NCBI RefSeq assembly: GCF_024519315.1
Contig: NZ_JANIIC010000019.1
Coordinates: 62,001 to 126,000, forward strand
Reading direction: 5' to 3'
DNA length: 64,000 nucleotides
Source of the DNA: Streptomyces malaysiensis subsp. samsunensis
GTDB taxonomy: Bacteria; Actinomycetota; Actinomycetes; Streptomycetales; Streptomycetaceae
Shown: positions 1 through 64,000 of the stretch, piece after piece
Numbering within the stretch: the stretch's first letter is position 1
Layout of the letters: every line of letters begins with the position of its first letter
The notes under the pieces: generated by a model
Databases searched by the model: none
The model's input: the letters and a program-made list of their open reading frames with translations, nothing else
What the model was told of the DNA's origin: nothing
Position numbers and translations under genes: made by a program

Positions 1-193
1 GCGTTGTGCATGTCCACCCCGAACACTCCTTGTTCACTACCGCATTCGCCCCGTGACCAAGGATGGGCAGATCAGAAAGATCCAGGACCCTTCAATACCG
101 GACGTTCACCCCATCAGGTGACTCAGGTGATGAACAGCCCGGAAACGGCGCCCCAGAAGGGGCACCCCGGAAGCGGGCCGGGCGGTAAACGAC

Positions 194-223
194 GGCGGGG
201 CCTCCCGGGTGGGAGACCCCGCC
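194..223 (-). terminator. Hairpin terminator after parE
   Basis: Seven-base arms GGCGGGG and CCCCGCC enclose a 16-base loop that itself contains a short TCCC/GGGA pairing. It lies 34 bases past the parE stop. There is no T-tract, as is usual in Streptomyces. Bases 1-193 upstream hold no gene I can support. Confidence 0.6.
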
Positions 224-257
224 GAACCGGCCCTGCCGGCGAGCCGCATGCCGGACG

Positions 258-2381
258 TCAGACGTCGATACGCGACCGGTCCAGGGTCGCCGCCGAATTG
301 GTGATGAACTCCTTACGGGGCGCGACCTCATTGCCCATGAGCAGGTCGAAGGCGCGCTCGGCGGCCTCCAGGTCGCTGATGTTGATACGCCGCAGGGTGC
401 GGTGGCGCGGGTCCATCGTGGTCTCCGCGAGCTGGTCGGCGTCCATCTCACCGAGACCCTTGTAGCGCTGGATGCCGTCCTTGTAGCGGACCTCCCGGCG
501 CTGGAGGTCCAGCAGCGTCTCCTGGAGCTCCTGGTCGGAGTAGGTGTAGAGGTACTTGCTCTGCCCCCGCTTGGGGTTCACCAGCTCCACCCGGTGCAGC
601 GGCGGCACCGCCGAGAAGACCCGCCCCTGCTCGACCATCGGCCGCATATAGCGCTGGAAGAGGGTCAGCAGCAGACAGCGGATGTGGGCACCGTCGACAT
701 CGGCGTCGGCGAGGAAGATCACCTTGCCGTAGCGCGCCTGGTCGATGTCGAAGGTCCGGCCCGATCCGGCCCCTATCACCTGGATGATCGCGCCGCACTC
801 GGCGTTCTTGAGCATGTCGGCGATGGACGACTTCTGTACGTTGAGGATCTTGCCGCGGATCGGCAGCAGCGCCTGGAACTCGGAGTTCCGGGCCAGCTTG
901 GCCGTACCCAGCGCCGAGTCCCCCTCGACGATGAACAGCTCGCTGCGGCCCACGTCGTCACTGCGGCAGTCGGCCAGCTTCGCGGGCAGCGAGGAGGACT
1001 CCAGCGCGGTCTTACGGCGCTGTGCCTCCTTGTGCTGGCGCGCCGCGATACGCGTACGGGCCGCGGCCACGACCTTCTCCAGGACGGCGCGGGCCTGCTG
1101 TTTGGCATCCCGCTTGGAGGAGGTCAGGAACGCCTTGAGCTCCTTGGCGACCACATTGGCCACGATGCGGGAGGCCGCCGAGGTGCCCAGCACCTCCTTG
1201 GTCTGGCCCTCGAACTGCGGCTCCGCCAGCCGGACGGTCACCACCGCCGTCAGGCCCTCCATGGCGTCGTCCTTGACGACGTCGTCCTCGGCGACGCGCA
1301 GCAGCTTGGCGGCGCGCAGCGCCTCGTTCACGGTCTTGGCGATCGAGCGCTCGAAGCCGGAGACATGGGTGCCGCCCTTGGGGGTGGCGATGATGTTGAC
1401 GAAGGACTTGATGGTCGTGTCGTAGCCGGTGCCCCAGCGCAGCGCGATGTCGACGCCCAGCTCACGGGTGACCTCGGTGGGCGTCATATGGCCGCGCTCG
1501 TCCAGGACCGGCACGGTCTCCTTGAAGGTGCCCTGCCCGGACAGCCGCAGCACATCGCAGACGGCCTTGTCCTGCGCGAGGTACTCGCAGAACTCGCTGA
1601 TCCCCCCGTCGTAGTGGAAGGTCTCCTCGACCGGCCCCTCCTGCCCCTCCAGGCCCCGCTCGTCCCGGACGACCAGGGTCAGCCCCGGGACCAGGAAGGC
1701 GGTCTGCCGGGCACGGGCGTGCAGCGTCTCCAGGGAGAGCTTGGCGTCCTTGAGGAAGATCTGGCGGTCCGCCCAGTAGCGGACGCGGGTGCCGTTGCGG
1801 GTCTTGGGGACCCTCTTGCCCTTGAGGAGGCCGCTGGACGGGTCGAACGGGGCGTCCGGCCCGGATTCGGTGAAGATCCCCGGGACGCCGCGGCGGAAGC
1901 TGATCGCGTGGGTCTTGCCGTCGCGGTCCACCTCCACGTCGAGACGGGCGGACAGCGCGTTCACCACGGAGGCGCCGACGCCGTGCAGACCGCCCGAGGC
2001 CGCGTACGAGCCGCCGCCGAACTTCCCGCCGGCGTGCAGCTTGGTCATCACGACCTCGACGCCGGACAGCCCCGTCTTGGGCTCGACGTCCACCGGGATA
2101 CCCCGGCCGTTGTCCCGCACCTCCACGGAGGCGTCGTCGTGGAGGATCACCTCGATGTGGTCGCAGAAGCCGCCCAGGGCCTCGTCCACCGAGTTGTCGA
2201 TGATCTCCCAGAGGCAGTGCATGAGGCCACGGCTGTCGGTCGAGCCGATGTACATGCCGGGGCGCTTGCGCACTGCCTCGAGCCCCTCGAGGACGAGAAG
2301 GTGCCGCGCGGTGTAGTTGGAGCCGCCCCGGTCTGCCCCGGTCAGCAGCGCAGTGGACGGCACGGACGTGTCGGCGGTCAC
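258..2381 (-). CDS. parE: DNA topoisomerase IV subunit B (ParE/GyrB family)
   Basis: This is the ATPase subunit of a type IIA topoisomerase, which partners ParC to decatenate and relax chromosomes. The 707-residue product has the GHKL ATPase start (GLEAVRKRPGMYIGST), the Mg/ATP site DNSVDEA and DNGRGIP, the glycine lid GGKFGGGSYAASGGLHGVG, and the Toprim motif LFIVEGDSA with DADVDGAHI near residue 560. I chose GTG at 2381 because GAGGAG sits about seven bases upstream and the protein then begins like Streptomyces ParE (TADTSVPSTALLTG). The reading frame stays open a further 45 bases upstream without a ribosome-binding site. The hrdB gene carries GyrB-independent context here, and in Streptomyces this locus is parE rather than gyrB, which lies near oriC. 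Confidence 0.93.
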   Translation of the reverse strand: MTADTSVPSTALLTGADRGGSNYTARHLLVLEGLEAVRKRPGMYIGSTDSRGLMHCLWEIIDNSVDEALGGFCDHIEVILHDDASVEVRDNGRGIPVDVEPKTGLSGVEVVMTKLHAGGKFGGGSYAASGGLHGVGASVVNALSARLDVEVDRDGKTHAISFRRGVPGIFTESGPDAPFDPSSGLLKGKRVPKTRNGTRVRYWADRQIFLKDAKLSLETLHARARQTAFLVPGLTLVVRDERGLEGQEGPVEETFHYDGGISEFCEYLAQDKAVCDVLRLSGQGTFKETVPVLDERGHMTPTEVTRELGVDIALRWGTGYDTTIKSFVNIIATPKGGTHVSGFERSIAKTVNEALRAAKLLRVAEDDVVKDDAMEGLTAVVTVRLAEPQFEGQTKEVLGTSAASRIVANVVAKELKAFLTSSKRDAKQQARAVLEKVVAAARTRIAARQHKEAQRRKTALESSSLPAKLADCRSDDVGRSELFIVEGDSALGTAKLARNSEFQALLPIRGKILNVQKSSIADMLKNAECGAIIQVIGAGSGRTFDIDQARYGKVIFLADADVDGAHIRCLLLTLFQRYMRPMVEQGRVFSAVPPLHRVELVNPKRGQSKYLYTYSDQELQETLLDLQRREVRYKDGIQRYKGLGEMDADQLAETTMDPRHRTLRRINISDLEAAERAFDLLMGNEVAPRKEFITNSAATLDRSRIDV

Positions 2382-2821
2382 GCGGTTCGCTCCTCGCTGA
2401 ATTTCTCTTGGCCCAGCTGTGGGCACGATGGTGGCATGTTCGCCCGTCAGAGCGTACCGAGGCTTGATAGAGCCTTTGTGCCGCCACCCGTTGAAACGTC
2501 CATGCTAGTCGCACCAGCCACCGTTTCGCTCGTACGTTCGATACCTCATGGCGGTGACGCACAGATCACGTTCCCTTTCAGGCATGAACCATTTAGGCTC
2601 CGGGCACGTCCTCATTCACAACCGGCAACCCGGCCGGGAGGGCAAACCAGACAATCGACGCGAAACATCAAAGCTAGGCAATACGGCTCATTCGCCGCCA
2701 AACGTCACCATCCGGCCTACTCAGAAGCAATTTTTGAGAAAAAGCCACGAGCGGGAACGATTTCAGGCTGGTTGGATGTTGACCCTGGTACGACAGCTCG
2801 TCGAGCTAGAGAAGAGGCGAC
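2382..2821. other. Intergenic region with divergent promoters of parE and the 2822 gene
   Basis: About 440 bases hold no gene. The stretch 2600-2770 is clearly richer in A and T than its surroundings, as expected for promoters reading both ways. A possible -10 element TAGCAT for parE reads on the minus strand near 2500-2506. I could not find convincing -35/-10 pairs for either gene. Confidence 0.4.
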
Positions 2822-3052
2822 GTGACTACTGTTCTGACCCCCGCGAGCCCGTTGACGGCCGCTGACCGCTGCGACCGCTGCGGCGCCCAGGCGTACCTGC
2901 GCGTCGTGCTGATCAGCGGTGGTGAACTGCTCTTCTGCGCCCACCACGGGCGCAAGTTCGAGCCGGAACTCAAGAAGATCGCCGCGGAAATACAGGACGA
3001 GACCGAGCGGCTCACCGCCGCTCCGGCGTCCGCGTCCAACGACGAACGCTGA
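2822..3052 (+). CDS. Small zinc-ribbon-like conserved protein (DUF7455-type)
   Basis: This 76-residue acidic protein is conserved in actinomycetes and its biochemical role is unknown. It contains CDRCGAQ and, about 25 residues later, FCAHHGRKF. This Cys-x2-Cys ... Cys-x-His-His layout could bind one zinc ion. The C-terminal third is a charged helix (KKIAAEIQDETERL) with an Ala/Ser/Pro tail. The GTG start at 2822 follows AGAGG with a five-base spacer. It is divergent from parE and convergent with the protease gene at 3239. The family name is from recall; the fold is inferred. Confidence 0.8.
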   Translation: MTTVLTPASPLTAADRCDRCGAQAYLRVVLISGGELLFCAHHGRKFEPELKKIAAEIQDETERLTAAPASASNDER

Positions 3053-3100
3053 CGCCTCACACCCACGACGACGAGCGACGCCGGCCCAGGGCCGGGTTCC

Positions 3101-3133
3101 GGGCGGTCTGCCCCCTGAGCGGGGCGGCCGCCC
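3101..3133 (+). terminator. Hairpin terminator after the DUF7455-type gene
   Basis: Arms GGGCGG and CCGCCC plus inner arms GCCCC and GGGGC form an imperfect stem with a small internal loop. It begins about 50 bases after the stop codon at 3052. Confidence 0.5.
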
Positions 3134-3238
3134 ACGCTCGTATCGCGGGCTTTTCCGCATGACCCCACGGGCCCTCCGGGGCTCGTCCCAGGCTTCACCC
3201 CGGTCCTTCCGGGCTCCACCGCCACCCCGGCCTCCGCG

Positions 3239-4069
3239 TCAGCCATGGGCGGCCACCAGATCGGCCACGGCCGAGATCCTCGTGTAGACGCCGGGCCGCC
3301 CGGCCACCGCGCAGCCGCTGCCCCAGGACACCAGGCCCACCAGCCGCCCCCGGGCCACCAGCGGCCCTCCGCTGTCGCCCTGACAGGCGTCCCGTCCGCC
3401 GTCCGGCAGCCCCGCGCAGACCATGGACCGCGGGTCGTAGTCCCCCTCCGCGTTCCCCGGGTAGGCCCTCTTGCAGACGGTGTCGGCCAGCACCTTCACC
3501 GTCGCGGTGCGCAGCGCCGAGGCGTAGCTGCCATCGCCTTCCGTATCGCCCCAGCCGTAGACCGCGGCCCGTTCACCCGCCTTGTACGCCAGGTCGCCGG
3601 TGCGCGCCATGGGGATCGTGTAAGCCGCCGGCACCGCGACCCCCAGGGTGAGCACGGCGATGTCCCCGCCCCTGTTGTCGCCCTCGTACGCCGGATTGAC
3701 CCACACCCGCGCCGGCGGGTACTCCACCCCGTCGGTCTTCCGCAGATCGTTGCGACCGATGATCACCCGGAGGTCCCGCACCTCCCGCCAGTCCTTGCCG
3801 AGCACCCCACGGCTCAGGCAGTGGGCCGCCGTGACGACCGTCGTGGGGGTCACCACCGCCCCGCCGCAGAACTGGCCGGACCTCTTGTCGCCGAAGAGCG
3901 CACGGCTGGCCACGGCCACCGCCCAGGGCGCCTCGACCGTACGGGCCGGATGCCCGCCGATCACCACACGGTCGGCCGTCGCCGGACCAGGCGCGATGAG
4001 CACGATGGCGAGCGCGGCGGCCAGCGGTACCGCCAGGGCGACGAGGAGCGCGCGGGGCGACTTAGGCAT
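3239..4069 (-). CDS. Secreted trypsin-like serine protease (S1 family)
   Basis: This is a 276-residue exported chymotrypsin-fold endopeptidase. An N-terminal signal peptide (about residues 1-32, hydrophobic core [19 protein letters not shown]) is followed by the activation-type N-terminus VVIGGHPA. The catalytic triad is visible as His83 (VTAAHC), Asp136 (GGDIAVL) and Ser233 (CQGDSGGPL). An Asp in the S1 pocket region ([11 protein letters not shown]) suggests cleavage after Lys or Arg. Paired cysteines are consistent with disulfides. ATG at 4069 is chosen because AGGAGG lies seven bases upstream; the frame is open 90 bases further but lacks a ribosome-binding site. Substrate and timing are not evident. 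It is followed by the hrdB terminator region on the other side, so it is probably monocistronic. Confidence 0.9.
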
Positions 4070-4171
4070 ATAGCCTCCTGACCATACGGAACGAGTCGCA
4101 CACTCAGCGTTACCCCCTCCGCCCCGAAGTGCATCCCGAGTGGGCCAAGCGGGGAACATTTCGCCGCGACA

Positions 4172-4212
4172 GCGCGAAGGCCGGGCTCCCCGAGGGGGCC
4201 CGGCCTTCGCGC
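4172..4212 (-). terminator. Strong hairpin terminator of hrdB
   Basis: Perfect 14-base arms GCGCGAAGGCCGGG and CCCGGCCTTCGCGC flank a 13-base loop with further C/G pairing. It lies 34 bases beyond the hrdB stop. Confidence 0.75.
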
Positions 4213-4245
4213 GGCACCGCCTCCGTTACGAGGCGGTGGTCCGTA

Positions 4246-5817
4246 TCAGTCCAGGTAGTCGCGGAGGACCTGGGAGCGGGACGGGTGGCGCAGCTTCGAC
4301 ATCGTCTTGGATTCGATCTGGCGGATGCGCTCACGCGTCACGCCGTAGACCTTGCCGATCTCGTCGAGGGTCTTCGGCTGGCCGTCGGTGAGGCCGAAGC
4401 GCATCGAGACCACGCCCGCCTCACGCTCGCTGAGCGTGTCGAGCACGGAGTGCAGCTGCTCCTGGAGCAGGGTGAAGCTGACCGCGTCGGCCGGGACGAC
4501 CGCCTCGGAGTCCTCGATGAGGTCACCGAACTCGCTGTCGCCGTCCTCGCCCAGGGGGGTGTGCAGCGAGATCGGCTCACGGCCGTACTTCTGGACCTCG
4601 ATGACCTTCTCGGGGGTCATGTCGAGCTCCTTGGCCAGCTCCTCCGGGGTGGGCTCACGGCCCAGGTCCTGGAGCATCTGGCGCTGGACGCGCGCCAGCT
4701 TGTTGATGACCTCGACCATGTGCACCGGAATACGGATGGTGCGGGCCTGGTCGGCCATGGCTCGGGTGATCGCCTGACGGATCCACCAGGTGGCGTACGT
4801 GGAGAACTTGTAGCCCTTGGTGTAGTCGAACTTCTCGACCGCGCGGATCAGACCGAGGTTGCCCTCCTGGATGAGGTCCAGGAAGAGCATGCCGCGGCCC
4901 GTGTAGCGCTTGGCCAGCGAGACCACCAGACGGAGGTTGGCCTCCAGGAGGTGGTTCTTGGCACGGCGGCCGTCCTCGGCGATGATCTCCAGCTCACGCT
5001 TGAGCTTGGGGGCCAGCTTGTCGGAGTTGGCGAGCTTGTCCTCGGCGAACAGACCGGCCTCGATGCGCTTGGCGAGCTCGACCTCCTGCTCGGCGTTGAG
5101 CAGCGGGACCTTGCCGATCTGCTTGAGGTAGTCCTTGACCGGGTCGGCCGTGGCACCAGCCGCGGCGACCTGCTGCGCGGGGGCGTCGTCCTCGTCCTCG
5201 TCGGAGAGCACGAAGCCCGCGTTCTCCGGCTCGCCCTCGGCGCCTTCGGGACCGGGCTTGCCCGGCGTCTCCTCGATGACGTCCTCGCCCTCGAGAAGCT
5301 CGTCGGTGACGTCCTTCTTGGTGGCGGTGGTCTTCTTCGCGACCGTCTTCTTGGCGGCGGCGGTGGTGGTCTTCTTGGCAGCCGCCTTCTTGGCCGTGGC
5401 CTTCTTGGCTGCGGCCTTCTTCGCGGGGACCGCGGTGGTCTCACCGACCGGGGCGGCGCCGGTGTCCGCCGCGGGGGCGGCCGGGGCGGCGGGGACCTTC
5501 TTGGCAGTGACCGTCTTGGCCGCGACGGTCTTGGTGGCGGTGCGCTTCGCCGGGCTCTTCGCTGCGACGCTCTTACGGGTGCGTTTGGGCGCCTCTGCGG
5601 CACTGACCATCAGCGTCACACCCTCCTCGTCGAGGATCTGGTTGAGGCTGCGCAGTACGTTCTTCCACTGGGTTGGCGGAATCTGGTCAGCCTCGAAGGC
5701 CCGGCGCACATCGTCGCCGGCGATCTGCCCCTCAGCCTTTCCCCGCTCGATGAGCGCCATGACAGACTCCGACTCGGCGATCTCCGACGGGAGCGTACGG
5801 GATGTGCTGGCCGACAC
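4246..5817 (-). CDS. hrdB: Principal RNA polymerase sigma factor HrdB
   Basis: This is the essential vegetative sigma-70 factor of Streptomyces. The 523-residue protein has an N-terminal domain (about 1-75), a long Lys/Ala-rich low-complexity linker (about 80-190, repeats of KKAAAKK and KKTTA), and then the catalytic core. Region 1.2 is [16 protein letters not shown], region 2 contains [18 protein letters not shown], and region 4.2 ends with [21 protein letters not shown], with the C-terminus LRDYLD. The GTG at 5817 is preceded by GAGAGG with a six-base gap. An in-frame TTG six bases upstream has no better site. Variable length in the Lys/Ala linker is typical among species. It lies downstream of whiH on the same strand, with its own 467-base upstream region. 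Confidence 0.98.
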
Positions 5818-5927
5818 GAACAACCTCTCGGAACGTTGGAAACGGCTTCCGGCTCAGTCCGGTGGGGACCGGAGCCGACGACCGCCGGCAGGGATGAACC
5901 GACGGCGCGGGCGGAGTGCGGAGGAGT

Positions 5928-5957
5928 ACAGCGTTTACGAGCGACATCCGTATTCCC
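5928..5957 (-). promoter_or_regulatory. Candidate SigR-type promoter of hrdB
   Basis: On the minus strand GGGAAT (5957-5952) is followed after 18 bases by CGCTGT (5933-5928). The thiol-stress sigma factor SigR recognises GGGAAT-N18-cGTT, and hrdB of S. coelicolor is known to have a SigR-dependent promoter. The -35 is perfect but the -10 departs at one key base. The inferred leader is about 100 bases. The rest of 5818-6284 holds no gene; any vegetative hrdB promoter there could not be placed with confidence. Confidence 0.45.
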
Positions 5958-6284
5958 TCCGCGGCTGCCACCTCTTTAATCATCGCGCTGTCTCAAAGAG
6001 CGTTACGCCCAATACTCGTGGCCCGAGTCACACCCCATAACGGTCTTAATGCCCATCCAACGGGACAGAAAACTCCCGGTCGCGCACCGACGGGAGTCGC
6101 ACGGCGCTGATCGATCGATCGCGCCGCGCCGCCGAACCCGCGGCGCGGGATCCGGCGGCGCCCTCTCGTACGCCGTACGGCATCCATCGGGCCGGTGCTC
6201 ACCGCCGACTGACACCGCCTTGCCGTACGTCGTACGCCGCACGCTCCGGACACCCGGCGATCCGGGGTCCGGACGCGCCGCGGA

Positions 6285-7184
6285 TCAGTGCTCGCGCGGC
6301 GCGGGCACCCCGACCTCGGCATGATCGAGATCCGGGTGGACGGTCAGCAGCTGGCGCATCGCCGCCTCGGCCGCCGTGGCGTCGCCCTCGCCGATCGCCT
6401 CGACGATCCGGCGGTGGTGGGCGACGCCCGCCTCGGTGAGGCGGTCACAGCCGGAGATCGGGGCCCCGGAGACATGGAGCGCGGCGGCGACGATGCCCGC
6501 CAGGTGCTCCAGCATCCGATTGCCGCCGACCTGGAGCAGCAGCGCGTGGAACTCGGCGTCGGCGCGGGAGAAGGTGAGGCTGTCACCCTGCGCCAGCGCA
6601 TGGTTCATGATCTCGACCATGTCGGCGAGCCGCTGCTGCAGCTCCTCGCGGCCATGACCGGCGGCGAGACGGGCGGCCAGCGGCTCGATGGTCCAGCGCA
6701 GCTCGCACAGCTCACGTCGCTGGTCGTCGCGCTGCGGGCCGAAGGCACGCCACTCGATGATGTCCGGGTCGAGCAGATTCCAGTCGCTGACCGGACGGAC
6801 CCGGGTGCCCACATTGGGGCGGGCGCTGACCAGGCCCTTGGCCTCGAGGACGCGCAGCGACTCCCGGACGACCGTGCGGGAGACCTCGAAGCGCTGGCCG
6901 ATCTCCTCGGGGACGAGCGGACGGTCCGCACCCAGGTCACCGGAGACGATCATCTGGCCCAGCTGCTGAACGAGTTGGCCGTGCAGCCCGCGGCCCCGGT
7001 TGCCGGCCGCGCGCCGGCCCACCCGGCCGATCTCCGCCTCGGCACCGTCCCAGGAGGCGGGGGCGCTGCCGCGGTCGGCGCCGGGGGTGTCGGCGTAGGA
7101 GTAGCGGTCAAGCTCGCCCGAACCGGCCAGGCCGGAGTCGGCGGGGCGAGCCGCGGTCATCGTGGTGTGCGCAAGGGTACTCAC
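6285..7184 (-). CDS. whiH: Sporulation regulator WhiH (GntR/FadR family)
   Basis: This transcription factor acts in aerial hyphae during sporulation septation; in S. coelicolor it depends on the sporulation sigma factor WhiG. The 299-residue protein has a unique N-terminus (STLAHTTMTAARPADSGL), then a winged helix (about 75-145) containing VPEEIGQRFEVSRTVVRESLRVLEAKGL. A FadR-type ligand-binding FCD domain (about 155-290) carries candidate metal ligands in DAEFHALLL and VAHHRRIVEAI. GTG at 7184 gives the recalled WhiH N-terminus; AAAGGA sits just upstream with a short spacer. It lies immediately upstream of hrdB, which is the known Streptomyces arrangement. The ligand is unknown. Confidence 0.92.
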   Translation of the reverse strand: MSTLAHTTMTAARPADSGLAGSGELDRYSYADTPGADRGSAPASWDGAEAEIGRVGRRAAGNRGRGLHGQLVQQLGQMIVSGDLGADRPLVPEEIGQRFEVSRTVVRESLRVLEAKGLVSARPNVGTRVRPVSDWNLLDPDIIEWRAFGPQRDDQRRELCELRWTIEPLAARLAAGHGREELQQRLADMVEIMNHALAQGDSLTFSRADAEFHALLLQVGGNRMLEHLAGIVAAALHVSGAPISGCDRLTEAGVAHHRRIVEAIGEGDATAAEAAMRQLLTVHPDLDHAEVGVPAPREH

Positions 7185-7475
7185 GCATCCTTTGTCGGCG
7201 ACGCCTCGGAAGCCCTTGAGGTCTTTGGTGAAAAGCACACGAAAGGGTGATCGCCCATTACCTCATAATTGACGCTCAATCGGACAGAAAGAAGCATCCT
7301 TCGGGGAGTTGCGAGCAGATCGCGCGATGAGTGTGCGAATCCGCTTCGGGCTTGATCCACGGGCTCCGGACGGGCCGGTCGGTCGGCGGGCTGAGCGACC
7401 GGCGCGGACCGGGCGGCCGATGGGTCGGGCCCGGCCGCCCGGCGCGGGGCTGGTGGGTGGGTGCTTTGGCGGGTG
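7185..7475. other. whiH upstream region
   Basis: About 290 bases without a gene. A local A/T-rich stretch at 7240-7290 on the whiH side probably contains its promoter. I looked for the WhiG consensus and did not find a properly spaced match. No terminator for the downstream-reading 7476 gene was recognised. Confidence 0.35.
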
Positions 7476-9683
7476 CTATTGGCGGGTACTCCTGCCACGC
7501 AGACCAGTGAGGGCGTAGGCACACAGCAGGACGGCGACCGACAACATCAGGGCCTGTCCGACGGGTTGGGACGCGAGCCGCAGCGCGACCGCAAGCCCTC
7601 GGTCGATCATGGAGGGCGGCCGCTCCAGCGTCGCGGCGCGCAGCCGGTGCGGCAGCATGACCAGCGAACGCAGCGACGGATCCTGCGCCGCACGCTGGAC
7701 GATGGGCACCGCGAGGATCGGCACGGCGAGCAGGGTGGCCAGCCCGAGCGCGGTGGACCGGAAGACCCCGGCGGCGAGCAGCCCGGCCCATGACGAGCCG
7801 ATGGTCAGGCCGAAGACGCCGACCACCAGCTCGGGCCAGTCGCCCGGCAGCGGTACCGCGTTACCGCCGACGAGCAGCAGGAGCGCCGCACTGTCGAGCA
7901 CGATGACGCCGAGCGACAGCAGGACCGCACCGGCCGCGCAGATGGCGAACTTGGCGGCCAGCAGCCCGATTCGGCGGGGCACCGCGTCCCGGGTCGCGGC
8001 CAGTGCCGGGTAGCGGAACTCGTCCCCGAAGGCGAGGGCTCCCAGAAGGCCGGCCGCGATGGCGACGGGAGGCAGCGGGAGGTCGGCGGGCCAGCCGGTG
8101 AGCCGGTGCAGCTCCCCGGTGGCGCCCGCACGGGCGAGCAGCACCGAGGCGAGGAGGGAGGCGACGATGGAGGCGACGCCGATCAGCCAACCGGTCCGTA
8201 CACCGATGGCACGGCGCAACTCATAGCGCATCGGCCAGGCGGGGCCGGGGAAGCGGAGCTTGGGCAGCAGACGCAGCGGAGGCGCCTCGGGGTCGCGGGC
8301 ACGGGCGCCCGCGACGGTCCCCGGGCCCAGATCGGCGGTCTCCTCGACCAGCCGGTGGACCACGATGTTGTGGCGGTAGGCGGTCTCCCCGACGGTTGCG
8401 GGGGACAGACCGTAGACGGAGATGTGGGTCTCGTCGTCCCGCACCACGGAGAACGGGTCGGCGACGGCGGCGACCGGCTCTTCCTCGACCTCGGTTCCGG
8501 AACCGGTGGCGGTAGTGGTACCGGTGGCGGTACCAGCAGCGGCCCCGGTGCGCGCGCCGGCCGCTTCGGAGTCGGGGGCGGGGGACTGGGCAGGCGCGGG
8601 GACGGGGGCAGGGACAGGGACGGCCTTGTCGGGCTTGCCGACCTTGCTCGCCTGGCCGACCTTGCTCGTCTTGTCGGGCCGGCTCGCCTGGTCGTCAGCC
8701 ACGGCTTCCGCGGTGGCCTTCTTCGCTTCGGCCCGGGCAGCGGCGCCCGGGGCGACGGGCCGGGCCTTCCTGACCTTGCGCCAGATTGTCCGCTTCCTGG
8801 TCTTGGGCCCGGCGCCCTCGCCCTTGACGACGTCGCCCCCGTCGGCGACGTCGGACTGGACAGCGTCGGGCTCGGCGGCCCCCGCCTTGGCCGCGAGCTC
8901 GGCCGCCGCCCGGGCTTCCTCCTCCGCCCTGGCCTCGGCCAACTGCCGTGCGGCTTCGACCTCCTCCTCCAGGACGGCGGCGAGCCGGCCGACGAGCGGC
9001 GAGTGGACCACGACACGGGGGCGCAGCCGGGTGCGGGCGAACTCGTCCACCGACTGATCGGCCACCAGCCGGCCCGATTCCAGGGTGAGCACCTGGTCCG
9101 CGAGGCGGATGACGCCCTCGGCGTCCTCGGTGGCGACGAGGACGGCGCCACCGTGGGCGGCGAATTGGCGCAGCAGCCCATGGAGCCAGGCGGTCTCGCG
9201 GGCCGACAGGCCCCGTGCGGGCTCATCGAGGACCAGCGTGTGCGGGTCCCCGAGCAGAGCGGTGGCGAGCCCGAGGCGACGCTCGGCCCCGGTCGACAGA
9301 TCGCCGAGACGCTCGTCCGCCAGATCGGTGAGACCGACCACGTCGAGCACCACATCGGCGCGTGCGGCGGCCACCCCGGCCGCGGCACCGAGCATCCTCA
9401 GATGCCCCCGCACGGTGCGGCCGGGGTGACCGGGGACGTCCTCGAGGAGAACGCCGATCTCATGAGCCGGGCGCCGGATGCGATGCAGGGGGCGGCCCCG
9501 GAAGAAGGCGGAGCCATGGCCCCGGTCAAGCTGTAGCAGAAGCCGCAGCGCGGTGGTCTTGCCCGCGCCGGGGGCGCCGAGCAGTGCGGTGACCCTACCC
9601 GCCGGGGCCTCGAAGGTGAGGTCGTCCACGACGGGAGGGTGGTTGCGGCGGGGGGTGCTGGTCAGTCCGGTGGCCTGGATCAT
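7476..9683 (-). CDS. ABC transporter: ATPase fused to a membrane domain through a long linker
   Basis: This 735-residue single polypeptide combines an ABC ATPase and a permease. The ATPase (about 1-220) has Walker A GAPGAGKTT at 36-44, Walker B LVLDEPARG and an H-loop region ending VATEDAEG. The signature reads LSTGAERR rather than the canonical LSGGQ. A low-complexity segment (about 255-430) is rich in Ala, Glu and Lys, then Pro/Ala/Gly/Thr. The C-terminal part (about 490-735) has roughly six hydrophobic helices, beginning LIGVASIVASLLASVLLA. ATG at 9683 follows GGGAGA. The organisation resembles bacitracin- or lantibiotic-type ABC-2 exporters, but the substrate is unknown. It probably has its own promoter in the 130 bases before the NUDIX gene. 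Confidence 0.75.
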   Translation of the reverse strand: MIQATGLTSTPRRNHPPVVDDLTFEAPAGRVTALLGAPGAGKTTALRLLLQLDRGHGSAFFRGRPLHRIRRPAHEIGVLLEDVPGHPGRTVRGHLRMLGAAAGVAAARADVVLDVVGLTDLADERLGDLSTGAERRLGLATALLGDPHTLVLDEPARGLSARETAWLHGLLRQFAAHGGAVLVATEDAEGVIRLADQVLTLESGRLVADQSVDEFARTRLRPRVVVHSPLVGRLAAVLEEEVEAARQLAEARAEEEARAAAELAAKAGAAEPDAVQSDVADGGDVVKGEGAGPKTRKRTIWRKVRKARPVAPGAAARAEAKKATAEAVADDQASRPDKTSKVGQASKVGKPDKAVPVPAPVPAPAQSPAPDSEAAGARTGAAAGTATGTTTATGSGTEVEEEPVAAVADPFSVVRDDETHISVYGLSPATVGETAYRHNIVVHRLVEETADLGPGTVAGARARDPEAPPLRLLPKLRFPGPAWPMRYELRRAIGVRTGWLIGVASIVASLLASVLLARAGATGELHRLTGWPADLPLPPVAIAAGLLGALAFGDEFRYPALAATRDAVPRRIGLLAAKFAICAAGAVLLSLGVIVLDSAALLLLVGGNAVPLPGDWPELVVGVFGLTIGSSWAGLLAAGVFRSTALGLATLLAVPILAVPIVQRAAQDPSLRSLVMLPHRLRAATLERPPSMIDRGLAVALRLASQPVGQALMLSVAVLLCAYALTGLRGRSTRQ

Positions 9684-9812
9684 GGCTTCTCCCGCGGGGC
9701 ATGGAACCGCTCGACGGCACGTGGGGACTGGCGGCGTACCGGAGAACATTAACCCGCTATGTCCTATTTCTTCGCTACATGCACCTTCCGGGAATTCGTC
9801 GTGTCATGGCCG

Positions 9813-10574
9813 TCACACCTCGGGACGGAGCATGGGCGGGTTGAGCAGCGTCGCCCCTCCGGCCCGGAACAGCTGGGCGGGACGGCCGCCCTGACGGGTC
9901 GTCGTACCACCCGTGGGCACCAGGAAGCCCGGGGTGCCGGTGACCTTGCGATGGAAGTTGCGCGGGTCCAGGGCCACGCCCCACACCGCCTCGTACACCC
10001 GGCGCAGCTCGCCGACCGTGAACTCCTGCGGGCAGAAGGCGGTGGCCAGCGAGGAGTACTCGATCTTGGAGCGGGCACGCTCGACCCCGTCCGCGAGGAT
10101 GCGGGCGTGATCGAAGGCGAGCGGGGCGGCCAGATCGCTGTCCCGGCCGAAGGTCCCGTCCTGCTCGAGCAGCGATTCGACCGGGGCCCAGCGCACGCTG
10201 TGCGCGTCACCTCCGGGCCGGGGCGCGGGCAGATCGGGCGCCAGCGCGAGGTGCGCCACGCTGACCACTCGCATTCGGGGGTCCCGATTGGGATCGCCGT
10301 ACGTGGCGAGCTGCTCGAGATGGGCGGCGTTCGGCGGGACCGGAAGCGTGGGGTCATGGGCGAGCAGCCCGGTCTCCTCGGCCAGCTCCCTGGCAGCGGC
10401 GGCGGCGAGATCCTCATCGGACCGCACGAAACCGCCGGGCAGCGCCCACCGCCCCTTGAAGGGCGGCTCCCCGCGGCGGACGGCCAGCGCACACAGCGAA
10501 TGCCGCCGCACGGTGAGCACGACCAGATCAACGGTGACCGCGAATGCCGGAAAGGCCGATGGGTCGTAGGGCAT
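9813..10574 (-). CDS. NUDIX hydrolase with C-terminal winged helix (NrtR-like)
   Basis: This 253-residue protein joins a NUDIX domain (about 10-150) to a C-terminal DNA-binding-type domain (about 165-235). The NUDIX box is complete: Gly-x5-Glu-x7-ArgGluLeu-x-GluGlu-x-Gly, seen as GFVRSDED ... ARELAEETGLL. The C-terminal region FTVGELRRVYEAVWGVALDPRNFHRKV matches the winged helix of NrtR-type regulators, which sense ADP-ribose or NAD intermediates. Many NrtR regulators have lost catalysis; this one keeps the catalytic glutamates, so it may hydrolyse as well as regulate. The ATG at 10574 lies ten bases from a near-palindrome at 10584-10606, suggesting autoregulation. No NAD gene is adjacent. 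Confidence 0.82.
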   Translation of the reverse strand: MPYDPSAFPAFAVTVDLVVLTVRRHSLCALAVRRGEPPFKGRWALPGGFVRSDEDLAAAAARELAEETGLLAHDPTLPVPPNAAHLEQLATYGDPNRDPRMRVVSVAHLALAPDLPAPRPGGDAHSVRWAPVESLLEQDGTFGRDSDLAAPLAFDHARILADGVERARSKIEYSSLATAFCPQEFTVGELRRVYEAVWGVALDPRNFHRKVTGTPGFLVPTGGTTTRQGGRPAQLFRAGGATLLNPPMLRPEV

Positions 10575-10583
10575 GACGCGATC

Positions 10584-10606
10584 ATAGTCGTCTGCCTGAC
10601 GATAAT
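10584..10606. promoter_or_regulatory. Near-palindromic operator before the NUDIX/winged-helix gene
   Basis: Nine-base arms ATAGTCGTC and GACGATAAT are separated by TGCCT; seven of the nine positions pair. The site ends ten bases before the start codon, where a bound regulator would block expression. NrtR-type proteins bind palindromes of about this length. The assignment is inference. Confidence 0.5.
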
Positions 10607-10809
10607 CAGGCCCTTGAGCATGATCCCCGATGTTCGTGAAACCGCTCTCTCAACCGCTTGCCCACACGCTTCCCGAACCCCCTTCCGAATGCCGCCGAGC
10701 CGCCCCGCACCCCAGGTCGTCGCGCCTCGGCCCACCCTGCCTGCCCTGCCGTCCATCGTCCGCCGTCCGCCCCTGGCCGCCGCGCTCGGGCTCCCTGGCC
10801 CGGTCCGGG

Positions 10810-12396
10810 TCAGCGGCGGCTGCGCGCCCCCCGTCCACCGGTCCGGCGCCGGGCGCGCGGCCGTCCTTCCGGACGGCGCGTGCCTCCCGGGGTGCCCGCC
10901 CCGGCCGGTCCTCCCTTGCCACCCGAGCCCGCCGTTCCGCCCGGCCGCTCCCGCGCCGACTGCCGCTCCCTCCGGTCCTCCGCCTCCCCCGGCGCCTCCG
11001 CTTCCGCTTCCGCCTGTTCCTCCGCTTCCCCCGGCTCCTCCACTCCCGCGGGGGCGGACACCTCGGTGAGATCAGCCGACTCGACCGGTCCAGCCGTCTC
11101 GACCGTTTCGGCGGGGGCTCCAGCGGCCTCCTGCGGCTCGGCGGCCGCCAAATCGCCGAGCCGCTCCAGTTCCGCGTGCACCGCGGCGTGCACGGCCCGG
11201 TCGGCACGGTCAGCCCGGTCGGCGCGAACGGTCCCGTCAGAGCCGTCGACGCGCTCGGAACCGTCGACGCCGTCGGAGCTCTCCCGACGCAGGCATTGAC
11301 GCAACAGCTTCGGATGGACCCCCTCATTGCACGCCTGGTGCAGCAGCCTGGCGAAGAGATAGTCGGGATCGACCCGCAGGGCACGGCCGAACGCCACCCG
11401 TGCCATGAGCTCATCACCCGCCGACCAGGCGACCCACCCCGCCAGGGTGAGCGGCGCCGCCGCATGCTCCCCGTACGAGCCGACACAGCGGCGGGCCAGC
11501 GCGCGCCACAGCCGCAGCGCCGCGTCGGCGTCCACTTCCTCCATCCACCCGGCCACCCGGTCCCGGGTGCGCCGGTCCTGGAGCCCGATGATCACTGCGG
11601 CAGCCTCCCGGTCGTCGAGCAGACCGTCATCGCTGAGATCGGCCGTACAGGCATCGGCGACCGGTGTCTCGGCCTGGAATTCGTCCAGCATCCGGCCCAG
11701 CAGACCGAGGGTCTGCGCACGGACCGTCGCGGAGCCACCACCATCCAGGATCCGGGGCACGAGCTCGACCCCGGCCGCGTCCAGCGCCCGCTCCTGCCCA
11801 TCGGCCCGAGGCGCGCCGAGCGGGGCGAGCCTGGCCTCCATCTCGCGCAGCGAGCCGCGCACCTGGACCCCCGCGAACGTCGCCGCAGCGGCCATGACCG
11901 AGGTGCCGGGCAGGGCGAGCGGAACGCCTTCCGGCGGACAGCAGCGCCGGTCGGGGCAGACATACGACCAGAACCGGCCGCCGGAGATGCAGAGCGCCTC
12001 GAACACCGGCACATCCAACCCGCCGCACGCGATGCGCAGCCGCTGGGCGAGGGGCCGCAGCCGCTCCATCGCCTCCTGCCCGGACTCGCCCTCGGCCGGC
12101 TCCTGGCACAGGAACAGAACGACCCCCTCCGGCCGTCCGCCACGCCGCTCACAGCCGCTGATCAGGCATTCGGCGAGCTGGTCGCAGACCTCGGGCCACT
12201 CCTCCGGGACCCGGGGAATGCCGAGCCTCAGCCTGCCGCCGAACCGGCCGCGCGAGCCGTGCAGCGCGATCATCACGATGCTGTCGTCCGGCTGAAAACC
12301 CAGGACATAGGGCAGGGCATCGGCGAGCTCGGCCGGACTGCGGAGGGTGACCTGCTCTTCGCCGGGCAGCCCGGCCGCTTCGTTGTGTCGAGTCAT
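10810..12396 (-). CDS. DUF4192 domain protein
   Basis: This actinobacterial protein of unknown function has 528 residues. The DUF4192 domain fills about the first 370 residues and starts with the characteristic [32 protein letters not shown]. After it comes a long acidic Ala/Glu/Pro-rich tail, ending in a basic Arg-rich stretch. One CPDRRCCPP cysteine cluster lies near residue 165. ATG at 12396 fits the start of the domain; upstream frame extension is low-quality sequence. The ribosome-binding site is weak (AGGGAC at about ten bases). It is divergent from the RecQ gene with 110 bases between starts, and the shared region contains a striking palindrome. Confidence 0.8.
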
Positions 12397-12433
12397 GGCC
12401 CGACGGTCCCTCAGCCCCGGCGGCCCCGCCACC

Positions 12434-12457
12434 CCTGTGGATAACCTTATCCACAGG
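12434..12457. promoter_or_regulatory. Perfect palindrome of two inverted DnaA-box sequences
   Basis: Arms CCTGTGGATAA (12434-12444) and TTATCCACAGG (12447-12457) are exact reverse complements around CC. Each arm contains TTATCCACA, the classical high-affinity DnaA box. It sits between the divergent DUF4192 and RecQ genes, 38 and 49 bases from their starts. The sequence is certain; binding by DnaA is inferred. Confidence 0.6.
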
Positions 12458-12506
12458 CTGCCGGGGGCGTTGGCGCGATGTCGGCGGGATCGGGTTGCAT
12501 GGGGGC

Positions 12507-14672
12507 ATGAGCGACGAAAATCTGCGTACCTCGGCCGACCGCGTCCTGGCCCGCCTCGTCGGGGACACCACCGGCTCCGCCCGGCTCCGGGAGGATCAAT
12601 GGCGGGCGATCGAGGCGCTGGTCGCCGAGCGCCGCCGGGCACTGGTCGTGCAGCGCACGGGCTGGGGCAAGTCGGCGGTGTATTTCGTCGCCACCGCGCT
12701 GCTGCGCGAGCGCGGCAGCGGTCCGACCGTGATCGTCTCCCCCCTGCTCGCGCTGATGCGCAACCAGGTCGAGGCCGCCGCGCGCGCCGGTATCCACGCC
12801 CGCACCATCAATTCCGCCAACACCGAGGAGTGGGACACCATCCAGGCGGAGGTCGCCGCGGGCGAGGTGGATGTGCTGCTGGTGAGCCCCGAGCGGCTGA
12901 ACAACCCCGACTTCCGCGACGAGGTGCTGCCCCGGCTAGCCGCCGCCACCGGTCTGCTGGTCGTCGACGAGGCACACTGCATCTCCGACTGGGGCCATGA
13001 CTTCCGGCCCGACTACCGCAGGCTGCGCACCATGCTCGCCGATCTGCCCCAGGGCGTGCCCGTGCTCGCCACGACCGCGACCGCGAACGCACGGGTCACG
13101 GCCGATGTGGCCGAGCAGTTGGGCACCGGCGAGGGCACGGGGCGAGCGCTGGTGCTGCGCGGCCCGCTGGACCGGGAGAGCCTGCGGCTGGGCGTGCTGC
13201 CGCTGCCGGACGCCGCGCATCGGCTCGGCTGGCTCGCCGACCACCTCGATGAGCTGCCGGGCTCAGGGATCATCTACACCCTCACCGTCGCCGCGGCCGA
13301 GGAGGTGACCGCGTTTCTGCGGCAGCGCGGCCACACCGTGGCCTCCTACACCGGCAAGACGGAGAACGCGGATCGTCAGCAGGCCGAGGAGGATCTGCTG
13401 GCCAACCGGGTCAAGGCGCTGGTCGCCACCTCCGCGCTGGGCATGGGCTTCGACAAGCCGGATCTCGGCTTCGTGGTGCATCTCGGTTCACCGTCCTCCC
13501 CCATCGCCTACTACCAGCAGGTCGGACGCGCCGGGCGCGGTGTGGAGCACGCCGAGGTGCTGCTTCTGCCCGGCCGTGAGGACGAGGCGATCTGGCGGTA
13601 TTTCGCCTCGCTCGCCTTCCCGCCCGAGGAGCAGGTGCGCCGCACCCTCGATGTGCTGGCGGCGTCGGACCGGCCGGTGTCGCTGCCCGCGCTCGAGCCC
13701 CAGGTCGAGCTGCGGCGGTCACGTCTGGAGATCATGCTCAAGGTGCTCGACGTGGACGGCGCGGTGCGGCGTGTGCGCGGCGGCTGGACGGCCACCGGTC
13801 AGCCCTGGGCGTACGACGCGGAGCGGTATGCGTGGGTGGCACGCCAGCGGGAGGCCGAGCAGCAGGCCATGCGGGAGTACGCCACGACGGCCGACTGCCG
13901 GATGGAGTTCCTCCGGCGGCAGCTGGACGACGAGAAGGCGGCGCCGTGCGGCCGTTGTGACAACTGCGCGGGGGCTCGGTTCACCGCCGAGGTGTCCGCC
14001 GCCTCGCTGGACGCGGCGCGCGGTGAGCTGGGGCGGCCCGGTGTCGAGGTGGAGCCGCGCCGTATGTGGCCGACCGGGCTGCCCGCGGTGGGCGTCGATC
14101 TCAAGGGCCGCATCGCGGCGGGTGAGCAGGCCGCTCCGGGCCGGGCCCTGGGCCGTCTGTCCGACATCGGCTGGGGAAACCGGCTGCGGCCGCTGCTGGC
14201 CCCGCAGAGCCCGGACGCCCCGGTGCCCGACGATGTGGCCGGTGCGGTGGTGACGGTGCTCGCCGACTGGGCCAAGGGCCCCGGCGGCTGGGCCTCGGGC
14301 GCGCCGGACGCCCCGGACCGCCCGGTGGGCGTGGTCACGATCGCCTCGCGCACCCGTCCGCAGTTGATCCGGACACTGGGCGAACGGATCGCCGCCGTCG
14401 GCCGGTTGCCCCTGCTCGGGAGCGTGGCGTACCACGACGGCGAGATCGACACCCGGGTGCCGCGCACCAACAGCGCCCAGCGGCTGCGGGCGCTGCATGG
14501 CGCGCTGACCGTGCCGCCCCCGCTGGCGGCGGCCCTCGCCGAGGCGGGTGGGCCGGTGCTGCTGGTGGACGATATGGCGGATACCGGCTGGACCTTGGCC
14601 GTCGCCTCCCGGCTGCTCCGCCGGGCCGGAGCGGCCGGAGTGTTTCCGCTGGTCCTGGCCGTGCAGGGGTAG
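12507..14672 (+). CDS. RecQ-family DNA helicase with C-terminal phosphoribosyltransferase-like domain
   Basis: This is a predicted ATP-dependent 3'-5' DNA helicase of 721 residues. The N-terminal helicase core has Walker [11 protein letters not shown] near residue 50, [20 protein letters not shown] near 147-170 and the Arg finger QVGRAGRG near 340. The RecQ zinc domain is present, with [13 protein letters not shown] and CGRCDNC around 470-495. No HRDC domain follows. Instead residues about 560-721 resemble a type I phosphoribosyltransferase, with [13 protein letters not shown] matching the PRPP-binding loop. ATG at 12507 is preceded closely by a GGGGG run; an in-frame TTG 12 bases upstream is less likely. 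The role of the fused domain is not known. Confidence 0.88.
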
Positions 14673-14898
14673 GGGCGGCCGGGCCGCGGCGGGGCGCGAA
14701 CCGGTCAGGAATATAGAACGCACATCCAGGAAAAACGGTCAGTGGCGTCAACTGCGCATTGCCGCGGGCGGGCGCGACCGCGAGAATTGTCAGCAGCTCC
14801 CCGCCCCCGGTCCGTCCGTGGTACCGACGGGCTGTGTCGTGGCCCGCGCCCGTGCCCGACCCTTCGCACGGACCGTGGGCGCAGACGAAGGGATGACC

Positions 14899-15516
14899 GT
14901 GACCTTCGGCTTCGCTCCACCACCGTCCGCCGGTTCCGCTTCCCGGGTCGGCCGGATGCTCCAGCCCGCCGAGTGGGCGGCAGCGGGAATCCCGTTGCTG
15001 CGCAACCCGCGCGAGGTGGTCACCGGACTGCACAGTCGCCATCTGCCCACGCCCTCGACCGCCGTCGTCGCGGTCCTCGATCCGGACGAGCGGCTCACGG
15101 CGAGCGCCTCGTTCATCCGCCGCGCCGCCGCCGTCGACGGCTGGGACTTCCGGAACGCGCTGCTGGCGCAGTTGCGCCGGGTGATCCCGCACGACCTGCG
15201 CCGCCGCACACCGATCCGCACCGCCGTGCTGCTCTACTGCCGCGAGGGCGAGGGCCGGTGGACGGAGGAGGACGGCGCCTGGATGTGGGGGCTGCGCGAC
15301 GCCTGCACCCTGCACGGTCTGCGCTGTGGCGCGTACATCACGCTGACCCACGACGGATGGCGGGTCCTCGGCGAGGGGCGGGGCGGCCGTCGGCCGAACT
15401 CCGCTTCGCTGCCCACCGAGGTGGGGGTGGCGGTCGAGGGCGACGGCGACGCGAAGGCGCTGCCGCGGCCCCGCCTCGGAGCGCGCAAGGCGCTGAGCCA
15501 CTCCGCCGCCGTCTGA
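14899..15516 (+). CDS. Conserved actinobacterial protein of unknown function
   Basis: I do not recognise the family. The 205-residue product begins TFGFAPPPSAGSASRVGRML, has a compact central region (about 45-150) with predicted mixed strands and helices (AVVAVLDPDERLTASASFIRRAAAVDGWDF), and ends in a basic tail. There is no signal peptide or membrane segment. GTG at 14899 has GAAGGG with a good five-base spacer; the in-frame ATG at 14893 directly abuts that site and would be poorly spaced. It follows the RecQ gene by 226 bases, which contain no other gene. Confidence 0.7.
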   Translation: MTFGFAPPPSAGSASRVGRMLQPAEWAAAGIPLLRNPREVVTGLHSRHLPTPSTAVVAVLDPDERLTASASFIRRAAAVDGWDFRNALLAQLRRVIPHDLRRRTPIRTAVLLYCREGEGRWTEEDGAWMWGLRDACTLHGLRCGAYITLTHDGWRVLGEGRGGRRPNSASLPTEVGVAVEGDGDAKALPRPRLGARKALSHSAAV

Positions 15517-15618
15517 CCAGCCGCGGAGCACGCACGGCCCCTGGTCCGTCCGGACGCCGGACAGCTCCGCCGCGGGGGCAGAGACTGCCGGACACCGGGC
15601 GTTCGGGGACGTGCGGCC

Positions 15619-16272
15619 TCAGGCGCCCGGACCGATAAGGGTGTTGATCCGCTTCGGGTCGCCGCAGACGATCAGCAGCGTCCCGGCACGGCCCATCGCC
15701 TCGGGCAGCGCGTGGGCCACGGCATCGTTCGCACCACCGTTGACGGCGACGATCACGACAGGGCGGCCCTTGGCTCGATCGGCACCCGCGTCGGCGTAGA
15801 AGACATCGTCTCCCGCGTCGTGCTGCGCCCAGTAGGACGCCTCGCCGAAGGACAGCTCATGCGCCGCCCATGGATGCTGCTCCCCGGTGGTCAGCACCAG
15901 GATGTCGGCCGGGGCCCGGCCGGAATCCAGCAGCAGGTCGACCGCCTCGTCCGCCGCGTCCAGCGCACCCTCCACCGTGGCGGGGATCAGCTGGATCTGG
16001 GGAGTGGCCTTGGCGGCGGTTGTTTTGGCAGCCGAGGCCGCCGGGGCGGTCGGCAGGGGCTTCGTCGCATCGCTCGTGGTGCGCTGCGACTGGGCCGACG
16101 AGGTTCCGGCGGAGCCACGGTTGGGACCGGGGCTTCCAGGCCGACGCGGCGCGGGCCGGGGGCCGGGACCAGGGACAGGACGAGGGGTCGGCGCGGTGCG
16201 GCCTGCGGCCGGTGTCGCGCGGGGACCCGGGACACTCTCGTGAATCTGAGGCTCCTCGGGGATGAGAGGCAT
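15619..16272 (-). CDS. Uncharacterised protein with a UvrD-helicase C-terminal-like segment
   Basis: The first half of this 217-residue protein is a Pro/Ala/Thr-rich low-complexity region. The second half (about 105-217) is folded: APADILVLTTGEQHPWA ... VVIVAVNGGANDAV ... EAMGRAGTLLIVCGDPKRI. The last part looks like motif VI and the end of UvrD/Rep-type helicases (roughly LSRAR-LL-VVCGDP), but the key arginines are absent and no Walker motifs exist, so it cannot be an active helicase. It may be a domesticated remnant. ATG at 16272 is chosen over an upstream extension; the ribosome-binding site is weak. It lies 69 bases downstream of rnhB and may be cotranscribed. Confidence 0.65.
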   Translation of the reverse strand: MPLIPEEPQIHESVPGPRATPAAGRTAPTPRPVPGPGPRPAPRRPGSPGPNRGSAGTSSAQSQRTTSDATKPLPTAPAASAAKTTAAKATPQIQLIPATVEGALDAADEAVDLLLDSGRAPADILVLTTGEQHPWAAHELSFGEASYWAQHDAGDDVFYADAGADRAKGRPVVIVAVNGGANDAVAHALPEAMGRAGTLLIVCGDPKRINTLIGPGA

Positions 16273-16341
16273 GGGCTGATGTCTATCAAACGTCGGTGCG
16301 AGTCGCATCGGCGGGTGGCGGTTTTGACCGCTTGGTCTGGC

Positions 16342-17043
16342 TCAGAAGTCGAAGCCGAGTTGGCCTTCGTCCTCCAGCCCGACCGGTTCGGGGGTGTTGC
16401 GGATCCGCTTCAGGTGCCGCCAGCGGGGCAGCCCGTCCATATAGGCCCAGGACAGCCGGTGGTGGGGCGTGGGCCCCAGGTCCCGCAGGGCGGCGCGGTG
16501 TGTGGGGGACGGATATCCGGCATTGTCCTCGAAACAGAAGTCCGTGTGGTCGGCTCCCAGTTCGGCCATCATCGCATCCCGGCGCACCTTGGCGATCACC
16601 GAGGCGGCGGCGACGGACACACAGGACTGATCGCCCTTGATGACCGTACGAACCGTCCAGGGAGCACCGAGGTAGTCGTACTTCCCGTCCAGGATCACCG
16701 CGTCCGGCCGGACCGGCAACGTGTCCAGCGCACGGGTGGCGGCGAGCCGGAGGGCGGCCGTCATCCCCAGGGCGTCGATCTCCTCGGGAGAGGAGTGACC
16801 CAGGGCGTGTGCGGTGACCCACGAGTCCAACTCCCGGGCCAGGGCCGTGCGCTTCTTGGGGCTCAGCAGCTTGGAGTCGGTGAGTCCGGTGGGCGGACGG
16901 CGCAGTCCGGTGACCGCCGCGCAGACCGTCACCGGACCGGCCCATGCCCCGCGCCCGACCTCGTCGATACCGACGACGATCTTGGCTCCCGTCGTGGCTC
17001 GAAGCGAGCGCTCGACACTGTGGGTGGGCGGTTCATAGGCCAT
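16342..17043 (-). CDS. rnhB: Ribonuclease HII
   Basis: RNase HII nicks RNA-DNA hybrids at ribonucleotides misincorporated into DNA. The 233-residue product has [14 protein letters not shown] near residue 25, supplying Asp and Glu metal ligands and the GRG ribonucleotide-binding motif. A further Asp lies in [11 protein letters not shown] and the [14 protein letters not shown] block is typical. The C-terminus extends with a short acidic segment ending QLGFDF, which resembles a sliding-clamp-binding motif. The ATG at 17043 gives the expected family start, though its ribosome-binding site is weak. It leads a likely two-gene unit with the 15619 gene. Confidence 0.95.
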
Positions 17044-17233
17044 GGCGAGGACAACCTTACGCCGCTCTTACCCGCATTCGGAACCCGGATCCCGGCAGCG
17101 GTCGCCAGCCGCCCCCGGCGGTTGCCTCCCTGGTGAACCCGGTCGCCGCTTCCGCTCAACGCGGCGCGGCGGAGGGCCGGTTCGACAGGTGGGGCAAACC
17201 GGGCGACATACCTCATCCCGCCCATGGGACGGG

Positions 17234-18127
17234 TCAGTCGCCCCGCGCCGGGACCCACCCGGGCAGCGCCTCGGTGCGGTCCTGCCAGTCGCCGGGCGGC
17301 GTGCCGGTTGCCTCGGCCGCGACCACTCCTCCGGCGATGGCGCAGGTGGTGTCCACATCCCCTCCGGCCGAGGCCGTCTTCCAGATCGCCTCCTCGAAGG
17401 AGCCCAGGTGGCGGGCGGCCGCCCACAGGGCGAACGGCACGGTGTCATGGGCGCTGGTACGGCGGCCGCAGCCGAGCACCGCGGCGACGGTCCCCGCGTC
17501 CGCGTAGTCGAGCATGTCGCGGGCCCGGCGCAGCCCCGCATGGACGGCGCTGCGCGGCACCACCTCGACCACCCGGTCCAGCAACTCCTCCGGCCCGCCG
17601 TGGCCCGCCGGATCGGCCACCAGCGCCGCCGCCGCGGCCACCGCCATGGCACCCGCCACCGCCTCGCGGTGTTGATGCGTGGTGTACGCCGAGATCTCCG
17701 CCTGATGTGTCGCCTGCTCCACATCGCCCGCGTACCAGGCGCCCAGCGGGGCGATCCGCATGGCGGCGCCGTTTCCCCACGACCCCTGCCCCCGGAACAG
17801 AGCGGCGGCCAGGTCACGCCAGTTGCCACCCTCCCTGACGAGGCGGAGCATCCGGTTCACGGCGGGGCCGTAGCCCCGGTCGAAATCATGGTGGTCGGCG
17901 AAGGACCGGGCGAGATCGTCCTGGTCGATCCGGCCGTGGGTCACCAGGACGGCCAGGATCGAGCAGGCCATCTCGGTGTCGTCGGTCCACTGCCAGGGGG
18001 CGGGTGGCAGCTCGCGGCGCTTGAGGAACGGATAGTTGGCGGGTACGAAGAACTGGGAGCCGAGGGCATCGCCCACGGCCAGCCCGCGCAGACTCCGGAG
18101 AGCCCGGTGGAAACGGTCAGCGGTCAT
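17234..18127 (-). CDS. ADP-ribosylglycohydrolase family protein
   Basis: This predicted dinuclear-metal hydrolase removes ADP-ribose from proteins or related substrates. The 297-residue protein has the family metal motifs WTDDTEM near residue 45 and SAGGDVDTTCAIAGGVVAA near 255-270. The start motif LRGLAVGDALGS is also typical. ATG at 18127 is chosen for the family-like N-terminus TADRFHRALRSLRGLAVGDALG. It starts 11 bases after the histidine phosphatase stop, so the two are probably one operon together with the ABC-F gene upstream. The substrate is unknown. Confidence 0.88.
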   Translation of the reverse strand: MTADRFHRALRSLRGLAVGDALGSQFFVPANYPFLKRRELPPAPWQWTDDTEMACSILAVLVTHGRIDQDDLARSFADHHDFDRGYGPAVNRMLRLVREGGNWRDLAAALFRGQGSWGNGAAMRIAPLGAWYAGDVEQATHQAEISAYTTHQHREAVAGAMAVAAAAALVADPAGHGGPEELLDRVVEVVPRSAVHAGLRRARDMLDYADAGTVAAVLGCGRRTSAHDTVPFALWAAARHLGSFEEAIWKTASAGGDVDTTCAIAGGVVAAEATGTPPGDWQDRTEALPGWVPARGD

Positions 18128-18138
18128 CGTTGCGCACT

Positions 18139-18798
18139 CTAACCGGTGCGGCCGTAGGGCTCGGGGGTGCACCAGCGCTCGAACGGCCGGTCCAGGCGGT
18201 AGCGCCCGTCCGGGCCGAGCAGCAGGGACCGTGTCTCACCGTTGCCGGGGTTCGACAGCGACTCGAATTCGGCGACGTTCCAGTGCAGCCACCGCATACA
18301 GAACAGCCGCATGGTCAGCCCATGGGTCACCAGCAGGACGTTCGGCGGATGTGCCGGGTCCTGGAAGCTGCGCCACAGGCTCTCCAGGAAGGCGTCCACC
18401 CGGTCGTAGACATCCGCGCCCGACTCACCCTGCGCGAACCGGTAGAAGAAGTGCCCGTAGGCGTCGCGGTACGCCATCTGTTTCCGCACGTCCTCGCGGT
18501 CCTGCCAGTTCCCCCAGTCCTGCTCCCGCAGCCGGGGCTCCTCCCTGACCCGGGTGCGGGAGGGGTCCAGATCGAGCAGCTTCAGGGTCTGGTGGGTGCG
18601 GCGGTACGGCGACACATAGATCGAGACCTGTTCGTCGCCGAAGGTGGCGCGCAGCCGCTCGCCCGCCTCCTTCGCCTGCCGGAGTCCGTTCTCGGTCAGC
18701 TTCAGAGCATGGTCGGGCACTCTTTCGTACACCGAGTCATCGACATTCCCCTCCGATTCTCCGTGCCGTAGGAGGACGATGCGCCGGGGTCGAGCCAT
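18139..18798 (-). CDS. Histidine phosphatase family protein
   Basis: This 219-residue branch-2-like phosphoglycerate mutase-fold phosphatase has the catalytic LLRHGESEGN near residue 10 (phospho-accepting His in RHG). It also has YVSPYRRTHQT, REQDWGNW, and the second catalytic His in VLLVTHGLTMRLF near residue 160. The substrate is not predictable. It starts nine bases after the ABC-F stop codon and ends 11 bases before the ADP-ribosylglycohydrolase, so all three genes are likely cotranscribed. No signal peptide is seen, so it should be cytoplasmic. Confidence 0.9.
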   Translation of the reverse strand: MARPRRIVLLRHGESEGNVDDSVYERVPDHALKLTENGLRQAKEAGERLRATFGDEQVSIYVSPYRRTHQTLKLLDLDPSRTRVREEPRLREQDWGNWQDREDVRKQMAYRDAYGHFFYRFAQGESGADVYDRVDAFLESLWRSFQDPAHPPNVLLVTHGLTMRLFCMRWLHWNVAEFESLSNPGNGETRSLLLGPDGRYRLDRPFERWCTPEPYGRTG

Positions 18799-18807
18799 GG
18801 CGCCACC

Positions 18808-20454
18808 CTAGATCGAGGCCGTGGCCAGTGCCTCACCCCCCTCCTCGGCCATGGGCCGGCCTCCGCGTATCTCGCACCGCCGCCCGGTGAACCGGCTGCG
18901 CAGCAGCCGGTCGTGCGAGACCACCACCAGCGCCCCGGTCCACTGGGCCAGTGCCTCCTCCAGCTCCTCTACCAGGCCGAGGGCGAGATGGTTGGTCGGC
19001 TCGTCGAGCAGCAGCAGATCGGCGGGGCGGGCCAGCAGCCGGGCGAGCGCCAGCCGGCGGCGCTGGCCCGCGGAGAGCGATCCCACCGGGACATGGAGAT
19101 CGTCCGAGCGGAACAGCCCGTAGGACAGCAGCAGGGTGGCCTGCTCCTCCGGCGTCCCCGGCAGTCCACGGCCGAAGGCCGGTAGCAACCGCTCCCGGGG
19201 CCGGGCCACCGGTATCTCCTGGGCGAGATAGCCGACCCTTCCCCGGCGGACCACCCGCCCCGCCTCCGGTTTCTCCACCCCGGCCATGACCCGCAGCAGG
19301 GTGGATTTGCCCGCGCCGTTCGCCCCGTGGACGAGCAGCCTCTCTCCGGCCACCACGGTGAGCCGGTCCACCGCCAGCCGCTCCCCCACGCGAACATCGT
19401 GGAGATCGACGAGCACACCGTCCGCCGTGCCCCCGGCGGGCAGCGCCGAGAACCTCAGCGGCTCCGGCGGGCGCGGCACCGGGTCCTCCTGGAGCCTGCG
19501 CAGCCTCTCCCGGGCGTTCCGCACCCTGCTGGACACCGAGGACTGCACGCGTCCCCGATCCCGGTCGTAGGCCATTTTGTTGCCGTCCTTCATGCCACGG
19601 CCCGGGGCGACCCGGCGTGCGACGGTGGTGGCGGCCTCGGCCAGCGCGGCCGTCTCCGCGCACCACTCCTCGTATGCCTGCTCCCAGCGGCGGCGCGCGG
19701 CGATCCGCTCGGCGACGAATCCGCCGTACCCCCCGCCGTAGCGCACCAGGGCGCGCCGGTCCGCGTCCACCTCGATGATCGCGGTCGCCACCCGCTCCAG
19801 GAAGACCCGGTCGTGGGAGACCGCGAGGACGGTACCCGGATGCCCCCGCAGGGCCTCCTCCAGCCAGCTGAGCGCGGCGCCGTCGAGGTGATTGGTCGGC
19901 TCGTCCAGCAGCATCACTTCGGGGGCGGCGGCGATCAGGCAGGCGAGCCCGAGCCGGGCCTGCTCACCGCCCGACAGACTGCCGAGCCGGCGCTCGTACC
20001 CGATGCCGCCGAGCCCCAGACCGTGCAGGGCCTTCTCCACCCGGGCATCCGCCTCATAGCCACCGCGGGCCTCGAACGCGGTGAGCAGATCGCCGTACGC
20101 GGCGAGCGCCTCGGGGGCACCGCCGCCGAGATCCGCCTCCAGCTCGCGCAGCCCGCGCTCCATGGCGCGCACCTCGGCGAGGGCGGCGTCCACCGCGTCG
20201 CGCACCGTGTGGTCCGGGGGCAGCTCGGGCGTCTGGCCGAGGTGCCCTATGCCGCCGTCGGCCACCGTCACCACGGGGCCGTCGTCGGGCAATTCACTCC
20301 CGGCCAGCAGCCGCAGCAGGGTGGACTTACCTGCTCCGTTCTCCCCCACGACGCCGACACGCTCCCCGGGCCGCACCGCGAGGGACACGTCGTCGAGCAG
20401 CAGCCGGCCACCCCGGGACAGCGTGACGCCTCGCAGCGAGATCTGTGTGGGCAC
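18808..20454 (-). CDS. ABC-F family ATPase (possible ribosome-protection protein)
   Basis: This soluble duplicated ABC ATPase has no membrane segments, and 548 residues is typical for ABC-F. Domain 1 has GENGAGKSTLLRLL, signature LSGGEQARLGLA and LLDEPTNHLDGAALSWLEE; domain 2 has GANGAGKSTLLRVM, LSAGQRRRLALARLLA and LLLDEPTNHLALGLVEELE. Between them (about 225-330) is a charged P-site-tRNA-interaction-type linker with RGMKDGNKMAYDRDRGRVQSS. Related actinomycete proteins such as TlrC give macrolide resistance by displacing drug from the ribosome, so resistance is possible but unproven. GTG at 20454 follows GGAGG. A divergent TetR gene and twin operators suggest drug- or metabolite-inducible control. 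Confidence 0.85.
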   Translation of the reverse strand: MPTQISLRGVTLSRGGRLLLDDVSLAVRPGERVGVVGENGAGKSTLLRLLAGSELPDDGPVVTVADGGIGHLGQTPELPPDHTVRDAVDAALAEVRAMERGLRELEADLGGGAPEALAAYGDLLTAFEARGGYEADARVEKALHGLGLGGIGYERRLGSLSGGEQARLGLACLIAAAPEVMLLDEPTNHLDGAALSWLEEALRGHPGTVLAVSHDRVFLERVATAIIEVDADRRALVRYGGGYGGFVAERIAARRRWEQAYEEWCAETAALAEAATTVARRVAPGRGMKDGNKMAYDRDRGRVQSSVSSRVRNARERLRRLQEDPVPRPPEPLRFSALPAGGTADGVLVDLHDVRVGERLAVDRLTVVAGERLLVHGANGAGKSTLLRVMAGVEKPEAGRVVRRGRVGYLAQEIPVARPRERLLPAFGRGLPGTPEEQATLLLSYGLFRSDDLHVPVGSLSAGQRRRLALARLLARPADLLLLDEPTNHLALGLVEELEEALAQWTGALVVVSHDRLLRSRFTGRRCEIRGGRPMAEEGGEALATASI

Positions 20455-20512
20455 AGGGCGTACCTCCAAGCACGCGACCACATGCGGCTATCCGAACCGC
20501 ACGCTACAAACA

Positions 20513-20524
20513 CAACTGAAGTTG
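20513..20524. promoter_or_regulatory. Operator copy 1 between ABC-F and TetR genes
   Basis: CAACTGAAGTTG is an inverted repeat (arms CAACT/AGTTG, centre GA). It lies 58 bases upstream of the ABC-F start. An almost identical site lies exactly 48 bases away. TetR-family repressors commonly bind such repeats; assignment to the adjacent TetR gene is inferred. Confidence 0.6.
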
Positions 20525-20560
20525 CATTACCCTCACCATGACACGGCAAACCAACTAACA

Positions 20561-20572
20561 CAACTGGAGTTG
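20561..20572. promoter_or_regulatory. Operator copy 2 overlapping the TetR ribosome-binding site
   Basis: CAACTGGAGTTG repeats the first site with one centre base changed; the surrounding ACA-prefix and TGCA-suffix are also shared. It covers the TGGAG ribosome-binding sequence of the TetR gene, which would give autorepression. A possible half-site, CAACTAACA, lies just before it. Confidence 0.6.
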
Positions 20573-20575
20573 CAC

Positions 20576-21202
20576 TTGTCCACAGAAAGCGCCACCCCGA
20601 CGCCGGGCACCGTCCGCCCCGGAGGGCGCACCGCGCGCACCCGCTCGGCGGTGCGCGACGCCGTGCTCACCGGCCTCGCCGAGCACGGCTATCCCGGTCT
20701 GACCGTGGAGTACGTCGCCGAGCACTCCGGCGTCCACAAGACGACCGTCTACCGGCGCTGGGGCAGTGTCGAGGGGCTCGTGGCGGACGCGCTCGACCTC
20801 GCGGGCGAGGACGCCTGGACGCCGCCCGACACCGGAAGCCTTGAGGGTGATCTACGTGCTCTCGCCCGCGAGGTGACCGAGACCTTCGGCAGCGCGTCGG
20901 CCGCCGCCGCGCCGACCGCCTTCATCGCGGCCGCGTTCCAGTCCGAACGCGCGGCCGAGGCGCTGCACACCTTCTACACCGGGCGCTTCGACCGGTGTGA
21001 ATCCGTGGTGCGGCGGGCCGTCGACCGGGGCGAGGCCCCATCCGGCACCGACGCCGCGTCGGTCGTACGCGCCGTCTCCGCGCCCTTGTTCTTCCGGGCA
21101 CTCATCACCCGTGAGCCCATCGACACGCCGCTCGCCGACCAGACGGCGACCGCCGTCGCCACCGCGGTCCGGGCCGGGGCGTATCTCCCCGACCGCCGCT
21201 GA
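20576..21202 (+). CDS. TetR-family transcriptional repressor
   Basis: This 208-residue regulator has an N-terminal helix-turn-helix (about 25-75: AVLTGLAEHGYPGLTVEYVAEHSGVHKTTVYRRWGSVEGLVADAL) and a C-terminal ligand-binding domain of the AcrR/TetR_C type with APLFFRALITREPID. TTG at 20576 is chosen because TGGAG lies six bases upstream and the frame further upstream runs through the ABC-F gene on the other strand. The divergent ABC-F gene is the likely target. The two palindromes in the 121-base divergent region suit a repressor controlling both genes. The inducer is unknown but could be a ribosome-targeting compound. Confidence 0.85.
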   Translation: MSTESATPTPGTVRPGGRTARTRSAVRDAVLTGLAEHGYPGLTVEYVAEHSGVHKTTVYRRWGSVEGLVADALDLAGEDAWTPPDTGSLEGDLRALAREVTETFGSASAAAAPTAFIAAAFQSERAAEALHTFYTGRFDRCESVVRRAVDRGEAPSGTDAASVVRAVSAPLFFRALITREPIDTPLADQTATAVATAVRAGAYLPDRR

Positions 21203-21242
21203 CCAGACCGCCCTGGGAGCGGCAGGGTTCCGCGTCCCGCCC

Positions 21243-21848
21243 TCACACCGTCCAGGCGGACTCGATCCGAACGACGTCACCGGTGATCGCCGCCACATCC
21301 GCTTCCGTCTGCGCGCGCAGGCCGAGCCGCTCGACCCGCTCCACGCGGTACTTTCCGTGCTCGGCCGCCGAGTCCCACAGCGACAGGACCATGAACTCGT
21401 TCCCCGGTGCCTCGCCGAACACCCCGCGCAACATTCCGGGTGACCCGGCCATGGCCGGATTCCACACCTTCTCCTGCACCAGCGTGAAGTGTTCCACCCG
21501 GTCGGGGCGCACACGGCAGTGCGCGACACGCACCACATCCGCGTCGGAGAAGCGTGGCTCGAAGCCGACCTTCACATCGAAGCGGTGCTCGAACAGCCGG
21601 ACTTGCATATCCCTGTACGTGCCCGACTGCGCGGCCGCCAGCCGGTCGTGTGAGCGCGCCATGAAGGAGTCGTAGAACGCCCGGCTCTCCCAGAACGAGA
21701 AGACATGCGCCACATCCGGCCGCCCCCGGCTCCAGCCACCGCCCTGCCCCCGGAATCCCGGTTCGCCGGGCAACCCCGCCCACTTCCGCTGCCCCCGCTC
21801 GAAACCCGGGCGGTCCACCACGGTGCAACGAATCCACTTGACCAGCAC
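21243..21848 (-). CDS. YdbC/DUF4937-type dimeric alpha-beta barrel protein
   Basis: The 201-residue protein has two related halves: first MLVKWIRCTVVDRPGF with VAHVFSFWESRAFYDSFM, second VVRVAHCRVRPDRVEHF with FMVLSLWDSAAEHGKYRVE. Each half fits an antibiotic-biosynthesis-monooxygenase-like ferredoxin fold. The function is unknown; small-ligand binding or heme-associated activity are possibilities only. GTG at 21848 follows AGGATGG with a suitable spacer. It is convergent with the TetR gene, with 40 bases between. Confidence 0.7.
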   Translation of the reverse strand: MLVKWIRCTVVDRPGFERGQRKWAGLPGEPGFRGQGGGWSRGRPDVAHVFSFWESRAFYDSFMARSHDRLAAAQSGTYRDMQVRLFEHRFDVKVGFEPRFSDADVVRVAHCRVRPDRVEHFTLVQEKVWNPAMAGSPGMLRGVFGEAPGNEFMVLSLWDSAAEHGKYRVERVERLGLRAQTEADVAAITGDVVRIESAWTV

Positions 21849-21970
21849 CGCGCCATCCTACGGCGGTGCGGTGGCCCTCATCACATACCGGAGAGTCCGC
21901 CCCCGTTTGGGCATCGCACCATACGGCGCCCGAAGACGAACGTGGATGGAGACAGATGGAGACTGACGGC

Positions 21971-22004
21971 GGCGGGGCGCGAGCCCGAAGGCCCGCGCCC
22001 CGCC
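21971..22004 (-). terminator. Strong hairpin terminator of nrdJ
   Basis: Perfect 11-base arms GGCGGGGCGCG and CGCGCCCCGCC, with an inner GCC/GGC pairing in the loop. It starts 26 bases after the nrdJ stop. Confidence 0.75.
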
Positions 22005-22029
22005 CCGGATGTCATCCGTAAGGACGCGA

Positions 22030-24894
22030 TCAGCTACAGCCGCTCGTCGAACCGCAGCCCTCGCACAGGTAGCAGCTGCCCGCACGGCGCATCTTGGTGC
22101 CGCAGGAGAAGCAGAGCGGAGCGTCCGCGTTCAACCCCATCTGGATCTCGACCAGTTCGGTCGAGCTGTGGGCCTCCCTCGCCGACCCGTTCGTGGTCCG
22201 CGGCTTGGACGTGCTGCCCTTGGGGGCCTCCACCACATGGCGCGGCGCCGACTGGGCCAGGCCCTCGACGTCCACCTCGTCGTCGGCGGCCTCGTAGGAC
22301 CCCGTCTCCAGGTGGCGCTGGCGCTCCTCGGCGGAGTGGATGCCGAGCGCCGAGCGGGTCTCGAAGGGCAGGAAGTCCAGCGCCAGCCGGCGGAAGATGT
22401 AGTCGACGATCGACTGCGCCATCCGCACATCCGGGTCGTCCGTCATACCGGCCGGCTCGAAGCGCATGTTGGTGAACTTCGAGACGTAGGTCTCCAGCGG
22501 CACGCCGTACTGAAGACCGACCGACACGGCGATCGAGAAGGCGTCCATCATGCCCGCCAGGGTCGAGCCCTGCTTGGACATCTTCAGGAAGACCTCACCG
22601 AGACCGTCGTCCGGGTAGGAATTGGCGGTCATATAGCCCTCGGCGCCGCCCACCGTGAAGGAGGTGGTGATGCCGGGACGGCCCTTGGGGAGGCGCCTGC
22701 GGACCGGGCGGTACTCGACGACCTTCTCGACCTCGGGCTCGGCCTGCTCCTTCTCCTCCTTCTTCTTGGCGGAGAGCGGCTGACCGACCTTGCAGTTGTC
22801 GCGGTAGATCGCCAGCGCCTTGATGCCGAGCTTCCAGCCCTCGAAGTAGATCTCCTCGATCTCCTCGACGGTAGCCGACTCCGGCATGTTGACCGTCTTG
22901 GAGATCGCGCCGGAGAGGAACGGCTGGGCGGCGGCCATCATCCGCACATGGCCCATCGGCGAGATGGAGCGCTCGCCCATCGCGCAGTCGAAGACCTCGT
23001 AGTGCTCGGGCTTCAGCCCCGGCGCGTCGATCACATTGCCGTTGTCGGCGATGTGGGCGACGATCGCCTCGACCTGCTCCTCCTGGTAGCCGAGCCGCTT
23101 GAGCGCCTTGGGGACCGTGTTGTTCACGATCTGCATGGAGCCGCCGCCGACCAGCTTCTTGAACTTGACCAGGGCCAGGTCCGGCTCGACGCCCGTGGTG
23201 TCGCAGTCCATCATCAGGCCGATGGTGCCGGTCGGCGCGAGCACCGACGCCTGGGCGTTGCGGAAGCCGTTCTTCTCGCCGAGGCGCAGGACGTCCTGCC
23301 ATGCCTCGGTGGCCGCGGCCCAGACCGGGGTGTCCAGGTCGTCCATGCGCTTGGCCACGGCATTGGCGTCCGAGTGCTGCTTCATGACGCGCTTGTGGGC
23401 GTCCGCGTTACGGGCGTAGCCGTCGTACGGGCCGACCACGGCGGCGAGCTCCGCGGAGCGCTTGTACGAGGTGCCGGTCATCAGGGAGGTGATCGCTCCG
23501 GCCAGGGCCCGGCCGCCGTCGCTGTCGTAGGCATGGCCGGTGGCCATCAGCAGGGCGCCCAGGTTGGCGTAGCCGATGCCCAGCTGGCGGAAGGCGCGGG
23601 TGGTCTCGCCGATCTTCTCGGTCGGGAAGTCCGCGAAGCAGATGGAGATGTCCATCGCGGTGATGACCAGCTCGACGACCTTGGCGAAGCGCTCGGCGTC
23701 GAAGCGCTGGTTGCCCGCGTCGTCGTCCTGGAGGAACTTCATCAGGTTGAGCGAGGCGAGGTTGCACGAGGAGTTGTCCAGGTGCATGTACTCGCTGCAC
23801 GGGTTGGACGCGGTGATCCGGCCCGACTCCGGTGAGGTGTGCCAGTGGTTGATGGTGTCGTCGTACTGGATCCCCGGGTCGGCGCAGGCCCAGGCCGCCT
23901 CGGCCATCTTGCGGAAGAGCGACTTGGCGTCGACCTCCTCGATGGGCTCACCGGTCATCCGGCTGCGCAGCCCGAATGACGCGCCGGACTCCACGGCCTT
24001 CATGAACGTGTCGTTCACGCGGACGGAGTTGTTGGCGTTCTGGTACTGGACGGACGTGATGTCGTCGCCGCCCAGGTCCATGTCGAAGCCCGCGTCGCGC
24101 AGGGCGCGGATCTTCTCCTCCTCCTTGACCTTGGTCTCGATGAACGCCTCGACGTCCGGGTGATCGACGTCGAGCACGACCATCTTGGCGGCCCGGCGGG
24201 TGGCGCCGCCCGACTTGATCGTTCCGGCGGAGGCGTCGGCGCCGCGCATGAAGGAGACGGGTCCTGAGGCGTTGCCGCCCGAGGAGAGGAGTTCCTTGGA
24301 GGAGCGGATGCGGGAGAGGTTCAGGCCGGCGCCGGAGCCGCCCTTGAAGATCATCCCCTCTTCCTTGTACCAGTCCAGGATCGACTCCATGGAGTCGTCC
24401 ACGGAGAGGATGAAGCAGGCGCTGACCTGCTGCGGCTGCTGGGTGCCGACGTTGAACCAGACAGGCGAGTTGAAGCTGAAGACCTGGTGCAGCAGCGCGT
24501 AGGTGAGCTCGTGGTCGAAGATCTCGGCGTCCGCGGGCGAGGCGAAGTAGCCATTGTCCTCACCGGCCTTGCGGTAGGTGCGCACCACGCGGTCGATGAG
24601 CTGCTTCAGGCTCGCCTCCCGCTCCGGGGAACCCACCGCGCCGCGGAAGTACTTGCTCGTGACGATGTTGACCGCGTTCACCGACCAGAAGTCGGGGAAC
24701 TCCACGCCGCGCTGCTCGAAGTTGACCGAACCGTCGCGCCAGTTGGTCATGACGACGTCACGGCGCTCCCAGACCACCTCGTCGTACGGATGCACGCCGG
24801 GGGTGGTGTGAATGCGCTCGATGCGCAGACCCTTGTTCGCTTTGCTTCCCTTGGAGCGGGAGCCTCGTGCCGGGCCGCTCGTCGTCTCTGTCAT
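22030..24894 (-). CDS. nrdJ: Adenosylcobalamin-dependent (class II) ribonucleoside-diphosphate reductase
   Basis: NrdJ makes deoxyribonucleotides with coenzyme B12 and needs no oxygen-derived radical subunit. The 954-residue product contains the catalytic barrel with CFILSVDDSMESI, the active-site region NPCSEYMHLDNSSCNLASLNL, and ASVLAPTGTIGLMMDCDTTGVEPDLALVKFK. A C-terminal region ends in a Cys-rich zinc-ribbon tail (CFSCGTKM ... CYLCEGCGS). ATG at 24894 follows GGGAGG closely; the longer open frame upstream has no ribosome-binding site. It is the second gene after nrdR, 114 bases downstream. A small hairpin (GGGCG-AAAA-CGCCC, 24910-24923) lies before it. In S. coelicolor the same operon exists beside a separate oxygen-dependent class I enzyme. 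Confidence 0.96.
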   Translation of the reverse strand: MTETTSGPARGSRSKGSKANKGLRIERIHTTPGVHPYDEVVWERRDVVMTNWRDGSVNFEQRGVEFPDFWSVNAVNIVTSKYFRGAVGSPEREASLKQLIDRVVRTYRKAGEDNGYFASPADAEIFDHELTYALLHQVFSFNSPVWFNVGTQQPQQVSACFILSVDDSMESILDWYKEEGMIFKGGSGAGLNLSRIRSSKELLSSGGNASGPVSFMRGADASAGTIKSGGATRRAAKMVVLDVDHPDVEAFIETKVKEEEKIRALRDAGFDMDLGGDDITSVQYQNANNSVRVNDTFMKAVESGASFGLRSRMTGEPIEEVDAKSLFRKMAEAAWACADPGIQYDDTINHWHTSPESGRITASNPCSEYMHLDNSSCNLASLNLMKFLQDDDAGNQRFDAERFAKVVELVITAMDISICFADFPTEKIGETTRAFRQLGIGYANLGALLMATGHAYDSDGGRALAGAITSLMTGTSYKRSAELAAVVGPYDGYARNADAHKRVMKQHSDANAVAKRMDDLDTPVWAAATEAWQDVLRLGEKNGFRNAQASVLAPTGTIGLMMDCDTTGVEPDLALVKFKKLVGGGSMQIVNNTVPKALKRLGYQEEQVEAIVAHIADNGNVIDAPGLKPEHYEVFDCAMGERSISPMGHVRMMAAAQPFLSGAISKTVNMPESATVEEIEEIYFEGWKLGIKALAIYRDNCKVGQPLSAKKKEEKEQAEPEVEKVVEYRPVRRRLPKGRPGITTSFTVGGAEGYMTANSYPDDGLGEVFLKMSKQGSTLAGMMDAFSIAVSVGLQYGVPLETYVSKFTNMRFEPAGMTDDPDVRMAQSIVDYIFRRLALDFLPFETRSALGIHSAEERQRHLETGSYEAADDEVDVEGLAQSAPRHVVEAPKGSTSKPRTTNGSAREAHSSTELVEIQMGLNADAPLCFSCGTKMRRAGSCYLCEGCGSTSGCS

Positions 24895-25008
24895 TCCGCC
24901 TCCCTGTACGGGCGAAAACGCCCTGATGTGCCCATTTCTTCCCCAGGCACGGTGTCTGTCTTTCACCCGGATGCGCCAAGCGCCCCGGGCGGGTGTATGG
25001 GCCGCCGG

Positions 25009-25530
25009 TCAGTCGGCGGCGATGGCCGGCGCGGGGGCCTCCGCGGCCCCTTCGGCGCCGGACCCGCGGTCGTGCGCGGGAGGCCGTTGCTGGTCACGCA
25101 GCTCCGCGACGGCGGCCTCGAAGTCCTCGAGGGAGTCGAAGGCGCGGTAGACGGAGGCGAAGCGGAGGTAGGCGACGAGGTCGAGCTTCTGGAGCGGACC
25201 GAGTATGGCGAGCCCGACGTCATGGGTGGACAGCTCGGCGCTGCCGGTGGCCCGGACCGCCTCTTCCACCTGCTGACCGAGCTTGGCAAGGGCGTCCTCG
25301 GTGACCGGACGACCCTGGCACGCTTTGCGCACCCCCGAAATGACCTTGTCGCGGCTGAAGGGCTCGGTGACCCCGCTCCGCTTGATCACCATCAGTGACG
25401 CGGTCTCCACGGTCGTGAAGCGGCGCGAGCAGTCGGGGCACTGGCGGCGCCTGCGGATCGAGCAGCCGTCATCCGTGGTGCGGCTGTCGACGACACGGCT
25501 GTCGGGGTGCCGGCAGAAGGGGCAGTGCAT
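25009..25530 (-). CDS. nrdR: Transcriptional repressor NrdR
   Basis: NrdR senses ATP/dATP and represses ribonucleotide reductase genes. The 173-residue protein has an N-terminal zinc ribbon ([15 protein letters not shown] ... [12 protein letters not shown]) and an ATP-cone domain (about 47-137: [29 protein letters not shown]). An Ala/Glu/Pro-rich tail follows. ATG at 25530 gives the invariant MHCPFC start. It heads the nrdR-nrdJ operon and is divergent from lexA across a 451-base region. Two inverted-repeat boxes lie 140-190 bases upstream. Confidence 0.96.
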
Positions 25531-25671
25531 GGCTCCGATCCCTCCCTCACCCTCAAAAACGGCGCATGACTGAACATGCCTGAACATGCCTGACTAGCCC
25601 CCACCGGGCCGCGAGGCCCGCCGGGACGGCCACAAGCATAAGCGAAAACCTTGGCAGGAAATCCACCAGGG

Positions 25672-25687
25672 ACCACAACCTGTGGGT
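25672..25687. promoter_or_regulatory. Putative NrdR box 1
   Basis: ACCACAACCTGTGGGT contains CACA/TGTG arms. NrdR boxes occur as pairs of 16-base imperfect palindromes about three helical turns apart. Centre-to-centre distance to box 2 is about 33 bases. This box is the weaker of the two. Confidence 0.5.
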
Positions 25688-25703
25688 GGCTTACATCCAT
25701 CAA

Positions 25704-25720
25704 ACCACTAGATCTGGTGT
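25704..25720. promoter_or_regulatory. Putative NrdR box 2
   Basis: CACTAGATCTGGTG is a 14-base palindrome with one mismatched pair, resembling the CACTA-n-TAGTG core of NrdR boxes. It lies about 175 bases upstream of nrdR. Confidence 0.6.
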
Positions 25721-25903
25721 CTGGCACTCAACCGACCCGGATGGCGTGTCACGACTCGGGAGCAGGCACGAGACTACGCGAACCCCGCGCGTCCCGGATT
25801 CATGGGGGTCGGGATGCAAGACTGAGGGCGCCCCACAACGGCCGGACCAAACGGCCCATACACCTAAGCCTGCGATCACGTCAGCCCATCTGCGAAATTT
25901 CAC

Positions 25904-25919
25904 TCGAACGTGTGTTTGG
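25904..25919. promoter_or_regulatory. LexA (SOS) box before lexA
   Basis: TCGAACGTGTGTTTGG matches the actinobacterial SOS box GAAC-n4-GTTC with a single mismatch (GTTT). It lies 63 bases before the lexA start and should mediate autorepression. Confidence 0.75.
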
Positions 25920-25981
25920 CGCAACCTTTCGAAAGCAACTACCGTTGTCCAACTAGGGAGAACATCTCGAGAGGGGCCGTC

Positions 25982-26785
25982 GTGACCACCACCGCAGAGA
26001 GCGCCACTATTACCGCCCAGGAGCGCTCCCAGAGCCGACTCGAACAGACACACGCGATGAACCAGACCCACCCGATGAACGAAGACGCCACGAACCCGGA
26101 GGGGCAGAAGCCCACGCGATCGCTACCAGGGCGACCTCCAGGCATCCGGGCGGACAGCTCAGGGCTGACCGACCGGCAGCGGCGCGTCATCGAGGTCATT
26201 CGCGACTCTGTGCAGCGGCGTGGTTACCCGCCGTCCATGCGGGAGATCGGCCAGGCGGTGGGCCTCTCCAGCACCTCGTCCGTCGCCCATCAGCTGATGG
26301 CTCTGGAGCGGAAGGGCTTTCTGCGACGCGACCCCCATCGGCCCCGGGCCTACGAGGTCCGCGGCTCCGACCAGCCCAGCGCCCAGCCCACGGACACCAC
26401 CGGCAAGCCCGCCGCCTCCTATGTGCCGTTGGTCGGCCGGATCGCGGCCGGTGGGCCGATCCTCGCCGAGGAGTCGGTCGAGGATGTTTTCCCGCTCCCC
26501 CGGCAGCTGGTCGGCGACGGTGAGCTCTTCGTGCTGAAGGTGGTCGGCGACTCCATGATCGAGGCCGCCATCTGCGACGGGGACTGGGTGACGGTGCGCC
26601 GTCAGCCCGTCGCCGAGAACGGCGACATCGTCGCCGCGATGCTCGACGGTGAGGCCACGGTGAAGCGCTTCAAGCGGGAGGACGGCCATGTGTGGCTGCT
26701 CCCGCACAACGCCGCCTACCAGCCGATCCCCGGCGACGAGGCCACCATTCTGGGCAAGGTGGTCGCGGTGTTGCGGCGCGTCTGA
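25982..26785 (+). CDS. lexA: SOS-response repressor LexA
   Basis: LexA represses DNA-damage genes until RecA filaments trigger its self-cleavage. The 267-residue protein has a variable N-terminal extension (about 1-55) longer than in S. coelicolor, and a winged helix ([36 protein letters not shown]). The self-cleavage Ala-Gly is in GRIAAGGP, the catalytic Ser in VVGDSMIEA and the catalytic Lys in [13 protein letters not shown] at 25982 has GAGGGG about six bases upstream and gives the known [12 protein letters not shown]-like start. The extension contains [13 protein letters not shown], a small in-frame expansion between the start and the DNA-binding domain. It is divergent from nrdR. Confidence 0.97.
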
Positions 26786-26826
26786 GCGCGCCGGATCGAG
26801 GTGCGCTTTCAGCGTGCCCCACGACC

Positions 26827-26860
26827 GGGCCCCGGGACCACTGCGCCGGTTCCGGGGCCC
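26827..26860. terminator. Bidirectional terminator between lexA and the DinG-like gene
   Basis: Nine-base arms GGGCCCCGG and CCGGGGCCC enclose a 16-base loop. On the lexA side it is followed by TGCTGTTT. It lies between two convergent genes, so it can serve both. Confidence 0.7.
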
Positions 26861-26920
26861 TGCTGTTTATGGCGGCCGTCGGGCCGTGGTCGAATGCGCC
26901 GACCGTAGGGCGGCGCCCCG

Positions 26921-28921
26921 CTACGCCTCCTGGGCCTTGGCCGCCGTGTCGATGGCGGCCAGCGAGCGGCGCACCTGGTTGCGGTCGGTCGTGTACCAGA
27001 AGTCCGGCATGGACTTGCGGAGGAACGAGCCGTAGCGGGCCCGCTCGACCCGGGGATCCAGGACGGCGACAATGCCGCGGTCACCCGAAGCGCGCACGAG
27101 CCGGCCCGCGCCCTGGGCCATCAGCAGCGCGGCATGGGTCGCGGCGACGGCCATGAAGCCATTGCCCCCGGCCTCCTCCACCGCCTTCTGGCGGGCACTC
27201 ATCAGAGGGTCGTCGGGGCGGGGGAAGGGCACCCGGTCCATCACCACCAGCTGGCAGCTGGGCCCCGGCACATCGACGCCCTGCCAGAGGGACAACGTGC
27301 CGAACAGGCAGGTCTTGGCGTCGGCGGCGAAGGCGCGGATCAGCTCGCCCAGCGTCTCCTCGCCCTGGAGGAGGATGGGCATGTCGATACGCCCACGCAG
27401 CTCCTCCGCGGCCGCCTGGGCGGCGCGCATGGACGAGAACAGCCCGAGCGTGCGACCACCCGCGGCCTCGACCAGCTCGGTGAGCTCATCGAGCATATCG
27501 GCGCGGCTGCCGTCGCGGCCGGGCTGGGCGAGATGCTTGGCGACGTAGAGGATCCCCTGCTTCGAATAGTCGAAGGGCGAGCCGACGTCGAGGCCCTGCC
27601 AGCGCGGCGCGGTGTCCTCGCCGCCCTCCGGATCCTGCGGGCTCTCGGGGGCGAGACCGAGTGAGGCCGCCACCCCGTTGAAGTCCCCGCCCAGCTTGAG
27701 CGTGGCGGAGGTGAGGACGACGGACCGGTCTTCGAACAGCTTCTCGCGCAGCAGCCCCGAAACGGAGAGCGGGGCGACACGCAGCGAGGCCCCGAAGCGA
27801 TCGTGCCGCTCGTACCAGACCACGTCATACTCCGAGCCCTCGACGATCCGCTCGGCCACCTGGTGGATGGTCTCCACGGCGCCCAGCGCCTGCTTGCGGA
27901 CCGCGTCCTCGTCCTTGACCGAGGCGTCCCGCGTGGCGCCCAGCGCCGAGATCACCGTGCGGGCCGCGTCGCGCAACGCCATCAGCACATAGCCGAGGTC
28001 CTCGGGGATCTTCTCAAGGCGGCCGGGCAGCGCCAGCTCCATCAGCCGCTCGAAGCCCTCCGAGGCGGTCTGGAGGGCGTCCGCCGCCTGTTCCTTGACC
28101 AGCTTCGCGGCACGCCGCACGGCGCGGTTGACCTGGCCCGGGGTGAGCTCGCCACTGGCGACACCGGTGACCCGGGAGACCAGCTCATGGGCCTCGTCGA
28201 CGATCAGCACCTCATGGCTGGGCAACACGGGGGCGCCCTCGATGGCGTCGATGGCGAGCAGCGCGTGGTTGGTGACGACGACATCGGCGAGTTTGGCCCG
28301 CTCACGGGACGCCTCGGCGAAGCACTCCGCGCCATAGGCGCATTTGGACGCGCCGAGGCACTCCCGGGAGGTGACCGACACCTGGGCCCAGGCGCGGTCC
28401 GAGACACCGGGGGTCAGATCGTCCCGGTCGCCGGTCTCGGTCTCGTCCGACCAGTCGCGCAACCGCAGCAGGTCCTTGCCGAGCTTGCTGGTGGGCGCGG
28501 CGGCCTCGAACGGGTCGAAGAGGCCGGCCTCATCGGCGTCCTCCTGCGGAACGCCCTCGTGGAGCCGGTGCAGGCACAGATAGTTGGAGCGGCCCTTGAG
28601 CATGGCGAACTCGGGGCGGCGGCGCAGGATCGGGTGCAGCGCCTCCACGGTGCGGGGCAGATCGCGCTCGACGAGCTGCCGCTGGAGGGCGAGGGTCGCC
28701 GTGGCGACGACGACACGCTCACCGTGGGCGAGGGCGGGCACCAGATAGCCGAGGGACTTCCCGGTGCCGGTACCGGCCTGAACCAGCAGATGGGAGCTGT
28801 CGTCAATCGCCTCCGCCACGGCTTCGGCCATGGCGGTCTGACCAGGGCGCTCGGTACCGCCGACGGCGGTTACGGCGGCGTGCAGCAGATCGGCGAGTGG
28901 AGGCGAGGACGATTCAGTCAT
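26921..28921 (-). CDS. DinG/XPD-family ATP-dependent DNA helicase
   Basis: This superfamily 2 helicase has 666 residues and probably unwinds DNA with 5'-3' polarity. It has Walker A VQAGTGTGKSLGYL near residue 40 and the DEAH box LIVDEAHELVSRV. ITCGR-like motif V/VI regions (FGTLSLWQGVDVPGPSCQLVVMDRVPFPRPDDPL ... LMAQGAGRLVRASGDRG) are also present. The region between Walker A and DEAH has Cys residues (CLHRLHEG, CLGASKCAYGAECF) suited to an iron-sulfur cluster. The ATG at 28921 has only a weak ribosome-binding site. It is next to lexA, but I saw no SOS box before it. Confidence 0.88.
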   Translation of the reverse strand: MTESSSPPLADLLHAAVTAVGGTERPGQTAMAEAVAEAIDDSSHLLVQAGTGTGKSLGYLVPALAHGERVVVATATLALQRQLVERDLPRTVEALHPILRRRPEFAMLKGRSNYLCLHRLHEGVPQEDADEAGLFDPFEAAAPTSKLGKDLLRLRDWSDETETGDRDDLTPGVSDRAWAQVSVTSRECLGASKCAYGAECFAEASRERAKLADVVVTNHALLAIDAIEGAPVLPSHEVLIVDEAHELVSRVTGVASGELTPGQVNRAVRRAAKLVKEQAADALQTASEGFERLMELALPGRLEKIPEDLGYVLMALRDAARTVISALGATRDASVKDEDAVRKQALGAVETIHQVAERIVEGSEYDVVWYERHDRFGASLRVAPLSVSGLLREKLFEDRSVVLTSATLKLGGDFNGVAASLGLAPESPQDPEGGEDTAPRWQGLDVGSPFDYSKQGILYVAKHLAQPGRDGSRADMLDELTELVEAAGGRTLGLFSSMRAAQAAAEELRGRIDMPILLQGEETLGELIRAFAADAKTCLFGTLSLWQGVDVPGPSCQLVVMDRVPFPRPDDPLMSARQKAVEEAGGNGFMAVAATHAALLMAQGAGRLVRASGDRGIVAVLDPRVERARYGSFLRKSMPDFWYTTDRNQVRRSLAAIDTAAKAQEA

Positions 28922-29028
28922 AGGGCAGCCAGCCTACGGGGCGGCACCGACATCACTCCCGTCGGTGTGGTCGGTGACGGACGGTTTCGGCCGGGGTGGA
29001 GCTGGGACACGTCCCGCCTTCGTGGGAC

Positions 29029-29070
29029 GGGCGGATCCCCGCTTGGTGGGAGGGCGGATCCCCACTCGTG
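29029..29070. repeat. Two-copy 23-base direct repeat
   Basis: GGGCGGATCCCC begins at 29029 and again at 29052; both copies continue into a near-identical C-A/G-CT-n-GTGGGA. A third related arm (GTCCCGCCTTCGTGGGAC, itself a hairpin) precedes them at 29011-29028. The region lies between the helicase and acetyltransferase genes and may form hairpins. No role is known. Confidence 0.6.
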
Positions 29071-29179
29071 GGAACCGGGACCGGGCGAGCGGTGTATCAA
29101 CAGTGGAATCTCGCACAGAGCTCGCAGAGAACTTTCACAGAAGCCGACAGATCACGGGGGCACGGATGGTTGTGGAGGC

Positions 29180-29878
29180 TCACAGGACGTGTCGCAGGGC
29201 ACGGTCGCGCAGCATCAGCGCGGCGCGTTTGGCGGGGAGTTCGACTTCCGCGGAGAAGCGGAAGCCGGCGCCGAGGAAGGCGGCGACGGAGGGGGTGTTG
29301 CGGAGATCCGGTTCGGCCACGACCCGGGAGCAGGACGGACGATGTTCGAGGACGAGGTCGGCGGCCGCCCGGAGCAGGGTCGTCCCCAGACCACGGCCGC
29401 GATCGCTGACCCGGCCGATCAGCAGGTGGATACCCGTGTCGTGCGGCCGGGCGGGGTAGTACCGCGCAAGCGGGTCCAGATCGGCGCGGTACACCTCCCA
29501 GTAGCTCATCGGGACGCCGTCCAGGACACCCAGGCAGGGCACACTGCGGCCATCGCCGTCGAGCTGGTCCCCGAGGTGGCTCGCGGTGGTCTCCTCGGGG
29601 CCGTCGAGCTCCCAGAAGGCGGCGACGGACGGGTCGTTCATCCATTGGGCGATGAGCCGCAGATCGCGCCCGATGCGCACCGGGACAAGCTGGAAGGTGC
29701 CCAACGGGGTGCTGGTGGGCCCCCATTCGACGATGTGGTCGAGCAGATCCGGCCGGTCGTCGGCCTCCGGTCCGGTGAAGCCCACGTCGATGTGTGGCGC
29801 GACGTCCTCTTTCTGGCGCAGCCGCAGATCGATGGTGTCGTCGGTGCTGGAGCTCGCACTGGAGTCGGTGTGCGGCAC
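29180..29878 (-). CDS. Siderophore-type GNAT acetyltransferase (IucB/RhbD-like)
   Basis: The 232-residue acyltransferase probably acylates a (hydroxy)amine during siderophore assembly. The GNAT region (about 85-215) includes LIAQWMNDPSVAAFWELDGPEE, PMSYWEVYRADLDPLARYY and the acetyl-CoA loop GRVSDRGRGLGTTLLRA. GTG at 29878 is preceded by GAGAGGAGAG. It is the third gene of a minus-strand set after the aminotransferase and the NIS synthetase, 77 bases downstream of the latter. The N-terminal about 25 residues are Ser/Thr/Asp-rich. The identity of the acyl acceptor is not shown by the sequence. Confidence 0.82.
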   Translation of the reverse strand: MPHTDSSASSSTDDTIDLRLRQKEDVAPHIDVGFTGPEADDRPDLLDHIVEWGPTSTPLGTFQLVPVRIGRDLRLIAQWMNDPSVAAFWELDGPEETTASHLGDQLDGDGRSVPCLGVLDGVPMSYWEVYRADLDPLARYYPARPHDTGIHLLIGRVSDRGRGLGTTLLRAAADLVLEHRPSCSRVVAEPDLRNTPSVAAFLGAGFRFSAEVELPAKRAALMLRDRALRHVL

Positions 29879-29955
29879 GGCGACGCTCTCCTCTCGGGGG
29901 TCTCGGCACGTCAGGGGGACGTGGGGGGTGAGGGGCCTGATCGCGGGTCGCGGAG

Positions 29956-32364
29956 TCAAGCCATAGGAGGGACAGCAGGGGTGCCGGAAGGAGAGACAGA
30001 CATGGCGAGGGGGTTGTCGATGGTCACATAGACGGACTGGGTGTCCACCGGTCCCACCAGTTCGTCCAGGCCGCGCAGCCGGGTGAGCAGATTGGCCTTG
30101 CAGCGCAGGGTGGGCGCCTCCAGGAGCTGGGCGGGAAGCGGTGAGCGGGTACGCCCGGGGCCGGACGCGACCTCGGTGAGAAAGCGGCGGAACGCGGCCA
30201 GCAGGACGCGCTCCTCGACGAGTCGCTGGGACCCGAAGGCGCCGATCATTCCGAGGACGTTGTTGACACCCAGGTAGTAGGCGAACCGCTCGTCGATGAC
30301 CTCATCGGGGACGAAGGTGTCGCTGCGGCCGCCGATACCGGGCAGCCGACGCTGGAGTTCGGCGTGCCGGGACGTACGGAAGTAGTAGCCCTGGTTGTCC
30401 CGGTAGCGGCCGCCGACCGGCCAGCCGTCCGGGTCCAGCAGCACCAGCGTGTTCTGCTGGTGTGCCTCGAGCGCGATCCCGGCTTCCCCGTCCAGCCAGA
30501 GCACGGGGCGTACGACCGTGTGCAGATAGCGCAGGAACCACTCCGCGCCGACGGCCGCGGTGGAACGGCCGGTGCGAGCGGCCAGCCGGGCGACGATGTG
30601 GGCGAGCCGGGAGCGCATCACCGGCTGTCCGCGCCAGGGGCGCACCGCGAGGAGTCCGGCGACGCAGACGGCGTCGTCGCCGGGGCCGAACGGGTTGTGC
30701 CGGACGACAACGTCGATGCCGGTCAGGGGCTCGCCATCCGATCCGTCCACGGCGAGCCAGGCCGGGTCTCGGACGATGTCGAAGCCCGGGAAGCCGGGGA
30801 ATGCCGTCCGCCACTGCTCGGCCAGTCCGCTGCGGAGCAGCCGGTGCACCTCGACACCGCGGCGGAGTTCCTTACGGAGGTTCTCACGACGGGAGTTGGT
30901 GATTCGCAGACCAAGGGAGAGTTTCAGCATGGCGGGAGCGCCGGGCCGGTAGACGGTACGGACCGACGAGGTGGGATACCAGTCACCGCCGCACGGCCCG
31001 AGGTCGTGCAGCAGACCCGCGTCGAAGAGCGCGGCGACCTCCGGACGGTGCCGGATCTCGCGAGCCTGCCAGGGATGCAGCGGCAGGGGCACGGTACCGG
31101 TGGGCAGTTGGAGGCCGCTGCCCGCCAGGGAGAGGGCGAGCCGCTCGGCGGGCACGGTCCGGCCGCGCTCCGTCCAGGCCGACTCGCAGGCCAGTACGGA
31201 CCGGTCCGCCGCGATCCAGTGAAGGGGGAAGGAGCCACGCGATTCCGGTGAGCAGACGGTGGATTCGGCGTCGGAGAGGCCCTCGCGGCTCTTCGGCGTG
31301 GGATGCAGGGGGTGACCGAAGAGGAGGGATTGTTCGGCATTGAGAAACGGGGTGCCCGCACCGGGATCGGCGGGCATGGCCCGGCGGTGGGTGAGGAAGA
31401 GGGCGGTGCGTCGCACGGAGTCCGCGACACGGCCGACAAGTTCGGTGGCGTCCGCGTCGGGATCGTCCTGCCGCGCGGTGTACGCCGCCTCGCGGGTGAG
31501 CAGGGCCGCGAGGGTGACCGCGCCGACAGCGGGCGCGTCATGGGGGCCGTGCTCCAGCAGCGGCGGACCGAAGCGGTGCCAGCCGGTGGGCGACCAATAG
31601 CGCACCGGGACGAGGAGTACGGTTCCGCTGGCGGCGAGGGGGATGCGCAGGGTGTCCCTGTCGGGGCGCGCGAGACCGCGCTCACGTACCCAGCAGCGCA
31701 GCAGGTTCTCGACGGCCGCGGCGTCGGCCGCGGTCAGCGGGTCGGGGTCGTCGAGCGGATCCACGCCGACCTCAGGGGCGCGGCCGCCGGGCACCTCCTG
31801 GCCGTCGCGGTTCTGCCGGGGTACGGCCGTCGCGGCCAGTTGTGGTGCGGACGGCTCCTCAGCCGACGGCTCCGGGGTGGGCGGTTTCTCTCTGGCGGAT
31901 GGCTGGGGTGCGCCAGCGCCCGCTCCCGCTCCCGCCGCGCTGAGGAGCGGCGCCGTGGCGGGCCGCGCAATGGCGGGCGATGTCTTGGCGGACGACGTCG
32001 CCGGGGGCTGTGGCGCCGGGGCCGGGGCCGGTGGCACCGCCACCTCGGACGGTGGCACGGCCGCGGGGGACAGCGGCGCCGTGGGGGCAGATGGCACTGG
32101 CGCGAGCGGTGATGGCGGTGCCGGGGGCGCTGTCTGCTCTCCGGCGGCCGTCATGGCGGTGGACGGTGCCCTGACCGCCGACACCGCCGTGGGCGGGGCG
32201 GCCGGGGCGGGCGGTCTCGCCTCCTCAGCCGGAGGAGGCGCCGTGTGGGGCGAGTGCGGGAGAGGCGGCGGGGGGCCGGGGCGCGCGGAGTCGCCGGGGT
32301 TGGTCTGGGCGGGCACGGGCTGCGGGCGGGGAGACAAGGGGGTTCCCCCGGGGGTATGCGGCAT
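29956..32364 (-). CDS. IucA/IucC-family NIS siderophore synthetase
   Basis: NIS synthetases adenylate a carboxylic acid such as citrate and join it to an amine. In this 802-residue protein the catalytic core begins near residue 205 (DPLTAADAAAVENLLRCWV). It contains FGHPLHPTPKSREGLS, PLPLHPWQ, TSSVRTVYRPG, LKLSLGLRITNSRRENLRKEL and EAHQQNTLVLLD, all characteristic of the family. The first about 200 residues are a Pro/Ala-rich low-complexity extension. The ribosome-binding site at ATG 32364 is weak, so the true start may lie further in. It lies between the aminotransferase and the acetyltransferase genes. I saw no iron box in the region. Confidence 0.88.
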   Translation of the reverse strand: MPHTPGGTPLSPRPQPVPAQTNPGDSARPGPPPPLPHSPHTAPPPAEEARPPAPAAPPTAVSAVRAPSTAMTAAGEQTAPPAPPSPLAPVPSAPTAPLSPAAVPPSEVAVPPAPAPAPQPPATSSAKTSPAIARPATAPLLSAAGAGAGAGAPQPSAREKPPTPEPSAEEPSAPQLAATAVPRQNRDGQEVPGGRAPEVGVDPLDDPDPLTAADAAAVENLLRCWVRERGLARPDRDTLRIPLAASGTVLLVPVRYWSPTGWHRFGPPLLEHGPHDAPAVGAVTLAALLTREAAYTARQDDPDADATELVGRVADSVRRTALFLTHRRAMPADPGAGTPFLNAEQSLLFGHPLHPTPKSREGLSDAESTVCSPESRGSFPLHWIAADRSVLACESAWTERGRTVPAERLALSLAGSGLQLPTGTVPLPLHPWQAREIRHRPEVAALFDAGLLHDLGPCGGDWYPTSSVRTVYRPGAPAMLKLSLGLRITNSRRENLRKELRRGVEVHRLLRSGLAEQWRTAFPGFPGFDIVRDPAWLAVDGSDGEPLTGIDVVVRHNPFGPGDDAVCVAGLLAVRPWRGQPVMRSRLAHIVARLAARTGRSTAAVGAEWFLRYLHTVVRPVLWLDGEAGIALEAHQQNTLVLLDPDGWPVGGRYRDNQGYYFRTSRHAELQRRLPGIGGRSDTFVPDEVIDERFAYYLGVNNVLGMIGAFGSQRLVEERVLLAAFRRFLTEVASGPGRTRSPLPAQLLEAPTLRCKANLLTRLRGLDELVGPVDTQSVYVTIDNPLAMSVSPSGTPAVPPMA

Positions 32365-32463
32365 GGTGAGTGCGGCGCGGGCATCATGGCGTTCACGTCC
32401 TGGGCCCGGCGCCTGCCTCCTTCGGTGGTGCGATGGGGGTGCGGTCGTACGGTGCTGGGCGCG

Positions 32464-34083
32464 TCACCGGTGGTCTCCGGTGGACGGCGGGCCGAACGGG
32501 GCAGCGGTGGGCGGGAGTTCACGGGAGTGGGTTCCGGCGGTGCGGATCGACGCGTCCAGGGCGTCGGTGAGCCGGTCCAGGACGGCCTCTGTCTGCTCAT
32601 CGGTGATGGTGAGCGGAGGGAGAAGGCGGATCACCGCACCGTGGCGTCCGCCGAGTTCGACGATGAGCCCGCGCCGCAGGCACTCCTGCTGAACGGCCGC
32701 CGCGAGCGCGGGAGCGGCGGGCGGTGCCGCCGTACGCATGGCATCGGCGTATGGGGCTGCCTCACCCGGGGATGCCTCGTACGGGGCTCCCCCACCCGGA
32801 GATGCCTCGTACGGGGATGCCTCGTATGGGGTTGTGCCGCCCGGGGCTTCCTCGTGGTCGGGGTTCGCGACGGGTCCAGCCCCCGTTGGCGCAACTCCAG
32901 CTCCTGCCGCGAACCCAGCCTCCGGGGCGACCAGTTCAACGCCGATCATGAGGCCCCGGCCGCGCACGTCGCCGATCTGAGGCCGTCCGGCGGCGAATCC
33001 GCGCAGCCGCTCCAGCATCCGGCCGCCGACGGTTGCCGCGCGCTCGGCGAGGTTGTTCTGCCGGACATGGGCGAGGGTCGCCGCGCCCGCGGCCATCGCC
33101 AGTTGGTTGCCGCGGAAGGTGCCCGCGTGGGCTCCGGGCGGCCAGACGTCGAGGTCTTCCCGGTAGACCACGACGGCCAGCGGCAGGCCCCCTCCGATGG
33201 CCTTCGACAGCACCATCACATCGGGCTCCACCCCGCTGTGGTCGACCGCCCAGAAGGCCCCGGTGCGCCCGACGCCGGTCTGCACCTCGTCCGCGATGAG
33301 CGGGATGGAGCGGGCCGCGGTGATCTCGCGCATCCGGCGCAGCCAGCCGTCCGGTGCCGGGATCACCCCGCCCTCGCCCTGTACGGGTTCGAGGATCATC
33401 CCGGCCGGGTGGGGCGCACCGCCCTTCGGGTCGTCGAGCAGCTTCTCGGCCCAGTGCGCCGCGAGTTCGGCACCGCGCTCCCCGCCGACCCCGAACGGGC
33501 AGCGGTAGTCGTACGGAAAGGGCAGCCGGGTCACACCGGCCGCCATCACACCATCCGCCGGGGCGCCGCCGGAGGCGGCCAGCGCACCGGCCGTCATCCC
33601 GTGATAGGCCCCGGAGAAGGCGAGCAGACCGTCGCGCCCGGTGGCGGTGCGGACCAGTTTGAGCGCGGCCTCGACCGCGTCCGTGCCCGCCGGTCCGCAG
33701 AACTGCACCCGGGCGCGGGAGGCGAGTCCGGGCGGCAGGGTGGCGAACAGCTCGTCCGTGAAGGCGTCCTTGACCGGTGTGGCCAGATCCAGGACCTGAA
33801 GCGGTGCCTCCGAGTCCAGAACGGCCCGGATCGCGTCCAGCACCACCGGGTGGTTGTGCCCCAGGGCCAACGCCCCGGCCCCGGAAAGGCAGTCGAGATA
33901 GCGGCGGCCGTCGGCCCCCTCGACCGTCATGCCCCGGGCGCGCACCGGCACGATGGGCAACGCCCGGGCGTAGGTGCGGGCGGCCGACTCACGCAGCGCC
34001 TGGCGCCGCAGAATGCCCTGTGTGGCGCCGCCGTCGCCGGGGACGGCGGCCAGGGCCATCGGCGGGAGCTGGGTCACGGCCAC
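32464..34083 (-). CDS. PLP-dependent diaminobutyrate-type aminotransferase of the siderophore locus
   Basis: This class III aminotransferase probably makes 2,4-diaminobutyrate from aspartate semialdehyde. The 539-residue protein has the PLP site (LSKAIGGGLPLAVVVY, catalytic Lys), SGAYHGMTAG, and the Asp of LIADEVQTGVGRTG. It begins the three-gene siderophore set. It has an unusual insertion of about 70 residues within the C-terminal domain (around residues 375-445), low complexity with repeats of PYEASP. GTG at 34083 follows AGGAGGA with a nine-base spacer. The DABA decarboxylase that usually follows (RhbB) is not in the window. Confidence 0.85.
   Translation of the reverse strand: MAVTQLPPMALAAVPGDGGATQGILRRQALRESAARTYARALPIVPVRARGMTVEGADGRRYLDCLSGAGALALGHNHPVVLDAIRAVLDSEAPLQVLDLATPVKDAFTDELFATLPPGLASRARVQFCGPAGTDAVEAALKLVRTATGRDGLLAFSGAYHGMTAGALAASGGAPADGVMAAGVTRLPFPYDYRCPFGVGGERGAELAAHWAEKLLDDPKGGAPHPAGMILEPVQGEGGVIPAPDGWLRRMREITAARSIPLIADEVQTGVGRTGAFWAVDHSGVEPDVMVLSKAIGGGLPLAVVVYREDLDVWPPGAHAGTFRGNQLAMAAGAATLAHVRQNNLAERAATVGGRMLERLRGFAAGRPQIGDVRGRGLMIGVELVAPEAGFAAGAGVAPTGAGPVANPDHEEAPGGTTPYEASPYEASPGGGAPYEASPGEAAPYADAMRTAAPPAAPALAAAVQQECLRRGLIVELGGRHGAVIRLLPPLTITDEQTEAVLDRLTDALDASIRTAGTHSRELPPTAAPFGPPSTGDHR
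32735..32870. repeat. Coding tandem repeat in the aminotransferase gene
   Basis: Copies of GATGCCTCGTACGGGG and close variants recur at 32771, 32801 and about 32815, encoding the PYEASP-type repeats on the minus strand. The reading frame is preserved. Repeats like this arise by slipped-strand expansion. Confidence 0.7.
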
Positions 34084-34319
34084 GAGTCTCGGTCCTCCTG
34101 CTGCTGAACGCCCTCCGGCTGTCCCCCGTACGTACCAACGACGCGTAGGGCTCCGGATCACGGGCTCGGCGAAGATCCTTGTGGCCGGGAACCAAGGACC
34201 CGCTCGCAGCCGTCGTAGGCGGCACCGGCATAGTGGGATTCCACCCCATTGCCGGGGCGGTGCATGACAATTCCACACAGGCCGTAGAGCAGCTCAGAAC
34301 CTCAGGGGGAGTTCCACCC

Positions 34320-35495
34320 ATGCCATCCTCACGCCGACCCGCACTGGCCGTGGCCGCCATAGCCTCGGTTCTGGCGCTCACCGCGACCGCGTGCGACTCC
34401 TCGGACGACAACACCGACGCCAAGCCGACCGCGTCGTCGGAGCAGCAGGGCGTGGACGACATCAAGCTGCCCGACAATCTCAACGACAAGTTGAAGAATC
34501 TCGGCATCGATCTGGACCAGTGGAAGAACGGTGCCTGGAACAAGTGGGACAAGGACGACTGGCTGCGCGAGGCCGGTGACTTCATCAACCCGATCATCAA
34601 GGGTCTGTGGAAGCCGGACCGGATGCGCGACGCGCAGGAGCCCGACAAGCCGGTGGACGACAGCGACATCGCGGACGACCAGGGTGTGACCGACCCCGAT
34701 CCGCAGCCCGTCCAGGCCAAGGAGGTCGCCAGCCCGTACAGCGCCAATGTGCCTTACGCGGGCAAGGTGTTCTTCGACGGCCCCGAGGGCTCGATGGTCT
34801 GCTCCGCAACGGTGGTCGAGGACCCGGCGCACCCCGGCAAGTCCAACCTGGTGTGGACGGCGGGCCACTGCGTCCACGCGGGCAAGGGCGGCGGCTGGTA
34901 CAAGAACCTGATGTTCGTGCCCTCCTACAACGACGCGGGCAAGTCGCAGGCGGAGTTGGAGAACGCCACCAAGGAGGAGCTGGCTCCCAAGGGTGTCTGG
35001 TGGGCCGACTGGGCGCAGACCTCCTCGCAGTGGATCGACAGCGGCGCGGCCGTGGGCGGTAAGGGCGCTCCGTACGACTTCGCGGTGATGCATGTGAAGC
35101 CGGAGGTCAGCGGCGGCAAGTCGCTCGAGGAGACGGTGGGCGGCGCGCTGCCGGTCGACTTCAACGCCCCGGCGGTGAAGTCCATCGACGAGATCACGGC
35201 CACCGGCTACCCGGCCGCCCCGCCGTTCGACGGCCAGAAGATGAACCAGTGCGCGGATCAGCCGGGCCGCCTCTCCCTGGACGCCGAGCAGCCCACGATG
35301 TACCGCATCGGCTGCACCATGACCGCGGGTTCCTCCGGCGGTGGCTGGGTCGCCAAGGGCGCGGACGGCAAGCCGTCGCTGGTGTCCAACACCTCAATCG
35401 GTCCGTCCAACGCGACCTGGCTGGCGGGACCGCACCTCGGCCCGGAGGCGAAGGGCGTCTACACCGCGGTCAGCAAGAAGTTCGCAAGCCAGTGA
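34320..35495 (+). CDS. Exported trypsin-like serine peptidase (possible lipoprotein)
   Basis: The 391-residue exported protein has a hydrophobic signal segment (RRPALAVAAIASVLALTATAC) ending in Cys25, a lipobox-like site also used by Streptomyces lipoproteins. A Lys/Asp/Trp-rich helical region follows (about 45-110: LNDKLKNLGIDLDQWKNGAWNKW). A chymotrypsin-fold domain (about 140-391) has the catalytic His in VWTAGHCVH, Asp in PYDFAVMHV and Ser in TAGSSGGGW. The GSSGGGW form places it near V8/glutamyl-type peptidases. ATG at 34320 follows GGGGGAG. It is divergent from the siderophore genes and convergent with hflX. The substrate is unknown. Confidence 0.85.
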   Translation: MPSSRRPALAVAAIASVLALTATACDSSDDNTDAKPTASSEQQGVDDIKLPDNLNDKLKNLGIDLDQWKNGAWNKWDKDDWLREAGDFINPIIKGLWKPDRMRDAQEPDKPVDDSDIADDQGVTDPDPQPVQAKEVASPYSANVPYAGKVFFDGPEGSMVCSATVVEDPAHPGKSNLVWTAGHCVHAGKGGGWYKNLMFVPSYNDAGKSQAELENATKEELAPKGVWWADWAQTSSQWIDSGAAVGGKGAPYDFAVMHVKPEVSGGKSLEETVGGALPVDFNAPAVKSIDEITATGYPAAPPFDGQKMNQCADQPGRLSLDAEQPTMYRIGCTMTAGSSGGGWVAKGADGKPSLVSNTSIGPSNATWLAGPHLGPEAKGVYTAVSKKFASQ

Positions 35496-35530
35496 TCGGC
35501 TGAGCCGCCGACCTTAACGCACCGCATGGC

Positions 35531-35561
35531 GAGGGCCCGCCCCCGGAAATGGCGGGCCCTC
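35531..35561. terminator. Bidirectional terminator between the peptidase gene and hflX
   Basis: Perfect 11-base arms GAGGGCCCGCC and GGCGGGCCCTC with a nine-base loop, lying between convergent genes. Confidence 0.8.
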
Positions 35562-35624
35562 GTGGTGAATGGCTGTCGAGCCTGGCGCTGCCGACTCTCG
35601 GGACCGGCGCCGCCGACCTCGGGG

Positions 35625-37127
35625 CTAGCGCTGCCCGGCGGCCGCGGCCGGTACGAAGCGCCGCAGCTCCGCCGCGAGCTCCTCGTGCACCCGCGCCTTG
35701 AGCAGCGTGCCCTCGGGGGTGTGCTCCTCGGAGAGCACCTCACCCTCGGTGTGGGTGCGCGCGACGAGCTTGCCGTGGGTGTACGGCAGCAGCACCTCGA
35801 TCTCGACCTGGGGCCGGGGCAGCTCCTCGTCGATCACCGCGAGCAGCTCGTCGATGCCCTGCCCGCTGCGGGCCGACACCGCCAAGGCGCGCCGCTCCAT
35901 CCGCAGCAGCCGCTGCACGACCAGCGGATCGGCCAGATCCGCCTTGTTGATCACAACGATCTCGGGCACATCGACCGCGCCCACATCGCGGATCACCTCG
36001 CGCACGGCGGCCAGCTGCTCCTCCGGCACCGGATGCGATCCGTCCACCACATGGACGATCAGATCGGCGTCGCCGACCTCCTCCATCGTGGAGCGGAACG
36101 CCTCCACCAGGTGGTGCGGCAGATGCCGGACGAACCCGACGGTGTCCGCCAGTGTGTAGAGCCGCCCGCTGGGCGTCTCGGCCCGGCGCACGGTCGGGTC
36201 GAGGGTGGCGAACAGCGCGTTCTCCACCAGGACACCCGCACCGGTGAGCCGGTTGAGCAGCGAGGACTTGCCCGCGTTGGTGTAACCGGCGATGGCCACC
36301 GAGGGGACCTTGTGACGCCGGCGCTCCTGCCGCTTGATGTCGCGGCCGGTCTTCATCTCGGCGATCTCGCGGCGCATCTTCGCCATCTTCTCGCGGATGC
36401 GGCGCCGATCCGTCTCGATCTTGGTCTCACCGGGACCACGCGTGGCCATACCGCCGCCCGAGGATCCGGAGCCACCACCACCCATCTGGCGAGACAGCGA
36501 CTGACCCCAGCCTCGCAGCCGCGGCAGCATGTACTGCATCTGGGCGAGCGAGACCTGCGCCTTGCCCTCTCGGGACTTGGCGTGCTGGGCGAAGATGTCG
36601 AGGATCAGGGCGGTGCGGTCGACCACCTTGACCTTGACGACGTCCTCGAGGTGGATCAGCTGTCCGGGGCTCAGCTCACCGTCGCAGACCACGGTGTCGG
36701 CACCGGATTCGACCACGATGTCACGCAGTTCCTCGGCCTTGCCGGAGCCGATGTAGGTGGCCGGGTCCGGCTTGCCGCGCCGCTGGATCACACCGTCGAG
36801 CACCAGGGCCCCGGCGGTCTCGGCGAGCGCGGCGAGCTCCGCCAGGGAGTTCTCCGCGTCCCGGACCGTGCCGGAGGTCCATACGCCGACCAGCACCACG
36901 CGCTCCAGGCGCAGCTGGCGGTACTCGACCTCGGTGACGTCCTCGAGCTCGGTGGACAGGCCCACCACGCGCCGCAGCGCGGCACGCTCGGAGCGGTCGT
37001 ACTGGTCGCCGTCACGCTCCTCGTCGATCTCGTGGCTCCAGGCGACGTCCTCTTCCATCAGGGCGTCGGCCCGAAGGCTCTCGGCGGCTCGCTGCCGGTC
37101 CTGCGGAAGGGAAGAGGAGTGGGTCAA
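35625..37127 (-). CDS. hflX: Ribosome-splitting GTPase HflX
   Basis: HflX is a 50S-ribosome-associated GTPase that splits stalled ribosomes in stress. The 500-residue protein has the N-terminal HflX domain (VVLVGVWT ... ADTVVCDGELSPGQLIHLEDVV). A helical linker carries the Gly/Ser-rich MGGGGSGSSGGGMATRGPGETKIETDRR. The G domain has GYTNAGKSSLLNRL, DTVGFVRHLPH and NKADL. TTG at 37127 is chosen because AAGGA precedes it by five bases and it gives the recalled start THSSSLPQDR; the frame is open 273 bases further upstream but without a site. The glycine-rich linker is longer than in E. coli. Confidence 0.95.
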   Translation of the reverse strand: MTHSSSLPQDRQRAAESLRADALMEEDVAWSHEIDEERDGDQYDRSERAALRRVVGLSTELEDVTEVEYRQLRLERVVLVGVWTSGTVRDAENSLAELAALAETAGALVLDGVIQRRGKPDPATYIGSGKAEELRDIVVESGADTVVCDGELSPGQLIHLEDVVKVKVVDRTALILDIFAQHAKSREGKAQVSLAQMQYMLPRLRGWGQSLSRQMGGGGSGSSGGGMATRGPGETKIETDRRRIREKMAKMRREIAEMKTGRDIKRQERRRHKVPSVAIAGYTNAGKSSLLNRLTGAGVLVENALFATLDPTVRRAETPSGRLYTLADTVGFVRHLPHHLVEAFRSTMEEVGDADLIVHVVDGSHPVPEEQLAAVREVIRDVGAVDVPEIVVINKADLADPLVVQRLLRMERRALAVSARSGQGIDELLAVIDEELPRPQVEIEVLLPYTHGKLVARTHTEGEVLSEEHTPEGTLLKARVHEELAAELRRFVPAAAAGQR

Positions 37128-37246
37128 AGGAATCCTTACGTCGTGGAATACCGTCACTGTCGACAACGCTCGGCGGGCCCCCGGGATTCCCCGCCGGGCC
37201 GGCCGCGACGCCGACCCCTTGATGGTCGCACGCGGCGGCCGGACCG

Positions 37247-38827
37247 TCACCCGGGTTTCACGGCCCATGGCACGGCGTAACGCACCGCGTGCCGGCCCGC
37301 CCGCGCGCCGGGCAGCGCGGCGCCCTTGGTGCTCTCCTTCGCCGTCGACCTCCAGTCGGGGTGTCCCGGCATCGGCGGCGTCCTGCTGCCGTACAGCCAC
37401 GGATGGAGGAATCCGCTCAGGTCGCGCCCCGCCACCTCGGAGGCCAGCCGGATGAAGTCGGCGGTCGAGGCCACACCGTCGCGGTGGCGGAGCACCCAGC
37501 GCCGTTCCAGCCGGTCGAAGGCGGCCGGGCCGATCCGCTGCCGCAGCGCGTACAGCACCAGCGCGCTGCCGTCGTAGACCACCGGGCGGAAGATGCCGAT
37601 CGGCTGGCCGGGGTCGGCCGGCTTGGGGGCCGCGGGTGGCCCCGCCTCGGCCCGCCAGGCGTCGGACTGCCCGTACGCCTTGCGCATCCGCCCCGTCAGG
37701 CTCGCCTTACCGCGCTCATCGGCGTACAGCGCCTCGTACCAGGTGGCGTGGCCCTCGTTGAGCCACAGATCGGACCAGCGGCGCGGGCTGACGCTGTCGC
37801 CGAACCACTGGTGCGCCAGCTCATGCACCATGATCGACTCGATGTACCAGCGAGGCAGCTGACCGCTGGTGAACAGGTCGCGCTCGAAGAGCGAGAGCGT
37901 CTGTGTCTCCAGCTCGAAGCCGGTGGTGGCGTGGGCGATCAGCACACCGTAGTTCTCGAAGGGGTAGCGCCCGGCCTTCCGCTCCATCCAGGCCAGCTGT
38001 CCTGGAGTGCGCGCGAGCCACTTCTCCAGCCGTGCGCGGTCCGCCACGGGGACGACATCGCGCACCGGCAGCCCATGGGGCCCGGTGCGGCGCGGTACGG
38101 CGGAGCGGCCGATGGAGATCTGCGTCAGCTCGGTGGCCATGGGGTGGACGAGACGGTACGTCCAGGTGGTCCGCGATCCCTTGCGGACGCGCGGTCCGGG
38201 CAGACCGCCCGCGACGACCGTAAGGCTCTTCGGGGCGGTGATCCGGAAGGTGAAGCGGGCCTTGTCGGCGGGGTGGTCATTGCACGGGAAGACGCGGTGG
38301 GCGGCGTTGGCCTGGTTGGCCATGGCCAGGCCGTCGCCAGTGCGGACCCAGCCGCCGTTCGTACCGCCCTGGGGATCGCTGGTGTGGCGGACGGTGACCC
38401 GGAACGCGGCGCCCTTGTGGATCGGGGCGGACGGGGTGATCACCAGGTCCTCTCCGGCCGTCGCGAACCGGGCCCGCGCTCCGTCGACTCTTACGGAGCG
38501 CACGACGCCCTGGGCGAAGTCGAGGTTCACGGTGCGCAGGGGGGCGGTGGCGCGGGCGTCGATGGTGGTCACGGCGTCGAGCGGCCGGTCCTGACGGCGG
38601 TAGTCGAACGCGAGGTCATACGCCGTGACGTCGTACCCGGGGTTGCCGAGCTGCGGGAAGAGGGGGTCACCGATGCCCAGGGGCGTGGGATGCGCGGGGG
38701 ATACCGGCCCCGCGGCCGAGGAGGGGCCGACCGCGAGGAAGACCGCGGCCATGGCGGCGGCCACCAGCGCGGTCCTGCGGCGCCCGGTGCGCGGTGGCCA
38801 GGGGCGGCGCCCCGAAGAAAGCGTCAT
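37247..38827 (-). CDS. Secreted M1-family zinc aminopeptidase
   Basis: This 526-residue metallopeptidase has an N-terminal export signal with several arginines (about 1-39: RRPWPPRTGRRRTALVAAAMAAVFLAVG), so export could be Sec or Tat. The M1 zinc motif HELAHQWFGD is followed by WLNEGHATW, giving HExxH-x18-E. ERDLF and IMVHELAH are typical of the family. It lacks the usual C-terminal ARM domain seen in larger M1 enzymes, and ends soon after LHPWLYGSRTPPMPGHPDW. It starts 87 bases downstream of the RSH gene stop on the same strand, so cotranscription is possible. Confidence 0.88.
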   Translation of the reverse strand: MTLSSGRRPWPPRTGRRRTALVAAAMAAVFLAVGPSSAAGPVSPAHPTPLGIGDPLFPQLGNPGYDVTAYDLAFDYRRQDRPLDAVTTIDARATAPLRTVNLDFAQGVVRSVRVDGARARFATAGEDLVITPSAPIHKGAAFRVTVRHTSDPQGGTNGGWVRTGDGLAMANQANAAHRVFPCNDHPADKARFTFRITAPKSLTVVAGGLPGPRVRKGSRTTWTYRLVHPMATELTQISIGRSAVPRRTGPHGLPVRDVVPVADRARLEKWLARTPGQLAWMERKAGRYPFENYGVLIAHATTGFELETQTLSLFERDLFTSGQLPRWYIESIMVHELAHQWFGDSVSPRRWSDLWLNEGHATWYEALYADERGKASLTGRMRKAYGQSDAWRAEAGPPAAPKPADPGQPIGIFRPVVYDGSALVLYALRQRIGPAAFDRLERRWVLRHRDGVASTADFIRLASEVAGRDLSGFLHPWLYGSRTPPMPGHPDWRSTAKESTKGAALPGARAGRHAVRYAVPWAVKPG

Positions 38828-38914
38828 GCCCTACGGCTACCAGCGCCCCGGCACCCGCGCAGTCGCTCCCGGCCTTGATCCACCCGAAGGAGTTCAGAGG
38901 CGGCCCGACGGCGC

Positions 38915-41110
38915 TCAGGAGTGCGCCGCGGCCACGCTGCGGCCCTCGCGCGTCACGTCGTAGACCCCGGGGACGTTGCGCATGGCCCGCATCAGGATCG
39001 GCAGCTTGCCCGCGTCGGGCAGCTGGAGCGTGTAGGTGTGCCGGACCCGCTGCTCACGGGGCGGTTCGACGGCGGCCGCCACCACCTCCGCACCCTCCGC
39101 GGCGATGGCCTCGGTGAGATCGGCCAGCAGATGCGGTCTGCTGAACGCCTCCGCGAAGAGGGTCACGCGATAGTCGCCGCCCCCGTCCCCGTCGTCCTGG
39201 TCCGCCCAGCGCACCCCGACGGCCGTACGCCCGGCCGCGGTCATCCGTGCCACCCCGGGGCACCGCACACGGTGCACGGTGACGGCCCCGCCGCGGACCG
39301 CGAAGCCGGTGACCGCGTCCGGCGGCACGGGGGTGCAGCAACGGGCGAGCCTTACGGTCGCTCCGGGCAGGTCGACGGCGATGCCCGCCTCGGGGCGGCC
39401 CGCACCGGCCGCGGGGACGGCGGCCTCGCCCTGCGGGGCCTGGGAGCCCTGCGCGCCCTGCCCGGTGAGCTCGGCGGCGGACTCCGCCTCCGTCTCCCGG
39501 GCCGCCTCCCGGGACTCGTGCTGCGGCGCCGGATGGGCGGCCAGCCAGCGGTTGATGGCGATACGGGCGGCCGGGGTGCGGGCGTGGTCGAGCCACTCCG
39601 GCGAGGGGCCGTGGGAGGCGGCGTCCCTGCTGTCGCTCGCCATCAGCAGCTGGAGGGTGTCGCCGTCGCGCAGCACCGTGCTCAGCGTCGCGATCCGGCC
39701 GTTGACCCGGGCGCCGATACAGGAGTGCGCGTCGTCGCCGTACAGGGAGTACGCGGCGTCCACACAGCTCGCGCCCGCGGGCAGGCCGAGCGTCCCGCCG
39801 TCGGAGCGGAAGACCGTGATCTCCCGGTCCTGGGCGAGGTCGTCGCGGAGCGAGGTCCAGAAGATGTCGGGGTCGGGGGTGGCGCTCTGCCAGTCGAGCA
39901 GCCGGGACAGCCAGCCGGGGCGGGTGGGGTCCGCCCGCTCGCCCTCGGGGGCGTCGGCGCCCTCCGTCGGGGCGTACGGATTGCCGAGGGCGATCACTCC
40001 GGCCTCCGCGACCCGGTGCATCTGGTGGGTGCGGATGAGGACTTCGGTGACCTCGCCGTCGCGCCCGGCCACGGCCGTGTGCAGCGACTGGTAGAGGTTG
40101 AACTTGGGGACCGCGATGAAGTCCTTGAACTCCGAGATCACCGGAGTGAAGCAGGTGTGCAGTTCGCCGAGGACCGCGTAACAGTCGGCGTCGTCGGAGA
40201 CCAGGACGAGCAGTCGGCCGAGGTCGGTGCCGGTCAGCTCGCCGCGCTTGATCCCGGCCCGGTGGACGGAGACGAAGTGCCGCGGCCGGACCAGGACTTC
40301 GGCGGTGATGCCCGCCTCGTGGAGCACGCCCCGTACGTCCCCGGCGGCGCGGGCCAGCGGGTCGGGGCGCCCGGCGTGGGCCTGGAGGAGCTCGCGGGTC
40401 CGCGCGTACTCCTCGGGGTGGAGGATGGCGAAGACCAGGTCCTCCAGCTCGGTCTTGAGCGCCTGCACCCCGAGCCGCTCGGCGAGCGGGATCAGCACAT
40501 CACGGGTGACCTTGGCGATGCGGGCCTGTTTCTCGGGGCGCATCACGCCGAGGGTGCGCATGTTGTGCAGCCGGTCGGCGAGTTTGATCGACATCACCCG
40601 GACATCGTTGCCAGTGGCGACGAGCATCTTGCGGAAGGTCTCGGGCTCGGCCGCCGCGCCGTAGTCGACCTTCTCCAACTTGGTGACGCCGTCGACGAGA
40701 TAGCGGACCTCCTCGCCGAACTGCTCCCCCACCTGATCGAGAGTCACATCGGTGTCCTCGACGGTGTCGTGGAGCAGCGAGGCCGTCAGGGTCGTGGTCT
40801 CGGCGCCCAGTTCGGCGAGGATCAGCGTGACGGCCAGCGGATGGGTGATGTACGGCTCACCGCTCTTGCGCATCTGGCCGCGATGGGAGGACTCGGCCAG
40901 TACATACGCCTTGCGGAGCACATCCAGCTCGGCTCCGGGGTGGTGCACGCGATGGACCTTGGCCACATGCTCGATCGCGTCCGGCAGCCGGCCGCGCGAG
41001 GCCGGACCGAGCAGGGCCGCCCGGCTGAACCTGCGGAGATTGCGCAGGTCGATGCGGGGGAGGCCGCGCCTGCGACCGAACGGGGCCTGGTCGGTGGCCT
41101 CTGCGCTCAT
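38915..41110 (-). CDS. rshA: RelA/SpoT homologue (RshA-like) with degenerate synthetase region
   Basis: The 731-residue long-RSH architecture has an HD hydrolase domain (about 70-190), a synthetase domain (about 260-380), a TGS domain (about 420-485) and a C-terminal ACT domain. Hydrolase motifs are intact: HDTVEDT at 114-120 and KLADRLHNMRTL at 177-188. The synthetase departs from active RelA: the RPKHYYSVYQKM-type segment reads RPRHFVSVHRAG, the conserved Arg of the DLVGIRVLV-type strand is replaced (DLGRLLVLV), and AAHWKYK is absent (VIALGNPY). So it may mainly degrade (p)ppGpp. ATG at 41110 follows GGAGG. It matches S. coelicolor rshA by position. A second, canonical RelA is expected elsewhere. 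Confidence 0.85.
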   Translation of the reverse strand: MSAEATDQAPFGRRRGLPRIDLRNLRRFSRAALLGPASRGRLPDAIEHVAKVHRVHHPGAELDVLRKAYVLAESSHRGQMRKSGEPYITHPLAVTLILAELGAETTTLTASLLHDTVEDTDVTLDQVGEQFGEEVRYLVDGVTKLEKVDYGAAAEPETFRKMLVATGNDVRVMSIKLADRLHNMRTLGVMRPEKQARIAKVTRDVLIPLAERLGVQALKTELEDLVFAILHPEEYARTRELLQAHAGRPDPLARAAGDVRGVLHEAGITAEVLVRPRHFVSVHRAGIKRGELTGTDLGRLLVLVSDDADCYAVLGELHTCFTPVISEFKDFIAVPKFNLYQSLHTAVAGRDGEVTEVLIRTHQMHRVAEAGVIALGNPYAPTEGADAPEGERADPTRPGWLSRLLDWQSATPDPDIFWTSLRDDLAQDREITVFRSDGGTLGLPAGASCVDAAYSLYGDDAHSCIGARVNGRIATLSTVLRDGDTLQLLMASDSRDAASHGPSPEWLDHARTPAARIAINRWLAAHPAPQHESREAARETEAESAAELTGQGAQGSQAPQGEAAVPAAGAGRPEAGIAVDLPGATVRLARCCTPVPPDAVTGFAVRGGAVTVHRVRCPGVARMTAAGRTAVGVRWADQDDGDGGGDYRVTLFAEAFSRPHLLADLTEAIAAEGAEVVAAAVEPPREQRVRHTYTLQLPDAGKLPILMRAMRNVPGVYDVTREGRSVAAAHS

Positions 41111-41245
41111 GGGCACCTCCGGCGGCGTCGAGCGTCAACCGGCGTGGGCACTCCCCCGGGCCGGTGCTTGATGCTATCGAGCCCATCACGCACGGCCGAC
41201 CGGCTCTCGCCCAGAGTGAAACGGATCACCCATTCGAGGGAAGTG

Positions 41246-42178
41246 TCAGCCGAGGTCCGTGCCCAGCCAAGAGGGGTCCAGCTCCCCCTCGGCCACGATC
41301 ACGGCAGGGCCGGTCATCTCCACCGTACCGTCCGGCCGTTCGCTGATGACAAGCCGCCCTCCCGGAACGTCCACGGTGTAGGTGACGGGGTGGCCGGTGA
41401 CCGCCGGATCGGCCCCGTCACGGCGCGCCGCGGCCACCATCACGGCGCAGGCGCCGGTGCCGCAGGAGCGGGTCTCGCCGGAGCCGCGCTCGTGCACGCG
41501 CATCGCGACATGGCGCGGGCCGCGGTCGACGACGAACTCGACATTGGTGCCCTGTGGGTACGCGGAGGCTGGGCGCACGGCGGGGGCCGTGAAGAGATCA
41601 CCGGCCTGGGCGAGGTCGTCGACGAAGGCGACCGCGTGCGGATTGCCCATGTTCACGTTGCGCGCGGGCCAGCAGCGCTCACCGACCGTGACCGTGATCT
41701 CCCCTTCGGGGCCGGGCTCGGGCAGTGCGGCCTCGCCCATCACCACGGTGATCGGGCCGTCGGACCCAGCCGTGGCCTCACCCGGCCGCGCGGCGTCACC
41801 GGCGTCCTTGGCGATGTGGACCCGGCGCACCCCGGCCCGGGTGGCGACCGCGAGATCGCCCGCCTCGACGAGCCCGGCCCGCTGGAGGTAGCGGGCGAAG
41901 ACACGGACTCCGTTGCCGCACATCTCGGCGACGCTGCCGTCGCTGTTGCGGTAGTCCATGAACCACTTGGCCTGGTCGGCCATGCCCCGCGCCTCGGGAT
42001 GCGCCGAGGACCGTACGACGCGGATCAGCCCGTCACCGCCGATACCGGCGCGGCGGTCACAGATCCGGGCGACGGCGGCCGCGGACAGCTCCAGGCCGCC
42101 GTCCAGGTCGGGGACGATGACGAAGTCGTTCTCGGTGCCGTGCCCCTTGACGAAGGACAGCCGTGGTGCGGTGCTCAT
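41246..42178 (-). CDS. dapF: Diaminopimelate epimerase
   Basis: DapF converts LL- to meso-diaminopimelate for lysine and cell-wall synthesis. It is 310 residues long. The two catalytic cysteines lie in AEMCGNGVRVFARYL and ETRSCGTGACAVMVA. The start LSFVKGHGTENDFVI and the Asn of YRNSDGSV are typical. The ATG at 42178 is the family start. It is followed by the RSH gene 136 bases downstream and preceded by the 42321 membrane gene; no operon is certain. Confidence 0.96.
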   Translation of the reverse strand: MSTAPRLSFVKGHGTENDFVIVPDLDGGLELSAAAVARICDRRAGIGGDGLIRVVRSSAHPEARGMADQAKWFMDYRNSDGSVAEMCGNGVRVFARYLQRAGLVEAGDLAVATRAGVRRVHIAKDAGDAARPGEATAGSDGPITVVMGEAALPEPGPEGEITVTVGERCWPARNVNMGNPHAVAFVDDLAQAGDLFTAPAVRPASAYPQGTNVEFVVDRGPRHVAMRVHERGSGETRSCGTGACAVMVAAARRDGADPAVTGHPVTYTVDVPGGRLVISERPDGTVEMTGPAVIVAEGELDPSWLGTDLG

Positions 42179-42320
42179 CCCTCGATCCTACGGGGCACCG
42201 CGAGCGCCGTCCCCCGGTGCCCGGCGGGCGCCGCCCAGGCGGCCCTGAGCCCGTGACGAGCCCGCACCGGCGAGGTGCCGTGCCCGGCGCCGGGGCCCGG
42301 GAGGAGCCGCCGGAGGGGCC

Positions 42321-42818
42321 CTAGCGGAGGCGGGCCACGCGCCAGAAGGTGAGGGCGACCAGCAGCGCGACGATCAGCACATAGAGCACTACGAAGCGCC
42401 AGTCCGGGCGGCGCCCGGAGCCTCTGGGGGGAAGGCCCGGCCAGGTGTAGCCCACCCGGCGGGCGGCCATCAGGCCCCAGCCCGCCGCACAGCCGCTCAG
42501 CAGCAGGCCGAGCATGGCCACGACCGCCCCTCCGTCGCCGAACTCGAAGGCGAGCGGGAAGGCGAACATCAGCGAGCCGAGGATGGCCAGGGCGACGATC
42601 GGCGCGATCTGCCAGATCCGCAGCCGGCGCGGCGGGCGCAGCTCCCGGAAGGACTCCCCGGAGACCGATCCCGCGCCGTCCGGGTCCTCGGAGCCGTCCT
42701 CGAGGACCGCGCCGGGTTCATGGAAGGCTCCGGCCTCATCGTCGGGGCCGTCCGGGGTCAGCGACCGCGCGTCTCCGTGCGGCGATTGCTGCGATGCGTC
42801 GCGAGGGCCGGCCTCCAT
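42321..42818 (-). CDS. Small membrane protein of unknown function
   Basis: I do not recognise a family. The 165-residue protein has an acidic hydrophilic N-terminus (about 1-65, rich in Asp, Glu, Gly and Pro) and three hydrophobic helices. These are IAPIVALAILGSLMFAFPLAF, VVAMLGLLLSGCAAGWGLMAA and VVLYVLIVALLVALTFW. It should be a polytopic membrane protein. ATG at 42818 has GGAGG ten bases away; the GTG at 42824 has it four bases away and would add two residues. It lies 108 bases downstream of miaA on the same strand. Confidence 0.65.
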   Translation of the reverse strand: MEAGPRDASQQSPHGDARSLTPDGPDDEAGAFHEPGAVLEDGSEDPDGAGSVSGESFRELRPPRRLRIWQIAPIVALAILGSLMFAFPLAFEFGDGGAVVAMLGLLLSGCAAGWGLMAARRVGYTWPGLPPRGSGRRPDWRFVVLYVLIVALLVALTFWRVARLR

Positions 42819-42926
42819 CGCCACACGCCCTCCCAACTCCAGACACCACGGCACGATCGGAGCTTGATGATGGCATGCCCGCCGGGGCCCCAATGACGAG
42901 CGGAGCGTCCCGATGCCATCACGTGA

Positions 42927-43865
42927 TCAGGCTGTGACCGCCCGTTCAACCAACGCGAGCGCGCTCGCCAGGAGTTCCCCCCTGCGGTCGGCGGCTCCGC
43001 TGAGCCAGTGGACCCTGGGATCGCGGCGGAACCAGGAGTCCTGACGGCGTGCGAACCGCTTGGTGGCGCGCACCGTTTCGACCTTCGCGTCCTCCTCGGC
43101 GCACTCCCCCGCGAGCGCGGCGAGCACTTGCTGATAGCCGAGCGCGCGGGAGGCGGTACGGCCGGAGCGCAGCCCGGCGGCCTCCAGCCGGCGGACCTCC
43201 TCGACCAGCCCGGCGTCCCACATCCGGTCGACCCGAAGGGCGATCCGCTCGTCCAGCTCGGGCCGCTCGACGTCGACGCCGATCTGGAGCGTGTCGTAGA
43301 CCGCCTCATGCCCCGGCAGATTGGCCGTGAAACGGCGGCCTGTGATCTCGATGACCTCCAGCGCCCGGACCACCCTGCGGCCGTTGCTGGGCAGGATCGC
43401 GCGCGCCGCCTCGGGGTCGGCGGCGGCGAGCCGGGCGTGCAGGACCCCGGAACCCCGCTCCTCCAGCTCGGCCTCGAGCCGGGCCCGGACGGCGGGGTCG
43501 GTGCCCGGGAACTCGAGTGCGTCGATGGCCCCGCGGATGTAGAGACCGGAGCCGCCGACCAGGACGGGGGTGCGGCCCTCGTCGAGCAGACGGTCCATCT
43601 CGGCGCGGGCCAGCCGCTGATACTCGGCGACGCTCGCGGTCTGGGTGACGTCCCAGATGTCCAGCAGCCGGTGCGGCACCCCCTGCCGCTCGTCCTCCGT
43701 CAGCTTGGCGGTGCCGATGTCCATGCCCCGGTAGAGCTGCATGGAGTCGGCGTTGACGACCTCGCCGCCGAGATGTCTGGCGAGCGCGACGCCCAGGTCG
43801 GACTTTCCGGCCGCGGTGGGGCCGACGACGGCGATGACTCGCAGCGGGTGGCCTGCAATATTCAC
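42927..43865 (-). CDS. miaA: tRNA dimethylallyltransferase
   Basis: MiaA adds an isopentenyl group to A37 of tRNAs that read UNN codons. The 312-residue protein has Walker A GPTAAGKSDLGVALA near the start, DSMQLYRGMDIGTAK, the DDR-type region HRLLDIWDVTQTASVAEY and GGSGLYIRGAIDAL. GTG at 43865 matches the family N-terminus NIAGHPLRVIAVVGPTAAGKS; the frame is open far upstream but that part is shadow sequence. The ribosome-binding site is weak. MiaB, the next enzyme in this pathway, is encoded about 1.7 kb further along on the same strand. Confidence 0.94.
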   Translation of the reverse strand: MNIAGHPLRVIAVVGPTAAGKSDLGVALARHLGGEVVNADSMQLYRGMDIGTAKLTEDERQGVPHRLLDIWDVTQTASVAEYQRLARAEMDRLLDEGRTPVLVGGSGLYIRGAIDALEFPGTDPAVRARLEAELEERGSGVLHARLAAADPEAARAILPSNGRRVVRALEVIEITGRRFTANLPGHEAVYDTLQIGVDVERPELDERIALRVDRMWDAGLVEEVRRLEAAGLRSGRTASRALGYQQVLAALAGECAEEDAKVETVRATKRFARRQDSWFRRDPRVHWLSGAADRRGELLASALALVERAVTA

Positions 43866-44048
43866 CGGGCCAGTCTCGCAAATGCCAGGGGCTCTCCTCG
43901 AATGAGCGACGTGACGGGGCACCGCCGGGTTCGTTGCCTGTTGCGAGGTTCCCAGGGCCGGTTCGGGGACTCGGTGCCCACGCGCGGCGCAAGGGGGCAC
44001 CCCGAACGGCACGGGATTTCGCCCGCACGAGTAAGGTATGGAGTAGAT

Positions 44049-44330
44049 ATGGGCGTGTTTTCCAGGTTTCGACGTTCTTCCAGGTCTCACCGTGTGTCGA
44101 AGAGGACGATCCGATCGTCCGAGAGGGCACCGGAGGAGACTCCGTCCGTACAGGACGCCCAGGCCGCGGCCGACGCCGCAACGGCGGAGACCGAGTCCGG
44201 GACCGCTGACGGGGATGAGGCCGCGCGGAGCGGGAAGGAGAGTCCGGCGGGTGAAGGCGCCGGAATCCCCAGGCAGCAGTCCGCGGCCGAGGCGGCCGAC
44301 AGCGAGACCGGTGAGAGCGCCCGCACATAG
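44049..44330 (+). CDS. Small acidic/basic protein conserved in Streptomyces
   Basis: The 93-residue protein has a basic N-terminus (VFSRFRRSSRSHRVSKRT) and an acidic Ala/Glu/Asp-rich remainder, probably disordered. Related Streptomyces genes have been labelled gliding motility protein without experimental basis. The ATG at 44049 has GGAG six bases upstream. It precedes the 44355 gene by 24 bases and is probably cotranscribed with it. It is divergent from miaA across 183 bases. The real function is unknown. Confidence 0.7.
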   Translation: MGVFSRFRRSSRSHRVSKRTIRSSERAPEETPSVQDAQAAADAATAETESGTADGDEAARSGKESPAGEGAGIPRQQSAAEAADSETGESART

Positions 44331-44354
44331 GCAACCGACGAGGGTAGGTGGCAC

Positions 44355-44597
44355 ATGGGCCTGATGGACAATCTCAAGGCCAAGGCCGGTCAGATGAAGG
44401 GCAAGGCCGGCGGCTTCGCGCAGCAGCACGAGGCCAGGATCGGACGGGGCCTGGAGAAGGCGGCCAAGTCGGTCGACACCAGGACCAAGGGCAAGTACAG
44501 CGCCAAGATCGAGACTGGCACGGGCAAGGCGAAGGACGCCCTCAACCGCCTCTCGCACATGGACGAGCCCAAGCCCAAGCGCAAGGGCGACGCATAA
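44355..44597 (+). CDS. MT0933/Rv0909-like antitoxin-family protein
   Basis: The 80-residue Lys/Ala/Gly-rich protein starts GLMDNLKAKAGQMKGKAGGFAQQHEARIGRGLEKAAKSVDT, which fits the MT0933 antitoxin family by recall. No toxin gene is adjacent, so the antitoxin label may be misleading; it may be a small structural or stress protein. Repeated Lys-Gly-Lys spacing suggests a helical or disordered nucleic-acid-binding protein. AGGG lies before the ATG. It is the second gene of a small plus-strand pair. Confidence 0.65.
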   Translation: MGLMDNLKAKAGQMKGKAGGFAQQHEARIGRGLEKAAKSVDTRTKGKYSAKIETGTGKAKDALNRLSHMDEPKPKRKGDA

Positions 44598-44698
44598 GGC
44601 CGGCCAGGCCAAGAAGGCACGCAAGAAGGCACATCGGACGGGGGCGGACACGTCGGGGGCGGGTGGTGCCGGTCCCGGACCGGCCGACCCCGCCGGTA

Positions 44699-44730
44699 CG
44701 CGGCCGTGGAGCGCACGCTCCACGGCCGCG
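44699..44730. terminator. Bidirectional hairpin terminator
   Basis: Perfect 15-base arms CGCGGCCGTGGAGCG and CGCTCCACGGCCGCG separated by CA. It ends seven bases from the 44737 gene's stop and follows the antitoxin-like gene by about 100 bases, so it can serve both convergent transcripts. Confidence 0.8.
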
Positions 44731-44736
44731 AGCGGC

Positions 44737-45510
44737 CTACGACAACCAGCTCGCCACGAAATACCCCACGCCGTACGGCGCTTCGTCATACCGCAACTCC
44801 CCCTTCAGGCGCGCCCCCTCGCCCGCCCCCGCGAGCACCTGCATCGGCGCGCGTCCTGCCGCCTTGAGCTCGTACGCCAACTCCTCGTCGAGCGCGGCCA
44901 GCGCCCCGGTGTCGGCGGCCGCCAGCGCCCGCGCCATCTCGGCGTCGAACGGGGCCGCCCGCTCGTCGAGATAGCCCGGCGCCTTCAGCGTGCGGCATGC
45001 GGTGCCGTCGCCCATCACCAGCAGCGCGACCCGCTCCGCCCGCCCGGCGAGCTCCCTTCCGACTTCAATACACCGCTCGGCCGCGAGAGGTTCCCCCACA
45101 CCCAGCCCCTCGACGGGCACCGCCGGGTCCCACCCCGCGTGCTCCAGCAGCCAGGCGCCGACCGCAAGCGAGGTCGGCAGGGTGGGCGGCGACGGCGGCA
45201 GCTCGGGCGAGGGTCCCCGCCCCGCGGCATCGCCGCCGCCGGACGTCCCCTCCGCCGTCGGCGCCGCAAGCCGCACATCCAGCTCCACCCCGAAGCCGCG
45301 GAACGATCCTGCCGCGCCCTGCGCATGTTTCCCGCGCCCGGCGCGATCGGCGGGCCCCACCACGATCAGGCAGTCCGGACGCGCCGCCGCGAGGGCGCGG
45401 ACGGCCTCGGAACACGCCGCGCGCAGCCCGTCCAGCTCGGGAGCGGCTCCCGCGGCGACCTCGGGCACCAGCAGCGGCGGACACGAGCAGACGGCGGCGG
45501 CGATCAGCAT
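44737..45510 (-). CDS. Class III extradiol dioxygenase-like (LigB-superfamily) protein
   Basis: The 257-residue protein begins IAAAVCSCPPLLVPEVA and contains CLIVVGPADRAG, VAGRAERVALLVMGDGTACR, and AGYLDERAAPFDAEMARAL-type sequence. It has the overall organisation of LigB-superfamily proteins, but many members of this actinobacterial subgroup lack the metal-binding histidines. Typical ring-cleavage His pairs are not obvious here, so an enzymatic role is doubtful. ATG at 45510 is chosen from the family-like start. It lies 22 bases after the miaB stop on the same strand and is likely cotranscribed with it. Confidence 0.7.
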   Translation of the reverse strand: MLIAAAVCSCPPLLVPEVAAGAAPELDGLRAACSEAVRALAAARPDCLIVVGPADRAGRGKHAQGAAGSFRGFGVELDVRLAAPTAEGTSGGGDAAGRGPSPELPPSPPTLPTSLAVGAWLLEHAGWDPAVPVEGLGVGEPLAAERCIEVGRELAGRAERVALLVMGDGTACRTLKAPGYLDERAAPFDAEMARALAAADTGALAALDEELAYELKAAGRAPMQVLAGAGEGARLKGELRYDEAPYGVGYFVASWLS

Positions 45511-45532
45511 GATCGTGAGCCTAGCCGCGCGT

Positions 45533-47065
45533 TCAGTCGCAGCCGCAGCCCGCGGCGGGCGTAGCCGGCAGCGGCGGCGGGGCACCTACCGTCGGCAGGC
45601 CCAGCAGCACGCCCGCGGGCTGCTTCTCCCCGGGCGCGTTCCGCCGCTCCCAGGCGTCTCCGGCACGGGTGCGCCGCACGCCCCGGGCCGGGCCCTCGGC
45701 CAGCAGATGGTGCGGGGCGGCGTAGGTGATGCCGACGGTGACGACATCACCGGGGCGCACCGGCTCCTCGGGCCGGGCGAAGTGCACCAGGCGGTTGTCG
45801 GGGGCCCGGCCGGACAGCCGCCGCGTGGCGTCGTCCTTACGGCCCTCGCCCTCGGCGACCAGCACCTCCAGCGTCCGGCCGACCTGCTTCTTGTTCTCCT
45901 CCCAGGAGATCTCCTCCTGGAGGGCGACCAGCCGCTCGTAGCGCTCCTGGACGACCTTCTTGGGCACCTGGCCGTCCATCTCGGCGGCGGGTGTCCCGGG
46001 CCGCTTGGAGTACTGGAAGGTGAACGCCTGCGTGAAGCGCGCCTCGCGCACCACGTGCAGCGTCTGCTCGAAGTCCTCCTCCGTCTCCCCGGGGAAGCCG
46101 ACGATGATGTCGGTCGAGATGGCGGCGTCCGGCATCGCGGCGCGCACCTTCTCGATGATGCCCAGGTAGCGCTCCTGCCGGTACGAGCGGCGCATCGCCT
46201 TGAGCACGGTGTCCGAGCCGGACTGAAGCGGCATGTGCAGCTGCGGCATCACGTTCTCCGTCTCGGCCATGGCGGAGATGACGTCGTCGGTGAAGTCGCG
46301 CGGATGCGGTGAGGTGAACCGGACCCGCTCCAGGCCCTCGACCTTCCCGCAGGCGCGCAGCAGCTTGCTGAACGCCTCGCGGTCGCCGATGTCGGAGCCG
46401 TAGGCGTTCACGTTCTGGCCGAGCAGGGTGATCTCGGTGACACCCTCGGCGACCAGGGCCTCCACCTCGGCGAGGATGTCGCCGGGTCGGCGGTCCTTCT
46501 CCTTGCCGCGCAGCGCCGGGACGATGCAGAAGGTGCATGTGTTGTTGCAGCCCACGGAGATGGAGACCCACGCGGCGTACGCGGACTCGCGCCGCGTCGG
46601 AAGGGTGGAGGGGAAGGCTTCCAGGGACTCGGCGATCTCGACCTGGGCTTCCTCCTGGACGCGGGCGCGCTCCAGCAGCACCGGCAGGCTGCCGATGTTG
46701 TGGGTGCCGAAGACCACATCGACCCACGGGGCCTTGTTGACGATGGTGTCGCGGTCCTTCTGGGCCAGACAGCCGCCGACGGCGATCTGCATACCCGGCC
46801 GCCGCGCCTTGATCGGTGCGAGCCGGCCGAGGTTGCCGTACAGCCGGTTGTCGGCGTTCTCCCGCACCGCGCAGGTGTTGAAGACGACGATGTCGGCCTC
46901 GCCCTCATCGGTGCCCTCGGGCGCGCGGACGTAGCCCGCCTCTTCCAGGAGGCCCGAGAGCCGCTCGGAGTCATGGACATTCATCTGGCACCCGTAGGTG
47001 CGGATCTCGTAGCTCTTGGGTGCTTGAACGTCCACTGCCGGGCTCCGGTCGCTGCTGATGGTCAC
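45533..47065 (-). CDS. miaB: tRNA-2-methylthio-N6-dimethylallyladenosine synthase
   Basis: MiaB is a radical-SAM methylthiotransferase that modifies the MiaA product at A37. The 510-residue protein has the N-terminal UPF0004 domain with cysteines in [14 protein letters not shown] and VGGCLAQ. The radical-SAM [15 protein letters not shown] follows near residue 160, and a TRAM domain (about 380-440) reaches to LVEGEGRKD and NRLVHF. A Pro-rich tail ends with a CGCD-type cluster. GTG at 47065 matches the family start; the frame upstream is shadow. The last about 60 residues are a variable extension. Confidence 0.94.
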
Positions 47066-47140
47066 CCGACAAGGGTAGGCGCTCACGGAAAGCCTCCCTG
47101 CCCGACGGTGGGCCGGGCGGCCATGGGCACAATGGGTTCC

Positions 47141-47890
47141 ATGACACGGAACAGCTCCCAGGGCAACATGCTCGACAAGGCGGTGGCCATCCTTGGCTGC
47201 TTCCGGCCCGACGGCGGCGCGTTCCGTCTCACAGAACTGTCGGCGCGTACGGGGCTGGCCAAGACCACCGTGTTCCGGCTCTGCGCCGATCTGGTCCGGC
47301 TCGGCCTGCTCGAACGTGACGCCGAGACCTACCGGCTCGGCGGTGCCCTGTTCGAACTGGGCTCGCTCGTGCCGCGCCGGCGCGATCTGCGGGAGGCCGC
47401 GCTGCCGTTCCTCCAGGACCTCTTCGAGGCCACGCACGAAACCGTGCACCTCGGGATGCGCGAGGGCCACGAGGTGGTCTACGTCGAGCGCATCCACGGC
47501 CACGACGCCCTGCGGCTGCCCTCCCGCATCGGCGGCCGACTGCCCCTGACCTGCACCGGCGTCGGCAAGGCGCTCCTGGCGTTCTCGGGCTCCGAGCTGG
47601 TCGAGGAGGTCCTGGCCGCGCCTCTGCCCCGTCTCACCGCCCACTCGATCACCGATCCGGACCGGCTGCGCACGGCCGTCGAACAGGCTCAGGTCGCGGG
47701 GCTGGCCTACGAGGAGGAAGAGGCGGCTCCGGGGGTCAGCTGCATCGCGGCCCCCGTCTTCGACGGACCGACGGCGGTGGCGGCGCTGTCGGTGGCCGTG
47801 CCGCGCGGCCGCTTCCGGCCGGCACAGCTGGCGCCGGCGGTCCGGACCGCGGCCCTGGGCCTGTCGAGGGCCCTGCGCTCCGGCACCTGA
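47141..47890 (+). CDS. IclR-family transcriptional regulator
   Basis: The 249-residue protein has an N-terminal winged helix (about 10-75: [50 protein letters not shown]). The effector domain (about 85-245) has [33 protein letters not shown] and [26 protein letters not shown]. The ATG at 47141 gives the usual short N-terminus; in-frame ATGs at 47123 and 47132 are alternatives, none with a strong ribosome-binding site. It is divergent from miaB with 75 bases between starts. No catabolic gene is adjacent, so the target is unknown. Confidence 0.88.
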
Positions 47891-47986
47891 TCGAGCGGCG
47901 CCCACCGGACGGGATCCCGGGCTCTCCTCGCCTCCCGTGGGCCTCGCCCCTCCCCTCCCGGAAGCGGGGCTGGCAGGATCCTCGCC

Positions 47987-48976
47987 ATGGCCGTCACCCT
48001 TCCGCGCCTGGACCGGCGCCGTGCCCTCCAGTCCGCCGCCGCGGGCCTCGTCGCCCTCGGGCTGCTGCTGTGGTGGCTGCTGGCGACGGGCGGCGGCCCC
48101 GCGCCCAGCGGCCGGGTGACGTTCGCGACAGGGGTCTCCACCGGGGTCTACGACACCTACGGCCGGATGCTCGAGCAGGACCTCGCCCGGGATCTCCCCG
48201 ATGTCGATGTGCGGCTGGAACAGTCCAGGGGGTCCCCGGAGAACGTCGAACGGCTGGCCCGGGGCAGGGCCACCTTCGCCATCGCCGCCACCGACGCCGT
48301 CGCCGCCTACCAGGGCGAGGGAGCGGATCAGCTGCGGGCCTGCGCCCGGCTCTACGACGACTACATGCAGCTGGTCGTGCCCAGGGGCTCGTCCGTGCGA
48401 TCGGCCCGCGATCTGAAGCATCTGAGGGTGGGGGTGGGCGACGACGGCTCGGGCGTGCAGCTGATCACCCGGGCGCTGATCAAGGCCGCCGGGCTCGATT
48501 TCGAGCGGGACATCCGGGCGAAGCGGGTCGGCATCGACACCATGCCGAGGCTGCTGCGCCAGGGCAAGCTGGACGCCTTCTTCTGGTCGGGTGGGCTGCC
48601 GACCTCCGCGGTGCGCACCCTGGCCCGCGCCTACCCGATCCGGCTCGTCCAGCTCGGCGACCTCACCGGCCCGCTGCACCGGCAGGGCGGGGTGACGCGC
48701 TACTACCGGGCGGCCACCGTGCCCGCCGACGCGTACGAGGAGATACGCAGGCCGGAGCCGGTCAAGACGATCGCCGTACCGAACCTCCTGGTCACCACGG
48801 ACCGGGTGGACCCCGATCTGGCGGAGGGCGTCACCCGCACGGTGATAGAGAACCGGGACCGCATCGGGGCGACGGTGCACGCCGCCCAGAAGGTGGACCT
48901 GCGCACCGCCGTCTTCACCGATCCGCTCGCCCTCCACCAGGGCGCGGCGCGCTACTACCGCTCGGTCAAGCCGTAG
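47987..48976 (+). CDS. TAXI-family (TRAP-associated) extracytoplasmic solute-binding protein
   Basis: The 329-residue protein has an N-terminal twin-Arg-containing anchor or signal ([27 protein letters not shown]), followed by a TAXI periplasmic-binding fold. Family features are [39 protein letters not shown] and [31 protein letters not shown] proteins normally feed TRAP transporters, but no TRAP membrane subunits are present. Similar orphan proteins in Streptomyces lie next to the GluK/GluR two-component pair and might act as sensor partners; that is inference. The ATG at 47987 has AGGA nine bases upstream. Confidence 0.82.
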
Positions 48977-49056
48977 CCCGGCAACGCCGCCGTCTCGATC
49001 CAGCCGACCGGCGGAACCCGCGTCCGGCAGGGACCCACGTCCGGCAGGATCTTCAC

Positions 49057-49659
49057 ATGACAGCGAAGAACCGCAGGCGGTGGAACCACAACATCCACTA
49101 CCACCCCCGCATCCTCCGCGCGGTCCCCGACGGCGCCCGGCGCGCCCTCGACGTCGGCTGCGGCGAGGGCATGCTCGCCCGCGCGCTCCGGCGGACCGTG
49201 CCGCATGTCACCGCCATCGACCTCGACGCGCCCAGCCTCGATCAGGGGCGCGCGTACCAGGACGATATCGACTACGTCCTCGGCGATTTCCTCAGCCACC
49301 CGTTCGAACCCGCCTCGTTCGACGTCATCGCCTCGGTGGCCGCCCTGCACCACATGGACGCCACGACCGGCCTGACGCGCATGCGCGAACTGTTGCGGCC
49401 CGGCGGCGTCCTGGCCGTCGTCGGCGTCGCCCGCGACACCCTGCCCAAGGACCTGCCGCGCGTCCTTGCCGCCGTGGCCGTCGGTAAGGCCCATCGCGCC
49501 GTGAGGGGATACTGGGAGCACCCGTCCCCCATCGTGTGGCCGCCGCCGGTGACCTATCCGGAGATGCGGGCGCTGGCCGCCGGACTGCTGCCGGGCTCGC
49601 GGTACCGCCGTCACCTCCTGTGGCGCTACAGCGTCGTCTGGCACAAGCCGCGGGACTGA
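49057..49659 (+). CDS. Class I SAM-dependent methyltransferase
   Basis: This 200-residue Rossmann-fold methyltransferase has motif [18 protein letters not shown] near residue 30, followed by [27 protein letters not shown] and [15 protein letters not shown] (ELLRPGG). The C-terminal region [34 protein letters not shown] is typical of a ubiquinone/cypemycin-like group, and the substrate is unknown. The ATG at 49057 has AGGAT seven bases upstream. It is located between the TAXI gene and the gluK 3' end, from which it is convergent. Confidence 0.85.
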
Positions 49660-49671
49660 GCGGCCCGCTCA

Positions 49672-49783
49672 CGCCCTTACCGCGACCGCCCGCGCCTTTA
49701 CGGCGCGCGATCGCACCCTTACGGCACCCCCATCGCACCCTTACGGCGCTCCTCACGCCCTTACGGCCTTCACGCCCTTACGG
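49672..49783. repeat. Six-copy repeat CGCCCTTACGG at about 21-base spacing
   Basis: Copies or one-to-two-base variants begin at 49672, 49693, 49714, 49736, 49756 and 49773. Spacings are 21, 21, 22, 20 and 17 bases. The last copy lies inside the gluK coding end, directly beside its stop codon. The remainder fills the convergent gap after the methyltransferase gene. Confidence 0.75.
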
Positions 49784-51206
49784 TCTTCACCTTCTCACCG
49801 GGCCCGGTCCTCGGGACGGTGATGGTCACACACAGGCCGCGGGGCTCGTTGGGGGCGTAGTGGATCGTGCCGCCGCCCGCCGCGAGCAGGGCGCGGGTGA
49901 TGGACAGGCCCAGACCCGAACCCGAGATGTTCTGGTGGCGGCTGCTGCGCCAGAAGCGGTCGCCGATGCGGGCGAGTTCCTCCTCGGTGAGGCCCGGCCC
50001 GCCGTCGGAGACGACGATCGCGACGCTGTCGCCCTCCGTCCGCGCCGAGACCTCCACATGCGCGCCCTCCGGCGTGAACTTCAGGGCGTTGTCGACCACG
50101 GCGTCCAGCGCGCTGGAGAGGGCCACCGGGTCGGCCCAGCCGGTGATGGCCGCCGGGCCGGTGTAGGCGAGCCCGACCTCCTCCCGTTCGGCCACCAGCA
50201 GCCAGGCGTCCACCCGGTCGGTCGCCAGCTCCGCGATATCGGTGAGCCGCAGATCCGCGGCGGAGTGCTCGGCCAGGGCGAGGTCGAGCAGATCGTCCAG
50301 GACGCTGGCCAGGCGCTTGCCCTCCGCGCGCACCGAGGCGATCTCCTCATGGCCGTCCGGCAGTTCCAGCGCCAGCAGCTCGATGCGCAGCAGCAGCGCG
50401 GAGAGCGGATTGCGCAGCTGGTGGGAGGCGTCGGCGACGAACGCCCGCTGCTGCTCGAGGACTTGTTCGACGTTGTCGGCCATCTCGTTGAACGAGCGGG
50501 CCAGCCGCCGCAGCTCCGGGGGCCCGGAGGCGGCCGCGACGCGTGACTGCATCTGCCCGGTGGCGATGTCATGGGTCGCGCCGTCCAGGACGCGCACCGG
50601 CCGCAGCACCCATCCGGTGAGCCGGACGGCGGCCCCCACGGCCAGCAGCATCGCGGCGGCTTCGCCCGCGCCGATGACGAGCCAGCCGTGCAGGATGCGC
50701 GACCGCATCTGGCCGGTGGGCGAGTCGGTGACGACGACGGCCACCACGTCCCCGTCGCGGACGACGGGAGAGGCCACGGTGAGCCTGCCCCGCTGCCAGG
50801 GCCACACCTGGGGCGGATCGTGGCTGCGGCGCCCGGCGAGGGCCTCGTCGAACGCCTGGGAGCTCTCGCCCGTGTCCGGCAGCCGCCAGCCGCCTGGTGC
50901 CTCGGCCATGGGCGGTGCGTCCCGCTCCCGGTAGAAGACCCCGGCCCGGATGCCGTACAGCTCGTGGTAGCGCTTGAGCTCGGCGCGCAGGGTGTCCAGC
51001 CGCTCGCCCCCCTCCGGGCCTGCCGACCCCGTCGGCCCGGCGCTGACGAACTGGGCGAGCGCGGCGAAGCGCGCGGTGTCGTCGATCCGGTCGACGACCA
51101 CTCGCTGCTGTTCGCGGGCGGCCAGGCTCCCGGCGAGCGGGAAGCCGAGCGCGAGCAGCACGCCCGCCATGAGGACGATGAGAAGCGGGAGCAGCCGGGT
51201 GCGCAC
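49770..51206 (-). CDS. gluK: Sensor histidine kinase, GluK-like
   Basis: The 478-residue membrane kinase has TM1 (LLPLLIVLMAGVLLALGFPLAGSLA), an extracellular sensing region (about 32-165), and TM2 (GWLVIGAGEAAAMLLAVGAAVRL). HAMP, HisKA with the phosphorylated His in FVADASHQLRNPLSALLLR, and an HATPase domain with DNALKFTPEG and GSGLGLSITRALLAAGG follow. The gene lies 18 bases downstream of the response regulator. The pair is next to gluABCD, as S. coelicolor GluK/GluR, which respond to glutamate and control gluABCD. The GTG start is at 51206. The C-terminus runs into the 49672 repeat array. Confidence 0.85.
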   Translation of the reverse strand: MRTRLLPLLIVLMAGVLLALGFPLAGSLAAREQQRVVVDRIDDTARFAALAQFVSAGPTGSAGPEGGERLDTLRAELKRYHELYGIRAGVFYRERDAPPMAEAPGGWRLPDTGESSQAFDEALAGRRSHDPPQVWPWQRGRLTVASPVVRDGDVVAVVVTDSPTGQMRSRILHGWLVIGAGEAAAMLLAVGAAVRLTGWVLRPVRVLDGATHDIATGQMQSRVAAASGPPELRRLARSFNEMADNVEQVLEQQRAFVADASHQLRNPLSALLLRIELLALELPDGHEEIASVRAEGKRLASVLDDLLDLALAEHSAADLRLTDIAELATDRVDAWLLVAEREEVGLAYTGPAAITGWADPVALSSALDAVVDNALKFTPEGAHVEVSARTEGDSVAIVVSDGGPGLTEEELARIGDRFWRSSRHQNISGSGLGLSITRALLAAGGGTIHYAPNEPRGLCVTITVPRTGPGEKVKTVRA

Positions 51207-51224
51207 CGAGGGAGCCCCGGTCGC

Positions 51225-51950
51225 TCAGCGGGCCGGTGCGACGAGGCGGTAGCCCACCCCGCGCACCGTCTCGATCAGGGCGGGCATCCGCAGCTTGGAG
51301 CGCAGGGAGGCGATATGGACCTCCAGGGTGCGCCCCGTACCCTCCCAACTGGTGCGCCAGACCTCGCTGATGATCTGCTCCCGGCGGAAGACCACACCGG
51401 GGCGCTGGGCGAGCAGGGCGAGCAGATCGAACTCCTTACGGGTGAGCGAGACGGTCGTGCCGTTGACGGAGACCTGGCGGGTGGGCAGTTCGATGGTCAC
51501 CGGGCCGAGCCGCAGCGGCGGATGGGGGCCGTCCGGGCCCTCCTCGGCGCCATGGCCCGGGTCGTGCGCGGCGGTGCGGCGGCTGACGGCGTGGATGCGG
51601 GCGAGCAGCTCCATGGTGTCGTACGGCTTGACCACATAGTCGTCGGCGCCGAGGTTGAGCCCATGTATGCGCGAGCGCACATCCGCCCGCGCCGTCACCA
51701 TGATCACGGGCGTGGCGGTGCGCTTGCGGATCTTGCCGCACACCTCGAATCCGTCCTGGTCGGGCAGGCCGAGGTCGAGGAGCACCACGCCGAAGGGGGC
51801 GCCGGAGTCGGGCAGCAGCGCTTGCAGCGCCTCCTCGCCGCTGCGGGCGTGGGTGACCTCGAATCCGTGCCGGGAGAGCATGGCGGACAGGGCCGCGGCG
51901 ACGTGGTTGTCGTCCTCGACGAGCAGCAGTCTCACCGGCCCCTCCGCCAC
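51225..51950 (-). CDS. gluR: OmpR-family response regulator, GluR-like
   Basis: The 241-residue regulator has a receiver domain (phospho-acceptor Asp in VVLLDLGLPDQDG; acidic pocket VEDD; Thr in VTARAD; Lys in VVKPYD) and a winged-helix DNA-binding domain (VSLTRKEFDLLALLAQRPGVVFRREQIISEVW). It is divergent from gluA with 291 bases between, and gluK follows after 18 bases. The GTG at 51950 gives the annotated start; GTG at 51935 is an alternative with GGAGGGG upstream. It should activate glutamate uptake genes when phosphorylated by GluK. Confidence 0.85.
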   Translation of the reverse strand: MAEGPVRLLLVEDDNHVAAALSAMLSRHGFEVTHARSGEEALQALLPDSGAPFGVVLLDLGLPDQDGFEVCGKIRKRTATPVIMVTARADVRSRIHGLNLGADDYVVKPYDTMELLARIHAVSRRTAAHDPGHGAEEGPDGPHPPLRLGPVTIELPTRQVSVNGTTVSLTRKEFDLLALLAQRPGVVFRREQIISEVWRTSWEGTGRTLEVHIASLRSKLRMPALIETVRGVGYRLVAPAR

Positions 51951-52241
51951 CTTCCCGTCTCAAGGGGGACGCGCCCCGTACGCGTCCCCGTCACCATGGC
52001 TTCGAATGCGGCCATGAACATGGCCACAGGGCATCCACCCCGATCGACGGGCAGCCGTCAAGACGCATTCGGTCACACACTGGTTTCCGTTATGCAGCCG
52101 GTACGGCGAGCATCGTCCCGTTCACGCAGAGTGTCACGTCGCGGCCATATCGTTATCCTCAATTTCAGCTCAGATGTAATGACGCTGGTCGTGGGCGCTT
52201 ATTAGTGTCCTCCCAACCGAGGAGGACGGAGCGAGACGCCG
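51951..52241. other. gluR-gluA divergent regulatory region
   Basis: No gene. The stretch 52130-52205 is A/T-rich for this genome and includes GTAATGACG and CTTATTAGTG close to gluA, suitable for its promoter. This is where GluR is expected to bind. I could not identify a repeated GluR-type site. Confidence 0.45.
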
Positions 52242-53018
52242 ATGAGCGAAGTATCGGTGACCAAGGACGCCGCACCGGTGGCGAACGCGTTGGTTGCGTT
52301 GTCAGGAGTCAACAAGCACTTCGGCGCGCTGCATGTGCTCCAGGACATCGACCTGACCATCAGCCGCGGCGAAGTGGTCGTCGTCATCGGGCCGTCCGGG
52401 TCCGGGAAGTCGACGCTGTGCCGCACGGTCAACCGGCTGGAGACGATCGACTCCGGGTCCATCACGATCGACGGCAAGCCGCTGCCCCAGGAGGGCAGGG
52501 AGCTCGCCAGGCTGCGCGCCGATGTCGGCATGGTCTTCCAGTCCTTCAACCTCTTCGCGCACAAGACGGTGCTCGAGAACGTGATGCTGGGCCAGCTCAA
52601 GGTCCGTAAGACGGACAAGAAGACCGCCGAGGAGAAGGCCCGCACGCTGCTCGACCGGGTGGGCGTCGGAGCCCAGGCGGACAAGTACCCCGCCCAGCTG
52701 TCCGGCGGCCAGCAGCAGCGTGTGGCGATCGCCCGCGCCCTGGCCATGGACCCGAAGGTGATGCTCTTCGACGAGCCGACCTCGGCGCTGGACCCGGAGA
52801 TGATCAACGAGGTGCTGGAGGTCATGCAGCAGCTCGCCCGGGACGGCATGACGATGGTCGTCGTCACCCATGAGATGGGCTTCGCCCGCTCCGCCGCGAA
52901 CCGGGTGGTCTTCATGGCCGACGGCCGGATCGTCGAAGAGGCCGAGCCGGAGCAGTTCTTCAACAACCCCCGCAGCGACCGGGCCAAGGACTTCCTGTCG
53001 AAGATCCTGCACCACTGA
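52242..53018 (+). CDS. gluA: Glutamate ABC transporter ATP-binding protein
   Basis: This polar-amino-acid-type ABC ATPase of 258 residues has Walker [14 protein letters not shown]-loop [18 protein letters not shown], signature [16 protein letters not shown], Walker [15 protein letters not shown] and switch VTHEMGFA. The start at ATG 52242 follows a GGAG at about ten bases; a stronger GAGGAGGA lies further up. It begins the gluABCD operon. A 14-base palindrome (CCGAGCCGGCTCGG, 53020-53033) follows its stop and may attenuate or stabilise the message before gluB. Confidence 0.93.
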
Positions 53019-53099
53019 GCCGAGCCGGCTCGGGCCGACCGCCGGCACGTTCGCCACTGCGTATCTGAAGCACGTACTGAACACAGAGGGATGGGCACC

Positions 53100-54011
53100 A
53101 TGAGGATTCGTAAGACGGCCGCGGCGGCCACGGTGGTTCTCGCGCTGGCCGCGACGGCGACAGCCTGTGGCGGCGAGAAGGGCAACGCCGGGGACAAGCC
53201 GAAGGGCGGAGACGTCTTCACCGGCGACTACACGGTCGCGAAGGACGTGAAGATCGACTCGCCGACCCTGAAGGCGGCGCAGCAGCGCGGCAAGATCGTC
53301 ATCGGCGCCAAGGCCGACCAGCCCTTCCTCGGGTTCCAGGACACCGAGGGCAAGCGCTCCGGCTTCGACATCGAGATCGCCAAGATGGTCGCCGCCGACC
53401 TCGGCTTCTCCGCGGACAAGATCACCTTCAAGACGGTGGACTCCAACGTCCGCGAGACCTCCATCTCCAAGGGCCAGGTCGACTACTACGTCGGCACCTA
53501 CACCATCAACGACGAGCGCAAGAAGCAGGTCGGCTTCGCGGGCCCGTACTACCAGGCCGGTGCTGACCTGCTGGTCCGTATGGAGGACAAGGGCAAGATC
53601 ACCGGCCCGGACAGCATCAAGGGCAAGAAGGTCTGCTCGATCGTCGGCTCCACCCCGCTCCAGGAGATCAAGAAGCCGAAGTACGGCGCCAAGACCACCG
53701 AGCTGAGCAAGTACTCGCTCTGCGTCAAGCAGCTGCTCGACGGCCAGGTCGACGCGGTCACCACCGACGACGCGATCCTCAAGGGCTACGCCGCCCAGCG
53801 CTCCAGCAAGCTCCACGTGGTCGGCAAGCCGTTCACCGAGGAGCCGTACGGCATCGGCATGAACAAGAACGACAAGGCGCTCCGCGACGCGATCACCGAC
53901 TCGCTCGAGAAGCACATCAAGAACGGCGACTACAAGAAGGCGTACGAAGGCACGCTCGGCAAGTCCGGCTCCTCCTACGTCGCGCCGAAGACCCCCCTGC
54001 CCCGCTACTGA
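53100..54011 (+). CDS. gluB: Glutamate-binding lipoprotein
   Basis: The 303-residue extracytoplasmic solute-binding protein has a signal and lipobox (RKTAAAATVVLALAATATACGG; Cys of TATACG as the lipidated residue). Family motifs are GFDIEIAKMVAADLGF, SDKITFKTVDSNVRE-type sequence and YVGTYTINDERKKQVGFAGPYY. ATG at 53100 has AGAGGGA about eight bases upstream; the ATG at 53091 directly abuts that site. It is the second gene of gluABCD, 81 bases after gluA. Binding of glutamate rather than glutamine is inferred from context. Confidence 0.92.
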   Translation: MRIRKTAAAATVVLALAATATACGGEKGNAGDKPKGGDVFTGDYTVAKDVKIDSPTLKAAQQRGKIVIGAKADQPFLGFQDTEGKRSGFDIEIAKMVAADLGFSADKITFKTVDSNVRETSISKGQVDYYVGTYTINDERKKQVGFAGPYYQAGADLLVRMEDKGKITGPDSIKGKKVCSIVGSTPLQEIKKPKYGAKTTELSKYSLCVKQLLDGQVDAVTTDDAILKGYAAQRSSKLHVVGKPFTEEPYGIGMNKNDKALRDAITDSLEKHIKNGDYKKAYEGTLGKSGSSYVAPKTPLPRY

Positions 54012-54100
54012 GCAGGGCCGCCCGTCCGCCCGTTCGCCTGTTCACCTCGAAGCCGGTGCGCTCCGCACGCCGCTGACCTGACCGCAACCGCGGAGAATCG

Positions 54101-54748
54101 ATGAACGTACTCCTCGATCATTTGCCCCAGTTCCGGGAGGGGTTCCTGGGAACCCTCTCCATCACGGCGGCCAGCGCGGCGCTGGCCCTCGTGCTGGGGG
54201 TCGTCATAGCCGGCTTCCGGGTGTCGCCCATACCGCCGCTGCGGGCATTCGGGACGGCCTGGGTCACCCTGCTGCGCAACACCCCGCTGACCCTGCTGTT
54301 CCTGATCGCGTTCTTCGTGGTCCCGCAGATCTTCTTCCCGGGGACGAGCCCCTTCGTCCTCGCCATGGGGGCGCTGGGCTGCTACACGTCGTCCTTCGTC
54401 TGCGAGGCCGTGCGGTCCGGTATCAACACCGTGCCGCTCGGCCAGGCGGAGGCGGCCCGCAGCCTGGGGATGACCTTCTTCCAGACCCTCCGGCTGATAG
54501 TCCTCCCCCAGGCCACCCGGTCCGTGATTCCCCCCATGAGCAGCATCTTCATCGCGCTCACCAAGAACTCGGCCATCGCCGGGGCGTTCAGCAACACCGA
54601 ACTGTTCAATGTCTCGAAGCTGCTGAGTGACAAGGGCTTCGCGATCGGCTGGATCTTCCTGTGGATCGCGCTGTGCTACCTGGTCATCACCTTCGCCATC
54701 AGCGGTCTCTTCCGGCTGCTGGAGAATCGCCTGGAGGTCGCCCGATGA
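54101..54748 (+). CDS. gluC: Glutamate ABC transporter permease
   Basis: The 215-residue inner-membrane permease has about five hydrophobic helices. The EAA loop is QAEAARSLGMTFFQTLRLIVLPQATRSVIPP, the site that contacts the ATPase. GGAG precedes the ATG. It overlaps gluD by the ATGA motif (gluC stop inside gluD start), so translational coupling is expected. Confidence 0.92.
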   Translation: MNVLLDHLPQFREGFLGTLSITAASAALALVLGVVIAGFRVSPIPPLRAFGTAWVTLLRNTPLTLLFLIAFFVVPQIFFPGTSPFVLAMGALGCYTSSFVCEAVRSGINTVPLGQAEAARSLGMTFFQTLRLIVLPQATRSVIPPMSSIFIALTKNSAIAGAFSNTELFNVSKLLSDKGFAIGWIFLWIALCYLVITFAISGLFRLLENRLEVAR

Positions 54749-55686
54749 GCTCGAGCGTCCTGTACGACGCGCCCGGCCCCAAGGCCCGCGTCCGGAACCG
54801 CGTCTTCACCGTCGTCGGCGGGCTGGCCGTCCTCGCGCTGCTCGTCTTCGCCGTGCTGCGGCTGAACGCCAAGGGCCAGTTCGCACCCGAGATGTGGGAC
54901 ATCTTCAACTACGCCGGGGTGCGGACCAGCATCCGCGACGGTGTGCTCACCACCCTGAAGGTGTTCGCGGTCGCGGCGGTCCTCTCGCTGGTCCTCGGCG
55001 TCCTGCTCGCCGTCGGCCGGCTCTCGGACCACAAGGCCGTCCGCTGGTTCGCGACCGGCTTCATCGAGCTGTTCCGGGCCGTCCCGCTGCTGATCACCAT
55101 CTACGTGCTGTGGGTGCTCTTCCTGACCTACCGCTCGGACCTGGGCCTCAGCGGTGACAACACCGGCTTCTGGGCCCTGGTCATCGGACTGACCGTCTAC
55201 AACGGCTCGGTCCAGGCCGAGGTGTTGCGGGCGGGCATCAACTCGGTGCCCAGGGGCCAGCGTGAGGCCGCCTACGCCCTGGGCATGCGCAAGACCCAGG
55301 TCATGATGACCGTCCTGGTGCCGCAGGCCGTAAGGGCGATGCTGCCGACCATCATCAGCCAGCTGGTGGTGACGCTGAAGGACACCTCCCTCGGTTATGT
55401 CATCACCTACCAGGAGCTGCTGTTCCAGCTTCAGCAGCTGGCCGGCAACACCGTCGTCAACGACGACAACCCCTACGTTCCGGTGATCATCGTCGGCGGC
55501 GCCATCTACATCGCGATGTGTCTGGCCCTCTCCGCCCTCGCTTCGTGGATCGAGCGGCGCGGCCGGCGCGCCAAGACCGGCATCCGGGTCGCGGGCGCCG
55601 AACAGCCGCTCGCGGCCGGCGACGCGCTCGACGTCGTCGACCAGTCGGCGGCCCCGGCGGACGCGTCCGCCGGAAAGACGAACTGA
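54745..55686 (+). CDS. gluD: Glutamate ABC transporter permease
   Basis: The 313-residue permease has EAA-loop sequence QREAAYALGMRKTQVMMTVLVPQAVRAMLPTI and a longer N-terminus than gluC with a hydrophobic first helix (VFTVVGGLAVLALLVFAVL). Its ATG at 54745 overlaps the gluC stop by four bases. The hydrophilic Ala/Asp/Ser-rich tail is cytoplasmic. It ends the operon and is followed by a strong terminator. Confidence 0.92.
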   Translation: MSSSVLYDAPGPKARVRNRVFTVVGGLAVLALLVFAVLRLNAKGQFAPEMWDIFNYAGVRTSIRDGVLTTLKVFAVAAVLSLVLGVLLAVGRLSDHKAVRWFATGFIELFRAVPLLITIYVLWVLFLTYRSDLGLSGDNTGFWALVIGLTVYNGSVQAEVLRAGINSVPRGQREAAYALGMRKTQVMMTVLVPQAVRAMLPTIISQLVVTLKDTSLGYVITYQELLFQLQQLAGNTVVNDDNPYVPVIIVGGAIYIAMCLALSALASWIERRGRRAKTGIRVAGAEQPLAAGDALDVVDQSAAPADASAGKTN

Positions 55687-55728
55687 GGGGCCGTCCGGGG
55701 GACCGGGCGGGCAAGCGAGACCCTTACC

Positions 55729-55756
55729 AGGGCGGTGGCGCACGCGCCACCGCCCT
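55729..55756 (+). terminator. Strong terminator of gluABCD
   Basis: Perfect 12-base arms AGGGCGGTGGCG and CGCCACCGCCCT with a four-base loop (CACG), followed by TCGTCGCTT. It lies 43 bases after the gluD stop. Confidence 0.85.
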
Positions 55757-55873
55757 TCGTCGCTTGACGCGGGCACCGGCAGTCGGTTGCATGCTTTCTG
55801 TGATCGCTCACCCGGGTTCAACTGCCAATTTCCGTACGTCACGTACGACCCGCAGGGCCACAGGAACCGCACC

Positions 55874-57595
55874 GTGGACCCGGTGATCGTCGCCGGGGCA
55901 GGCCCGGTCGGCCTCACCCTGGCCCTCGCCCTCGCGCACCTCGAAGTGCCCGTCATCCTGCTGGACGAGTCCACGGGCGGTGAGGAGAGCCGTCTCGCCC
56001 AAACGGTCGTGCTGCGCCCGGACACCGCCGGTCTCCTGGAGCGGCTGGGCTGCCGGGTCACCGCCCGTACGCGACCGTGGACCGGCTGGCGCACGATGCG
56101 GCGGCGGCAGCTGGTGCGGCAGGTGCCGCTCATCCCCGGCAGCCTCTTCGGCGGCGAGCGCGGCGCCGTCGGCTGGGACGGCGGCCTTACGGAGGCCATC
56201 GGCTCCCCCGACGGCGACGGGCCCGAGGACGCCTCGGCAGCGGCGCCGACGCCCTCACCGCTGCATCTGCCCCAGCACGAGCTCTCCCGGGCGCTGCGGG
56301 GCTCGCTGGCCGCCATCGGCGACGAGGACCTCGTCCGCATCATCTCCGGAACCCGGATCGACGACCTGGAGCAGGACGACCACGGGGTCGGGGTGCGCAC
56401 CCGGGGCTCCCAGGCCACCTGGTGGCGGGGCAGCTATCTGGTGGGCTGCGACGGGCCGCGCTCGACCGTCCGCAAGCTCCTGGGCGTGCGCTTCCCGGGC
56501 CGTACGGCCGTGGAGCGGCACGCCGTCGCGGCGCTGCGCGCCGAACTCCCCTGGCCCGGCGAGGCCGTGCTGCACCGCTCCCCGCCCTGGCGCAGCATCG
56601 ACGCGGAGGTGACCGCCAGGCCGCTGCCGCGCGGCCTGTGGCGGGTCGACTGGCTGCTGCCGCCCGGCCGCGATCTCGTCACCCCCGATGCCCTGATGGT
56701 GCGGGTGCGCGACACCCTCACGGGGTGGTGCGGGGATTCCGAGCCCCCCTATGAGCTGCTGGACACCGGCGTGCACACCGTGCACCACCGGCTCGCGCTG
56801 CGCTGGCGCGTCGGCCGCGCCTTCCTGGCCGGGGACGCTGCCCATCTGCTCGGCGCGCTCGGCACCCAGGGGCTCGAGGAAGGGCTGCGGGACGTCGACA
56901 ACCTCGCCTGGAAGCTCTCCCTCGCCTGGCACCACGGGGCCTCGGAGGCCCTGCTGGACAGCTATCAGGCGGAGCGGCGCGGAGCCGTGAGCGCCCGCCT
57001 TCGCGCCGCGGACCAGGCGCTGCCGCTGGTGCGGGCGGCCGGCGGCTGGAGCGCGGTACGGCGCACCGTGCGGCCCGGCGGGGCGCGCGGGCACGACGCG
57101 CTGCTCACCGACGGTCACCTCGGGCAGGGCCCGCTCGGCGCGCCGCCGGTCTACGACCGGTCGCCACTGGCCCCCGTCACGCCGCCGGACGGCTCGGTCA
57201 CGGTGGGCACGGCGCCCGGGGCGCCGGTCGCCGATGTGCCGGTGACCGCGCCGGACGGCTCGGTCGTACGGCTACGGGAGCGGCTCGGCCGGGAGCTGCT
57301 GGTGGTGTTGATCGCCCCCGGCACCGGGGTGTGGGACCGCCGCCACTGGATGCGGGCCGGGCTGATGCCGCGGCTCGCGGCGGCCGTCGCGGCGCTGCCC
57401 TTGCGCACCGAGCTGCTGGTCGCCGAGGCGTATCCGGGAGCCCCGGCGCACACCGTGCTGCTGGTGCGGCCGGACGGCCATCTCGCCGCGGCGCTGTCCG
57501 GGGTGCGGCCGGGCGCGCTGTACGCGTGCGCGGACGCGGCCCGGGGCGGGAACACGGCCAGAGGCGTACCGGCGGAGGCGAGCGCGCGGCAGTAG
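55874..57595 (+). CDS. FAD-dependent aromatic-type monooxygenase
   Basis: The 573-residue flavoprotein of the PheA/TfdB type has the FAD-binding VIVAGAGPVGLTLALALAHLEVPVILLDE at the N-terminus. GCDGPRSTVRKLLG and GDAAHLLGALGTQGLEEGLRDVDNLAWKL lie mid-chain. The C-terminal thioredoxin-like domain follows, with weaker conservation. Such enzymes hydroxylate phenols or polyketides; the substrate is unknown. GTG at 55874 has AGGA nine bases upstream and gives the FAD motif immediately. No biosynthetic cluster surrounds it, so it could be a stand-alone detoxifying or tailoring enzyme. Confidence 0.87.
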   Translation: MDPVIVAGAGPVGLTLALALAHLEVPVILLDESTGGEESRLAQTVVLRPDTAGLLERLGCRVTARTRPWTGWRTMRRRQLVRQVPLIPGSLFGGERGAVGWDGGLTEAIGSPDGDGPEDASAAAPTPSPLHLPQHELSRALRGSLAAIGDEDLVRIISGTRIDDLEQDDHGVGVRTRGSQATWWRGSYLVGCDGPRSTVRKLLGVRFPGRTAVERHAVAALRAELPWPGEAVLHRSPPWRSIDAEVTARPLPRGLWRVDWLLPPGRDLVTPDALMVRVRDTLTGWCGDSEPPYELLDTGVHTVHHRLALRWRVGRAFLAGDAAHLLGALGTQGLEEGLRDVDNLAWKLSLAWHHGASEALLDSYQAERRGAVSARLRAADQALPLVRAAGGWSAVRRTVRPGGARGHDALLTDGHLGQGPLGAPPVYDRSPLAPVTPPDGSVTVGTAPGAPVADVPVTAPDGSVVRLRERLGRELLVVLIAPGTGVWDRRHWMRAGLMPRLAAAVAALPLRTELLVAEAYPGAPAHTVLLVRPDGHLAAALSGVRPGALYACADAARGGNTARGVPAEASARQ

Positions 57596-57676
57596 CGGCA
57601 GTAGCGGAGAAGTGGGGGGAGAGCGGGGCGACGGGGCACGCGCGGGCGCGTCCGGACGTGCGGCCCGTCTCCGGGA

Positions 57677-57718
57677 GCGCGGCCCGCCCCCTGGCGTGCG
57701 CGGCCCGCCCCCTGGCGT
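57677..57718. repeat. Two tandem 21-base repeats
   Basis: Two exact copies of a 21-base unit beginning GCGCGGCCCG and ending CCTGGCGT lie head to tail, with the start of a third. They lie between the monooxygenase gene and the cysteine dioxygenase leader and do not code for anything recognised. Confidence 0.7.
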
Positions 57719-57782
57719 GCGTGGTCCGGGCGCGAGCCGGTGAGGTTGACCTTCCTTTCCGCCTCATGATTCACTTCGCACC

Positions 57783-57872
57783 GTGACCGACACATGCTTG
57801 CCTCGCTTCTGGCGGAGGGTCCATCTGGACCTGGTCCGCTACGCGGGATGTGTGTGTAGTCCGTCCTGTTGA
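57783..57872 (+). CDS. Cysteine-rich leader peptide of the cysteine dioxygenase operon
   Basis: This short frame is not a normal gene but looks like an attenuator peptide. Starting at GTG 57783 it codes 29 residues that contain PRFWRRVHLDLVRYAG and end CVCSPSC; four cysteines, three in the last seven residues. RRxHLDLxR is the conserved core of known actinobacterial leader peptides upstream of sulfur genes, in which ribosome stalling at scarce cysteine controls the message. No ribosome-binding site precedes the GTG; a TTGACC element at 57746 suggests a transcript starting at or near this codon (leaderless). TTG 57798 is an alternative start. A hairpin and the cysteine dioxygenase gene follow. 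Confidence 0.62.
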   Translation: MTDTCLPRFWRRVHLDLVRYAGCVCSPSC

Positions 57873-57886
57873 TCCAGTTCTTTTCC

Positions 57887-57903
57887 GCGCGGTACGGCCG
57901 CGC
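57887..57903 (+). terminator. Candidate attenuator hairpin after the leader peptide
   Basis: Six-base arms GCGCGG and CCGCGC with loop TACGG start 15 bases past the leader stop and 31 bases before the cysteine dioxygenase start; CCCTTTC follows. It could be the terminator stem controlled by the ribosome on the leader, though competing antiterminator pairing was not computed. Confidence 0.45.
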
Positions 57904-57933
57904 CCCTTTCGCGATCTCTCAGGACGGTTCTCT

Positions 57934-58509
57934 GTGCCCGACGTACGCACTTCCACCCCCGGTCCCGTGGGCCCTTCGACGGACCTCATCACGGACCCCG
58001 CATCCGGCGCCGGCGCTCCGCCGAGCGCCGCGGAACTGCTCGACTTCGCCCGCCGGACCGCCGCCGACGCCGAGCTCGTGGCCTCGCTTCCGCTCGATCC
58101 GGAGGGCCGCACCTGGCTGCGTCTCGACGGGCCCGGCGGCAGCGAAGCCTGGCTGATCGGCTGGCCTCCCGGCACCGGCACCGGCTGGCACGACCACGGC
58201 GGCTCCCATGGCGCCTTCGTCACGGCGGCGGGTGAGCTCGATGAGCAGTCGCTCGCCGCGCGTCTCCCCACCGAGGGCTGGAAGACCCTGGAGCTGGCCG
58301 ACGGCGTGGACCGCGAGCGGCGGCTGCCCGCCGGGCAGGGCCGGGCCTTCGGATCGCATCATGTGCATGAGGTGATCAACCCGTCCGACACCGAGCATGC
58401 GGTGTCGGTGCACGCCTACTATCCGCCGCTGCCGCTGATGCGGCGTTACAGCCGCACCGGTCGGACGCTGCGGCTGGAGCAGGTCGAGCGGCCCGAGGAG
58501 TGGGGGTAA
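57934..58509 (+). CDS. Cysteine dioxygenase
   Basis: This cupin iron enzyme oxidises L-cysteine to cysteine sulfinate. In the 191-residue protein the three iron ligands are His86 and His88 (GWHDHGG) and His145 (HHVHEV). An arginine in TWLRLDG fits the Arg-type (cysteine) rather than the Gln-type (3-mercaptopropionate) family. The active-site cysteine crosslink of animal enzymes is replaced, as in other bacteria. GTG at 57934 has AGGACGG upstream. The preceding leader peptide and hairpin suggest control by cysteine. The rhodanese gene follows by five bases. Confidence 0.88.
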   Translation: MPDVRTSTPGPVGPSTDLITDPASGAGAPPSAAELLDFARRTAADAELVASLPLDPEGRTWLRLDGPGGSEAWLIGWPPGTGTGWHDHGGSHGAFVTAAGELDEQSLAARLPTEGWKTLELADGVDRERRLPAGQGRAFGSHHVHEVINPSDTEHAVSVHAYYPPLPLMRRYSRTGRTLRLEQVERPEEWG

Positions 58510-58514
58510 TCGCG

Positions 58515-58901
58515 ATGGGCACGACCAAACGGAGCGTGGACGAGCTGCTGGCCGAGGCCCGCGAGGAACTCGACCGGTTGGAGCCCCTCGACGCCGCGGC
58601 GGCGCAGGTCGAGGGCGCGCTGCTGGTGGACATACGGTACGCGGCGCTGCGGGAGCGCGACGGCACCATCCCGGGGGCGCTGATCGTCGAGCGGAACGAG
58701 CTGGAGTGGCGGCTCGACCCGCAGTGCGACCACCGGCTGCCCGAGGCCACCCATCACGGTCTGCGGGTCGTGGTGGTGTGCAACGAGGGCTACGCGTCCA
58801 GCTTCGCCGCCGTCTCGCTGCGCCGGCTGGGACTGGAGCGGGCGACCGATCTGATCGGCGGCTTCCAGGCATGGCGTGCGGCGGGCCTCCCGGTGCGCTG
58901 A
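58515..58901 (+). CDS. Rhodanese-like sulfurtransferase
   Basis: The 128-residue single rhodanese domain starts RSVDELLAEAREELDRL and contains LLVDIRYAALRERDGTIPGALIVERNELEW. The active-site Cys89 lies in VVVVCNEGYASSFAA; the loop size suits thiosulfate- or persulfide-type sulfur. It is coupled to cysteine dioxygenase (five-base gap after its stop), so the pair probably handles cysteine-derived sulfur. A possible GGGGG site precedes the ATG. Function in sulfur transfer is established for the family; the specific substrate is not. Confidence 0.88.
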   Translation: MGTTKRSVDELLAEAREELDRLEPLDAAAAQVEGALLVDIRYAALRERDGTIPGALIVERNELEWRLDPQCDHRLPEATHHGLRVVVVCNEGYASSFAAVSLRRLGLERATDLIGGFQAWRAAGLPVR

Positions 58902-59272
58902 GCGCTCCGTTGGAGGTGGCCGAGATGCCGTCGATCGTCCGCGGCGCCGTCGTAGCCGGTCGCGCCCACGCGGCGGAGCCGCATATCGACACAGCCCGCG
59001 CCCCTTCAGGGCGCCTCTCGAACTGAGAGCTGAGAGCCGACTTCCGCCGATCTGCTGAGCACCCCGGGTCCGGGATGTCGCACGGCCCAGGGGTCGTATG
59101 TCTCAGGTGTCACACACCTCGGGTGTCGCGCGGCCGGTCACCGCTCTTTCTGAGCAACCGACTTCACCGGGTTGACCGCCGAGCCGTCACAGCCCCGGAC
59201 GGGGCAGCCGGGCCCAAAGGTCGGGAGCTGAGGCCCGGACAGAGGGCCATGGCTCAGGGGCCGGCCGGGGGC
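58902..59272. other. Intergenic region between rhodanese gene and recX
   Basis: About 370 bases with convergent genes on either side. It holds short repeated GTGTC/GGGTC-type words and no gene I can support. No strong terminator for recX or for the rhodanese gene was recognised, though small hairpins (CCCCGGACGGGG near 59190) exist. Confidence 0.4.
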
Positions 59273-59884
59273 TCAGAGGTCGGGGAGATGGTGCTCCAAC
59301 AGCTCCGGATCCTCTCCCTCCTCCTCCAGCGCGCGCCGCACCACCCGCAGCGCCAGCCCCTCGGAGTAGCCCCTACGGGCCAGCATCCCGGCGAGGCGGC
59401 GGATCCGCTTCTCCCGGTCCAGGCCCCGGGTGGCCCTCAGCTTGCGCTCGACCAACTCCTGCGCGGTCCGCTCCTCCTGATCGGCGTCGAGCTGCCCCAC
59501 GGCATCGTCGATCAGAGCAGAGTCCACGCCCTTGGTACGCAGCTCACGGGCGAGCGCACTCCGGGCGAGCCCCCGGCTGTGGTGCCGGGACTCCACCCAT
59601 GCCCCGGCAAACGCCGCGTCGTCGATCAGACCGACGTCCTCGAACCGGGACAGCACCTCCCGCGCCGCGTCATCGGGGATGCCCCGGGTGCGCAGCGCGT
59701 CCGCGAGCTGCTTACGGGTGCGCGGGGTCCCGGTGAGCAGGCGCAGGCAGATTGCCCGCGCCTGCTCCTCCGGGCCGAGCGGCGACCCCTGCTCGGCCCT
59801 CGACGAGGAGGGGGCGCCGCTGTCCGGACGGTCCGGGCGCTCCGGACGGCCTGGGCCGTCCGGCCATTCGGTCCGCCGCGTCAT
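59273..59884 (-). CDS. recX: Recombination regulator RecX
   Basis: RecX binds and limits RecA filaments. The 203-residue protein has a low-complexity Pro/Gly/Arg-rich N-terminus (about 1-38) and then three helical repeats: ARAICLRLLTGTPRTRKQLADALRTRGIPDDAAREVL, FEDVGLIDDAAFAGAWVESR and RGYSEGLALRVVRRAL. The ATG at 59884 lies three bases after the recA stop, so the genes are cotranscribed and possibly translationally coupled. Production of RecX together with RecA is normal in actinobacteria. Confidence 0.94.
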   Translation of the reverse strand: MTRRTEWPDGPGRPERPDRPDSGAPSSSRAEQGSPLGPEEQARAICLRLLTGTPRTRKQLADALRTRGIPDDAAREVLSRFEDVGLIDDAAFAGAWVESRHHSRGLARSALARELRTKGVDSALIDDAVGQLDADQEERTAQELVERKLRATRGLDREKRIRRLAGMLARRGYSEGLALRVVRRALEEEGEDPELLEHHLPDL

Positions 59885-59887
59885 GGA

Positions 59888-61027
59888 TCAGCTCTTGGCC
59901 GCGGCCGTCTTGGCCGCCTTCGCCCCGGACTTGGCAGCCGGGGCGGCCACGGCCTTCACCGGTGCCGCGGCGGTCACGCCCGCGGCACCCGTCGCGTCCG
60001 CGGTGGGCCCGGCGGCAGCCGGGTCCTGGGGCTTCACCCCGATGCCGAGCTTTTCCTTGATCTTCTTCTCGATCTCATTGGCGAGATCGGGGTTGTCCTT
60101 CAGGAAGTTGCGAGCGTTCTCCTTGCCCTGGCCGAGCTGGTCGCCCTCGTAGGTGTACCAGGCACCGGACTTGCGGACGAAGCCGTGCTCGACGCCCATG
60201 TCGATCAGACCGCCCTCGCGGCTGATGCCCTGGCCGTAGAGGATGTCGAACTCGGCCTGCTTGAAGGGCGGTGCGACCTTGTTCTTGACGACCTTGCAGC
60301 GGGTACGGTTACCGACCGCGTCGGTGCCGTCCTTGAGGGTCTCGATGCGACGGATGTCGATGCGCACCGACGCGTAGAACTTCAGCGCCCGGCCACCGGT
60401 CGTGGTCTCCGGGGAGCCGAACATCACGCCGATCTTCTCGCGCAACTGGTTGATGAAGATCGCGGTGGTCTTGGACTGGTTCAGCGCGCTGGTGATCTTG
60501 CGGAGCGCCTGGCTCATCAGCCGGGCCTGGAGGCCGACATGGGAGTCGCCCATCTCGCCCTCGATCTCCGCGCGCGGCACCAGGGCGGCGACGGAGTCGA
60601 TGACGATGAGGTCGAGAGCGCCGGAGCGGACCAGCATGTCCACGATCTCGAGCGCCTGCTCGCCGTTGTCCGGCTGGGACAGGATCAGCGAGTCGGTGTC
60701 CACTCCGAGCTTCTGCGCGTAGTCCGGGTCGAGGGCGTGCTCCGCGTCCACGAAGGCGACCGTGCCACCCGCCCGCTGGGCGTTGGCCACCGCGTGCAGG
60801 GTCAGGGTCGTCTTACCGGAGGACTCGGGGCCGTAGACCTCGACCACCCGGCCACGCGGCAGACCGCCCACGCCGAGGGCGACGTCGAGAGCGGTCGACC
60901 CGGTGGGGATGACCTCAATCGGGTCGTTCGGCCGGTCGCCCATGCGCATCACGGCGCCCTTGCCGAATTGCCGTTCAATCTGTGCGAGCGCGGCGTCGAG
61001 GGCCTTCTCGCGGTCGGTTCCTGCCAT
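59888..61027 (-). CDS. recA: Recombinase RecA
   Basis: RecA catalyses homologous pairing and triggers LexA self-cleavage. The 379-residue protein has the expected start [29 protein letters not shown], Walker [15 protein letters not shown] and Walker [16 protein letters not shown]-binding loop L2 is [29 protein letters not shown] Lys/Ala-rich C-terminal tail ([35 protein letters not shown]-like) is typical of Streptomyces. ATG at 61027 has GGTGGGA upstream; the frame is open 144 bases further but lacks a ribosome-binding site. The upstream region carries an SOS box and a DnaA-box sequence. Confidence 0.98.
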
Positions 61028-61114
61028 GGGTCCCACCCGGTTTGCTTGAGTCGATCGCTTCACGTCCAAGACGCTAGCGCCTGCCACTGACAAGCGGCCC
61101 TGACGTCCCCGGCC

Positions 61115-61123
61115 TGTGGATAA
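61115..61123 (-). promoter_or_regulatory. DnaA-box sequence in the recA leader
   Basis: TGTGGATAA on the plus strand is the exact reverse complement of TTATCCACA. Together with the flanking CCT prefix and CCT suffix it shares the 14-base word CCTGTGGATAACCT with the left half of the 12434 palindrome. It lies between the recA SOS box and the recA start. Confidence 0.55.
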
Positions 61124-61141
61124 CCTGCCGGTCCTCCATAA

Positions 61142-61167
61142 GAATGGATGTTCGATTTTTGTGTCAA
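61142..61167 (-). promoter_or_regulatory. recA promoter with LexA box
   Basis: On the minus strand TTGACA (61167-61162) is a consensus -35, followed by an A-rich run and GAACATCCATTC (61153-61142), the actinobacterial recA SOS box. A good -10 is less clear (candidates around 61144-61138). LexA bound here would block RNA polymerase. The -35 overlaps the last codons of the upstream 61164 gene. Confidence 0.8.
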
Positions 61168-62369
61168 CCACGCCGCGCCAACGCGGCGCGCATCCGCGCG
61201 AGGGCCGAGGCCCCGCGCCGGCGCGTGCGCCCGTGCACCCGGGGATCGTCGGTCACGTCGTAGCGCTTGATGTACGCGCCGAGGAACGCTTGCAGCGTCG
61301 CGGTCGCCGGAATCGCGATCAGCGCACCCACCGCGCCCAGCAGCGCGGTGCCCGCTATCACCGATCCGAAGGAGACGGCCGGGTGGATGTCCACCGTCCT
61401 GGCGGTGATCCTCGGCTGGAGCAGATAGTTCTCGAACTGCTGGTAGATCACGACGAAGATCAGGACCCAGAGCGCGTACCAGGGCTCTATGGTGAACGCG
61501 ATCAGCATCGGCAGGGCCCCGGCCAGGTAGGTGCCGATGGTCGGGATGAACTGCGAGATCAGCCCCACCCACACGGCGAGCGCCGGGGCGTAGGGCACGC
61601 CCAGGGCCTCCAGCAGGATGTAGTGGGCGACACCGGAGATCAGCGCCATCAGCCCGCGGGAGTAGATGTAGCCGCCGGTCTTGGCGACCGCGATCTCCCA
61701 GGCGCGCAACACCTCGACCTGCCGGGTCGGCGGCAGGACCGAGCACAGGGCGCGGCGCAGCCGGGGTCCGTCGGCGGCGAAGTAGAACGCGAACAGAGTC
61801 ACCGTCAGCGTCTTGAACAACCCGCCGAGCACCTGCGTGGAGACGTCCAGCACATTGTCGGCGCTGTTCTTGACGTAGCTCTGGAGCCAGTCGGAGTGCA
61901 GCAGGCTGTCCTGGATCTCCAGACGCGACAGATGCGTGTGGAACGTGTCGTTGATCCAGCTGACCACGTCGTCGAGGTACTTCGGGAAGTCCTGAACCAT
62001 GGTCATGATCTGATCGGCGAGCATCGAGCCGAGCAGAGTGAAGAAGCCCGCGGCGCCGATGAGGATGGCGAGAAAGACCAGCCCCGTGGCCAGTCCCCGG
62101 CGCATCCCGCGGGCGGCCATCCGGTCCACGGCCGGTTCGATCGCGAGTGCCAGGAAGAACGCGATCAGGATGTTCAGCAGGAGCCCGGTCAGCTGGTCGA
62201 AGGCCCAGGTCGCCAGGCGATAACAGGCCACCAGGGCGAGCGCGAGCACCATGGCACGCGGCAGCCAGCGCGGCATGCGGGCGGGGGGTTGCGGGGGATC
62301 CGAGGAGGCCCGAGGGGCGCTCGGGGTGTCGTCGGCGTCGGAGGAGAGGGTCTCTTCGGTCGGGGCCAC
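61164..62369 (-). CDS. AI-2E family membrane transporter
   Basis: The 401-residue polytopic protein has seven or eight hydrophobic helices and the family blocks [69 protein letters not shown] and [31 protein letters not shown]. The family was named for an autoinducer-2 exporter, but many members are Na+/H+ exchangers or of unknown substrate. GTG at 62369 is chosen, giving [13 protein letters not shown]; its ribosome-binding site is weak. It lies upstream of recA, on the same strand, after the DUF3046 gene. Confidence 0.85.
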
Positions 62370-62449
62370 GGAGCAAGTGTGGCCTACACCGGCCGAAGAA
62401 ATCCGGCCACCCCGGGAAGCCGGTGTTGCCGGGGAGGCCGGAGGGCCGC

Positions 62450-62644
62450 TCAGCGCTTGCTCTCGGGGATCTCCATCGCGGCGCAGACGCCGCGCCAGAC
62501 GTCCTTGGCCTCCCAACCGGCGCTCAGCGCCTCGTGCACCGTCCGGCCGCCGAGTTGCGACATCACATGATCGCGCGCGAAGGAGTCGGCGTATGTCTCG
62601 CCGAAGTGATCCGCCATTCGCTGCCAGAAGTCCGTCAACCGCAT
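62450..62644 (-). CDS. DUF3046 protein
   Basis: The 64-residue protein RLTDFWQRMADHFGETYADSFARD ... GRTVHEALSAGWEAKDVWRGVCAAMEI is typical of DUF3046, which in actinobacteria is regularly located near recA. It has no known activity. ATG at 62644 gives the family length. It lies 80 bases upstream of the AI-2E gene on the same strand. Its ribosome-binding site is weak. Confidence 0.88.
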   Translation of the reverse strand: MRLTDFWQRMADHFGETYADSFARDHVMSQLGGRTVHEALSAGWEAKDVWRGVCAAMEIPESKR

Positions 62645-62723
62645 GTGACCAGTATCGCGCTCCCGGGGGTGCACCCCGGCGTGAGCCCCCTACGGACCGT
62701 GTCTTCCGGCCTACGGTCTGTCC

Positions 62724-63731
62724 ATGGATCGATCCGCAAGCCTCCCCTCCTCACCGTCGTCGCCCTCCCTCCCCACGCCCGGGTCCGCCGAGCCGGCCCA
62801 GCCCGCCGAGTCCTCCACGCTCTCCCGCGCCGAGCGGTTCGTCTGGCTGACCGCCCGCGTGCTGGAGCAGCGCAGATTCGCGTATCACTTCCTGGGCGGC
62901 GGCGCCGAGGCGGTCGAGACCGCGCTGGCCGCCTACCTGGGGCCCGATGGGGGCTACGGCCATGCGCTGGAGCCGGATCTGCGCGGCCCGGTGAGCCAGC
63001 CGTTGCACGCCGTGCACGCCTTACGGGTGCTCGACGAGATCGGGCGTTGCGGCGGGCAGCGGGTGGAGCGCCTGTGCCGCTATCTGACGTCCGTGTCCAC
63101 CCCGGACGGCGCGCTGCCCATCTGCCACCCCTCGCCGCGCGGCTATCCGGCGGCCCCCTGGATCCCATCGGTGGACGATCCGCGCGGTGATCTGCTGACC
63201 ACCGGGCCGGTGGTCGGGCTGCTGCACCGCAACGATGTATGGCATGCGTGGCTCTTCCGGGCCACGGACTTCTGCTGGGCGGCGGTCGCCGCCCTGGGCG
63301 AGGCCGGCGCGGCGGCGCGTCCGTACGAGATCGCGGCGGCCGTCGCCTTCCTCGACGGGGCACCGGACCGGGCGCGCGCCGAGGCTGCGGCCGAACGGCT
63401 CGGCCGCCGGGTGCGGGAGGAGAAGCTGGTCGTGCCGCCGGGGGCCCCCGAGCGCGCCGGGAGCCGCCCCCAGCCGCCGGAGCAGGACCCGGGCCCCGGC
63501 GAGTCCCTCCAGGTGCTCGACATCGTCCGTACGCCCGGCTCCCCGGCACGCCGGTGGTTCACCGACGCCGAGGTGGAGCGGTCCCTGGACGTCCTCGAGG
63601 CGGCACAGCAGGAGGACGGCGGCTGGCCGCCGCACCGGCGGGCGTGGACGCCCGGGGCCACGCTGGAGGGGCGATCGGTGGCGACCATCGAGGCGCTGCT
63701 GACGCTGCGGGCTCACGGACGGCGGATCTGA
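62724..63731 (+). CDS. Terpenoid-cyclase/prenyltransferase-toroid-like protein
   Basis: The 335-residue protein has Gln/Trp-type repeats like those of alpha/alpha toroid enzymes: DGGYGHALEPDLRGPVSQPLHAVHALRVL at about 75-100 and QEDGGWPPHRRAW near 300. The usual catalytic Asp-rich motif of squalene cyclases is not obvious, so enzymatic function is uncertain; proteins of this group are often just labelled hypothetical. The N-terminus is Ser/Pro-rich. It is divergent from DUF3046 with 79 bases between starts. The ATG at 62724 is the first good start. Confidence 0.65.
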   Translation: MDRSASLPSSPSSPSLPTPGSAEPAQPAESSTLSRAERFVWLTARVLEQRRFAYHFLGGGAEAVETALAAYLGPDGGYGHALEPDLRGPVSQPLHAVHALRVLDEIGRCGGQRVERLCRYLTSVSTPDGALPICHPSPRGYPAAPWIPSVDDPRGDLLTTGPVVGLLHRNDVWHAWLFRATDFCWAAVAALGEAGAAARPYEIAAAVAFLDGAPDRARAEAAAERLGRRVREEKLVVPPGAPERAGSRPQPPEQDPGPGESLQVLDIVRTPGSPARRWFTDAEVERSLDVLEAAQQEDGGWPPHRRAWTPGATLEGRSVATIEALLTLRAHGRRI

Positions 63732-63750
63732 GCGGGGGCGTCCGTGGCGG

Positions 63751-64000
63751 TCACAGGGCCCGGACGCCGGCCGTGACGACGACGGCCACGGCGACCACCA
63801 CCAGGAAGGGGGCGCGGAGCACCAGTGCGAGCGCCGCCGCCCCCAGCCCGGCCGCCCGTGCGTCCAGGAGGAGATGCCGTCCTTCGCTGAAGGTCTGCTG
63901 GGCGGTGAGGGCGGCCAGCAGGGCCACGGGCAGCAGCGCGGCCAGGCGCCTGACGAGCGGGCGCTCCAGGACTCCGGCGGGCACCGAGAGGCCCAGCAGC
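63751..64000 (-). CDS. AzlD-family branched-chain amino acid transport subunit (partial)
   Basis: The frame runs off the window end, so the N-terminus is missing. The visible part, LLGL-SVPAGVLERPLVRRLAALLPVALLAALTAQQTF and ALVLRAPFLVVVAVAVVVTAGVRAL, has hydrophobic helices and the LP-x-A-x-LA-A-x-x-x-Q-type sequence of AzlD. AzlD works with AzlC to export branched-chain amino acids or their analogues. An azlC gene would be expected just beyond the window. A GTG at 63984 could be mistaken for the start, but in-frame coding continues upstream. Confidence 0.8.
   Translation of the reverse strand, partial: LLGLSVPAGVLERPLVRRLAALLPVALLAALTAQQTFSEGRHLLLDARAAGLGAAALALVLRAPFLVVVAVAVVVTAGVRAL

Follow-up and report, generated by a model that had tools for sequence, protein, structure and literature searches.

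What should a cysteine-sensing leader of the starvation type do when the gene behind it degrades cysteine: turn that gene on when cysteine is low, or when it is high? The question is raised by a locus in the window, the 64,000-nucleotide stretch of Streptomyces malaysiensis subsp. samsunensis DNA analysed here, where a 29-codon, Cys-rich frame stands before a cysteine dioxygenase (CDO) gene and a rhodanese gene, an arrangement recorded by a first-pass annotation and borne out by the frame itself, by Pfam matches and by conservation. We lean, with some caution, toward a leaderless cysteine-sensing leader that controls CDO translation, with CDO induced at low cysteine. This reading names the exact bases and codons involved:

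57746–57751, + strand: candidate −35 element TTGACC of the leader promoter (TTGAC in 91 of 95 unique upstream regions)
57770–57775, + strand: −10-like hexamer TTCACT (positions −13, −11, −10, −9 and −8 relative to the start codon conserved)
57783–57872, + strand: leader peptide gene, 29 codons plus TGA (NF042934 at 33.8 bits; same place in 106/110 loci; codon table)
57810–57841, + strand: predicted P1 hairpin, 13 pairs, across codons W-R-R-V-H-L-D-L-V-R-Y (838/845 cells paired in 65 unique rows; window fold)
57849–57851, + strand: first conserved Cys codon, Cys23, at +9 from the His (Cys in 94/95 unique leaders)
57855–57857, + strand: second Cys codon, Cys25, at +11, the family-wide position (TGT in 95/95)
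57861–57868, + strand: anti-Shine-Dalgarno CCGTCCTG, codons 27–29, Pro-Ser-Cys (exact reverse complement of 57920–57927)
57871–57874, + strand: predicted P2 helix, 5′ strand GATC (TGATC/GATCA in one group, TTCGC/GCGAA in another)
57887–57903, + strand: predicted P3, a variable inner hairpin of seven pairs, one of them G-U (window fold)
57913–57916, + strand: predicted P2 helix, 3′ strand GATC (same group comparison as the 5′ strand)
57920–57927, + strand: CDO Shine-Dalgarno CAGGACGG (nearly invariant; AGGACGG starts 12–13 nt 5′ of the start codon in 103/106)
57934–58509, + strand: CDO, start GTG (PF05995, E 2.2e-46; zero Cys codons in 106/106 orthologues)
58515–58901, + strand: rhodanese-domain protein (PF00581, E 1.3e-12)

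By comparison of sequences, the leader peptide (VTDTCLPRFWRRVHLDLVRYAGCVCSPSC, read as an open frame from GTG at 57783 to TGA at 57872 on the + strand) is real. Our principal set comprised 110 CDO loci, the best 80 of at least 539 matches plus the best 30 of a second search in which 146 of 150 genomes matched; it holds some near-duplicates, and one locus is the window itself. The leader lies ahead of the orthologous CDO in 106 of these 110 best-matching loci, with L088, L123 and L130 lost to contig ends and L061 keeping the 3′ half alone. It is also present in all of a further 24 loci (23/23 counting those that were new), in 9/9 weaker-matching loci of the genus (L353–L361) and in 27/31 loci from other genera of the family; conservation of the peptide at homologous CDO loci, a check proposed in the first-pass annotation, was thus found. 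It was not found at L341, L344, L345 and L347 among those 31 loci, or at two odd loci of its own genus, L351 (CDO 52% identical) and L352 (CDO match from residue 47 on). The 95 unique leaders share an unvarying set of residues (W, one R, V, H, D, L, R and Y) and all stop at TGA; 85 of them retain the last Cys. Three of the 522 start-bearing frames in the window carry at least three Cys in their last seven codons, and the leader is the sole + strand case. A frame conserved throughout the genus with an invariant core does not look like chance. At L061, the 3′ half of the leader (MDLARYAGCVCRPSC) and all downstream parts are kept and the 5′ half is swapped for unrelated sequence: a foreign stretch (L061:2780–2910), perhaps a transposon end, abuts ATGGACCTC, and the Cys codons, anti-Shine-Dalgarno and Shine-Dalgarno are retained. 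This locus is possibly a natural knock-out of the leader.

The peptide had been credited with the core of actinobacterial sulfur-gene leaders; that core is confirmed, with the correction that the family is already described, as NCBIfam NF042934 (‘putative leader peptide’, cis_reg_atten). In profile searches, the window leader passes this model (33.8 bits against a cut-off of 27), as do three of four further leaders of the CDO type, the other scoring 23. The Ms5788A model NF042933 gives the window peptide only 16.5 bits, below its cut-off of 45. Ten NF042934 matches exceed the cut-off in the leader’s own genome (11.05 Mb), the CDO leader included, and matches at E ≤1e-4 occur in 25/25 genomes of the genus that were searched, this one included, and are absent from 14/14 control genomes. 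By eye, the relatives precede sulfite reductase, MoaD, sulfurtransferase, monooxygenase and transporter genes; most stand before sulfur-assimilation genes, which agrees with the first-pass remark that similar leaders are tied to cysteine synthesis.

Downstream, a frame of 100–200 codons begins no more than 28 nt from the CDO stop, in most cases overlapping it, in 104/106 loci, and the rhodanese gene is probably co-transcribed with CDO. The CDO protein (57934–58509 in the window) lacks any cysteine in 106/106 orthologues and could therefore be synthesized during cysteine starvation. Upstream of the leader, 55787–57595 encodes an FAD monooxygenase akin to rifampin/aromatic hydroxylases, and beyond the CDO region the minus strand carries frames that, judged by eye, resemble recX and recA (59273–61171). 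An Rfam scan of 57550–58100 gave one 12-base match, far under threshold and outside the leader, and assigned no family.

The promoter region suggests how the leader begins. TTGAC sits 36–37 nt ahead of the start codon (GTG or ATG) in 90 of the 91 regions that have it, and the conserved −10-like hexamer leaves 7 nt up to the start codon; similar promoter spacings are reported for leaderless S. lividans genes in the cited part of that study (PMC8079986). A strict sigma-70 scan returned no promoter site. From this spacing, which fits in 90/91 regions, transcription probably starts at or beside the GTG, so that a leaderless leader, earlier raised as a possibility, can be graded probable. Close to the end of a ‘methionine’ leader placed before metNIQ in S. 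lividans (MSTTSDRTPATEATTTPGARCMCRRMCAF; PMC8079986, Table 4) lie three Cys codons, and judged by these it may be another cysteine leader.

Codon choice separates the two upstream Cys positions. The +11 codon is TGT in 27/27 leaders of other genera as well, and TGT is the first Cys codon after the motif in 76/79 non-CDO relatives, against a background, taken from 223 long frames at CDO loci (among the at least 539 matches), of 75 TGT among 345 Cys codons. This preference in both CDO leaders and their relatives marks +11 as the likely sensor position of the family. The +9 Cys, judged by the same alignments, is an addition found in most but not all CDO leaders; the orthologous leaders L338–L340, L342, L343, L348 and L349 have the +11 Cys alone. 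Pro is CCG in 87/92 helix codons and Ser is TCC in 88/91, compared with 46% and 42%, respectively, in CDO genes of the same loci. Arg AGG appears in 84/95 leaders but makes up 1.8% of Arg codons in CDO genes, a bias that P1 pairing would explain. In the unique non-CDO relatives, however, Asp (63/63), Arg (63/63) and Leu (61/63) are kept with varied synonymous codons. Because D-L-x-R persists there although only 48% of the P1-equivalent pairs form, the peptide itself seems to be selected too.

How might the leader reach the CDO gene? The last leader codons contain CCGTCCTG, which matches the CDO Shine-Dalgarno CAGGACGG base for base as its reverse complement, and in predicted folds covering the anti-Shine-Dalgarno codons to just beyond the CDO start, at least 5 of these 8 bases pair with the Shine-Dalgarno in 103/106 loci. 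Comparison among loci establishes the leader, its core codons and this complementarity; the fold, like the leaderless start, is predicted. Across 65 unique rows, 497 of 520 cells of the anti-Shine-Dalgarno helix are paired; none of the 520 shows a double change, and leader-side variants go uncompensated. Support for this helix therefore comes from conservation and codon bias instead of covariation. P1 has a single pair with a double change, in three rows. The group difference in P2 was not counted as formal covariation, being partly a register shift. The window region folds better than its shuffles (z −2.45; 2 of 200 shuffles as stable). A 6-bp hairpin annotated earlier is present at 57887–57903, but it has seven pairs and is the inner, variable stem within a larger structure. 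As the control element it gives way to a likelier candidate: sequestration of the CDO Shine-Dalgarno by the leader’s own last codons, via a conserved outer helix that would join the leader end to that site.

Modelling of ribosome positions indicates where along the leader this helix would yield. A 28-nt ribosome footprint was set unpaired and the cost of freeing the Shine-Dalgarno core was computed for 94 unique leaders of the 106, duplicates and gaps over 120 nt being left out. With no ribosome on the leader this cost has a median of 8.5 kcal/mol; a ribosome placed at Cys23 lowers it to 7.3, at Cys25 to 3.1, at the third Cys to 2.7 and at the stop to 2.9. Opening increases more than 5-fold in 40/94 leaders at the first Cys, 88/94 at the second Cys and 88/94 at the stop. 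Even once the helix is loosened, the model leaves the core free with a probability near 1% (medians 0.7–1.2%), so kinetics must help. In a control with the mycobacterial Ms5788A leaders (21 of 24 loci; L296 was not parsed, and L305 and L316 had no Shine-Dalgarno motif), the median cost drops from 4.9 to 3.1 kcal/mol already at the first Cys, falling in 16/21 and rising in 5/21. Compared with these costs, the CDO leader looks like an attenuator whose opening point is shifted past the first Cys codon. Among leaders of other genera (17 of 18 modelled with script-chosen start codons; L340 had no Shine-Dalgarno core), the tail pairs with the Shine-Dalgarno in L322, L326, L327 and L329, with the cost dropping at +11 in L327 and L329 and already at +9 in L322 and L326; such pairing is absent from 13 of these 17 loci. 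A kinetic traffic model run in 27 settings favoured low cysteine in 9 and high cysteine in 14 and was flat in 4, leaving the sign unfixed.

A further idea, that the CDO leaders invert the usual design, came from a first look at L004 and a few others that seemed to hold the anti-Shine-Dalgarno under the stalled ribosome. The corresponding geometry comparison covered 77 of 86 leaders (7 of them CDO, among which L249 had a wrongly chosen start), the other 9 having lacked a Shine-Dalgarno core or exceeded 300 nt in distance. It was dropped, because only 11 of 70 non-CDO leaders had a Shine-Dalgarno paired mainly with the leader.

We propose the following sequence of events. When no ribosome is near the leader end, the last codons would pair with the CDO Shine-Dalgarno and CDO would be shut. 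A ribosome on the TGT Cys codon (57855) or beyond would cover those codons and loosen the helix. Slow decoding at low Cys-tRNA would prolong this open state, and CDO would be induced alongside sulfur assimilation. The enzyme itself would matter only after cysteine has risen, as an overflow valve. That ribosome position on the Cys codons is the switch for CDO is what we infer; the direction of the response and the valve role are the most uncertain points.

Published expression data bear on this direction. We take SCO5772, beside recA, to be the S. coelicolor orthologue of the window CDO, and SCO3035 is presumably the second CDO of that species. In the cited part of a study of S. coelicolor exposed to H2O2, 28 genes rose, including those for sulfonate uptake, cysNDC-H-I, a thiosulfate sulfurtransferase, cysM, metN and metI, together with the ‘hypothetical’ SCO5772 (8.0-fold) and SCO3035 (6.54-fold); none of the 28 rose in a mutant of a redox-sensing two-component system, which the authors credit for the response (PMC4991794). 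SCO5772 is elsewhere listed as a putative cysteine dioxygenase (PMC3087709, cited part). For strain KKT on feather, the corresponding part of the report gives two CDO genes as basal to 48 h and up 21.65- and 6.36-fold at 96 h, with sulfate-assimilation genes down at 24–48 h and variably up at 96 h and cysM unchanged (PMC12763843). Strain SCUT-3 on feather is reported to raise cdo1 50.2-fold and cdo2 8.3-fold (PMC7181669, in part). The rise of SCO5772 with the sulfur-assimilation genes favours induction at low cysteine, against intuition, and the leader would offer a cause for the co-induction of these two ‘hypothetical’ genes with sulfur assimilation. The H2O2 and KKT data fit control shared with assimilation, whereas the SCUT-3 data fit induction by cysteine-rich food; the KKT cells were keratin-grown too. 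All of these changes are at the mRNA level, and other causes are possible.

The strongest competitor keeps the parts of this switch and reverses its sign: scarce Cys-tRNA would hold or kill ribosomes at the first Cys codon (57849) with the site still shut, and ample cysteine would let them reach Cys25 and the stop, turning CDO on. We consider it unlikely, though well short of negligible. It suits the role of the enzyme, and it draws on the modelled first-Cys stall, at which the site stays closed (median 7.3 kcal/mol), to loosen at later positions; in the mycobacterial control the same stall already loosens 16/21. This competitor would also account for retention of the extra +9 Cys in 94/95 leaders, although some orthologous leaders have the +11 Cys alone. 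The kinetic model agrees with it in 9/9 settings with fast rescue of stalled ribosomes but favours low cysteine in 6/9 settings without rescue. Induction of cdo1 (50.2-fold) and cdo2 (8.3-fold) on feather medium speaks for it (PMC7181669, cited part), and co-induction of CDO with sulfur assimilation under H2O2 speaks against it (PMC4991794, cited part). Low-cysteine induction has difficulties of its own: two feather studies report CDO rising on keratin, a cysteine-rich substrate, as the opposite sign would have it; a ribosome at the first Cys leaves the Shine-Dalgarno shut in most leaders, with more than 5-fold opening in only 40/94; and the pairing is missing in 13 of 17 modelled other-genus loci that keep the leader.

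Other readings change the mechanism. An arrest by the nascent H-x-D-L-x-R peptide, stalling the ribosome with cysteine as the signal, or at the stop, in the manner of TnaC with tryptophan, seems improbable to us. The constancy of Asp, Arg and Leu in non-CDO relatives (63/63, 63/63 and 61/63), with varied codons and only 48% of P1-equivalent pairs formed, would suit it, as would the TGA stop in 95/95 leaders; but TGA ends most long frames at CDO loci in any case (174 of 223), five other-genus leaders end in TAG, and the marked bias toward TGT argues for codon decoding. Less probable again is transcription attenuation or Rho-dependent polarity with Shine-Dalgarno pairing as a secondary feature. 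The published responses are, in the cited parts, changes in mRNA (PMC7181669, PMC4991794), and 59 of 70 modelled non-CDO relatives do not have their Shine-Dalgarno mainly paired with the leader; the family may thus rely on a different route. Against this, a search of 57600–58000 found no intrinsic terminator-like site, and the conserved element ends on the Shine-Dalgarno. Hardly credible, finally, is the view that the frame is accidental or marks the beginning of a longer CDO. The open CDO frame does extend back to 57850, but the leader and CDO lie in different frames with a TGA in between, the leader–CDO spacing ranges over 61–263 nt and yet the peptide core is invariant, and conservation already contradicts both versions.

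More broadly, the window type is one of several Cys-rich leaders found before CDO genes. The second Streptomyces CDO, CDO-B (L207 in the window’s own genome), is preceded at 14/14 loci (L207–L220) by a poly-Cys leader whose sequence is unrelated; these leaders (L207 at G000:C11:2890–4067) end in runs such as RCCCSSC or RCSCCCSSC plus a stop, with TTGACA upstream in 14/14, and three of the peptides matched no NCBIfam model at E ≤1. The Ser-Ser-Cys ends of 8/14 CDO-B leaders were tried as a second anti-Shine-Dalgarno and set aside, since modelling of 8/14 gave no consistent effect. In 64 diverse CDO loci, start-bearing frames within 380 nt upstream were compared with antisense, farther upstream and farther antisense controls: frames with at least three Cys in the last ten codons occur at 22/64 loci versus 0, 1 and 0 of 64, and frames with at least two at 29 versus 5, 9 and 5. 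Without the 14 CDO-B loci the count is 8/50, and at one of the eight, L169, another frame is the likelier leader. At 4/4 presumed Mycobacterium CDO loci a frame closes with CC(C)R and one or two further residues; in modelling, L203 opened at once, L206 changed little and almost no change was seen in L204 and L205. At L171, L184, L192 and L223–L225, CDO is preceded by NF042934-like frames, most of them containing just one Cys. In one genus of another actinobacterial family (L182, L195), the CDO leader ends MRCCC and is followed, just past the stop, by CTCCGG, which complements CCGGAG, the CDO Shine-Dalgarno; a ribosome modelled at the second Cys lowers the opening cost, clearly for L182 and a little for L195.

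These frames suggest that Cys-codon leaders have been repeatedly recruited to CDO genes, although recruitment is not universal, as most diverse loci outside CDO-B have no such frame. The earlier view that catabolic use is unusual calls for qualification: such a leader is the rule for this CDO in Streptomyces, and other Cys-rich leaders of unrelated sequence precede some other actinobacterial CDO genes. A wider proposal, in our judgement tentative and somewhat doubtful, is that Actinobacteria repeatedly and independently placed Cys-codon leaders on CDO, such that a cysteine starvation signal turns on CDO together with cysteine synthesis and pre-arms an overflow valve for cysteine overshoot. If the window leader itself acts as proposed, ribosome-read control by cysteine would reach beyond synthesis of the amino acid to its destruction.

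Among the titles and abstract openings searched, a set outside which Canestrari 2020 fell, no description of a leader peptide on CDO was found, and the closest systems resemble the window leader in different respects. In a classical transcription attenuator, an intrinsic terminator lies between leader and gene; none was found at 57600–58000. TnaC of the tryptophanase operon shares the placement of a leader peptide ahead of an amino-acid-degrading gene; TnaC differs in arresting at its own stop in response to free tryptophan and in controlling Rho. Canestrari et al. reportedly described mycobacterial polycysteine leaderless short ORFs in 2020 as cysteine-responsive attenuators, and their sequestration of the Shine-Dalgarno by the leader is matched in the window type by prediction (103/106 folds), without covariation. 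In both the Ms5788A (NF042933) leaders and the CDO leaders, the Cys tract or tail is predicted to pair with the Shine-Dalgarno region of the next gene, but the paired stretch lies 12–19 nt after the first Cys codon in CDO leaders and mostly about 2–14 nt after it in Ms5788A leaders, in which stalling is said to unmask the Shine-Dalgarno (PMC13236596, PMC9031893, cited parts). In the cited part of Seliverstov et al. (2005), cysteine leaders are predicted in Mycobacterium, Propionibacterium and Bifidobacterium, and the LEU element of actinobacterial leuA is like the window leader in that its run of regulatory codons pairs with the Shine-Dalgarno, but differs in responding to leucine, serving a biosynthetic gene and having a proposed pseudoknot (PMC1262725). 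Finally, with its NF042934 relatives the window leader shares a score above the cut-off, the H-x-D-L-x-R core, TGT for the +11 Cys and a sulfur gene downstream; unlike them, it precedes a cysteine-degrading gene and has the extra +9 Cys and a Pro-Ser-Cys tail complementary to, and predicted to pair with, the downstream Shine-Dalgarno. Overall, the window leader represents a version of the cysteine attenuators known from Actinobacteria, here set before a gene of catabolism.
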